From Cryomorphaceae bacterium (GTDB taxonomy: Bacteria; Bacteroidota; Bacteroidia; Flavobacteriales; Schleiferiaceae): a stretch of 40,578 bases of DNA. The notes beneath the pieces are model-generated. The model was not told the origin of the DNA. It was given only the letters and a program-made list of their open reading frames with translations, and made no database searches. The stretch covers positions 1-40,578 of the forward strand of contig JAFIEY010000065.1 in the NCBI GenBank assembly GCA_020832345.1, read 5' to 3'. Both the position numbers and the translations under genes were made by a program. This document shows positions 1 through 40,578 of the stretch, in pieces. Within the stretch, counting starts at the first letter, position 1. The number at the start of each line of letters is the position of its first letter.

Positions 1-188
1 GAGGTAATTTTACGCGCATCGGTATGGTTTAAAAAAATAATTAGAATTAGTCCGCCAAAAATAGGGGACAAATTATTTTTATCGTAAAAAAATACGAAAT
101 TGTTTTGATCATCTTAGAAATGGAGGTAAGGCTTATGACCATTTTACTATTTGCTTGACTTTTTTAGTCACTTATCTCATTTATAGTT

Positions 189-316
189 TGAGTCTAATCC
201 AAAAAAAATGATCAAAATCGAGGGGATTTCTGAAACGTAAATAACTGTTAGTGAGTTTTTAAAAATCTACCGACAAGGAAGATTTTGGAAGAAAGGGATT
301 TCTTGGAGCAGACTTT
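189..316 (+). mobile_element. MITE-like element, copy 1 (degenerate)
   Basis: This 128-bp copy starts TGAGTC and ends GAGCAGACTTT. Its 3' half (positions 262-311) closely matches the copies at 15429, 31954 and 38307, while the middle (about 222-255) has drifted. The 4 bp on each side are AGTT (185-188 and 317-320), read as a target-site duplication. It has the same length as the copy at 31954. The drift suggests it is the oldest insertion in the window. It encodes no transposase, and its internal reading frame is broken by TAA. Confidence 0.8.
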
Positions 317-451
317 AGTTTGAATTAACCATATTCAACAAGCACAATAATGCGGGCATAGCGCCCCCCCCATCATGCGTATTATAAAAATTTTGATTGC
401 GGTCAATTTCAGGCTTTATCAGAAAAAACAGAATCCAATTTTATTAAAAGA

Positions 452-489
452 AACACAAGTCAAAATAGGTGACTTGTGTTCTTTTTTTA
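452..489 (+). terminator. Strong intrinsic terminator without an upstream gene in the window
   Basis: A perfect 11-bp stem (AACACAAGTCA at 452-462, complement at 470-480) with a 7-nt loop is followed directly by C and seven T. No coding sequence lies between position 1 and here, so it must end a transcript that enters from the left of the window, or a small untranslated RNA. Confidence 0.85.
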
Positions 490-851
490 TATAAAAAATG
501 TCAACTGTTTTTGGGTTAACTTGACGATTTTAAGTGTTAAATCCAATATACAGATTAGAAAAGTTTGAAAACATTTTTTATTTTTGTTTTTTTTATTAAA
601 TATAATCTTTCAAAAAATAAAAATAAATTTCATAAGTAATATTGTTTGATTAATTATCAAAATTTCAAAATTCAAAATTATGACTATGATTTTAAAAGGC
701 TTCATAAAAAATTAGTTTTCAGTATAAATTAATTACATTGTTGTATTTGTATTTGCGGATAAAATTATTAGGCAACAAATTATACTTTTACAATAATTAA
801 ACAAAGTATTGATATATTTACCCTTTAAAAATTAATAAAAGTTAAGACACT
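490..851. other. AT-rich gene-free leader upstream of the large surface-protein gene
   Basis: This stretch is dominated by A and T runs and shows no open frame of note and no recognisable RNA gene. A TATTTTTG box at 579-586 resembles the Bacteroidota -7 element but lacks a properly spaced -33 TTG. The 5' region of the gene at 852 is therefore long or its promoter is not recognisable. A short heptamer-like run (AATTTCA/AATTCAA) lies near 659-676. Confidence 0.5.
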
Positions 852-3800
852 ATGAAGACAACATTACCAAGTCTTGCCAAATGGGTAAGCTTACTCTCGG
901 GTTATGCCTTGTTTTTGGGTGGCATATTTTTGCCTTCCACGGCGCAAGCCCAAATTAACATTGCCCCCAGTGCAACCGTAACTGCTAGTGCATGTAACAC
1001 CGGCCCGTGTTCAACACTCAATGATTTGGACTTTGGAACTTGTGGGTCACAGCAAATGTGGATTCCAACCTCTACTCCGCCATCACTTGCTCCAGGAACA
1101 GACTGGATTGAATGGCAATGGCCAAATGCCGAGTCTTTCGACGAAATCGTGATACATCACGCCCAAGACAATGCCAGGTTTCTAACTGGAGCCACCATCC
1201 AATATTGGGATGGTTCTAGCTGGCAAAATCACCATACGTTTTCCAATTTAACCATGCAGTGTATCAACTCGGTTGTAATTCCGAGATTGACGACCAATCG
1301 TTTTAGAATTACATCTTTTCAAATGACTGGTACCGGGCAGTTGTCTAATCCTAATTTTAGAGAGATCGAAATCTTCAGTGCGCCAACAGCGCCCAACGAT
1401 GCAGGCGTTTCTTCTTTGGTTTCTCCGGTTGCTTTTTGTCCAGGACAAGAAAATATCACCGTAAGGGTGCAGAACTTTGGTATCAACCAAATTACGTCTG
1501 TTACGGTAAACTGGACCCTCAACGGAGTCGCTCAAACCCCGGTGAATGTGACAACATTAATCGATACCATTGGTGGAGTAAATCCTTTTTTTACCAATGT
1601 AACCCTGGGCAGTCAAATGTTCCTGGCCAATACCACATATAATATAGTCGCCTGGACTTCCATGCCCAACAACGTTGTTGATACCATTAATTTCAACGAT
1701 ACCCTCACGGCTTCGGTCTCGCCTGCCATCAGTGGTACATTTACCATAAATTCGGGCCTCGCGACTTCGGGAACCAATTTCCAGTCCTTTACTGATTTTG
1801 CAAATTTCATGAACATCAATGGAATTTGTGGCCCGGTTGTGGCCAATGTGGCGCCATCTTCAGGCCCCTATAATGAAAGGGTGCAATTTGAAGAAATTAC
1901 AGGAGCATCTTCCGTAAACACCATTACCATTAACGGAAATGGAAATACCTTGTCTTTTGCCGGTGATGCGACCAACAGAACTACGCTTACCCTTAACGGC
2001 ACGGATTACCTCACCATCGATAATTTAAATATTGTTGCTGCGGGTGTTACCTATGCATGGGTTTTGTTTATGAACCAAGGCGCCGATCACAATACATTTA
2101 AAAATTGTTCGCTTTCAACATCCACATCCAGTGCTTCAACTTTTGTGTGTAATGTGGTTATGAGTGGTAGTCCTACTGGAGCCACTACGGCCGGAAATGC
2201 CGGAAGTTATAATACTTTTGAAAACAACGTACACATCGGTGGTTATTACGGATTCGCCATGAACGGGCCTTCTGCCGCCTCCAAAAATGTGGGAAATAAA
2301 ATCCTGAACAGTGTATTTGAAGATTTCTATTTTTATGGTATGTACATTCGTTCGCAAGACAGCATTACCATCAATGGTAATGACCTAAGTCGGAGTGGAA
2401 GAACTAGCCTTTCTACATTTTACGGATTGTACTTTGCGACCGGAATTGAAGGTGCCAGAATTTTGAACAACAGAATTCACGATAATTCAAATCAAAATAC
2501 CGCCTCAACGGCTGCGGCGTATCCCATTTATATGACGGGTGCGACCGGCACTGCAGGAAACCCAAACCTCATGGCCAATAACTTGGTTTACAACATCAAT
2601 AGCAATGGTCTTCTTTACGGGATGTACCTATTAGGCACGGCTAATAATTTCTGGAATATCTACCACAATACCATTGTCATCGATAATCCAACGGCTTCAA
2701 CAACCACAAATACCCGCCTATTGTGGTTATCTGGGAATCAGGCCAACATGAATATTAAAAACAACATATTCTATTTGGATAGAGGTGCCGGAGGAACGCA
2801 ATACATGATTTATTTAACCAGTGCATTGACTTCCGCAGACATCAACAACAACAATTATTATACGCCAAACTCTAATGTGATTTTCGGTTTCAACGGTGCC
2901 AATACAAATAACTTTGCCGACTGGCAGTCAGCCGGTAGAGACGCCAATGGCTTATTTGCCGATCCTGTATTTCAGGGCGGAACCGGACCAGACCCTCTAC
3001 AACCTACAGCTCCGGTCATTAAGTTTTTGGGAACAAATGTATTGTCTGATGTCCCATTTGACATTTTAGGTATGCCAAGAACCCCTGCACCTGATCCCGG
3101 TGCATATCAGTTTGAACCACCTCAAGGAATCGACATGGCCATCACCAAATTCATCAGTCCAAACGCATCATGCCCCGGGACGGTGAATGTGGAAATTGAG
3201 GTAGGTAACTTCGCCTCTGATACGGCAACAACCTTTACCGTAAACTGGTCTATCAACTCCGTGGCTCAAACCCCGGTTGTACAAAGTGGCTTGTTCCTTC
3301 CGGGTTCATTGTCGTCTATTGTTTTGGGTAGCTTCACCCTGGCACCCGGTGTTGCCTACAATATTGAAGCAACCATTGTAAATGTTGGTCCAACTAATGA
3401 TATTGATTTGACCAACAATCAAATGAGTCTTATCGATTACCGTTCAGGACTCAGTGGCACCTATACGATAAACCAATTGGCAACACCTTCAGCTTCCAAC
3501 TTCTCGAGTTTTGTAGAAGCCCGTGATGCTTTAAATGATTATGGTGTTTGTGGCCCGGTAGTTTTCAATGTTTTGGCCGGCACTGGCCCATACAATGAGC
3601 AAGTTATGTTTGGATCTATTTCCGGTGTTTCAGCCACCAATACAGTGACCATTAATGGCAATGGAAATACCCTGACCTATCTTTCTTCCAACACCAACGA
3701 AAGACATACCCTTGGATTAAACGGAGCATCTTATATGACCTTTGATAGTTTGGTCATCATTAGTGAAGGAACCACGACAACGGAATTTGGCTGGGGCATC

Positions 3801-6665
3801 TGGTTGACCAATTCGGCTGATCACAATACCTTTCAAAATTGTCATATCCAAGTGGATACTGCATCAACTTCACTCAATTATTCCGGTGTGGTTATGAGTA
3901 ATACAGCCACAAGCGCGACCCTCGCCGGTACCGCAGGTTCTTTTAATACCTTTACCAACAACACCATAGAGGGAGGGTATTACAGTCTTACCGTCAACGG
4001 AAACAATGCCGCCGACAGGGGTGAAGGTAATCAGTTTATTAACAACAAACTGACAAAATTCCGCTTTTATGGTTTGTACATGCGTGCACAGGAAAACATG
4101 GTTTTCAAAGGAAATGAAATTACCCGTGGAAATCGCTCTATAACCGGATCAGTTGCTTTTTACGGTATTTATATGATCACCAGTAATGTGGGTTGTGAAA
4201 TCACCGGTAATAAAATCTATAATACTTGTCAAAACTGCACGAACAATACCAGTGTTCAATATGGTCTTTACGGTACAGGTTCCGCAGCGTTGGCCAACCA
4301 GCCTTCAGTTTTTGCCAATAATATAATGAGCGACTTTAATGGCGATGGCACGGCTTACGGTATTTACGTGTTGACCCAAAACTATTGGAAGTTTTACCAC
4401 AATACCATCTCGATGGATGCCAGTACAAGCTCGACCATAACATGGGGTATTTATTCTTCCGGCGCCAATACGGGAACTGAATTTGTCAATAATATTATTT
4501 CTGTAGATAAAGGTGGAAATACCCTTGGCTATAATTTCCCTACAGCTTCCCACAGTGGAATTGTAAATTACAATGGTATTTACACACCCAATGGATTTAT
4601 CGGAAGACAGGGGACAACCGATTATACAACCCTGGCAGATTGGCAAACAGGAACGGGCAATGACCTCAACGGTGAAAGTGCGCCACCATTGTTCATCAAC
4701 CCAGCTAATTTCGACTATACGCCGGGAACGCCTGCTTTTTACCAAGCTGGAACCAACCTATTGACGCAAGTTCCAGTGGATTTCTTTAATACACCCAGAA
4801 CCATCACACCGGATTTTGGTGCCATTCAGTTTACACCGCTTCCCTGTGCCGGATCCTACGGACTAACAAATGACAGCGTTACCCCAACATCTGGATTCTT
4901 TTCATGGGGTTCTTATGAAAACAATTGGGTCGTTCAGTGGGGACCCGTCGGCTTCCTTCCCGGATCTGGTTTTGGAACTTCCGTTTCTGCCACCACCAAC
5001 AACGGCTTTGAAGTGACAGGTTTCCAATCTAATACCTGTTACCACGTTTTTGTTGCCGATGTGTGTGGTACTGACACCAGTACCTGGACAGGCCCTGTGT
5101 TAATCTGTACGCCTAAAGCACACGACGCAGCACTGCTCGGCATGGTTGAACCCAACGACAGAGACTGTGGCGAACCCAATACACCCCTTCAGGTGGAATT
5201 GAGAAACAATGGTTTCTTCCCGATTACCTCAGCGGATATTACCGTCGAGATAACCGGTGCCATGAATCAAACCTTTAATTTTACCTATACCGGTAATTTG
5301 CCTATGGACGCTTCAACGGTTGTCACTGTTGCAACGGTGGACTTTTCTCTTGGCGGACTGATGGACTTCATGGCTTTTGTTCACATCCCCAACGATGAAG
5401 ATAGCTCCAACGACACCATTATGGAAAATGATGTTCGCATCATTCCCGATGAGCCGCGTTTTGAGCATTTGCCACTTTGCGCTGGTGATGTGAATGTGAC
5501 AATCTTTGGGGTACATTTACCCATGGTTACTAGCTACGAATGGTTTAATACGGCCACTGGAGGAACGCCTTTCTCCACAAATGATACCATTACCATTCCA
5601 GTAGCCATGCTGCCCAATGTGTGGTTGGCTTATGATACAGCTGGGGTTCCAACACCCATGGTACCATCCTCGTGTATTCCTACTTCTAGTTGTACTTCCG
5701 GTGATCAGATTGATAATTTCTCAACCACAGGTGGATTGTCCAGCAATATCAGTAATCTTTCATCAGGCTGCTCTCCAAATGCTTATGCAGACAACACCAA
5801 TATGGTGGTTGATGCTGTTCCCGGCGGCACGGTGAACTTTACTGTTCAGGCAGGACCTTCCTGGGGACAAGGCTTTAGAATTTGGGTAGATTGGAATGGC
5901 GATGGAATATTCGGTGCTGGTGAGGATGTTTGGAATTCCGGAACCTCAGGATTATTGCCTTACACGGGAACTATTACCGTACCTATGAGTGCTACCCCAG
6001 GTGAAAAGCGCATGCGTGTTCGGGCAAATTTTGCCAGTTTACCACTCGATCCTTGTGCAGCGCAGACTTTTGGCGAAGCGGAAGACTATACATTCGTAGT
6101 CATTGGCAATGAAGCTTGTAGTCCTGCAAGAACCCAAGTCAATATCACTGCGGATTCTGTACCCACAGCTTCCTTTACCTACACGATACTTCCAAACCTC
6201 GAAGTGCAATTCATCAGCACATCTACTCCTGCGGGCATTACCGCCAACTGGGATTTTGCCGGATTGGGCACCGCTACCGGAGATACTGTCACATTTACTT
6301 TCCCACAAGTGGACACCTTCCAGGTTTGCCTCACCGTGAGTAATTTCTGTGCCTCCGATGATGTATGTATGGGAATAAATGTTTACGGAATAGGTGTTGA
6401 GACGTTTGCAGTATCAAACCTAAATGTATATCCCAACCCCAACCAGGGAAGATTTACCTTGAGTTTTGTCCAGGATTTTGTGAGTGACCTCAGTGTAGAA
6501 TTACTCGACCTCAGTGGAAAAGTTGTTCATATTGAAGTTTACAAAAAATTCAGTGGTAATTACCTCCGTGATTTTGAGCAACAAAACATTGCTTCGGGAT
6601 CCTATATGTTGCGCATCAGAAATGAGAAGGGTGTGGTAACTAAACGTATAGCGATTAATAAGTAG
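852..6665 (+). CDS. Large T9SS-secreted beta-helix surface protein
   Basis: This 1937-aa exported protein starts with a signal peptide (residues 1-34, ending STAQAQ). Reading on, I see a discoidin/F5-8-like galactose-binding region (about 35-175), a CARDB-like beta-sandwich (about 181-292) and a right-handed parallel beta-helix rich in NNTI/GNG turns (about 293-750). A second CARDB-like domain (about 758-865) and a second beta-helix (about 866-1325) follow, then Ig/FN3-like segments and a GEVED domain (about 1616-1751, with WVDWNGDGIF and GEAEDYTF). A PKD-like domain (about 1766-1846) precedes a T9SS type A sorting tail (YPNPNQGRF, about 1856-1937). The CARDB plus helix block is an internal duplication. 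The likely role is a surface-anchored adhesin or glycan-binding protein; no catalytic residues were recognised. A strong terminator follows the stop. Confidence 0.88.
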   Translation: MKTTLPSLAKWVSLLSGYALFLGGIFLPSTAQAQINIAPSATVTASACNTGPCSTLNDLDFGTCGSQQMWIPTSTPPSLAPGTDWIEWQWPNAESFDEIVIHHAQDNARFLTGATIQYWDGSSWQNHHTFSNLTMQCINSVVIPRLTTNRFRITSFQMTGTGQLSNPNFREIEIFSAPTAPNDAGVSSLVSPVAFCPGQENITVRVQNFGINQITSVTVNWTLNGVAQTPVNVTTLIDTIGGVNPFFTNVTLGSQMFLANTTYNIVAWTSMPNNVVDTINFNDTLTASVSPAISGTFTINSGLATSGTNFQSFTDFANFMNINGICGPVVANVAPSSGPYNERVQFEEITGASSVNTITINGNGNTLSFAGDATNRTTLTLNGTDYLTIDNLNIVAAGVTYAWVLFMNQGADHNTFKNCSLSTSTSSASTFVCNVVMSGSPTGATTAGNAGSYNTFENNVHIGGYYGFAMNGPSAASKNVGNKILNSVFEDFYFYGMYIRSQDSITINGNDLSRSGRTSLSTFYGLYFATGIEGARILNNRIHDNSNQNTASTAAAYPIYMTGATGTAGNPNLMANNLVYNINSNGLLYGMYLLGTANNFWNIYHNTIVIDNPTASTTTNTRLLWLSGNQANMNIKNNIFYLDRGAGGTQYMIYLTSALTSADINNNNYYTPNSNVIFGFNGANTNNFADWQSAGRDANGLFADPVFQGGTGPDPLQPTAPVIKFLGTNVLSDVPFDILGMPRTPAPDPGAYQFEPPQGIDMAITKFISPNASCPGTVNVEIEVGNFASDTATTFTVNWSINSVAQTPVVQSGLFLPGSLSSIVLGSFTLAPGVAYNIEATIVNVGPTNDIDLTNNQMSLIDYRSGLSGTYTINQLATPSASNFSSFVEARDALNDYGVCGPVVFNVLAGTGPYNEQVMFGSISGVSATNTVTINGNGNTLTYLSSNTNERHTLGLNGASYMTFDSLVIISEGTTTTEFGWGIWLTNSADHNTFQNCHIQVDTASTSLNYSGVVMSNTATSATLAGTAGSFNTFTNNTIEGGYYSLTVNGNNAADRGEGNQFINNKLTKFRFYGLYMRAQENMVFKGNEITRGNRSITGSVAFYGIYMITSNVGCEITGNKIYNTCQNCTNNTSVQYGLYGTGSAALANQPSVFANNIMSDFNGDGTAYGIYVLTQNYWKFYHNTISMDASTSSTITWGIYSSGANTGTEFVNNIISVDKGGNTLGYNFPTASHSGIVNYNGIYTPNGFIGRQGTTDYTTLADWQTGTGNDLNGESAPPLFINPANFDYTPGTPAFYQAGTNLLTQVPVDFFNTPRTITPDFGAIQFTPLPCAGSYGLTNDSVTPTSGFFSWGSYENNWVVQWGPVGFLPGSGFGTSVSATTNNGFEVTGFQSNTCYHVFVADVCGTDTSTWTGPVLICTPKAHDAALLGMVEPNDRDCGEPNTPLQVELRNNGFFPITSADITVEITGAMNQTFNFTYTGNLPMDASTVVTVATVDFSLGGLMDFMAFVHIPNDEDSSNDTIMENDVRIIPDEPRFEHLPLCAGDVNVTIFGVHLPMVTSYEWFNTATGGTPFSTNDTITIPVAMLPNVWLAYDTAGVPTPMVPSSCIPTSSCTSGDQIDNFSTTGGLSSNISNLSSGCSPNAYADNTNMVVDAVPGGTVNFTVQAGPSWGQGFRIWVDWNGDGIFGAGEDVWNSGTSGLLPYTGTITVPMSATPGEKRMRVRANFASLPLDPCAAQTFGEAEDYTFVVIGNEACSPARTQVNITADSVPTASFTYTILPNLEVQFISTSTPAGITANWDFAGLGTATGDTVTFTFPQVDTFQVCLTVSNFCASDDVCMGINVYGIGVETFAVSNLNVYPNPNQGRFTLSFVQDFVSDLSVELLDLSGKVVHIEVYKKFSGNYLRDFEQQNIASGSYMLRIRNEKGVVTKRIAINK

Positions 6666-6689
6666 CATAAAGCTATAGTTCAATATAAA

Positions 6690-6720
6690 GCCGCCCCGAA
6701 TTATCGAGGCGGCTTTTTTT
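6690..6720 (+). terminator. Intrinsic terminator of the surface-protein gene
   Basis: A GC-rich hairpin (GCCGCC paired with GGCGGC, extended by CGA/TCG around an ATTA loop) is followed by a run of seven T. It lies 25 bp after the stop codon at 6665. Confidence 0.92.
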
Positions 6721-6802
6721 ATTCTACCATTATTACACATTTTTATAATGGAAATTCGGCTTTGCCATAGAAGAAGGTAATGCAATCAAAAACCCTTCAA
6801 AG

Positions 6803-8449
6803 TCAATGAATCTGAACTTTAATCCTGCCGCGAGATCCCGTTTCATCATTAATCAACCACAAGATGTATTGCCCCGACGCAATATTTTCAAGGTTGAACT
6901 GATGGCTGTTTTCATTTGATAGCTCTTTTTGAAATAGCATCCTTCCGCGTAAATCCATAAGTGAAGCCCTGTGATACGCTCGACCACTTGCCTTTAAAGT
7001 AAAGTTGCCATGGTTTGGATTGGGGTACAATTGTATTGGTGATTCATCGTCTGGTGAGACGACCGAAAAACCAGTAGGGCAGGTGTTTCGCAAAACGAAG
7101 GTATAATATTCCGTCAATTCATAACCACAATGATTGATAAAGGTGTTGCCATCTGTTCCCTCCACAATGGTTACATAATAATCGTCTTGAAAGGGCAAAC
7201 GGGATGGAAATGCGTAATTTACCCTGTCGGTGAAATCAAAGGAATTACACACCCCTTGCGATGAAACCACAGGCACCTGTGTTGAATCCGGACCATAGAC
7301 GATAAATTCACTTCCATCTGGAGAAATGGTAGGGCAGGCAACGTTGTTGTTGCCAAACAGAAACATTGGGATGGTATCGTCACATCCATATTCATACACC
7401 AACCATTGCATACTAAATCCAGATGAGGCGCTTGTATCAGCGAGGGAGTCGGTATTAGGAATTTGCGCAGAAAAAGGTAGCATCCGCAATACAGAGGTAG
7501 GGATGAGCTCAAGGTAATAGTGACTGGATGGGGGAAAAGACGGCAATCTCAACTCACATTGACTACCAATTGAAATGACTTCCTCCCGATGGATGGTTCC
7601 AAAAAGATAATAATCTCCCGGACTACCCGGCACCTGTGAATATATGTCCCATTCCATACCAAAAGCAAAATTGCCGTTGACAGAAGCCGGTAAAAAGGAA
7701 AACATACCCGATGGAAATACCTCCAACTGACTCCCGGCCTGTACAGCAAAAGGAATCGAATCAGAATATCCGGAAGCAAACATCAAATCTGCTGGCAAAA
7801 TGGAATCATGACAAGCGCCTTTGCGCAATGGAACCAAGCGAAATACTAAAGAGTCATTTGCAAAATTATCCACCCCTTGTCCGTGAACAACTCCTTGTCT
7901 GCAATACGACATCGCATAAGGATTGGCCAAAAACCGAGGGGCTCTTCTATTTTCTAACGTATTATTCAATGTCGCTTGCAAAAATAATGAATCCGTATTT
8001 TGTGTATAATTCGCCAATTGATTTGCCGGTAATCGACAACAATGTTGCACGGAAAACCGAATATCCGAACACGTGTCGGGTAGCGTCACCATCGCTTGAA
8101 ACATCACTCGTAAGGTGGGTAAATAGTTTTGATCAAAAACCCGTAAACATTCTGTATTGCCAATTAGCATTGAAAAATTAGGCATGGCAGGATGCAAACT
8201 ACTTCCAACACTAAATCCGGGAAAACAGGACGATTGAACGCAAACCTGAGGTGGCGGTAGATTTGTCGAAGGCCACGCACCAAAGGCAGTAAAATGAATT
8301 GAAACATCAACCAGATATTGATTTGGGATACCGGTGCTGTCACCAATGTAGGTATAACTTATGTCTCCACCAACAAGACTATCTGCCTGTAAATGATTAT
8401 AAAAACAGCTTAAACCAAGAAACACAAGTACGGTTAAAATTTTTTTCAT
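6803..8449 (-). CDS. T9SS type A sorting-domain protein (paralog A)
   Basis: This 548-aa exported protein has a signal peptide (about 1-22) followed by LVGGDISYTYIGDSTG, an N-terminal motif like that at the start of many gliding-motility-associated Bacteroidota surface proteins. It ends in a T9SS sorting tail (YPNPNHGNF near residue 476, then a beta-rich C-terminus ending KVQIH). The central part is cysteine-containing and beta-rich, with no catalytic motif. It is a clear paralog of the protein at 30213-31886: the N-terminal LVGG...Y.YIGDST block, the CSDIRF...CCR block and the ISPDGSEF block occur in the same order. A TACCTTTG box lies 4 bp before the start codon. Exact function unknown. Confidence 0.85.
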   Translation of the reverse strand: MKKILTVLVFLGLSCFYNHLQADSLVGGDISYTYIGDSTGIPNQYLVDVSIHFTAFGAWPSTNLPPPQVCVQSSCFPGFSVGSSLHPAMPNFSMLIGNTECLRVFDQNYLPTLRVMFQAMVTLPDTCSDIRFSVQHCCRLPANQLANYTQNTDSLFLQATLNNTLENRRAPRFLANPYAMSYCRQGVVHGQGVDNFANDSLVFRLVPLRKGACHDSILPADLMFASGYSDSIPFAVQAGSQLEVFPSGMFSFLPASVNGNFAFGMEWDIYSQVPGSPGDYYLFGTIHREEVISIGSQCELRLPSFPPSSHYYLELIPTSVLRMLPFSAQIPNTDSLADTSASSGFSMQWLVYEYGCDDTIPMFLFGNNNVACPTISPDGSEFIVYGPDSTQVPVVSSQGVCNSFDFTDRVNYAFPSRLPFQDDYYVTIVEGTDGNTFINHCGYELTEYYTFVLRNTCPTGFSVVSPDDESPIQLYPNPNHGNFTLKASGRAYHRASLMDLRGRMLFQKELSNENSHQFNLENIASGQYILWLINDETGSRGRIKVQIH

Positions 8450-8453
8450 GCCT

Positions 8454-8461
8454 CAAAGGTA
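8454..8461 (-). promoter_or_regulatory. Promoter -7 box abutting a start codon
   Basis: TACCTTTG on the minus strand matches the Bacteroidota TAnnTTTG -7 consensus and ends 4 nt before the ATG at 8449, so transcription would begin at or within the start codon. No -33 TTG at the usual spacing was found. Confidence 0.45.
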
Positions 8462-8745
8462 GTGAAGCCCTGAATTTTATTTGGTTCTGGGTTACTCTCA
8501 GGTCACATAAAACATTTCATCGACCAAAACCTTGAGTAAACGAAAACCAAGACGTTCTTGCAAAATGAAATGTAGGTGCAAAAAAACACGATTATTCGGC
8601 CTGCTAACATTCTGGATATTTCATGCACATGCAGCGAAAATCAATTTCGATAAAGCGTCTCAAACACAAAAAAAAATTTAAAAAAAGTGAATTCTGCAAA
8701 AGGCAAAGCAGTTTGTTGTAATTTAGACCCTTCAAACCAAATATC

Positions 8746-9525
8746 ATGAAAGCACCAAAGCTATTATTTGTTATAACGATTATTACTCTGTCCTTTTCCG
8801 CCTGCAAAAGCGATGACGATCAATCCGTTGAACCTGAGATAACCATCAACACCCCGGATTTAATCATCCACAATGCCATTCGGATTTCGGGAAACATAAA
8901 AGGGCAAAACATACAATCGTCCGGGTTGGTTTTAAATACCATCCCGAGACCCACCCGCGATCATCGGGAAATTGAACTTGACAAAACCTCAGGTAATTTT
9001 ACCCTGGAAATAGATGAGCTTGAGCGGAACACCACCTATTACATACGGGGATTTTTAATTGTAGAAGACGAGATTATTTATGGAAATGAAATAGGATTTA
9101 CCACCTCCAGCTTTTTTGCCATCAACTATTCAGAAAATGTGGGAGACACCGTCGTATTATTTGTAGCACCTACCGATAACGCCCAACTCGTACCTTGGGG
9201 GCCCGACACCCTCACAGGAGCCGACAACCCATCCGATGGTAGAATCAACACCCAATTGCTGGCGGGGCTATCGGGCAACTTCCTCGCCAAAACCTGCTCG
9301 CAATCAACTGCCGGAGGTTATAACGATTGGTATTTGCCCTCCGTGGAAGAATTAGAGGCCATCTATCAGAACCGCAGTGAAATTGGCAACCTCGCCAACA
9401 TCATATATTGGAGCAGTACCGAATACTCCGAAATCCGCGCCAAAGGTGTAAACATGTTAAACGGTCAAATTGCTACACCCACTAAATCTGCACAATATTA
9501 TTGTCGATGTGTTAGACGGCCATAA
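8746..9525 (+). CDS. Lipoprotein with Lcl C-terminal (DUF1566) domain
   Basis: This 259-aa lipoprotein has its lipobox cysteine at residue 20 (SFSAC). The residues just after it (KSDDD) resemble the charged export signal of surface-exposed Bacteroidota lipoproteins. Residues about 35-125 look like a fibronectin-III-type sandwich ending in GNEIGFTT. Residues about 185-259 form a Lcl/DUF1566 module: GGYNDWYLPSVEEL, YWSSTEYS and a terminal YYCRCVRRP. This C-type-lectin-like fold is common in surface proteins, and its ligand here is unknown. The gene stands alone between two minus-strand genes. A TAATTTAG box at 8719-8726 is one mismatch from the -7 consensus. Confidence 0.85.
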   Translation: MKAPKLLFVITIITLSFSACKSDDDQSVEPEITINTPDLIIHNAIRISGNIKGQNIQSSGLVLNTIPRPTRDHREIELDKTSGNFTLEIDELERNTTYYIRGFLIVEDEIIYGNEIGFTTSSFFAINYSENVGDTVVLFVAPTDNAQLVPWGPDTLTGADNPSDGRINTQLLAGLSGNFLAKTCSQSTAGGYNDWYLPSVEELEAIYQNRSEIGNLANIIYWSSTEYSEIRAKGVNMLNGQIATPTKSAQYYCRCVRRP

Positions 9526-9608
9526 AATGCCACATAAAATTAAAACTTAGAAAAAGTTCCAACTTACAAACTCCTTATTATCTCCAATTTGTTAAGTTGT
9601 AAATCCAA

Positions 9609-12600
9609 TCAAAAGTCTGTTCCAATAGAAAAATGGAATACCCTAGGTAATACCAAACCGTCTTCAATACCAAATGCATAATCAAACCGGACAAAATAAC
9701 CAAACAACTTGGTGCGTAGCCCCAATCCGGTACCCATTACTATTGGTTCCTTGTTGCTGTCTATTATAATGGTGAAACTCCCGCGGTCGATTACCTGTGA
9801 ATTTATAGCGTTTTGCTCACCATAAGGATTCCATCCGTTCCACGCTGTTCCCACGTCAAAAAACGGCACAACTTGAAAATTGGATACAAATTCATTTAAA
9901 ATCGGGCGTCGTAACAAATAACGAAAAATGGGAATCCTTAACTCACTATTAAATACCGCAAAATTATTTCCATTCCGGGTGTTTTGAAAAAATCCGCGCA
10001 TATTGGAAACCAAAGTCTGAAAAATATAATTTTCGTCGGCAACCGGGGTCGCTGTATTCATTGGCGGGGCAAATTGGTTGTCAACGCCACCCATGAAGTG
10101 TACGAGTTTTTCCTGCCCAAATGAGGTGCCCCCGGCAAAGCGATTGGCCCAAATTACCGGCCCATGTACCTTCGTATAGTTTCTGTAATCCAATCCTATG
10201 GTATGCAACCCACTCGGGGAAATATCTAGTCGCCGATAATATTCGGTAAAGATCTTATACCTCGTTCCTTCCCACAAATTTATACCCAAGCTCCGTGTAT
10301 TATCATGAATGTAAGCTGCACGGGTAATCCCAAAATACTGATATGTTGCGGACGCCATCAAACTATTTAGTTCGCGGGAAAGCTGCTGCTGGTGATCCAT
10401 GCGAACCGAACCGGAAAACTGAACCGCAGATACCGGACTAAAGGGGTAAGTAAAAGTATGCATAACCTCGTGCGAAAAATAACGGTTAAATTCCGCTGAG
10501 CTCAATAGTTCCAACTGACTCCTCCGAAAGAAAAAGGTCTCGTGATTTAACCTTTTTTTCTGGTTGAGAAAACTGATGAATATCTCGTGATCAGGACTCA
10601 AACTCGCACCCGGCAGCGGGGTGAAATTTGTTCGAAAACCCAATGTAATACGATAATCCTCAAGCAAATCAGCGGCTCCTACGCGGATCAACCCATTAAA
10701 ACCCGGATTGAGCATATTGGGATCAGGACGCCCGGTATAAGGCTGATATTGTGGGTTGAGAAATGTATTGTCCATTTGAAAGGTCAATTCATCCTGATAA
10801 AAAGACAAAAAGTAATTTCTTCGCGGAGGCAAATTAAAATCCTTTTCTTTTTGTGGCTCTTCAATAGTAATTGATTGTAGTACCGGACGCTGTTGGCTGG
10901 GTCTGTCTTCGCGTTCCACCTCCCCCTGATAAAGGCCCATTTCAATCAACACACTTCTATCAAATTGATAATTTTGAATGTTGATTTCGTAATCTACTTC
11001 ACTGACATCCACGTACTCAAAGTCGCTACCCTCGTCATCATCCTCATCTATAAAGTCATCATATTCAGGTTCGGGATCGCCGCGATAAAAACTTTCTGGG
11101 GAATCTCGATCCACTCGAAAAATCCGGGATTTCCTTTTGGCCAGCACTGCATAGTACAATTGACTGGAATTCTTGACCATGGTAGTCGCCCGCATGTTTC
11201 GCGTCAAATTGGAAACGGGGTACACATCAAATTTGTAATCGTAATGCGTGATGGTATCCACATAAGCAATATTAGAATCCATTTTTACCAAAAAATCATT
11301 TCGCACTCCATTTGAACGGCGAACAAAATGCAAAAAGCCTCTCCCCCAATCGGTTGCCTGTAAATCGCTAATGCTGGCATTATTGGTAACCCTGCGCATT
11401 TCTTGTTCAGGACCTTCAGAAATGCGATATAAAAACAAGTCAAAAGCTCTGTTAAATTGATCCACTTGTTTTCCGGGTTCCAACTGTGCTTCCGGTCGGT
11501 CTGAGGAAAAAACGATATCCCTACCCCCATTGATAAAGGTTGGATAAAAATCGTTGTAATCGTCGGAAGTAACAGCTGTGTATGAGGTACTCAGTATATT
11601 GTAAATAAAAATATTCGAACGACCGTTTCGCACAGCTGACATCACAAACTGTCGTCCGTCCGGAGAATATCGAAACTGATTGACTTTATCCGAGCCAAAG
11701 AATTTTTTCTTTTCGAGTTTCTTCTTTTCAACATCATAAAAATACAACCAGGTAAAACCCTTTTCCTCTGTCATAAAGGCCAATATTCTACCATTCGGAT
11801 TCCAGTCCATAATGGGAAATGACCGATCCTGATTTTGCACGATTTTGTACCCGCCTTTATAAATTCGCTTTTTTCGCTTGCGCTGGGTATCGTATAAATA
11901 AATTCGAAACTCGTTGAGGTTGTGCTCTACATAAGCCAGGTATTTACCATCGCGACTGGCAGCCAATTCACCAACCTCTCTTGATCGCCTAATGCGCTTA
12001 ACTTCCTCCCCCTCCAGTCTTTCGTTTTCCAACATATCGTTGTATTTGGCTCGATAAAACTTTCGGAAATTGGCGGACAATTGACTCATTTCAACACCGA
12101 GAATATATTGAAAACCAGTTTCCACATTTCGGTTTACGATGGTCATATAAAGAATGTTTCGAACCACGCCTTTGCCGTAGGTTTCCGCCACAAAATGCCA
12201 TAGCGCATGGCCGGCAACTGCAGCGTCCTCATCCGAAAGGGAATTAAACCTTTTAAATCGCTTATTGGCAATACCCTCTCTCACCTTCTCATCGATCTCC
12301 ACCGTCCAGGGTCGAGACAAATACGAAACCAAACCTTCCAAAAACCAGTTCGGTAAATTAAGTAAGGTGCTATTCCGAATGGATTCACTCAAATCTCCAT
12401 ATAAGATATAGGTAAGCATGACCTCCGCCAATGCCCTGCGAATTTGCTCTTCCAACTTCTGATAATCACCATCAAAATGCACGAAAATCTTATTGCCCGC
12501 AATTTGGGTAACCCCACCTGTGTTGTACGGTATGTCTCCTGTTGGGACAAGGTTACTTTGTTTTAAATCACTGAGTGTGGTGAAAACCAGAACCTGAATT

Positions 12601-12866
12601 CGACTGTCGAGATTGGCTTCCAACCTTCGCTGTAGCATGGCAATATTACGATGGGTCATGACGGCTACCTTGCGGGGGAGAACGCGATCATTGGCGTAGT
12701 AGTAAATATCAAAATCGTCCATTCGATAGACGTTCCAATCAAAATCGGTAAACTGAACTCGATTTTTTCCAAATGTCTGATAGGTACCGTAAAAGAATTG
12801 TGCTTGTGTGGGCAAAACCCACAACAAACAAATTATTCCAATTAATTTACGATAGATGTGCAACAT
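9609..12866 (-). CDS. Envelope protein: degenerate peptidase-MA-like domain, TolB-like propeller, C-terminal beta-barrel
   Basis: This 1085-aa protein begins with a signal peptide (ending PTQAQ, residue about 22). Residues about 40-260 resemble a gluzincin/peptidase-MA fold: RRALAEVMLTYIL (about 143-155) sits where HExxH would be, and LPNWFLEGLVSYL (about 168-180) keeps the downstream glutamate helix. The zinc histidines are absent, so it is probably not a protease. Residues about 300-560 carry TolB/WD40-like blades (SRDGKYLAYV, SPDGRQFVMSA, FSSDRPEA). An acidic linker follows (about 600-612), then beta-strands from about 682 to a terminal aromatic strand (FHFSIGTDF), as in BamA-type barrels. 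It likely acts in the outer membrane; substrate unknown. It lies downstream of the ManC gene on the same strand. Confidence 0.75.
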   Translation of the reverse strand: MLHIYRKLIGIICLLWVLPTQAQFFYGTYQTFGKNRVQFTDFDWNVYRMDDFDIYYYANDRVLPRKVAVMTHRNIAMLQRRLEANLDSRIQVLVFTTLSDLKQSNLVPTGDIPYNTGGVTQIAGNKIFVHFDGDYQKLEEQIRRALAEVMLTYILYGDLSESIRNSTLLNLPNWFLEGLVSYLSRPWTVEIDEKVREGIANKRFKRFNSLSDEDAAVAGHALWHFVAETYGKGVVRNILYMTIVNRNVETGFQYILGVEMSQLSANFRKFYRAKYNDMLENERLEGEEVKRIRRSREVGELAASRDGKYLAYVEHNLNEFRIYLYDTQRKRKKRIYKGGYKIVQNQDRSFPIMDWNPNGRILAFMTEEKGFTWLYFYDVEKKKLEKKKFFGSDKVNQFRYSPDGRQFVMSAVRNGRSNIFIYNILSTSYTAVTSDDYNDFYPTFINGGRDIVFSSDRPEAQLEPGKQVDQFNRAFDLFLYRISEGPEQEMRRVTNNASISDLQATDWGRGFLHFVRRSNGVRNDFLVKMDSNIAYVDTITHYDYKFDVYPVSNLTRNMRATTMVKNSSQLYYAVLAKRKSRIFRVDRDSPESFYRGDPEPEYDDFIDEDDDEGSDFEYVDVSEVDYEINIQNYQFDRSVLIEMGLYQGEVEREDRPSQQRPVLQSITIEEPQKEKDFNLPPRRNYFLSFYQDELTFQMDNTFLNPQYQPYTGRPDPNMLNPGFNGLIRVGAADLLEDYRITLGFRTNFTPLPGASLSPDHEIFISFLNQKKRLNHETFFFRRSQLELLSSAEFNRYFSHEVMHTFTYPFSPVSAVQFSGSVRMDHQQQLSRELNSLMASATYQYFGITRAAYIHDNTRSLGINLWEGTRYKIFTEYYRRLDISPSGLHTIGLDYRNYTKVHGPVIWANRFAGGTSFGQEKLVHFMGGVDNQFAPPMNTATPVADENYIFQTLVSNMRGFFQNTRNGNNFAVFNSELRIPIFRYLLRRPILNEFVSNFQVVPFFDVGTAWNGWNPYGEQNAINSQVIDRGSFTIIIDSNKEPIVMGTGLGLRTKLFGYFVRFDYAFGIEDGLVLPRVFHFSIGTDF

Positions 12867-12905
12867 TAATTTAAAAATTTATCACCATCAATACCTGTAA
12901 TTTTT

Positions 12906-13988
12906 TTAAACAAACCGATCGCCTTCGATAAGTTTTACATCTTTTACAAAATCCCGCACTTTTTGCTCGCTTTCCTTTCTGCAAATAAGCAGGGCATGCG
13001 GCGTATCCACCACAATATAATCATTTAAACCCTCTACAACGGCAATTTTATCTCCCGATACATGAACGATATTACCATTGGATTCGTATGTAAGGATTTT
13101 TTTTCCGACCAGCGCATTGTCGTTTTTATCGCGGGCAACTTGTCCGTGCAATGCACCCCAGGCCCCCAAATCCGACCAACCTATGTCCATGGGCGCAACA
13201 AAAACATTTTTCGACTTTTCCAACAAAGCAAAATCGATGGATTCATTTTCCAGTCGTGGGTAAAAGGATTTCACCAGGGGTAACTCCTCATCTGTATCCA
13301 GCACGGTTTGGTTTTCGGTAAAAGCTTCAAAAAGCTCGGGGATATGTTTTTTAATTTCTCCAAAAAATGTTTTTACCGACCAGAAAAATATGCCCGCATT
13401 CCAGAGAAAGTCTCCGCTTTCTAAAAAACTCCTGGCAATATCTTCGGAGGGTTTTTCGGTAAATGTTTTTACCTTAGAAATTCCCGATTCGTCTTTTCCG
13501 TCCACAAACTGGATATATCCGTAACCGGTGTGAGGTTTATTGGGCGTAATCCCCAGTGTCACAATCCGATTGGTATCTTTAACGTATTCCAAAATCTCAA
13601 TGGCCCTATCGGCAAAAATATCTTCCGACAAAATCAAATGGTCGCTGGGGCAAACCATGACCGATGCCTGATCATCTCTTCGGGCAATTTTTGACATCCC
13701 GTACGCAATGGCCGGTGCCGTATTACGCCGTGCCGGTTCCATTAAAATATTCCTTTCTGATACGTTTGGCAACTGCTTTCGCACCAAATCACGATAGCTG
13801 TCTTGGGTGCTAATGAGAATATTTTCCTCGGGAACAAATCGCAGCGCTCTATTATAAGTCATTTGTAATAAGGAACTTCCAGTACCCAAAATATCTTGGA
13901 ACTGCTTGGGGAGGCGTGTTGTGCTTTTGGGCCAAAATCGGCTACCTACCCCACCGGCCAATATCAGTACAAACTGATTTTTATACAT
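12906..13988 (-). CDS. manC: Mannose-1-phosphate guanylyltransferase
   Basis: This 360-aa cytoplasmic enzyme makes GDP-mannose from mannose-1-phosphate and GTP, for glycan and polysaccharide synthesis. The nucleotidyltransferase signature LAGGVGSRFWPKS lies at about residues 10-22, the metal/nucleotide motif VCPSDHLI at about 113, and the FTEKPS sugar-binding motif at about 176. Length fits the single-domain form without the C-terminal phosphomannose isomerase domain found in fused ManC/AlgA. A TATTTTTG -7 box lies 24 bp before the start. The gene is separated by 39 bp from the downstream envelope protein and could be co-transcribed with it. Confidence 0.93.
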   Translation of the reverse strand: MYKNQFVLILAGGVGSRFWPKSTTRLPKQFQDILGTGSSLLQMTYNRALRFVPEENILISTQDSYRDLVRKQLPNVSERNILMEPARRNTAPAIAYGMSKIARRDDQASVMVCPSDHLILSEDIFADRAIEILEYVKDTNRIVTLGITPNKPHTGYGYIQFVDGKDESGISKVKTFTEKPSEDIARSFLESGDFLWNAGIFFWSVKTFFGEIKKHIPELFEAFTENQTVLDTDEELPLVKSFYPRLENESIDFALLEKSKNVFVAPMDIGWSDLGAWGALHGQVARDKNDNALVGKKILTYESNGNIVHVSGDKIAVVEGLNDYIVVDTPHALLICRKESEQKVRDFVKDVKLIEGDRFV

Positions 13989-14011
13989 GTTGGTCGAAAA
14001 ATATTAAGTTA

Positions 14012-14019
14012 CAAAAATA
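14012..14019 (-). promoter_or_regulatory. Promoter -7 box upstream of manC
   Basis: TATTTTTG on the minus strand fits the TAnnTTTG consensus and predicts a leader of about 17 nt before the ATG at 13988. A correctly spaced -33 element is not evident. Confidence 0.45.
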
Positions 14020-14084
14020 GCGTTCAAAAGCAGGACTAAAAATTTCTTTTTTAATAATTCGCTTTTCCACTTTCAATTTTCTAT

Positions 14085-15413
14085 TTAAAAAATAAAACCG
14101 AGTCCAAATTCCACAACGTGATTGGTTGGGTAAGGTGCAATATCACTCAGATTTTCCACAAATTGATAATTACCTTTCAACACCAAATTCTTTTTTAGGT
14201 TTAGGTTAATCCCTGCTGTCCATATACGCAAATCATTGACAACCGTTGGGTTGGTCATGGTCATCAGGTTTCGATTAAAAGCGTAATGGGTGTTGAGCCT
14301 TTCGAAGCGAACAAATACGGGAAGCTTTAAGGACTTGCTATCGTAATACCAGGTTTCTTTTTCTTTGGTTTTTCTATCACCTTTAAGAAGTGGTAAAATA
14401 TCGTAACCCGTTTCAAATAAATATCCGTAAACCTCCTCACCCAAAACTTGCCCGTTGCTTTCCGACCCGCCGGAATGCACAAAGAGTTTATCTGTATCAC
14501 TTAAATGGCCATAGGCGCCCACTGCAACAAACCGCAAATTTCCCTTTTCGTATTTTGCAAATGCAGAACCGAGTGAGATTTGTGCATTAATGGGGTGCAT
14601 TTGACCGTTTTGCATGGCCACTACGTTTCCCCTTCCAGAATTGCCGAAATACCCCGAAGCACTGAGTTCCCAATTTTTTATTCCACTGTAATTTATTTGT
14701 GGATTTATTGAAATTACCTCCGGAACTTCAAGGCGGATTTCTCTACCCTGTCGAATCCAGGTCCCGTCTATGTAATTTTCCGAATTTAATCCTTGGGTGA
14801 TGCCCAGTGCGTAGCTCCAATTTTCACTAATGATACCGTAAAACATCGCCCCAAACTCAATCCAACTGCTGGGAATAATCAATCGCTCCACATCTGCTCT
14901 ATTGACCGAGTAAAACATCACCGGCTCGTCGTTGTTGTTGACGTAACCAATGGTCAGTGGGAAAAAACCCACCCGAACTTTGAGGTAATCCTTTAGCAAA
15001 TAATCAAAAAAAGCTTCGAAAATTATTTCGTGATGAATTTCCTGATTTCGGTCGTGCATCATCTCAATTTGAAATTCTGAATTCCAAATTAACTTATCTG
15101 TAAGTCTATAACCAAAAAAGGTAGCAAAGCGGTATAATCCGGTATAGTATAGTTCCAGATCACCGACGTTTCTATCCACACCGGTTTGTAACGGAACCGA
15201 ATTAATTTCGCCAAAACCACTGATGGAGTACCTCTTGTCAGAAAAGAAAATTTTCGATGCCGCCAAGGCCAGACCGGGCTGTTGCTTGTATTTTAAACGT
15301 TCAATTTCCAAGAGTTTTTCTTCAGAAATTGTATCGTTTTTTTCCGGTATCTGTGCCATTATAAAAAATCCCGAAAGGAAAAAAAACAAAACACATAATA
15401 TTTTCAACTTCAT
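14085..15413 (-). CDS. Porin-like outer-membrane beta-barrel protein
   Basis: This is a 442-aa protein when started at the ATG at 15413, which gives a clean signal peptide (MKLKILCVLFFFLSGFFIMAQ). The open frame runs 73 codons further upstream, but that extension is translated mobile-element sequence and is unlikely to be real. The mature part alternates hydrophobic and polar residues throughout, contains GYRLTDKLIWNSEFQIEM and VGFFPLTIGY motifs reminiscent of phosphate-selective porin (OprO/P)-type barrels, and ends in aromatic F (VVEFGLGFIF), as outer-membrane barrels do. The substrate cannot be told. A MITE-like element lies 15 bp upstream of the start, so the promoter is either inside the element or the gene is read from threonine aldolase. 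Confidence 0.75.
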   Translation of the reverse strand: MKLKILCVLFFFLSGFFIMAQIPEKNDTISEEKLLEIERLKYKQQPGLALAASKIFFSDKRYSISGFGEINSVPLQTGVDRNVGDLELYYTGLYRFATFFGYRLTDKLIWNSEFQIEMMHDRNQEIHHEIIFEAFFDYLLKDYLKVRVGFFPLTIGYVNNNDEPVMFYSVNRADVERLIIPSSWIEFGAMFYGIISENWSYALGITQGLNSENYIDGTWIRQGREIRLEVPEVISINPQINYSGIKNWELSASGYFGNSGRGNVVAMQNGQMHPINAQISLGSAFAKYEKGNLRFVAVGAYGHLSDTDKLFVHSGGSESNGQVLGEEVYGYLFETGYDILPLLKGDRKTKEKETWYYDSKSLKLPVFVRFERLNTHYAFNRNLMTMTNPTVVNDLRIWTAGINLNLKKNLVLKGNYQFVENLSDIAPYPTNHVVEFGLGFIF

Positions 15414-15428
15414 GGAAATCTCTATTTT

Positions 15429-15561
15429 TGAGGCCACTCTAAAAAGGATGATTTCAATCAAAATCGACGCGGATGGGATTTTTGAACCGGAGCAAGTGAG
15501 GATTCGAAAGTCTATCGACAAGGAAGATTTTGGCAGAAAGGGACTTTTAAGAGCAGACTCA
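15429..15561 (+). mobile_element. MITE-like element, copy 2
   Basis: This 133-bp copy starts TGAGGCCACTCTAAAAA and ends GAGCAGACTCA. It carries a 6-bp in-frame insertion (around 15466-15475) relative to the copy at 31954. Flanks are TTTT on both sides (15425-15428 and 15562-15565), a possible 4-bp target duplication, although T runs are common here. It lies between the threonine aldolase stop (15583) and the porin start (15413). A reading frame MISIKIDADGIFEPEQV runs through it. Confidence 0.88.
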
Positions 15562-15582
15562 TTTTTTGGCCGGCAAAAGTAC

Positions 15583-16605
15583 TTACTTAATCTCTTCAAA
15601 AAAACTATTTCGACAATATTCAATATCTTCATCGGTAATGTGAAGGTGTGTAACTAAACGCAATGCGCCACCACCCATAGAGAGCAAGCGAATACCTTTT
15701 CGCTCCAGCGCTGAAATAACGGTTTCTTCTTTTATTTTCGGATAAAAAACCAAAATATTCGTTGATGGCTCAACCACCCGATCCACCCAATCACAATCTT
15801 CAAGAACAGCGGCAAGTGCTTTTGCCCGCCGATGATCTTCAGCCAGTCTGTCAACGTGATGGTGAAGTGCATAAAACCCGGCAGCAGCCAAAAACCCGGA
15901 TTGTCGCATGCCGCCACCCAAACGTTTGCGAATACGGCGTGCGGTGAAATAGTCCTTCTCGTTGAGCAGCAAGAGACTTCCAACCGGACAACCTAAACCC
16001 TTAGAAAGACAAATACTCATGCTGTCGAACAAACCGTGATAGTTTAAAGTACTTTGTCGGGAGGCCACGAGGGCGTTAAAAATTCGCGCACCATCTAGGT
16101 GCAGTGGCAAATGGTGTTTGGAGGTAATTCTACGGATTTCTTTAATGGCATCGAGATTGTAAAAACTACCGCCGGCTTTATTGCAAGTGTTTTCAAGTGA
16201 TACCAGCGCAGTTCTGGCCGCGTGTTCGTTTTTTGGATTGATGGCGGCTTCAATTTGGGAAGCGGAAATTCGACCTTGATCTCCGGGCAGCAAGCGAAGA
16301 GATGCCCCTGCATTAGCTGCCGGACCACCGCCCTCGTACCAATAAATATGGGAGAGCGCATCACAAATGATTTCGTCACCGGGACGCGTATGCAGCATCA
16401 GGGCAATTTGATTGGTCATGGTGCCACTTGGACAAAACAAGCCCCTTTCAAATCCGAATAATTGCGCAGCATAATCCTCTAACTTCCGTACACTCGGATC
16501 AATATCGATTACATCATCACCAACCGGGGCGTCAAACATGGCCTTTTTCATTTCATCGGTAGGCTGAGTTACCGTGTCGCTGCGTAAATCAACAATTTTT
16601 GTCAT
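15583..16605 (-). CDS. ltaE: Low-specificity L-threonine aldolase
   Basis: This 340-aa PLP-dependent cytoplasmic enzyme cleaves L-threonine or L-allo-threonine to glycine and acetaldehyde. The family N-terminus VDLRSDTVTQPTDEM is at residues 5-19, the cofactor-binding HLDGARIFNAL at about 169-179, and the Schiff-base lysine in SICLSKGLGCPVGS at about 197-210. Length is normal for the family and the start codon gives the expected N-terminus. Its 3' end lies 21 bp from a MITE-like element. It is divergent from prfB, sharing a 231-bp intergenic region. Confidence 0.95.
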   Translation of the reverse strand: MTKIVDLRSDTVTQPTDEMKKAMFDAPVGDDVIDIDPSVRKLEDYAAQLFGFERGLFCPSGTMTNQIALMLHTRPGDEIICDALSHIYWYEGGGPAANAGASLRLLPGDQGRISASQIEAAINPKNEHAARTALVSLENTCNKAGGSFYNLDAIKEIRRITSKHHLPLHLDGARIFNALVASRQSTLNYHGLFDSMSICLSKGLGCPVGSLLLLNEKDYFTARRIRKRLGGGMRQSGFLAAAGFYALHHHVDRLAEDHRRAKALAAVLEDCDWVDRVVEPSTNILVFYPKIKEETVISALERKGIRLLSMGGGALRLVTHLHITDEDIEYCRNSFFEEIK

Positions 16606-16821
16606 TTCATACTTTTTAAATGTGAATATTCATTTGCTCGTTGCCAGTCCCAAATTCAGGTAAGCCATCACAATACAACATTCCAATAGAGCACAGAATG
16701 ATATGAAGACATATTTTGGCTTTTAGGGTCAAACTTCAGCGCATTAATTTCGCGCCCCAAAGTACAGAGAAATTCGCGGAAATCAGCAAAAATTACACTT
16801 TTTTCTAAGTTTTTGCTGGTG

Positions 16822-16829
16822 TAATTTTG
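16822..16829 (+). promoter_or_regulatory. Promoter -7 box abutting the prfB start
   Basis: TAATTTTG fits the TAnnTTTG -7 consensus and ends 7 nt before the ATG of prfB, so the transcript would start at or next to the start codon. No TTG at -33 was found. Confidence 0.45.
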
Positions 16830-16836
16830 CAGAACT

Positions 16837-17940
16837 ATGACAGAGCGTGAAGACATACAGTCCATTGGCAAGCGAATCGAGGACTTAAAATCATATTTAA
16901 ACGTTGAGAGCAAACGAATCGAGCTCATCAATGAAGAGGAAAAAACGGCCGCGCCGGAGTTTTGGACCAACCCGAAGGAAGCAGAAAGCGTCATGAAACA
17001 CATTCGTGAGCTGAAGTTTTGGGTTAATGGTTACGAAGAAGCTGAACGCTTGTTTGAAGAGTGGAAAAATGGCGATGAGTTTTTACGGGAAGGCCTTTTG
17101 GAAGAAAGTGACGTTTTGGCTTTGCAGAAAGAATGTGTGGACAAAATTGAGGACCTCGAATTTCGCAATATGCTTTCCGGTGAAGAAGACAAACTCTGCG
17201 CTGTGGTGCAAATTACCGCAGGCGCAGGGGGCACCGAGAGTTGTGATTGGGCGGAAATGCTCATGCGCATGTACATCCGTTGGGGCGAGCGTCAGAAATT
17301 TAAAGTTCGTGAACTCGTTTATCTTCCAGGTGATGTAGCCGGGGTAAAAAGTGTGACCCTCGAAATTGAAGGTGATTACGTTTTCGGTAATTTAAAAGGA
17401 GAAAATGGCGTTCACCGATTGGTGCGCATTTCGCCATTTGATTCTAATGCCAAAAGACATACCTCGTTTGTTTCCGTGTATGTTTATCCATTGGTGGACG
17501 ACACCATAGAGATTAATGTAAATCCGGCAGAAATAGAATGGGATACCTTCCGTTCATCCGGAGCTGGTGGACAAAACGTAAACAAAGTAGAAACCGGAGT
17601 GCGTTTGCGCCACAAACCCTCGGGCATTGTAATTGAAAACACCGAAACCCGTTCACAATTACAAAACAGAGAAAAGGCCATTCAATTGCTCAAGTCTCAG
17701 TTATACGAAAGGGTCATTGAAGAACGCAATGCCAAGCGTGCAGAAATTGAAGCCGGAAAGAAAAAAATTGAATGGGGATCGCAAATTCGAAATTATGTTT
17801 TGCACCCGTATAAATTGGTAAAAGACGTTAGAACCGGTATGGAAAGTACCGACCCCGACGCCGTGCTCGATGGCGATATCGGAAAGTTTTTAAAAGGATT
17901 TTTGATGATGGAAGGACAAGCCTCTCAAAACAACCCATAA
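16837..17940 (+). CDS. prfB: Peptide chain release factor 2
   Basis: This 367-aa RF2 recognises UGA and UAA stop codons and triggers peptide release on the ribosome. It has the RF2-type tripeptide SPF (about residues 197-199, in [11 protein letters not shown]) and the catalytic GGQ in [14 protein letters not shown] (about 242). Many bacterial prfB genes carry an in-frame UGA near codon 25 and need a +1 frameshift. Here the equivalent place (SYLNVESKR, codons 19-27) reads through without a stop, so that autoregulation is absent. It is followed 8 bp later by arsC, so the two are likely co-transcribed. Confidence 0.97.
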
Positions 17941-17948
17941 TTTTCAAT

Positions 17949-18311
17949 ATGACAGCAATCATGAATGATGTAACCATTTATCACCACAGTCGATGTTCGA
18001 AAAGTCGAGAGGCACTGGCCTACCTCGAATCAAAGGGAATTACTCCGAATGTGGTGAAATACTTTGACGAACCATTGACCTTCGATGCATTACAAAACAT
18101 TTTGGATCAATTGGAAATGGACGCCTCCGAAATTATCCGCACCAATGAAAAAATTTGGAAGGAGAGGTTTGCCGATAAAGAACTTAGCGAGGAAGAATTG
18201 ATTTATGCCATGATTGAATACCCCAATCTCATGCAACGTCCGATTATTGCAAAAGGAGAAAAAGCGGTTATAGGAAGACCAAAGGAAAACATCGATAACA
18301 TCGTAAAGTAA
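17949..18311 (+). CDS. arsC: Arsenate reductase, glutaredoxin type (ArsC/Spx fold)
   Basis: This 120-aa thioredoxin-fold protein of the ArsC (glutaredoxin-dependent) family reduces arsenate to arsenite via one catalytic cysteine. The motif YHHSRCSKSREAL holds Cys18, and RTNE (about 64-67) and LMQRPI (about 94-99) supply the substrate-contact arginines. GRPKENI closes the domain. An alternative start at codon 5 (MNDVTIYHH) matches relatives better. No arsenite pump or ArsR regulator is nearby, so a housekeeping redox role is as likely as arsenic resistance. It lies 8 bp downstream of prfB. Confidence 0.9.
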   Translation: MTAIMNDVTIYHHSRCSKSREALAYLESKGITPNVVKYFDEPLTFDALQNILDQLEMDASEIIRTNEKIWKERFADKELSEEELIYAMIEYPNLMQRPIIAKGEKAVIGRPKENIDNIVK

Positions 18312-18375
18312 TTTTTGCCAAAGACTTAAAAAGAAATTATTTTTGTTTAATTCAAAAAAAAGACGGAAATTTTTT

Positions 18376-18406
18376 TTTGGTTGAACAGTTCTACAATGTA
18401 ACTTTG
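18376..18406 (+). promoter_or_regulatory. Bacteroidota-type promoter for recQ
   Basis: TTTG (18376-18379), 19 nt, then TAACTTTG (18399-18406) match the -33/-7 consensus. Transcription would start near 18413, giving a leader of about 125 nt that contains the hairpin at 18435-18469. Confidence 0.65.
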
Positions 18407-18434
18407 TCAGGTATCCTATTTTTATTTGAATAGC

Positions 18435-18469
18435 GTTATTTATATTCTCCACAGGAAAATATAAATAAC
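18435..18469. promoter_or_regulatory. Perfect 12-bp inverted repeat in the recQ leader
   Basis: GTTATTTATATT (18435-18446) and its exact complement (18458-18469) flank an 11-nt loop. No T run follows, so it is not a usual terminator. It lies between the predicted transcription start and the recQ start codon, and could be an RNA hairpin or an operator. Confidence 0.55.
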
Positions 18470-18539
18470 CAATTGGGTATTGTATCTTTCAGAAATAAAA
18501 TTGACCACGCAAATTGCGCATAGCGAACATTAGAATTAG

Positions 18540-20729
18540 TTGTTTATGAACCACCCGATGAGTGCGAGCGAAAAGCTCAAAGAGTTCTTTGGATTTGATG
18601 GGTTTAAAGGAAATCAAGAACCAGTCATAGAAAATCTCCTTGCCGGCAACGACTCCTTTGTCATCATGCCCACCGGAGGCGGAAAATCGTTGTGTTACCA
18701 GTTGCCTGCATTAATGCAAAGCGGAACCGCAGTGGTTGTATCACCCCTGATTGCCTTGATGAAAAATCAGGTTGATGCCCTGCGCGGCTATTCTACTGAA
18801 CACGGAATTGCCCACGTAATGAATTCCTCGCTCAATAAAAAAGAGCTGATGCAAGTGCGGACAGACATTCGCAATGGTATTACCAAATTGCTGTACGTTG
18901 CACCAGAATCACTTACCAAGGAGGAAAATATAGATTTTCTTGCCGAACAAGACATTTCCTTCTACGCCATTGATGAAGCGCACTGTATTTCCGAATGGGG
19001 ACACGATTTTCGCCCCGAATACAGAAACCTTCGCTCTATTATTAAGCGCATCGGGCCAAAACCCATCATTGCACTTACCGCAACAGCGACCCCCAAAGTC
19101 CAATCCGACATCATCAAAAATCTCGGGATGGACTATGCACACGTTTTTAAAAGCTCCTTTAATCGGGACAATCTCTACTACGAAGTTCGTCCCAAGGTCA
19201 ACATCGAAAAAGAAATCATCAAGTTTGTTCGCAAACACATGGGCAAGAGCGGAATTATTTACTGTCTCAGTCGTAAAAAAGTAGAGGAAATTGCCCAAAC
19301 CCTCCAAGTAAACGGCATTAAAGCACGTCCTTATCACGCCGGATTGGATGCCACAACACGGGCACGCCATCAGGATATGTTTTTGATGGAAGAAACCGAC
19401 GTGATTGTCGCCACCATTGCTTTTGGAATGGGCATCGATAAACCGGATGTTCGGTTTGTCATTCACCACGACATCCCAAAAAGTCTCGAAAGCTATTACC
19501 AGGAAACCGGGCGTGCCGGACGAGATGGCGGTGAGGGAATTTGTGTTGCTTTTTACGACATCAAGGACATTGAAAAACTCGAAAAGTTTATGCACAACAA
19601 ACCGGTGGCCGAACAGGAAATCGGAAAACAATTGTTGGCAGAAACCGTGGGGTATGTGGAAAATGGCGGATGTCGCAGAAAGTTTTTACTGCACTATTTC
19701 GGAGAAGTATTTGACGACAGTAATTGCAACGAGATGTGTGACAATTGCCGTCATCCCCGCGAACAATTCGACGCGCGTGACGATGCCTCCCTGGTTTTAA
19801 AAATCATTAAGGCAACGCATAGTCAGTTTAAGGCACCACAAATAGCCCATATTCTAATCGGAAAATTGACTGCCCGTATTAAAGCTTATAAAATCCATGA
19901 ATCCGATGTTTTTGGTCAGGGTGCGGATAAGGACGAAAGACACTGGATGGCGGTGGCCCGACAATTGGTCGTTCGCGGCTACCTCGACAAGGATATTGAA
20001 AGTTATGGGATACTTCGTTTTACGCCAAAGGGAGAAGAATTTCTCATAAAATCCGAGCCATTTATGATGAGTAAGGATCACAACTACGACGATGCCGACG
20101 GAGAGGATATTGTCAACCTTCAAAAAGGTACAGTTGCCCTCGACGATGTTTTATATAAAATGCTCAAAGACCTAACCCGTAAGGAAGCACAGAAAAAAGG
20201 CGTTCCACCTTATGCCGTTTTTCAGGAAAACAGCCTCAACGAAATGGCGACCCACTACCCCACTTCCTATGATGAATTAAAAAGTCTTCCGGGCGTAGGC
20301 GAAGGAAAAGCCCACAAATTTGGTCGTCCATTTATTGATTTGATTCAAAAATATGTAGAGGATAACGAAATTGAAAAGACCGAAGACATGGTGGTCAAGT
20401 CGGTCGTCAATAAATCCGGTTTAAAAGTTTTTATCATCCAAAGTACGGATCGAAAAATCCCACTGGATGACCTCGCCAAAGTAAAGAGTCTGACCCTATC
20501 CGAATTACTGGATGAAATCGACATTATCGTAAATTCGGGAACCAAAATAAACATCGACTACTATCTACGTGACATGTTGGACGAAGATCAAATTGAAGAC
20601 ATTTACGACTACTATATGGAGGCAGATAGCGCCAATATCGACGAAGCCATGGATGAATTTGAAGGAGAGTTTACCGAAGAGGAACTTCGTATGGTGCGGA
20701 TTAAATTTATGAGCGAAGTTGCAAACTAG
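18540..20729 (+). CDS. recQ: ATP-dependent DNA helicase RecQ
   Basis: This 729-aa 3'-5' DNA helicase acts in recombination and replication-fork repair. Motif I TGGGKS is at about 44-51, motif II DEAH at about 145-148, and motif VI ETGRAGRDGG at about 322. The RQC zinc site uses cysteines in GGCRRKF and CNEMCDNC (about 377-403). A winged-helix region follows, then an HRDC domain (about 525-600, SYDELKSLPGVGEGKAHKFG). A C-terminal extension of about 110 residues goes beyond the HRDC, which makes it longer than E. coli RecQ. Start choice: ATG at 18540, with ATG at 18546 and 18558 also possible. Its TAG stop is part of a 6-bp duplication that flanks an inserted element. Confidence 0.97.
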   Translation: MFMNHPMSASEKLKEFFGFDGFKGNQEPVIENLLAGNDSFVIMPTGGGKSLCYQLPALMQSGTAVVVSPLIALMKNQVDALRGYSTEHGIAHVMNSSLNKKELMQVRTDIRNGITKLLYVAPESLTKEENIDFLAEQDISFYAIDEAHCISEWGHDFRPEYRNLRSIIKRIGPKPIIALTATATPKVQSDIIKNLGMDYAHVFKSSFNRDNLYYEVRPKVNIEKEIIKFVRKHMGKSGIIYCLSRKKVEEIAQTLQVNGIKARPYHAGLDATTRARHQDMFLMEETDVIVATIAFGMGIDKPDVRFVIHHDIPKSLESYYQETGRAGRDGGEGICVAFYDIKDIEKLEKFMHNKPVAEQEIGKQLLAETVGYVENGGCRRKFLLHYFGEVFDDSNCNEMCDNCRHPREQFDARDDASLVLKIIKATHSQFKAPQIAHILIGKLTARIKAYKIHESDVFGQGADKDERHWMAVARQLVVRGYLDKDIESYGILRFTPKGEEFLIKSEPFMMSKDHNYDDADGEDIVNLQKGTVALDDVLYKMLKDLTRKEAQKKGVPPYAVFQENSLNEMATHYPTSYDELKSLPGVGEGKAHKFGRPFIDLIQKYVEDNEIEKTEDMVVKSVVNKSGLKVFIIQSTDRKIPLDDLAKVKSLTLSELLDEIDIIVNSGTKINIDYYLRDMLDEDQIEDIYDYYMEADSANIDEAMDEFEGEFTEEELRMVRIKFMSEVAN

Positions 20730-20886
20730 TGGCTGTCTATAAAGTCCGATAGCTGCGTTATGCTCGGTTGAAAAAAAGGTCATTTACTAATGTAAACTCA
20801 CTGTTTTTGCCCCGATAACTATCGGGGTCGCAAGCCTTGCTCTCGAAATTTCTAGTTCAGCCACTGACACTTTATGGACAGGCTCT
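20730..20886. mobile_element. Second MITE-like element, inserted at the recQ stop codon
   Basis: This 157-bp non-coding element has imperfect terminal inverted repeats (CTGTCTATAAAGT at 20733-20745, CTGTCCATAAAGT on the opposite strand at the right end). It is flanked by direct repeats AACTAG at 20724-20729 and 20887-20892. An internal palindrome CCCCGATA/TATCGGGG lies at about 20808-20826. The left duplication contains the recQ stop codon. CTAG fits the YTAR target type of IS5-group elements (inference). A partial relative lies at 35560-35592. Confidence 0.75.
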
Positions 20887-20900
20887 AACTAGGGCAATTT

Positions 20901-20954
20901 TAATTACGAATTACGAATTTTTTCATTCAATCCGTAATTTTTAATTCGTAATTA
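20901..20954. repeat. AATTACG heptamer pair and 13-bp perfect inverted repeat between convergent genes
   Basis: TAATTACGAATTA (20901-20913) is matched by its exact complement at 20942-20954. The left arm contains two AATTACG heptamers in tandem. It lies between the convergent 3' ends of recQ and the DUF4835 gene, where a bidirectional terminator would be useful, but no T run follows either arm. Confidence 0.6.
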
Positions 20955-20963
20955 GCAATAGGA

Positions 20964-21884
20964 TCAAGTTCCTAAATTTTCGTATTTATCTCGATTTGTC
21001 GGATCAATTTTCTCCAACATCTCCCTTAAAGCTACAGTATTTACAGGTTCACCATCTCCAAAAATCCGGATGATTTCGGCGCGTTTGGCATTGAGAAACA
21101 TTTGAAGCAAAATGGAAGTTGGACGCTTTTTATGAACCTCTTCTAATTTCATTAATGCCGCAATGATGGCTTCCTTGGCCTGACGATGTTTTCCCTTATC
21201 GTACATCAAATCAAGGCCTTCTCGGTGATACATGTAAATCGCTTCAAATAAGGGATCGTTTAAGGAGTTATTTAAATTCTCACTGATCCAATATCTGTTT
21301 CGTTGACCAATGCCTTCTCCATCGCGCCAGCCGGAATGTTGGCCACCGCTCTGGTTAAAATTGACAATTCGCAAAGCCTCTTGATAATACTTTGACCCGC
21401 TCCCTTTTTCAAAACTATCCGCATCCAGTCCCAAAATCATATATAGATAAAATGCAATGGTCGAAACCAAATTTGGATTGGACGTTTGCGGATTAAACTC
21501 CAAACGATCGTATTCAATATAGTTAAAGGAAAGATCCTGATCTTGATGGTTTAGTACGGTACTTAGGTAACTGCTGTTGTAAATGGGGCGGGCATATTGA
21601 ACCTGCAAATTCCCCACAAATATGCCTTGTGAAGGCATCTCACTCAACACCAAAACGATGTTACATTCTATACGCTCCTCCAGGGCATAAGTCTCCGCCG
21701 TCCATTTGGTGTTATTTACAAATTCAAACAAAGAAGTTTCTAATGTTTTAAAAATCTGCACATCAGACCTTTGAATTTGATCGTGGTTTACCGTAATTTG
21801 TGCATTAAACTCTTGTCCGTAAGCTATTGGCGCACAAAAAAGTGCAATCAGGAAGTAGCCAAACTTTTTATAAAGTGATTCCAT
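20964..21884 (-). CDS. DUF4835 family exported protein
   Basis: This 306-aa protein has a signal peptide (residues 1-23, ending AYGQ) and is then mixed alpha/beta with no catalytic motif. Typical family stretches are QEFNAQITVNHDQIQ, FYLYMILGLDADSF and SGWRDGEG. DUF4835 proteins are found across Bacteroidota next to coaBC, rpoZ and bamD, as here, and their function is unknown; the neighbourhood suggests an envelope role. Its start codon lies 37 bp inside the end of coaBC, so translation is probably coupled. Confidence 0.85.
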   Translation of the reverse strand: MESLYKKFGYFLIALFCAPIAYGQEFNAQITVNHDQIQRSDVQIFKTLETSLFEFVNNTKWTAETYALEERIECNIVLVLSEMPSQGIFVGNLQVQYARPIYNSSYLSTVLNHQDQDLSFNYIEYDRLEFNPQTSNPNLVSTIAFYLYMILGLDADSFEKGSGSKYYQEALRIVNFNQSGGQHSGWRDGEGIGQRNRYWISENLNNSLNDPLFEAIYMYHREGLDLMYDKGKHRQAKEAIIAALMKLEEVHKKRPTSILLQMFLNAKRAEIIRIFGDGEPVNTVALREMLEKIDPTNRDKYENLGT

Positions 21885-23059
21885 AAATATTTTGCCAATT
21901 GTGTTTTTTCAGTTAGTGGAAAATGAGCTTGTGATTCGTCTTTTGCAATCACAGTAACTTCATTGGTATCGTGGGCAAATCCGGTATGCTCACCCGCAAC
22001 ATTACAAACGATAAAATCGGCGTTTTTCGTATGTAATTTTTTTGTTGCGTATTCAATCGCATTTTCAGTTTCCAGCGCAAATCCTATCACAATTTGTTCC
22101 GATTTTTTCTGATGTCCCAAAGTTTTTAAAATATCGACGGTAGGTTCCAGGGAAATTTCCAAGTTGGCTTCCGATTTTTTCACCTTTTGTTCGTGACGTT
22201 TGGCTGGGCGATAATCAGCTACCGCAGCGGAAAAAACTGCAAGGTCTGCATCGGGGAATATGGCAGCGCATGCCTCGTACATTTCCTGGGTCGATTCTAC
22301 ATGGGTAACTTTCATTCCCGAATAGTCGAAGGGAATCCCGGTAGGCCCCAAGATTAGGTGAACTTTAGCGCCCAATCGGGCAGCTTCTGTAGCCAGTGCA
22401 TGACCCATTTTCCCCGAAGCGTGGTTGCCTATAAACCGAACCGGGTCGATGGCTTCACGAGTTGGCCCCGCATTTACCATAACCGTTTTCCCGCGCAATG
22501 GTTGTTGGTCAATTAGAGATTGTTCAACAAATGCTACGATATTTTCCGGCTCTGCCATCCGCCCTTCCCCAACCAAACCGGAAGCTAATTCACCCGATTC
22601 ACTCGGAATACAGTGGTATCCCCTGCTGATGAGTTTTTCAATATTCTCCTTTGTGGCCTCGTTTTTATACATATCGAGATCCATGGCGGGCGCAAAATAC
22701 ACCGGACATTTTGCGCTCATAAAGGCCGCCAGGAGCAGGTTGTCCGACTGACCGGATGCCATTTTGGAGAGCGTATTACTACTCACCGGGGCAATGATCA
22801 TCAAATCTGCCCAAAGGGCCATATCTACGTGGTTGCTCCAACCTTTCTCCGGCGATTCCCGATTGAAAAAATCGACTTCCACCGGTGCATCTGTCAGGGT
22901 AGATAAAGTAAGCGGACTCACAAAATCCGCAGCAGACTTTGTCAATACAACCCGAACGACGCAGCTTTTTTTTACCAATAGACGAACCAGCATTGGGGCT
23001 TTATAAGCCGCAATACTTCCCGAAACAGCCAGTAAAACTTTTTTTCCTTGCAGCACCAT
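21848..23059 (-). CDS. coaBC: Bifunctional phosphopantothenoylcysteine decarboxylase / phosphopantothenate-cysteine ligase
   Basis: This 403-aa cytoplasmic enzyme carries out two steps of coenzyme A synthesis. The FMN-dependent CoaC half (about 1-185) starts VLLAVSGSIAAYKAP and contains the active-site histidine region SNHVDMALWAD. The CoaB half (about 190-403) contains VNAGPTREAIDPVRFIGN and SGKMG. In the CoaC half the usual PAMN motif reads PAMD (APAMDLDMY, about 124), and the flap cysteine motif LACG reads LASG (GELASGLVGEGRM, about 157). I recall similar wording in other Bacteroidota but cannot check it here. It is separated from rpoZ by a hairpin with a T run. Confidence 0.96.
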   Translation of the reverse strand: MVLQGKKVLLAVSGSIAAYKAPMLVRLLVKKSCVVRVVLTKSAADFVSPLTLSTLTDAPVEVDFFNRESPEKGWSNHVDMALWADLMIIAPVSSNTLSKMASGQSDNLLLAAFMSAKCPVYFAPAMDLDMYKNEATKENIEKLISRGYHCIPSESGELASGLVGEGRMAEPENIVAFVEQSLIDQQPLRGKTVMVNAGPTREAIDPVRFIGNHASGKMGHALATEAARLGAKVHLILGPTGIPFDYSGMKVTHVESTQEMYEACAAIFPDADLAVFSAAVADYRPAKRHEQKVKKSEANLEISLEPTVDILKTLGHQKKSEQIVIGFALETENAIEYATKKLHTKNADFIVCNVAGEHTGFAHDTNEVTVIAKDESQAHFPLTEKTQLAKYLWNHFIKSLATS

Positions 23060-23070
23060 GATGTGGGTGA

Positions 23071-23103
23071 AAATAAAAGATGGCAGCTTTTTGGGCTACC
23101 ATC
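23071..23103 (-). terminator. Intrinsic terminator or attenuator between rpoZ and coaBC
   Basis: On the minus strand a 9-bp stem (GATGGTAGC/GCTGCCATC, one G-U pair) with a 7-nt loop is followed by TTTTATTTT. It ends the bamD-rpoZ transcript, or attenuates read-through into coaBC. Confidence 0.8.
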
Positions 23104-23117
23104 ATTTATGTTTTGAT

Positions 23118-23459
23118 TTATTTGGCCATATTATCTTCCTCATCGCCGGGTCTGCGAAAATACATTTTTCCGTCCAACCATTCCTTTAGGGCAATGGCCG
23201 TAGGTTTGGGTAAGCTTTCATAGAAGCGACTCAATTCAATTTGTTCGCGGTTCTCGAAAACCTCTTCTAGCATTTCATTATTCACGCCAAATTCTTCCAA
23301 TTTATCGTGGATTTCCTGACGGAGTTCCTCGCCAATCATCACAGCACGCTGGCCAATGACGGTGATGGCTTCGTAAATATTGCCGGTTGGAGCATCCACT
23401 GCATTGTGGTCGTTGGTTTGAATTTCTTTGTGAGCTGTGGTCTTTTTAAAATCCATCAT
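23118..23459 (-). CDS. rpoZ: RNA polymerase omega subunit, Bacteroidota type
   Basis: This 113-aa protein resembles the RpoZ/omega family of Bacteroidota: the N-terminal MDFKKT, the GNIYEAITVIGQRA helix (about 26-39, the RpoZ core), and the family C-terminal ENREQIELSRFYESLPKP and ALKEWLDGKMYFR. Omega stabilises the RNA polymerase beta' subunit. There are two possible ATG starts at 23459 and 23456; the first overlaps the bamD stop by 4 bp (ATGA type), which indicates translational coupling. Confidence 0.88.
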   Translation of the reverse strand: MMDFKKTTAHKEIQTNDHNAVDAPTGNIYEAITVIGQRAVMIGEELRQEIHDKLEEFGVNNEMLEEVFENREQIELSRFYESLPKPTAIALKEWLDGKMYFRRPGDEEDNMAK

Positions 23460-24292
23460 AGCGATTCAGGTTCAGATTGCATTAAGTTGATTTGTTCATT
23501 TACGATTTGAAGGATTTCCCGGGTTTCAGTAACTTTTTTACTGGTGGGAAATAAATCTTCAAATTGTTCGGCTGAGGTACGCGTTTCTATATACCGCAAT
23601 AGTTGTTTGCTGGGGATAGAAAAACGCGCCAATTCGTATTTTGACATGACGATCAAATACATTACTTCTTCGCGATACCTCGTTTCAGGAAAATCTTGAA
23701 GGACATTGGTCAAGGCTATAGCAGCAGATTGATAGTGCTTGGTATTAAAGTACTGTTTGGCGTTTTTATATGCCTTTCTTTCCAACTTATGTCGCAATTC
23801 TCGAATCAGTTCATTGCACTCTTCCAAGCGCTGACTGTTTCGATAGGTATTTACAAAAAGTTGTATTTGATTGATGGCTTTATACGTATAACTTTGCTCC
23901 AGGGAAAAATCAGGAGATTCCTTGTAATAGCTAAAACCCGACATAAACAAAGCTTCTTCAGCGAACCGACTTTTGGGATATGTCTTGTGGAAGTTTTTAA
24001 AGTGATAGCCGGAAAGTATATATTCACCGAGATGATAGTGGGTCATCGCCAGAAGAAAATACGTTTCCTCAAAACGATCGGTACCGCGATACAGCGTCAC
24101 CAATTCATCAATCAGTGGATAAGCCTTTACGTACTTTTCTTGCTCGAAGTACTTTTTGGCCATTTTAAATTTATACTCGGTATCCGTACTCTTCAACACT
24201 TTCTGGTATTCGCTACAGCCTGTCATACCTACGATAATGAGAATCATCATTAGGCGGGACAATAAAGGGAAAAGTCTTCGGGATTTTATCAT
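23456..24292 (-). CDS. bamD: Outer membrane protein assembly factor BamD
   Basis: This is a 278-aa outer-membrane lipoprotein of the BAM complex, which inserts beta-barrels. The ATG at 24292 is chosen because it gives a proper lipoprotein signal (MTGC, cysteine 26) and because a good promoter lies just upstream, inside the 20-codon longer frame. The rest is made of TPR-like helix pairs: KYFEQEKYVKAYPLIDEL, YHLGEYILSGYHFKNF, YPKSRFAEEALFMSG and YHQSAAIALTNVL. Length is close to the family norm (about 245-280). It is the first gene of a bamD-rpoZ unit. Confidence 0.93.
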   Translation of the reverse strand: MIKSRRLFPLLSRLMMILIIVGMTGCSEYQKVLKSTDTEYKFKMAKKYFEQEKYVKAYPLIDELVTLYRGTDRFEETYFLLAMTHYHLGEYILSGYHFKNFHKTYPKSRFAEEALFMSGFSYYKESPDFSLEQSYTYKAINQIQLFVNTYRNSQRLEECNELIRELRHKLERKAYKNAKQYFNTKHYQSAAIALTNVLQDFPETRYREEVMYLIVMSKYELARFSIPSKQLLRYIETRTSAEQFEDLFPTSKKVTETREILQIVNEQINLMQSEPESL

Positions 24293-24319
24293 GCTTTTCA
24301 AGGTTTTAAAAACCGGGGG

Positions 24320-24352
24320 CAAATGTACAAAAAATAACGCGCTCAACACCAA
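24320..24352 (-). promoter_or_regulatory. Promoter of bamD
   Basis: TACATTTG (minus strand, 24320-24327) fits the -7 box. TTG triplets lie 16 and 22 nt upstream. The predicted start near 24313 gives a leader of about 21 nt and supports the bamD ATG at 24292. It overlaps the 3' end of the upstream PPIase gene. Confidence 0.6.
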
Positions 24353-25273
24353 TTATGTTATACCCATTAATTCCACCTCAAAAATGAGGGTTTGATTGGG
24401 TGGTATCACACCGCCTGCACCCCGATCGCCATAAGCCAAATCGGGTGGTATGATGAGAATGGCGCGTTCTCCAACGGTTAAATAACCAATAGCTTCATCC
24501 CAGCCAGAAATGACCTGACCGCGACCAAGGGTAAATTCTATCGGCTCTCCGCGTCGAAAGGAATCGTCAAATATTTGTCCATTGGGAAACATTCCGCAAT
24601 AGTGCACCGAAACCAAATCTCCTTCTTCTGGATTTTTTCCTTCCGCAGTTTTTATTTTCGCGTAACGCAAACCTGAGTCGGTCAAAACACTTTTCGACAA
24701 CACTTCCTCCCATTTTTTATCCAGAGGTGGTTTTTCATCGGTTTGCTGTGCGAGTTTTGTTTTTTCGGCCACAAAAGTTTCGTAAGCATCAAAAGAAACG
24801 TCATTGCGGATGATTTTAACCGATGAAATCACATCTCCCTGGGTGATGGTATTGACAACATTCAGTCCTTCCACAACCCGGCCAAAAACACTGTGTTTGC
24901 CGTCCAGCCAATCGGTATTTTTGTGGGTGATAAAAAACTGGCTGCCATTGGAATTGGGGCCTGCATTGGCCATGGAGAGCACACCCGGACCATCGTGTTT
25001 TAGGTCCGGATGAAACTCGTCTTCAAATTTATAGCCCGGGCCACCCCGGCCACTTCCTTCGGGATCTCCGCCTTGAATCATAAAGTCGGCAATGACGCGA
25101 TGAAAAATTAAGCCATCGTAAAAAGGCTGCCCTTGGTCTTTGGCTTTATTCGGCATTTTTCCTTCTGCCAAAGCAACAAAATTGGCCACGGTAAGCGGTG
25201 CTTTTTCGTGGGCAAGTTTGGCCAGAATTTCTCCCTTGTTGGTTTGAATGCTGGCGTACAATCCCTTCTCCAT
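24353..25273 (-). CDS. Cytoplasmic cyclophilin-FKBP fusion peptidylprolyl isomerase
   Basis: This 306-aa protein joins two unrelated proline isomerase folds. The cyclophilin domain (about 1-165) has [35 protein letters not shown] and [11 protein letters not shown]. The FKBP domain (about 212-306) has [24 protein letters not shown] and [17 protein letters not shown], with the usual aromatic pocket (Y, F, W) intact. No signal peptide, so it is cytoplasmic. It lies 3 bp downstream of a lipoprotein version with the same architecture; the two arose by tandem duplication followed by loss or gain of the signal. It is probably the last gene of the nrnA-gldI-PPIase unit. Confidence 0.93.
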
Positions 25274-25276
25274 GTT

Positions 25277-26308
25277 TTACTTTTTGGTAACTTCTACAAT
25301 TTCCATATCAAAAATCAAAGTTGAACCTCCGGGAATGGGGCCATACTGTGCGTCGCCATAAGCTAAGGAAGGCGGAATAATCAATTTGTATTTGCCACCT
25401 TGGCGGGTGAGCAAAAGGCCTTCATCCCAGCCGGGAATTACTTGACGCGTGCCCACTGCATTTACAACAATAGGTTGACCACGGTTGAACGAATTGTCGA
25501 TTTCTGTACCATCTTTTAAGGTTAAACGGTAGTGTACAGCTACTTTATCACCTTCGTCAACTTTTGGTCCATTGCCTTCTTGTTCCACGATATAACGCAA
25601 ACCAGAATCCGTCGTTTTTGCTTTGGCGGTCATAGCAGCGTATTCTTTTTCCATTTCTTGGGCTTTCTTGGCTTGTTCTTTGGCTATTTTATCGCGGGTA
25701 GAATTAAAGGCATTCAATCCATCAAACTTTTTCGCGGCCTTTCCGAGGCGAATAATGTTAACCTCTTCGATAACATCGCCCTGCTCAACGGAATCAACAA
25801 CATCCTGACCTTTAACTACGCGACCGAAAACCGAATGCTTATCGTCCAAATGAGGTGTTGCCGTATGGGTGATAAAAAACTGGCTTCCATTGGTGTTGGG
25901 GCCGGAATTGGCCATAGAAAGGACTCCTGGGCCGTCGTGTCTCAAATCAGGGTGAAATTCATCGTCAAACTTATATCCCGGGCCACCTGCACCTGTACCT
26001 TGAGGATCTCCGCCTTGAATCATGAAATCAGCAATGACACGATGAAACTTTAGTCCGTTAAAAAAGGGCTGGCCGGGTTCGCGTTCTCCGGTTTCCATTT
26101 TTCCCTCCGCCAGAGCGACAAAGTTACCAACGGTCAAGGGTGCTTTTTCAAATTCCAAAAGCAGAAGAATATTTCCCTTTGGGGTTTTAATCTCCGCATA
26201 AAGACCATCTTCTAAGTCTTTGTAAGCATTGGCTTCACGGCTTTGAGCGCTGCAAGCAAAAAGAACCATAGCAGCAAATACAGAGACAAACATACTGATT
26301 TTTCTCAT
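25277..26308 (-). CDS. Lipoprotein cyclophilin-FKBP fusion peptidylprolyl isomerase
   Basis: This 343-aa lipoprotein has its lipobox cysteine at 19 (LFACSAQ). The cyclophilin domain (about 30-200) has [32 protein letters not shown] and [12 protein letters not shown] lysine/glutamate-rich helical linker follows ([17 protein letters not shown], about 210-230), then an FKBP domain (about 250-343: [41 protein letters not shown]). It should assist folding of exported proteins in the periplasm. It is a paralog of the cytoplasmic fusion immediately downstream and lies 36 bp after the gldI-like gene. Confidence 0.93.
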
Positions 26309-26344
26309 TTTTTAAATTGATTTAGTTAGACAAGTTTACGATTA

Positions 26345-26896
26345 TTATTTTTCCACTTCAATGATTTCCAGATAGAAAAGTACGGGCGCCCGCGGTGGAA
26401 CTTCGTCCAAATCGCCGGCAATACCGAAAGCCTGATAACTGGGTAACAAAGCATAGGCTTTTTCACCTGAACCCATTTTTTTTAATATGTTGTGCAATCC
26501 CAACTCACCATCTGTGCGATCAACCTGCCAATGGCGAATGGAATCCTGATCAATATAGAGAGGAGTTCCGTCTAGTAGCGCTGAACGACAAAGGAAGGTA
26601 ACCTTTTGTTTGGTCTGAATACGCGCCAAATCGGAATTAAAATTCAGCGGGTAAAAATACGCACCACCTCCCGTAGGCTGAAGACTATCGCTCCAGTTTT
26701 TTTCATCTATAAATTCTTCCATCCAGGCACGCTCTTCTTCGAGCATTCGGCGGTTATTCTCAATCATTTTTTCACGGTAATCCTCCACGGCTCCTTCATT
26801 GTTGTCGGAACGACCACTTCCTTGCTGGCCCTGGCAGGAAAAGAACAGCATTGAGCCAAAAACCAATCCGAAAAAAGTGATTAAACGACTATTCAT
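26345..26896 (-). CDS. gldI: GldI-like FKBP-family lipoprotein
   Basis: This 183-aa lipoprotein has cysteine 21 in FFSCQGQ, a charged helical segment (about 35-70) and a C-terminal FKBP-like domain (about 85-183, ending LPSYQAFG...VPPRAPVLFYLEIIEVEK). The tryptophan of the FKBP pocket (VIPGW in relatives) is not seen; the place reads LGLHNILKKM, so isomerase activity may be weak or lost. Size, lipoprotein signal and position between a DHH phosphoesterase and other PPIases agree with GldI, a gliding-motility/T9SS-associated protein of Flavobacteriia. It overlaps the end of the upstream gene by 8 bp. Confidence 0.75.
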   Translation of the reverse strand: MNSRLITFFGLVFGSMLFFSCQGQQGSGRSDNNEGAVEDYREKMIENNRRMLEEERAWMEEFIDEKNWSDSLQPTGGGAYFYPLNFNSDLARIQTKQKVTFLCRSALLDGTPLYIDQDSIRHWQVDRTDGELGLHNILKKMGSGEKAYALLPSYQAFGIAGDLDEVPPRAPVLFYLEIIEVEK

Positions 26897-27923
26897 ACTG
26901 TTTCATGTATTGAGTTATCTCCTTTTTGAAATTTTCCAATGTTTTTTTCAAACTGACGTATGAAGATCCTCCGGCTGCATTTAAGTGCCCGCCTCCATTA
27001 AAAAACTGTCGTGCAAAAGTATTCATGTCCACGTTTCCCTTAGAACGAAAACTTATGCGGATATTGTCTGTATCCTCCCGAAAAAAAGCGGCAACAAGTA
27101 TTCCTTTTAAATTGAGTCCATAATTGACAAACCCCTCGGTATCGCCTTTTTGCAAATTTTCTTTTTCCTGTTGCTTTTTGGTTAGGTACAAAACACAAAC
27201 GCCGGCTTCCTTGAGCACCTCCATTTGCGCGAGCATATATCCCAACATCCGAAAACGTCGTTCATCGTAGGAGTCATACACCTTTTCGTAAATTTCACTG
27301 TGATCGATGCCCAGTTCAAAAAGGGCTGCTGTTAACTTAAAAGTATCTGCTGTAACAAGTGGAAATCGAAAACTACCTGTATCGGTAATGATTCCGGTAA
27401 ACAAACAAGATGCTCCTTCTTTGCCCAACAATTGATGCATATTGAGCTCCATGAGCAATTGAATGACCATTTGAGAGGTAGAAGGTTGTTTGGGGTCTGA
27501 AAAATAATGATCCGCACAATTGGAAGGGGCGATGTGGTGGTCGATCATAAACTTTGACGCCTTTGCAGAACCAATGGGGTTACACAAATCCTTTCCGGCC
27601 CTCGACAAATCATTGTAATCGAGGATAAAGATAAAGTTTGCATTGGCCACCAGTTCGTCTCCCCTTTTTCGATCATTGTCGTAAATCAGGATGTCCTCGC
27701 TTCCCGGCATCCAGTCGAGAAATCTGGGAAAATCGTTGGGCATCATTACACTGGAAGGAATACCCAAACGCTTGAAGAACCAGAACAAGCCGAGGGCTGA
27801 ACCCAGCGCATCGCCATCGGGATTTTGATGCGCAGTAATCAGGATATCACTTTGAATCTGATCCTTATTATTCAATAATTGCGTAAAAGCAGTATAAAAC
27901 TCAGGATGACTTTTTTGTACCAT
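26889..27923 (-). CDS. nrnA: DHH-family phosphoesterase (NrnA-like oligoribonuclease / pAp phosphatase)
   Basis: This is a 344-aa cytoplasmic enzyme, taking the ATG at 27923. The DHH core contains TAHQNPDGDALGSALG (about residues 31-46), DYNDLSR and IDHHIAP, and GIITDTGSFRF binds metal. The DHHA1 domain ends with FARQFFNGGGHLNAAGG (about 309-325). The NrnA family degrades nano-RNAs and hydrolyses 3'-phosphoadenosine 5'-phosphate. A longer frame begins at 27950, but a TACATTTG promoter box lies inside it, 5 nt before the ATG at 27923. It is the first gene of the nrnA-gldI-PPIase unit. Confidence 0.9.
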   Translation of the reverse strand: MVQKSHPEFYTAFTQLLNNKDQIQSDILITAHQNPDGDALGSALGLFWFFKRLGIPSSVMMPNDFPRFLDWMPGSEDILIYDNDRKRGDELVANANFIFILDYNDLSRAGKDLCNPIGSAKASKFMIDHHIAPSNCADHYFSDPKQPSTSQMVIQLLMELNMHQLLGKEGASCLFTGIITDTGSFRFPLVTADTFKLTAALFELGIDHSEIYEKVYDSYDERRFRMLGYMLAQMEVLKEAGVCVLYLTKKQQEKENLQKGDTEGFVNYGLNLKGILVAAFFREDTDNIRISFRSKGNVDMNTFARQFFNGGGHLNAAGGSSYVSLKKTLENFKKEITQYMKQYE

Positions 27924-27928
27924 AGCGG

Positions 27929-27936
27929 CAAATGTA
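27929..27936 (-). promoter_or_regulatory. Promoter -7 box abutting the nrnA start
   Basis: TACATTTG on the minus strand ends 5 nt before the ATG at 27923, predicting a leaderless or nearly leaderless transcript. No -33 TTG was seen. Confidence 0.45.
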
Positions 27937-27974
27937 AGGCAAAAGCCCATTTGGGGATAAAATATTCTAACGGA

Positions 27975-28253
27975 TTAAAGGGACATTAAACCCGGGATGG
28001 TTGCTGCCCTTCGGTACACTTCGACAACACCTTCGGGACTGAGCATCATTTCCTTAACAGTGATGGAAATGTAGTTTCCCTTTTTGCTCTCCCGCATACT
28101 AATTTGTGCTTGCTTGGCATTAAACAAACCCTGCACCTTGGCAATCATCTCATTATCTGCTGGAGATATGAATTTAAACATATAAATCTTAGGCCAATCT
28201 TTTTCTGCCTTGAGCTTTTCGAGTAAACCTTCGAAGGGATCTTTTTCTGCCAT
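27975..28253 (-). CDS. DUF493 (YbeD-like) family protein
   Basis: This 92-aa small cytoplasmic protein, taken from the ATG at 28253 (a TTG two codons upstream is less likely), has the ferredoxin-like DUF493 pattern: WPKIYMFKFISP, MIAKVQGLF, ISMRESKKGNYISITVKEMM and VVEVYRRAATIPGLMSL at the C-terminus. Family members are small ACT-like proteins with an unsettled role. A possible -7 box (TAACTTTG, 28320-28327) lies upstream, after the terminator of the YceI gene, so it is probably transcribed on its own. Confidence 0.88.
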   Translation of the reverse strand: MAEKDPFEGLLEKLKAEKDWPKIYMFKFISPADNEMIAKVQGLFNAKQAQISMRESKKGNYISITVKEMMLSPEGVVEVYRRAATIPGLMSL

Positions 28254-28319
28254 TTTCAAATTGTCAAGTTGTCAAAACCCCATACCTCAAAGTCGGGTGT
28301 AAGCGCTAAAATCATGCTG

Positions 28320-28327
28320 CAAAGTTA
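28320..28327 (-). promoter_or_regulatory. Possible promoter -7 box of the DUF493 gene
   Basis: TAACTTTG on the minus strand matches TAnnTTTG. It would give a leader of about 60 nt. A TTTG lies 13 nt upstream, closer than the usual 17-23 nt. Confidence 0.4.
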
Positions 28328-28343
28328 CTACCATTTTGGTCAA

Positions 28344-28376
28344 ATAAAAAGGCCATCGGATTGACCCGACGACCTT
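28344..28376 (-). terminator. Intrinsic terminator of the YceI-family gene
   Basis: On the minus strand an 11-bp stem (AAGGTCGTCGG/CCGATGGCCTT, two G-U or mismatch positions) with a 6-nt loop is followed by TTTTTATTTG. It lies about 30 bp after the stop at 28408. Confidence 0.85.
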
Positions 28377-28407
28377 CTATTAACCTAATTAAACCAATAA
28401 ACCAAAA

Positions 28408-29067
28408 CTATCCTCTGACGTCGAGTTCAAGAATGATTTTGTCGTCAATGAGTTTATCTTTTGCCAAACCTTCAATGCCGGTAGAACCGAACATCACGTT
28501 CCAGTTGGTGCGATCGATTGTGAATTCGGGTGCTTTGACTGCAACACCCTCATCATTTACATTTACCTTAACGGGAATGGTTATGTTTTGGGTATTGTCG
28601 CGCATGGTTAGATTGCCCTTCAAAATATGAGTTGTACCTTTTTCGTCGTTCATTTTCTCCGAAACTTCGGTAATAACAAAACGAGCTTCAGGGTGTTCAT
28701 CTACGGCAAAGAAGTCATCACTCTTTAGGTGACCGACTAATTTGTTATAGTTTTCTTCATTGCCTTCAAGATCCTTGCAATGGATGGTATTCATATCGAT
28801 GGTAAACTCACCTCCGACCAATTGATTGCCCTCCACTTTAAACATACCGGACTTAAGGTTGATTGTTCCGATGTGTTCGCCTTTCGAGTAGGTTTTAAAA
28901 CCTTTCCAATTGATGGTTGAGTTTGCTGCGTCTGTATCAACAGTACGCTCGGCCACTACCTCTTTTTCCTCTGCGGCATCCGTGGTATCAACGGTTTCAT
29001 TTGGAGCACTGCTACAAGCTGCGAAAATGGCAGCGGTTGCAATGGTGAAAAAACTTTTTTTGATCAT
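28408..29067 (-). CDS. YceI-family lipoprotein
   Basis: This 219-aa lipoprotein has cysteine 18 in FAACSS, a threonine/glutamate-rich linker (about 20-45), then a YceI lipocalin-like barrel: STINWKGFKT, GTINLKSGMFKV, GGEFTIDMNTI, LKSDDFFAVDEHPEARF, LKGNLTMRDNTQNI and FTIDRTNWNVMFGS. YceI proteins bind amphiphilic, often isoprenoid, molecules in the periplasm; the ligand here is unknown. It has its own promoter and terminator, so it is monocistronic. Confidence 0.95.
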   Translation of the reverse strand: MIKKSFFTIATAAIFAACSSAPNETVDTTDAAEEKEVVAERTVDTDAANSTINWKGFKTYSKGEHIGTINLKSGMFKVEGNQLVGGEFTIDMNTIHCKDLEGNEENYNKLVGHLKSDDFFAVDEHPEARFVITEVSEKMNDEKGTTHILKGNLTMRDNTQNITIPVKVNVNDEGVAVKAPEFTIDRTNWNVMFGSTGIEGLAKDKLIDDKIILELDVRG

Positions 29068-29091
29068 GGTGATGAATTTTTATTTATTCTG

Positions 29092-29122
29092 CAAATTTAC
29101 GATTTTAATATAACGCCTGCAA
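29092..29122 (-). promoter_or_regulatory. Promoter of the YceI-family gene
   Basis: On the minus strand TTG (29120-29122), 20 nt, then TAAATTTG (29092-29099) fit the Bacteroidota -33/-7 consensus. The predicted start near 29085 gives an 18-nt leader to the ATG at 29067. Confidence 0.7.
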
Positions 29123-29350
29123 GGAAAGATTGTTCACAAGCAAAATACTTAATCTAATTTAAGAATTTGTTTTAAGTCCGAATGACTTTCGGTATTCGTG
29201 GAGGTTTCGATAGACCGAGTGTTTTTGTGCAATGGGGTTGAATGTTTAGGCGTTGAGTCGTTTAGGTGTTTAGTCGTTTTGAGACCGAACGTTTTTCGGT
29301 ATTCGTTGGGGTTTCGAGAGACCGAGAGTTTTTGTGAATGATGAATGGTC

Positions 29351-29413
29351 AATGGTTAATGGTTAATGGTTAATGGTTAATGGTTAATGGTTAATGGTTA
29401 ATGGTTAATGGTT
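29351..29413 (+). repeat. AATGGTT heptanucleotide tandem array, nine units
   Basis: Nine near-perfect tandem copies of AATGGTT occupy 63 bp inside the repeat desert. The array is a simple repeat likely to vary in copy number between strains. Confidence 0.93.
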
Positions 29414-29974
29414 AAATAACCAACTATCTTCGGTATTCGTTGGGGTTTCGAGAAACCGGAATCATTTGGTTCGTGGTCTTTTTTGTTCTGTAAACATTCA
29501 GGTAATCGGGACTCTTTTAATTGACAGTTGACAATGTGGGCGATGAACTGATTTCGGTATTCGTAGAGGTTTCGTAAGACCGAGAGTTTTTGTGCAATGG
29601 GGTTGAATGTTTAGGCGTTGAGTCGTTTAGGTGTTTAGTCGTTTTTAGACCGAATCTTTATCGGTATTTGCGGAGGTTTCAAGATACCGGAATCATTTGG
29701 TTTGTGGTCTTTTTTTGTTCTGTAAACATTCAGGTAATCGGGACTTTTTTAATTGACAGTTGACAATGTGGGCGAGGAACGGATTTCGGTTTTTGTAGAG
29801 ATTACGAGAGACCGAGAGCATTGGGTTGTCGTTTTTTTATCAATCACAACATACAGGATCAACCCCGCAGGGGTGTTGATGATTATAACAATGCCACAAA
29901 CACGAACCACAGAAAACAATTCCCCACCAAACTTCGGTTTCAAAAACCCATAAACATTACAATAACGGAAAAAA

Positions 29975-30000
29975 GGGCAACCACAAGGGATTGCCCCTAC
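29975..30000. repeat. Short hairpin repeat (GGGCAA/TTGCCC)
   Basis: GGGCAACCACAAGGG followed by ATTGCCCCTAC forms a 6-bp stem GGGCAA/TTGCCC. From memory, near-identical short palindromes occur between genes in many unrelated bacteria; only one copy is in this window. Confidence 0.5.
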
Positions 30001-30060
30001 AACTAAATTTGCGCCCAAAACTATTAAACACTTAAACCTTAAACATTTAAACCTCTATAT

Positions 30061-30197
30061 AACGTCCACAATCCAAACCGCACCCAACCCCCATTCCCCA
30101 AATCAACCCCCGACTTCCGACCTCCGACCTCCGACCTCCGACCTCCGACCCGCAAATAACCTCCACCATCCAAACCCCACCCAACCCCAATTCCCAA
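30061..30197. repeat. CGACCTC heptamer array flanked by a direct repeat
   Basis: Five to six tandem CGACCTC-type heptamers (30111-30150) lie between two copies of a roughly 39-bp C-rich direct repeat (about 30061-30099 and 30158-30197) that differ at a few positions. Confidence 0.85.
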
Positions 30198-30212
30198 AAA
30201 ACAAGCAAAATA

Positions 30213-31886
30213 TTATTCCAAGCTATTTATCTGCACCCGTTGATTTCTCACGGCTCCGGTTTGCCGGTTTTCCACTTGGATGATGTATAACCCAGAGGGT
30301 AGGTTTTCGGCTTGAATCTCAAATGGGACATTGGTTTGTTTTTTTATGACCGCAACACCCTGGAGATTAATCAAGGTAATGATAAAGTCTCCCGTTGGAC
30401 TTTCCGGAACGACGGAAAACACACCCTGATTTGGATTGGGATACACCTTGAAATTTGCTGATTTATTTCGGAAATACTTCTCAGTGGAGATGATCGGACA
30501 ATCAATAGATTGTAAAACGATTACGGTGTTTTCAAGCATGAAAAATCCACAGGGATTCATCAATGTATTTCCGTCGGTGCCATTTTTAATTGAAATGATA
30601 TAATCCCCGTTCATGGGTAAAGGTTGTGCCAATTCCAGAATAACGGATTGGGAAACGCCTTCATTGCAATTTTTTTGAATGCCGATAATTGGTATATTAA
30701 AAGAATCTGGAGATGTAATTCTAAACTCTGATCCGTCAGGCGAAATAGAATTGCACATGACAGGCTGACTAAATTCAACCTCTATTTCTGTGGACAAACA
30801 GTTGTATTTAAATGCCGGAAGGGCGATTTCAAATTGGGTGCTGTCATTGGGATCAAATATCGTATCGGCATTTGCGACACCTTGGGGATCAGGTAGTATG
30901 TTTAAAATATTGGGGCCAAAATTGGTGGTAGGAATGGAATCGACATCGGATTTAAGGGATGCTCCATTTACCGTCTCTGATTGGCAAGTGCCTCGCACGG
31001 TTAGCCAATATTCCCTATAGCTTGTCCCGACCAAAACGTAGTCGTTCAGTGTAGGGGAAAATCGGTAAGCTTGTGCAACAACAACATAAACATAATTGCC
31101 TTGAATACTATTGGATGATCTGAAATTAATCATACCATTGTTGTCTAAAACAACCACACCTGTATCAGTCATAAACGGTTGATCTTGTGAATACCCAGGA
31201 CTCATAACCATATCGGCAAAACTCCCAGTACATCCCCCGTTTTTTCCATAATTAAACCGATAAACCAAAGAATCTCCCTGGGGTGATTCCGCACCGTGAT
31301 TTAAAAACACATTTTGCCCATGACAAACATTGATGGGAACTTCTGGAACCAAAAATTGAGGCGAAGTAACATCCCCAAGATCTGTATTAAGCCTTGCATG
31401 AAGAAAGTTTGTAGAGCCTCCCGAGCCATTTGCCATATAGTTATCAGTATTAGCCACGGCTACCCTGCAACATGGAAAGGAAAATCGAAATCTAATATCT
31501 GAACAGGGGGAAGGAAGAACAACCGTACTCTCGTATGTATGCGTGTAAACTTCAAAATACCCTGGGCTAGTGGTATCCAAACATGGCAACTGTCCGTGGT
31601 GTGAGACACCGTTGGGAGGAGAGGTTTGGTTTACGGTAATGGTTTGATTAGGAAAACAAGTACTTGTTAAACAAAGATTATAGCTTTGCGGTACATTTAA
31701 AGTGGTGTAGTGCGGAGAACGCAGTAGTTTAAGGCTAACCAGATAATGGTGTGGGGTGTTCGTCGAATCACCTATGTAGCGATATGTCAATTCGCCACCA
31801 ACGAGATGCGCTGCACGGGTTGTGTGGTTTGCGCTGAAAATTATTAGTATTATTGAAAAACACGAAAAGCGTAATGATTGATTCAT
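30213..31886 (-). CDS. T9SS type A sorting-domain protein (paralog B)
   Basis: This 557-aa exported protein has a signal peptide (about 1-25, ending TRAAH), the N-terminal LVGGELTYRYIGDSTNTP block, a CSDIRFRFSFPCCR block (about 132-145), the ISPDGSEFRI block (about 382) and a T9SS sorting tail (YPNPNQGVFSV, about 483-493). The order of blocks matches the protein at 6803-8449, so the two are paralogs about 22 kb apart. No catalytic motif was recognised; a surface or matrix role is likely. A TATTTTTG -7 box lies 17 bp before the start, and a MITE-like element begins 68 bp upstream. Downstream is the repeat desert. Confidence 0.87.
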   Translation of the reverse strand: MNQSLRFSCFSIILIIFSANHTTRAAHLVGGELTYRYIGDSTNTPHHYLVSLKLLRSPHYTTLNVPQSYNLCLTSTCFPNQTITVNQTSPPNGVSHHGQLPCLDTTSPGYFEVYTHTYESTVVLPSPCSDIRFRFSFPCCRVAVANTDNYMANGSGGSTNFLHARLNTDLGDVTSPQFLVPEVPINVCHGQNVFLNHGAESPQGDSLVYRFNYGKNGGCTGSFADMVMSPGYSQDQPFMTDTGVVVLDNNGMINFRSSNSIQGNYVYVVVAQAYRFSPTLNDYVLVGTSYREYWLTVRGTCQSETVNGASLKSDVDSIPTTNFGPNILNILPDPQGVANADTIFDPNDSTQFEIALPAFKYNCLSTEIEVEFSQPVMCNSISPDGSEFRITSPDSFNIPIIGIQKNCNEGVSQSVILELAQPLPMNGDYIISIKNGTDGNTLMNPCGFFMLENTVIVLQSIDCPIISTEKYFRNKSANFKVYPNPNQGVFSVVPESPTGDFIITLINLQGVAVIKKQTNVPFEIQAENLPSGLYIIQVENRQTGAVRNQRVQINSLE

Positions 31887-31902
31887 GATAGAAAATTTTT
31901 AC

Positions 31903-31910
31903 CAAAAATA
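31903..31910 (-). promoter_or_regulatory. Possible promoter -7 box of T9SS paralog B
   Basis: TATTTTTG on the minus strand fits TAnnTTTG and predicts a leader of about 10 nt before the ATG at 31886. The nearest TTTG upstream is 26 nt away, slightly too far. Confidence 0.4.
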
Positions 31911-31953
31911 CAAAATAATTTCCTAAAAGCTGGTAACAAAACAATATAATGGC

Positions 31954-32081
31954 TGAGTCCACACTAAAAATGGATGATTTCAATCAAAATCGAGGGGATT
32001 TTTGAACCGGAGCAAGTGAGGATTCGAAAATCTACCGACGTGGAAGATTTTGGCGGAAAGGGACTTTTTAGAGCAGACTCA
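31954..32081 (+). mobile_element. MITE-like element, copy 3 (best preserved)
   Basis: This 128-bp copy runs from TGAGTCCACACTAAAAA to GAGCAGACTCA. The two ends match as an imperfect 17-bp inverted repeat (14 of 17 positions). It is flanked by the direct repeat TGGC (31950-31953 and 32082-32085), the most convincing target duplication since it is not A/T-only. It is about 88% identical to the copy at 38307 by manual count. A reading frame MISIKIEGIFEPEQVRI runs through it. Confidence 0.92.
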
Positions 32082-32118
32082 TGGCTAAATTGCTTACAGC
32101 CTTGGTTTGTGGAAAAAG

Positions 32119-32487
32119 TCATAGCGAAACAGAAACGAGCATTATTTCGTTTTCCTTTTTGTAGTAGTATCCCAAATCAAATACACAGTAAATTTGCTTT
32201 CCGGATTTTTTGGTGATGTGTGTAAAATATCCAAAGTGAAATCCATGGTTGAGTAAATCTTCTCTCATTATTTTTGCAGATGTGGATTTTTCTTGTAAAA
32301 AATCCGCCATAATCTTTCGATTTCTCTGAAGTGTGTGGATGATGTTTCGTGTGCAGTTGTTTCGTTCACGCATAGTGCTATTGTGATATGAGTTTCGACA
32401 ATAATCATCGCAAAACTTTTTGTCAACTCTTCCCTGTAGCGGTTCTTTGCAATTTAAGCACTTTCTTGGTTTTTTCATAACGCTCAT
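32119..32487 (-). CDS. Small zinc-ribbon protein of unknown function
   Basis: This is a 122-aa protein, taken from the ATG at 32487 (a second ATG at 32478 is also possible). The longer frame to 32610 is rejected because a strong promoter lies within it. The N-terminus has four cysteines in CLNCKEPLQG and KFCDDYCRN, a treble-clef or zinc-ribbon pattern, followed by a charged helical segment and a beta-rich end (KQIYCVFDLGYYY). I recall similar small proteins in Bacteroidota with no assigned role. It is divergent from ssb. Confidence 0.75.
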   Translation of the reverse strand: MSVMKKPRKCLNCKEPLQGRVDKKFCDDYCRNSYHNSTMRERNNCTRNIIHTLQRNRKIMADFLQEKSTSAKIMREDLLNHGFHFGYFTHITKKSGKQIYCVFDLGYYYKKENEIMLVSVSL

Positions 32488-32522
32488 TTTTAGATTAATA
32501 ATTGTAGTGAAAAACTTTCGTG

Positions 32523-32555
32523 CAAATATATAAAAAATAAATAAATACTTACAAA
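32523..32555 (-). promoter_or_regulatory. Promoter of the zinc-ribbon gene
   Basis: On the minus strand TTTG (32552-32555), 21 nt, then TATATTTG (32523-32530) match the Bacteroidota consensus well. The start would be near 32516, giving a leader of about 29 nt. Confidence 0.7.
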
Positions 32556-32613
32556 TGTTTTTTTTCGTAAGTAAGTGTTTTATTACCGAATTGGATTTGG
32601 AGGTTACCACACT

Positions 32614-32642
32614 TTTGCACCGAACGAAAGTTCTTACAATTG
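32614..32642 (+). promoter_or_regulatory. Possible promoter of ssb
   Basis: TTTG (32614-32617), 17 nt, then TACAATTG (one mismatch to TAnnTTTG) precede the ssb ATG by about 24 nt. Confidence 0.4.
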
Positions 32643-32666
32643 TTTAACCTTAAAAGCTAAAAAATC

Positions 32667-33017
32667 ATGAATGCTTTAAAAAACAAAGTTCAGCTCATTG
32701 GAAATCTTGGTGCAAAACCGGAAATCATAACTTTTGATAGCGGTAAAAAATTGGCAAAAGCCAGTTTGGCCACCACGGAGCAGTTTAAAAATGCCAATGG
32801 AGAAAAAGTAGAAAAAACTTCATGGCACCGTTTGAATGTCTGGGGTAAATTAGCCGATGTAATGGAGAAATACACCGAAAAAGGATCGGAAATTCTCGTT
32901 GAAGGCCGAATCAACTACAGTCAGTATAAGACAAAAGAAGGTGAGGAGCGCCATTCCACTGAAATTGAAGTGCAGGAGTTAATGCTTCTCAGATCCCCCA
33001 AAAATGGCAAAGGTTAG
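32667..33017 (+). CDS. ssb: Single-stranded DNA-binding protein (short form)
   Basis: This 116-aa OB-fold protein binds single-stranded DNA in replication and repair. Family residues are NKVQLIGNLGAKPEI at about 6-20, WHRLNVWGKLADV (about 52-64) and KGSEILVEGRINYSQY (about 72-87). It ends RSPKNGKG without the flexible tail and acidic DDDIPF-type tip that recruits partner proteins in the main SSB. It is therefore probably a second, short SSB, with the main one elsewhere in the genome. It has a strong terminator and precedes a Pif1-like helicase. Confidence 0.93.
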   Translation: MNALKNKVQLIGNLGAKPEIITFDSGKKLAKASLATTEQFKNANGEKVEKTSWHRLNVWGKLADVMEKYTEKGSEILVEGRINYSQYKTKEGEERHSTEIEVQELMLLRSPKNGKG

Positions 33018-33023
33018 CCTTTC

Positions 33024-33069
33024 AAAAACACCAAAAGCGGAAAATATATTTCCGCTTTTGGTGTTTTTT
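33024..33069 (+). terminator. Strong intrinsic terminator of ssb
   Basis: A 20-bp perfect stem (33024-33043 with 33049-33068) and a 5-nt loop, whose arms carry A and T runs at their bases, works in either direction. It lies 6 bp after the ssb stop. Confidence 0.93.
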
Positions 33070-33144
33070 ATCCCTTTAAAAAATCCGGAAAACTTAGAAT
33101 TGCCGGTTTATCAAATTTAATTATCTTGCAAAAAATATTGATCC

Positions 33145-35475
33145 GTGCAAACCACCCACAATACACCATTCGATCTCGCCGAACAGTTTATTCGTTTTAC
33201 CAATGCATCTATTTTTCTCACCGGAAAGGCCGGCACGGGAAAAACGACTTTTTTGCGACATATTGTATCCTCTGTGCCCAAACAATTGGTGGTGGCAGCT
33301 CCTACAGGTGTTGCTGCAATGAATGCTAATGGCGTAACCCTTCATTCGCTTTTTCAGCTTCCTTTCGGTCCATTTTTACCCACTACGGGAATGCCGATTA
33401 ACACCGGGGTAGGGGTGGATTGGCGAAACCAAAAAACTTTGATGCGTACCATGCGTATGGCCAATAATAAACGCGCCATGCTTCGACGTTTGGAACTCCT
33501 AATTATCGACGAAGTCTCCATGGTTCGGGCAGATATGCTCGATGCACTCGACTCTATTTTACGCTCGGTGCGGAAAAACAGACAAGTGCCTTTTGGTGGC
33601 GTCCAGGTTCTCCTCATCGGGGATTTGCGGCAACTGGCACCCGTGGTTAAGCCCGACGAATGGACACTACTGCAACAATATTATAAATCGCCTTATTTTT
33701 TCGACGCTAAGGTGATGCAACAGGTTCAACTGGTCAATGTTGAACTGACAAAGGTGTTCCGGCAAAGTGACGAAATTTTCATCAATTTGCTCAATCGCTT
33801 GCGAAACAACAGAATATCTTCAGATGATTTGGTTTTGCTGGAGAAGAAATATATGCCAAACTTTCAACCGCCTAAAGATGATCACTACATCACACTTTGT
33901 TCGCATAACTATCAGGCCAATGCCATTAACGAAAAATATTTGGCTGCACTTCCCGGTCGTGAAAGGACTTTTAGCGCAAAGGTTGAAGACGATTTCCCAC
34001 CATACTTATTTCCTGCAGAGGAAAATCTCCGACTCAAAGTTGGCGCCCAGGTGATGTTTATTAGAAACGATACCGGCGAGGATCGGCGATATTACAACGG
34101 TAAAATTGGAACCGTGGATCGGTTTTCCGATGAGGGCGTCGTGGTGCGTTTCCCCGATGAGGTTGACACGATTGAGGTAACGCCCCAAGACTGGGAAAAC
34201 ATCAAGTATCAACACGACGAGGAAACCAATAAAATTAAGGAGGAGGTCGTTGGGCGTTTCATTCAATATCCACTTCGATTGAGTTGGGCCATCACCATTC
34301 ACAAAAGCCAGGGACTCACCTTTGAAAAAGCCATTGTCGATGCAGGAGCTTCGTTTGCGCCCGGTCAGGTTTATGTGGCGTTAAGCAGATTAACATCCCT
34401 TGATGGACTCGTGCTGAAGTCGAGGATTCCCGCAGAGCGCATTACCACAGATGAGGGTGTTTCGCATTACCTGACTAGTTTTGAACCGGAAGATAAGTTG
34501 CAGGAAATTTTTCAGCAGCGTAAACGGGAACACGTTCGGCAATTAATGTTCAATACATTTTCCTATCAAAAACTTCAGATGGAATGGCGGGAATTTCACC
34601 AATCACTACCCTCTAAAAAACACAAAAACAAAGCTGTATTATTGGAGTGGTCGGATGATTTTCAATTGTCATTGCGGGAAATAGAAGAAGTGTGTAAAAA
34701 GTTTGAAGTGTATTTATTGCAAAAATGGCCGCCAAATGCGGATGTGCCAATCAGTTCTATGCAGCGTGCACTGGACGCATGTAAATACTTTATCACCCAA
34801 AACAGGGAGAAACTTGAAGCAGCTTTAAAAGTGCAAATTAATCGTTTTCAGGAAGAATCGACTTCAAAGAGTTTGATGAACGGTATTCTCGGGATTCGAG
34901 TATTGGTGGAGGAAAAACGAAACCAACTTTTGCAGACAGAGCGGATGATTCAGGCGCTAATGGAAGGGAAAAAGGCAGAGGATGCGTTGCAATCAAGATG
35001 GTCTGAAAAGGAATCTTATTCTGAAGTTCCAGAGAAAAAGAAGAAAAAATCTTCGGGTAGCTCAAAGCGCAAAGAAGAATCAACCGACAAAACAAAATCG
35101 ACAAAAAAGAAGCCCTTCAAATCTGCTTATAAAGGACAATCCATGGACATAACTTGTGAGATGTTTCTCAGCGGAAAATCAACGGAAGAAATTGCGGTTG
35201 AACGCGATTTGGCATTTGGCACAGTTGAGGGGCACATTTTATATTTGGTAAAAAACAAACGCCTGCCCAAGGATGCATTGGTAAACGCCGAATGCGAAGC
35301 GCAAATTTCCAAAGCCGTTCACGCTGTTTTGGCCAATCGTCCGGCTGATTCCGACGAACCCCTTGCACTAAAAGATATCAAAGCCTTGCTTTCGGATGAT
35401 ATAACCTTTACGCAGATTCGATTGGTGCGGGACAATATATTGAAAGAAATTATGCCCTCAAAGGTTGATGCGTGA
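33145..35475 (+). CDS. Pif1-like / RecD-like SF1 helicase with C-terminal HTH domain
   Basis: This 776-aa ATP-dependent DNA helicase starts at GTG 33145 (a TGA precedes it in frame, so no earlier start exists). Walker A GKAGTGKTT is at about 27-35, Walker B LLIIDEVSMV at about 117-126, motif III GDLRQLAPV at about 157, VFRQSDEI at about 205, and the UvrD-C2 motif AITIHKSQGLTFEKA at about 384. A helical region follows, then a Lys/Ser-rich linker (about 627-660), and a C-terminal HTH_40-like domain (ITCEMFLSGKSTEEIAVERD, about 670-715). Pif1-type helicases unwind G-quadruplexes and stalled forks. Confidence 0.92.
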   Translation: MQTTHNTPFDLAEQFIRFTNASIFLTGKAGTGKTTFLRHIVSSVPKQLVVAAPTGVAAMNANGVTLHSLFQLPFGPFLPTTGMPINTGVGVDWRNQKTLMRTMRMANNKRAMLRRLELLIIDEVSMVRADMLDALDSILRSVRKNRQVPFGGVQVLLIGDLRQLAPVVKPDEWTLLQQYYKSPYFFDAKVMQQVQLVNVELTKVFRQSDEIFINLLNRLRNNRISSDDLVLLEKKYMPNFQPPKDDHYITLCSHNYQANAINEKYLAALPGRERTFSAKVEDDFPPYLFPAEENLRLKVGAQVMFIRNDTGEDRRYYNGKIGTVDRFSDEGVVVRFPDEVDTIEVTPQDWENIKYQHDEETNKIKEEVVGRFIQYPLRLSWAITIHKSQGLTFEKAIVDAGASFAPGQVYVALSRLTSLDGLVLKSRIPAERITTDEGVSHYLTSFEPEDKLQEIFQQRKREHVRQLMFNTFSYQKLQMEWREFHQSLPSKKHKNKAVLLEWSDDFQLSLREIEEVCKKFEVYLLQKWPPNADVPISSMQRALDACKYFITQNREKLEAALKVQINRFQEESTSKSLMNGILGIRVLVEEKRNQLLQTERMIQALMEGKKAEDALQSRWSEKESYSEVPEKKKKKSSGSSKRKEESTDKTKSTKKKPFKSAYKGQSMDITCEMFLSGKSTEEIAVERDLAFGTVEGHILYLVKNKRLPKDALVNAECEAQISKAVHAVLANRPADSDEPLALKDIKALLSDDITFTQIRLVRDNILKEIMPSKVDA

Positions 35476-35516
35476 TTCCAAGGTGAATGTACACCTTGGA
35501 AGCGTAACTTATTTTT
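35476..35516 (+). terminator. Hairpin directly after the helicase stop codon
   Basis: A perfect 10-bp stem TTCCAAGGTG/CACCTTGGAA with a 6-nt loop begins at the base after the stop. The T-rich stretch (TTATTTTT) is a few nt off, so this is a weak terminator at best. Confidence 0.55.
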
Positions 35517-35559
35517 CGCACCAAAAAAGCGGGGTTATTAGAAATTGCCAAAAATGATT

Positions 35560-35592
35560 ATAGCAGCTATCGGTTCTTTATAGACAGACACT
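35560..35592 (-). repeat. Partial copy of the recQ-end element
   Basis: On the minus strand GTGTCTGTCTATAAAG, two bases, then CCGATAGCTGC match the left end of the element at 20730 over about 28 bp. No matching right end was found nearby, so it is a remnant or solitary end. Confidence 0.75.
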
Positions 35593-35660
35593 TTTTAATT
35601 TTTTGTTTGCAATATTCATTTATTCATAAGTGTATATTGCAGTCCTCTAAATAACATTAT

Positions 35661-38036
35661 ATGGACATTATCGCTGTGGTATTTTTAACGGGGTTTGATT
35701 ACTCCCTCCCGCTGACCAATCCGGTATTGAAGTTCTTGCTGATTTTGGTAATTATACTTTTTGCTCCATTACTACTTAATAAAGTTAAGATTCCGCATTT
35801 ATTGGGGTTAATTATTGCGGGTGCTGTAATTGGTCCAAATGGTTTTAATTTGATGGAACGCGATAGCAGCATTATTTTATCGGGAACAGCCGGATTGTTG
35901 TACATCATGTTTTTGGCCGGATTGGAAATTGACATGGGGGAATTTAAAAAGAACAGCGGACGAAGTTTGTATTTTGGAATGCTAACGTTTCTAATTCCTA
36001 TGGGATTGGGGACTGCTGCGGGGTTGTATGTGCTGGGACTGTCATTACCAACATCCGTTTTACTGGCCAGTATGTTTGCATCGCATACATTAATAGCTTA
36101 TCCGTTGGTGAGTAAACTAGGTGTTGCAAAGGATAAGTCTGTAAACATCACCGTTGGAGGTACGATGATAACCGATACTCTTGCGCTTTTGGTATTGGCC
36201 GTTGTGGTAGGAATGACAGTTGGAGAGGTCAATGATGAATTTTGGATTCGTTTGTCGGTTTCCATCACATTGTTTGCACTGGTTGTTATGTTGATTTTTC
36301 CATTGATTGGACGATGGTTTTTTAAGCGTTTCGACGATAATGTTTCCCAATATATCTTTGTTTTGGTGATGGTCTTTCTCGGTGCGGTGCTGGCCGAAGT
36401 TGCCGGAGTGGAGGCGATTATCGGGGCTTTTCTTGCAGGGCTGGCCCTCAATAAATTGATTCCGCATACCTCTCCACTGATGAATCGCATCGAGTTTGTT
36501 GGAAATGCGATTTTTATCCCTTTTTTCTTAATTGGCGTAGGAATGCTTATTGATTATCGCGCATTTTTCAAGAATTGGGAAACCATTACGGTAGCGGCAG
36601 TAATGACAGTTATTGCGCTTACGGCCAAATACATCGCCGCATGGATTACGCAAAAATCATTTCGATTTAATGTCGATCAACGACGATTGATTTTTGGTTT
36701 GAGCTCGGCACAAGCAGCGGCTACCCTGGCAGCTGTATTAGTTGGGTATAACATTTTTACCAAAGAGTTTTCCAACAAGGAATCATTGTCTCCAGATATG
36801 TTTGCCGTTAGCGATGGAACTTTTTTGTCAAAAGAAAATAAGAAAGTTCGATTTGTGGAAATGAGTGGAGAGTACCCGGCAATTGGGGATGTAGCCACCA
36901 TCAGTGGAGAAATGGTTTCAGAATCGCTTTTGGCGAAAAATGGTTTGGAATTGGTTTTTGACAATGGGGAGATGACGGAAATTAGGGCTTATCACCGACT
37001 CCTCGGTGAACCCATTTTAAACGGAACAATTTTGATGATTTTAATTACGTGTACCGTGGCATCCTTTCAAGCGCAAAAGGGCGCAAAGAATATGGCCATT
37101 CGCGAAGCATCAGAGTCATCGGATGTTGGAGATTCCGATAGCAAAGAACGAATGCTTATTGCTGTTGATCAATTAGACACTGTAGAAGAAACCGTAAATT
37201 TTGCCATGACGGTGAAAGCCCGCAAAAATAATCGACATCTATATGCACTTACCGTAGTGGATGATGTGGAATCTAACGGGCCTTCCGAAAAGAACGCCAA
37301 AAAAGTCCTTGATTTAGCAGCTGTTACCGCAGCGTCAAGTGACAACCAAATCGAAGGGTTGTTGCGCTATGACGTGAATATTGTAAATGGAATAACCAAC
37401 GTTGTAAAGGAACAAAAAATCACGGATATTGTGATGGCCTTAAAGGGAAATAAAGGTATTTCAGGATCCTTTTTTGGAAAACTCACCTCTGGAATTTTAA
37501 CCCGCTGCAATACGACAACTTTATTGTATAAATCATCCCAGCCACTCTCTACCATAAAGCGCAATTTGGTGTTTATCCCCGCCAATGCTGAAAAAGAAAT
37601 TGGTTTTGCCTATTGGTTGGTCAAGATTTGGAATATGGCCCGAAGCACAGGTGCTAAAATGGTATTTTATGGTGCGGTAAACACCTTGGAATACATTCAA
37701 AAAGTACACGCAAAACATGCAATTGAAGCTGAATTTCATGAATTTAGCGATTGGGAGGACTTCCTTATTCTCGCCAGAGATGTGAAAAAAGAAGACAACC
37801 TCGTAATCGTGTTGAGTAGGAAAAATTATCCGTCTTACCACTCTGTAATGACGAAAATTCCGGGATACCTCAACAAGTATTTTGAGAATAATAACTATAT
37901 TCTAATTTATCCATTGCAGAATAATAATGCTGTAAACCAGTCACAAGTAGATTTGAAAAACCCGGCCATGATGCAACCCATGGAAAAGCTTGATGAAATA
38001 GGTAAGACCATCTTTGGGCTGTTTAAGAAGAAGTAG
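35661..38036 (+). CDS. CPA2-type cation:proton antiporter with C-terminal Usp domains
   Basis: This 791-aa inner-membrane protein exchanges Na+ or K+ for H+. About 12 membrane segments cover residues 15-470, with family stretches HLLGLIIAGAVIGPNGF (about 47), FLAGLEIDM (about 87), TMITDTLALLVLAV (about 168-181, with the ion-binding aspartate) and EAIIGAFLAGLALNKL (about 253). Residues about 366-445, between the penultimate and last membrane helix, form a soluble beta-rich insertion. Two Usp-like cytoplasmic domains follow (about 495-628, RMLIAVDQLDTVEET and TTTLLYKSS; about 632-765, LVFIPANAEKEIG). It stands alone, with a TTTG/TATATTGC promoter-like pair at 35606-35640. Confidence 0.92.
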   Translation: MDIIAVVFLTGFDYSLPLTNPVLKFLLILVIILFAPLLLNKVKIPHLLGLIIAGAVIGPNGFNLMERDSSIILSGTAGLLYIMFLAGLEIDMGEFKKNSGRSLYFGMLTFLIPMGLGTAAGLYVLGLSLPTSVLLASMFASHTLIAYPLVSKLGVAKDKSVNITVGGTMITDTLALLVLAVVVGMTVGEVNDEFWIRLSVSITLFALVVMLIFPLIGRWFFKRFDDNVSQYIFVLVMVFLGAVLAEVAGVEAIIGAFLAGLALNKLIPHTSPLMNRIEFVGNAIFIPFFLIGVGMLIDYRAFFKNWETITVAAVMTVIALTAKYIAAWITQKSFRFNVDQRRLIFGLSSAQAAATLAAVLVGYNIFTKEFSNKESLSPDMFAVSDGTFLSKENKKVRFVEMSGEYPAIGDVATISGEMVSESLLAKNGLELVFDNGEMTEIRAYHRLLGEPILNGTILMILITCTVASFQAQKGAKNMAIREASESSDVGDSDSKERMLIAVDQLDTVEETVNFAMTVKARKNNRHLYALTVVDDVESNGPSEKNAKKVLDLAAVTAASSDNQIEGLLRYDVNIVNGITNVVKEQKITDIVMALKGNKGISGSFFGKLTSGILTRCNTTTLLYKSSQPLSTIKRNLVFIPANAEKEIGFAYWLVKIWNMARSTGAKMVFYGAVNTLEYIQKVHAKHAIEAEFHEFSDWEDFLILARDVKKEDNLVIVLSRKNYPSYHSVMTKIPGYLNKYFENNNYILIYPLQNNNAVNQSQVDLKNPAMMQPMEKLDEIGKTIFGLFKKK

Positions 38037-38060
38037 TGTAGGTTAATTGGACTGAAAGTA

Positions 38061-38300
38061 TTATTTGGTGCTTTTCTTCATTGCCTCACGAATGACTATT
38101 ACAATTTCCGGATCGAAATGAATGTTCGTCTCAATGATTCGACCTTCGGGATTGATGAGGAAGGAGTAGGGTACACCCTGAAGGGCAAAGTCCTTCTCCA
38201 AATTGGAAACGCAGGTGGTGTAGAGCAATTGAGGCCAATGGATGTTGTATTTCTCAAGCAATTCGGGCAGCAATTCGGAGTTGGAACGAAAATGCACACT
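38061..38300 (-). pseudogene. 5'-truncated TlpA/AhpC-type thioredoxin-like remnant
   Basis: About 79 codons retain the C-terminal part of a TlpA/AhpC-TSA fold: LLEKYNIHWPQLL, LQGVPYSFLINPEGRII and IREAMKKSTK. The N-terminal half with the CxxC active site is missing. In frame, upstream sequence is a MITE-like element (38307-38432), and the open frame extends into it only from a TTG at 38363. Removing the element and one ATTT copy does not restore a longer frame, because a TAA lies two codons upstream, so the gene was probably already truncated. Function is unlikely. Confidence 0.7.
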
Positions 38301-38306
38301 AAATTT

Positions 38307-38432
38307 TGAGTCTGCTCCAAAAGATCCTTTCTGCCATAATCTTCCTTGTCTGTAGATTTTCAAATCCTCACTTGCTCCGGTTTAAAAATCCCCTCGATTT
38401 TGATTGAAATCATCCTTTTTGTAGTGGACTCA
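38307..38432 (-). mobile_element. MITE-like element, copy 4
   Basis: This 126-bp minus-strand copy runs from TGAGTCCACTACAAAAA (at 38432, reading down) to GAGCAGACTCA. Direct repeats ATTT flank it (38303-38306 and 38433-38436). Compared with the copy at 31954 it has about 15 differences. The internal frame is interrupted by a TGA where the other copies have CGA. Confidence 0.9.
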
Positions 38433-38482
38433 ATTTTTACCATTATTTTTTAATTATTTTTGGATAAGATTTCTTGCCAAGA

Positions 38483-38872
38483 CTACATGTAAAAGTAGAA
38501 AAACAAAATAATCTGACTTCTCCCAAGCCCACTGACTTTAGCCATTAGTTTTCCAGACTCGTCATAAATATTGTCACCTCTGATACTTCCAATACGTTTT
38601 CCGGAACCATCAAATAGCTGCGGGCCATCCACCTTACCCATTTGCCGACCTGTGCCGTCAAAAATTCGATTGGCGGATATTTTCCCAATTTGTCTGCCCA
38701 CCCCGTCCATAATGTACTCGCCATCGACCTGTCCAATTTGTCTTCCTGCGCCATCGTAGTATTTTTCTCCTTCCACGCGGCCAATAAGACTTCCCGTACT
38801 GCTATAAATCCGTTGGGCATGAGAAAGCCCAAACGACAACATTAAAAAGAAGATAATGGCATACTTGTTCAT
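38483..38872 (-). CDS. Exported short-repeat beta protein (five-fold beta-flower-like)
   Basis: This 129-aa protein starts at ATG 38872 (a TTG three codons upstream is less likely) with signal peptide MNKYAIIFFLMLSFGLSHAQ. The mature part is about five repeats of roughly 18-19 residues: (Y/F)DGxGRQIGxVxG, DGVGRQIGKI, DGTGRQMGKVDG, DGSGKRIGSIRG and DESGKLMAKVSG. A C-terminal hydrophobic stretch (IILFFYFYM) ends it. This pattern matches small Bacteroidota proteins I recall described as five-fold beta-flower proteins. Function unknown. It has its own promoter. Confidence 0.75.
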   Translation of the reverse strand: MNKYAIIFFLMLSFGLSHAQRIYSSTGSLIGRVEGEKYYDGAGRQIGQVDGEYIMDGVGRQIGKISANRIFDGTGRQMGKVDGPQLFDGSGKRIGSIRGDNIYDESGKLMAKVSGLGRSQIILFFYFYM

Positions 38873-38892
38873 TGGTTTCAAATTGGGAAGGT

Positions 38893-38926
38893 CAAATATA
38901 AATCCTTTGTTGGAAAAAAATGCAAA
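38893..38926 (-). promoter_or_regulatory. Promoter of the beta-repeat protein gene
   Basis: On the minus strand TTTG (38923-38926), 22 nt, then TATATTTG (38893-38900) fit the consensus. The start near 38886 gives a 14-nt leader to the ATG at 38872, which supports that start over the upstream TTG. Confidence 0.65.
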
Positions 38927-38974
38927 AATTTTTCGGGGAGATATGGGTTTTGATATAGGGGTAGAATTTGAAAC

Positions 38975-39592
38975 CTACCCATAAAAAGCAATCTCTCTGG
39001 TTAGATTCCGCCTCGCCATCTGCTCATATTTTTGGTAAAAGTAGTCGGTTTTATATATTCTTTTCATGGTTAAGAAATGGTTTATTACTTTCTTTCGCCC
39101 AGCGTTGTAAACGAAGTCTGGATAAATGGAAAACTCATTTCTAACGTCCTTGCAGTATTGCGAATAAGTTTCGGAGGGTTGACCTAAAATGGAAAGGTCG
39201 GCATCTGTGAAATAATTTGTGTCGCTGTCGGTGGATTTTTTGTGGGACTTTGTGGCTAAAATATGTGCTTTACACCGGTTTATGATTTCCTTTGGAACTG
39301 AAATTTGGTTCATTCGTTTTTCTGCAAGTGCAGCACTTTTCTCTTCGTTGTTCGATTTAATGATGTGATATATTATGTCGTGGTAGAAGAGGGAAAACAA
39401 AATGCAATCCCAATATTGAATTTTGTCTTTTATTTCGATTAGTTCTAAAAGCAAACTTTCAAGGTGTTGCAGGGTATGGTAATGCCGGTTTTTTTCCGAA
39501 TGACATTTTTCGACTTCGTTCCAAAGTAATTGGATTTGGTCGAAATCGTCTGAGTAATTTTTTAAAAGCGCTATGAAGGTTTCTTTTAGCAT
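38975..39592 (-). CDS. Predicted metal-dependent HD-superfamily phosphohydrolase
   Basis: This 205-aa cytoplasmic protein has the HD signature spread as HYHTLQHLESLL (about 37-48), LFYHDIIYH (about 68-76) and the downstream aspartate in FTDADLSILGQP (about 127-138), followed by YSQYCKDVRNEF. This order is typical of a COG4339-like group of HD hydrolases whose substrate is not known. Length matches the group. It stands alone; no clear promoter was found. Signature residues are intact, so it is probably active. Confidence 0.85.
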   Translation of the reverse strand: MLKETFIALLKNYSDDFDQIQLLWNEVEKCHSEKNRHYHTLQHLESLLLELIEIKDKIQYWDCILFSLFYHDIIYHIIKSNNEEKSAALAEKRMNQISVPKEIINRCKAHILATKSHKKSTDSDTNYFTDADLSILGQPSETYSQYCKDVRNEFSIYPDFVYNAGRKKVINHFLTMKRIYKTDYFYQKYEQMARRNLTREIAFYG

Positions 39593-39741
39593 AATGGATT
39601 GGGTTTTAGAATTAACGCAATGGATTTGAATACCTAAAGCAAAAATGACATTGTATTTCAGTAAATTTTATTTTTTTAATTAGCATTAAAATATCGACCT
39701 CTATAGATGCTGTGCAAATTACAAAAAAATTGAATTTTTCC

Positions 39742-39782
39742 ATAAAAAAAGCCATAAACCCACTTTAGTTGGATTTATGGCT
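39742..39782 (-). terminator. Intrinsic terminator of the C-terminal window gene
   Basis: On the minus strand a 13-bp stem (AGCCATAAATCCA/TGGGTTTATGGCT, one G-U pair) with a 7-nt loop is followed by TTTTTTTATGG. It lies about 35 bp after the stop at 39816. Confidence 0.9.
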
Positions 39783-39815
39783 GTACATATAAAAATAAGG
39801 AACGATCTTTAGAGA

Positions 39816-40382
39816 TTAACTCTTCTTGATTTCGTCCATGATTTTTTTGGCGCCCTCGATACTTTCAGTAAGAGAGTTTCTCACTACTTCCGTTGCACCT
39901 CCACCAATTTCCTTGGCGGCATCAAGTGCTGCTACAATCGCAGTTTTTGAAGCACCTACCGTGTCTCCACCTACTTGCTTTACACCGCTAATTGCGCCTT
40001 TTACCGACTCAACAGCTGCGGATCCCAGATTTTCACCTAGCTCTTTGGCGCTAAAGAGTGCTTGTTGAACAGCTCCAGTTACTGCCTCCTTTTGCTCAAT
40101 ACCTTCAGCCATTGCGCCCTGTACCGCACCATTTACAATGCCTTTAATGGCTTGTATAAAGGAAACACCAATGTTGGTAATTCCGTCAATGGCACCTTTA
40201 ACAATAGAAGCGGGCACTTGTATGCCTTTCACAATGAGCTCTCCTGCACCCTTTAGGGTGGTGACGGCAGCGTCCTTTACTGATTTAACAATGGTAGAAC
40301 CTACATCTGCGGTTCCTTTTAGCGTAGCGGTAATTCCTCCGGTTACACCTTTCACAATTTGGTTGAGAATTTTCAAAGCCAT
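39816..40382 (-). CDS. Alanine/glycine-rich helical repeat protein of unknown function
   Basis: This 188-aa protein is built from amphipathic, A/G/V-rich segments with recurring VKGAI, VKDAA, AVQGAM and AVESVKGAI elements spaced about 11, 22 or 33 residues apart. It has no signal peptide, no cysteine and no catalytic motif, and ends in a charged helix (KKIMDEIKKS). The pattern resembles phasin-like, LEA-like or DUF6781-like proteins, but I cannot assign one. It has its own strong terminator. A MITE-like element begins 160 bp upstream. Confidence 0.65.
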   Translation of the reverse strand: MALKILNQIVKGVTGGITATLKGTADVGSTIVKSVKDAAVTTLKGAGELIVKGIQVPASIVKGAIDGITNIGVSFIQAIKGIVNGAVQGAMAEGIEQKEAVTGAVQQALFSAKELGENLGSAAVESVKGAISGVKQVGGDTVGASKTAIVAALDAAKEIGGGATEVVRNSLTESIEGAKKIMDEIKKS

Positions 40383-40541
40383 AGTTTTGTTTTATTAAGT
40401 TATGCCGACAAGGTACAACCGGAAGGAATTTTTTATCAATAAAACCTTGTTAAATTTTTGTTTTTAAAAGTTTTTGAGGAGTTTTTTTGTTTTCATTTTG
40501 AATAATTTTTTATGATAAATGGGATGGGATTTAATAATACT

Positions 40542-40578
40542 TGAGTCCACGCTAAAAAGGATGATTTCAATCAAAATC
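40542..40578 (+). mobile_element. MITE-like element, copy 5 (cut by window end)
   Basis: The last 37 bp read TGAGTCCACGCTAAAAAGG followed by the same ATGATTTCAATCAAAATC as the copy at 15429. The 4 bp before it are TACT (40538-40541), so the same TACT is expected just after the right end, outside the window. Confidence 0.85.

Follow-up and report, generated by a model that had tools for sequence, protein, structure and literature searches.

Arrays of short repeats between genes are a known kind of element. The nearest described architecture is, by analogy, that of the neisserial NIME, in which dRS3 inverted repeats and RS cargo make up intergenic arrays of 0.2-2.7 kb in hundreds of copies (PMC3898611); dRS3 has been suggested as a recombination site for cargo exchange in Neisseria (PMC3898611). 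Palindromic repeats of the REP/BIME type, whose intergenic mosaics are known from E. coli, flank RAYT genes; for the Bacteroidetes, a RAYT subclass (2.6) has been described whose flanking structures are atypical (PMC6006769).

Here we analyze a composite repeat block from a Cryomorphaceae bacterium (assembly GCA_020832345.1, contig JAFIEY010000065.1), located in a stretch of 40,578 nucleotides (hereafter, the window), together with its counterparts elsewhere in the genome. The block is built on a motif that we designate H. As in NIME, short inverted repeats bound the cargo units of intergenic arrays and alternate with a few cargo families of 30-160 bases. Unlike NIME, the H blocks occur in another phylum and have another sequence: the 20-base dRS3 (ATTCCC-N8-GGGAAT) does not flank the cargo, and the repeated core pattern of H is ACCGAA-N5-TTCGGT...ACCGA. 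The H blocks are also strictly polar and carry T-tracts, and their tail is made up of further repeat families that follow a set order. Because the defining dRS3 sequence is missing, we regard the H block as an analogue of NIME and not as a member. Likeness to REP/BIME elements is seen in modules R, G, and g, which are intergenic palindromes of the REP type; R-like and G-type palindromes stand beside RAYT genes in relatives or beside the RAYT remnant of the source genome. In contrast, H contains no GTAG-tagged palindrome and has no linked RAYT gene, and the units of H blocks do not alternate in orientation; we take the H block to resemble BIMEs in how it works without being one of them. With intrinsic terminators, H units share a hairpin and T-tract close behind stop codons, but they form tandem arrays, are dispersed repeats, and often lie antisense to their neighbors. 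The original prediction had dismissed a CRISPR, and we agree: the units in the window vary (64-100% identity over 55 bases), the intervening sequences are repeated genome-wide, and no cas genes occur among the flanking genes scanned.

Results

The block extends from ~29172, where its left end is sharp, to ~30200, where its end is less certain. It sits on the + strand between a YceI-family gene (28408-29067), whose start faces the block, and the gene for a T9SS-sorted protein (30213-31886), whose 3' end faces it; both genes are on the - strand, and the block is antisense to both. The unit order is H1 HW H2KL H1 H2KL H3 R g N P D P, with all features except g on the + strand. An H-1 unit opens with H copy 1 (29189-29217) and contains the module 1 cargo, a degenerate 8-base repeat GTTTAGTC/GTTTAGGC (29244-29279). 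After copy 2 (29296-29324) comes W, a heptamer tandem repeat of 10.3 copies (29344-29415), and copy 3 (29430-29458) leads an H-2-K-L unit in which modules 2, K, and L (29458-29543) hold a hairpin arm, then TTTTTT. Another H-1 unit consists of copy 4 (29554-29582) with the second module 1 cargo (29609-29644), and another H-2-K-L unit of copy 5 (29661-29689) with the second copy of modules 2, K, and L (29689-29775). The L-H-3 unit (29770-29840) includes H copy 6 (29786-29814) and is terminator-like, with a long hairpin followed by GTTTTTTTAT. The second half (29858-30200) belongs to other dispersed families, not to H. It comprises R (29858-29889), a REP-like palindrome ACCCCGCAGGGGT with the conserved tail GTTGATGATTATAAC; g (29975-30000, - strand), a REP-like, GTAG-tagged palindrome (GTAGGGGCAATCCCTTGTGGTTGCCC on the - strand) with a T-tract after it on that strand; N (30026-30053), an AC-rich repeat of the 8-base type; two copies of P, a dispersed AC-rich module (30059-30091 and 30156-30188); and D (30106-30150), a heptamer tandem repeat (ACCTCCG) of 6.4 copies. 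Within the window, Rfam gave 0 matches at the gathering score, and no tRNA was found. A 12-base direct repeat, ACAAGCAAAATA, stands once on each side of the block (29136-29147 and 30201-30212) and reflects either chance or an older insertion trace; it was rejected as a target duplication because it does not abut the left end of the block.

The six H copies are spaced 107, 134, 124, 107, and 125 bases apart, precisely as the original prediction had placed them, and the 21-base core, at three or fewer mismatches, has five matches in the window versus 0.02 expected from shuffles. The core reads TCGGTATTCGTGGAGGTTTCGAGAGACCGAG, with GAGACCGAAC-N5 ahead of it, and H is ~45 bases long. Because a complementary arm (ACCGAAC...TTTTCGGT) stands 5' of the motif, the start of the motif shifts ~15 bases earlier than first noted. 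The self-pairing capacity foreseen for it is borne out, as is the composite nature of the region. The two longer duplicated blocks said to be interleaved with the motif are likewise real: 29187-29324 matches 29552-29689 at 90% identity, and 29479-29586 matches 29711-29818 at 92%.

With the window block as query, the source genome, whose type IX secretion domains mark it as that of a Bacteroidota, yielded 96 matches spread over many contigs, and the H pattern gave 117 matches versus 6 for the reversed control. A profile search (nhmmer) of 52 stretches of the draft genome found 129 H matches, 125 of them with E<1e-3, in ~49 blocks of one to six H copies, which sit in intergenic gaps; these block counts and lengths are lower bounds because many blocks run into contig ends. 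H blocks coincide with many contig breaks in the assembly.

A second, MITE-like element of ~129 bases has two copies in the window, at 31955-32083 and 15430-15562. Its ends, GAGTCCACTCC...GGAGCAGACTC, are imperfectly inverted, and an apparent 6-base target duplication, ATGGCT, accompanies the copy at 31955-32083. At 82-96% identity, the element was located at no fewer than 40 genomic sites, and 565 first-look candidates suggest far more.

Most H blocks follow one grammar: H-1 units, an optional H-W, H-2-K-L, H-3, at least one R, G or g, D, and P/N. Their left half is an array of motif-plus-cargo units, variable in number and closed by the H-3 unit; R comes next after H-3 in 24 cases, and G or g comes next after R in 21. 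In the tail, REP-like palindromes (R and G or g) and AC-rich repeats succeed one another in a mostly constant order. H-1 and H-2-K-L alternate in some blocks, that of the window among them, and a few blocks are a single H copy without the tail. Since this unit order recurs in other blocks across the genome, the arrangement in the window is the grammar of the family. Every block is polar, with a GT-rich left half and an AC-rich right half; GC skew was positive in 97% of testable left halves (n=35) and negative in 79% of right halves (n=29). The left end is sharp and common to the blocks, with unrelated flanks meeting (TT)GAGACCGAAC, often flush behind a stop codon; the right end varies. A simple ORF rule was used to call genes: for 29 of 47 blocks, the left neighbor has its 3' end facing the block, and the first H lies mostly 13-64 bases past the stop; the other 18 blocks lie 26-236 bases upstream of a start. 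This bias in orientation is weak; what stands out is how close the blocks lie to stop codons. In a hand tally of 18 two-sided cases, about seven blocks were antisense to both neighbors and about four stood between convergent genes.

Folded together with their preceding arms, H-2 and H-3 units give long, imperfect hairpins that reach about -32 kcal/mol, with T-tracts at the end. In the classes holding these units, a T-tract (at least six T in the eight bases past the hairpin) follows in sense in 52 of 55 units, and the mean folding z is about -1.9 versus -0.6 for H-1. Over all classes, T-tracts were found in 82 of 123 units on the sense side versus 3 of 123 on the antisense side, a contrast inflated in part by the T-rich left half. 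Because a hairpin is followed by a T-tract, H-2 and H-3 units look like intrinsic terminators, as judged by sequence features. The palindrome is real, with sliding lowering the pairing to 39-60%. A selected RNA fold is unsupported, since covariation does not rise above shuffles: the L-H-3 hairpin scored 0.130 versus 0.129 when shuffled (paired cells, 87.4% versus 86.5%), and for the H core, in either hairpin and over 123 copies, the excess over shuffles was less than one percentage point.

Only one RAYT-type (PF01797) match, to a Y1 transposase, occurs in the genome; it is a remnant interrupted by two in-frame stops (contig C99:38083-38376; L031 1501-1794) and is surrounded by G-type palindromes. 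In three relatives (L159, L160, and L161), R-like palindromes flank intact RAYT-type genes. These associations link some right-half modules with REP-type elements. H was absent from the vicinity of every RAYT examined, in the source genome or in relatives, and no transposase linked to H was found. A tandem ~170-base repeat that contains AACCACATAGACACATAGAGCACATAGAAG lies at the contig end (C99:38440-38785; L051 8444-8786).

Copies of the same class are ~80% identical on average, with some pairs at 95-99%, and several block pairs have 230-290 bases in common at 93-95% identity. When a unit has a same-class mate in its own block, its nearest relative is there in just 1 of 21 cases (0.7 expected by chance), and both H-2-K-L units of the window are closer to units on other contigs. 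The duplicated units of the window thus resemble each other no more than they resemble units in other blocks, which leaves the originally proposed higher-order duplication of a compound unit unsupported as a recent local event. Adjacent units have a common nearest block in 6 of 42 cases versus 6.2 expected. This independence made exchange at H look persuasive; however, a Mantel control on the halves within a unit revealed equally weak linkage for H-1 (r 0.11, p 0.14) and H-2 (r 0.09, p 0.24), so the independence of adjacent units is no pointer to H. Linkage within H-3 units was strong (r 0.51, p 0.001). The similarities among copies would fit either a burst with independent decay or frequent short conversion tracts.

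Outside the source genome, four congeners showed H at background level or close to it (0 to 6 matches), module K was not found in 59 other genomes of the family, and neither plasmids nor viral contigs gave a match. The exact H and K patterns found nothing in 84,980 species genomes, a search that diverged relatives would escape and a set in which the nearest kin are possibly absent. The repeat family is apparently not previously described. According to the original prediction, a unit absent both elsewhere and in relatives would be a local decay product only; it is indeed absent in relatives, but abundant elsewhere in its own genome. Since the family occupies one species and is missing in relatives, its origin or expansion probably lies within the genus. 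Empty sites were sought with three flanking proteins of other blocks, of which only nusB was informative, and three congeners have no H element behind nusB. The congeners offered no orthologous empty site for the window block, the genes upstream of yceI being different in them, and a clean empty site was not found for any block among the sites compared. The source genome is 4.0 Mb in size versus 2.3-2.6 Mb for the four congeners, a gap that the H blocks, totaling some tens of kb, do not explain. Congeners have simple 8-base repeats of their own (GTTTAGTC type) in intergenic gaps (L066, L068), either GT-rich ones that follow a stop codon or AC-rich ones that precede a start; thus, the simple-repeat habit may predate the composite.

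Discussion

The region is probably a single representative of a composite intergenic element that is non-coding, polar, and lineage-specific, that spread as a passenger, and whose H-2 and H-3 units are terminator-like. Movement of the whole composite in one piece by a putative transposase, as a large MITE-type transposon, would account for the fixed module order, the sharp common left end, and the long stretches that block pairs have in common at 93-95% identity. We consider it unlikely, because most copies are only patchily related, with adjacent units traced to a common block no more often than expected; moreover, inspection of the block ends revealed neither terminal inverted repeats nor consistent target-site duplications, the right end varies, and ACAAGCAAAATA does not adjoin the left end. 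It is quite improbable that the blocks are a selected regulatory device, namely tandem terminator arrays insulating adjacent genes. Although the hairpin and T-tract occur in one orientation and blocks begin directly behind stop codons, such a device is missing in congeners, behind nusB too, lacks covariation, and is antisense to both neighbors in the window and more often so than convergent among the two-sided cases.

There is a slim chance that H is the recombination site of a site-specific cassette system through which cargo units are exchanged, as the analogy with NIME (PMC3898611), the joining of units of differing cargo at H, and the independent nearest relatives of adjacent units would suggest. 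Against this, the control fails, with the halves of one H-1 or H-2 unit hardly better linked (r about 0.1), and no recombinase was found. A Bacteroidota non-coding cassette system, in which a dedicated enzyme would recognize H as a recombination site and so build up and rearrange intergenic series of terminator-bearing cargo units, is very unlikely.

As passenger DNA, the composite element would have been copied into intergenic gaps in this lineage, with unit number coming to vary among blocks and recent local tandem duplication leaving little trace. RAYT-type transposases are the probable agents that spread the right-half palindromes. In blocks that follow a stop codon directly and in sense, the H-2 and H-3 units would act as intrinsic terminators or 3'-end hairpins. 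The spacing and nesting of units would carry no code. With its ordered modules, GT/AC polarity, and terminator-like units, this family, which occupies the gaps between genes in one species but not in its relatives, offers a good opportunity to study how intergenic mosaics are put together and whether they turn into terminators.
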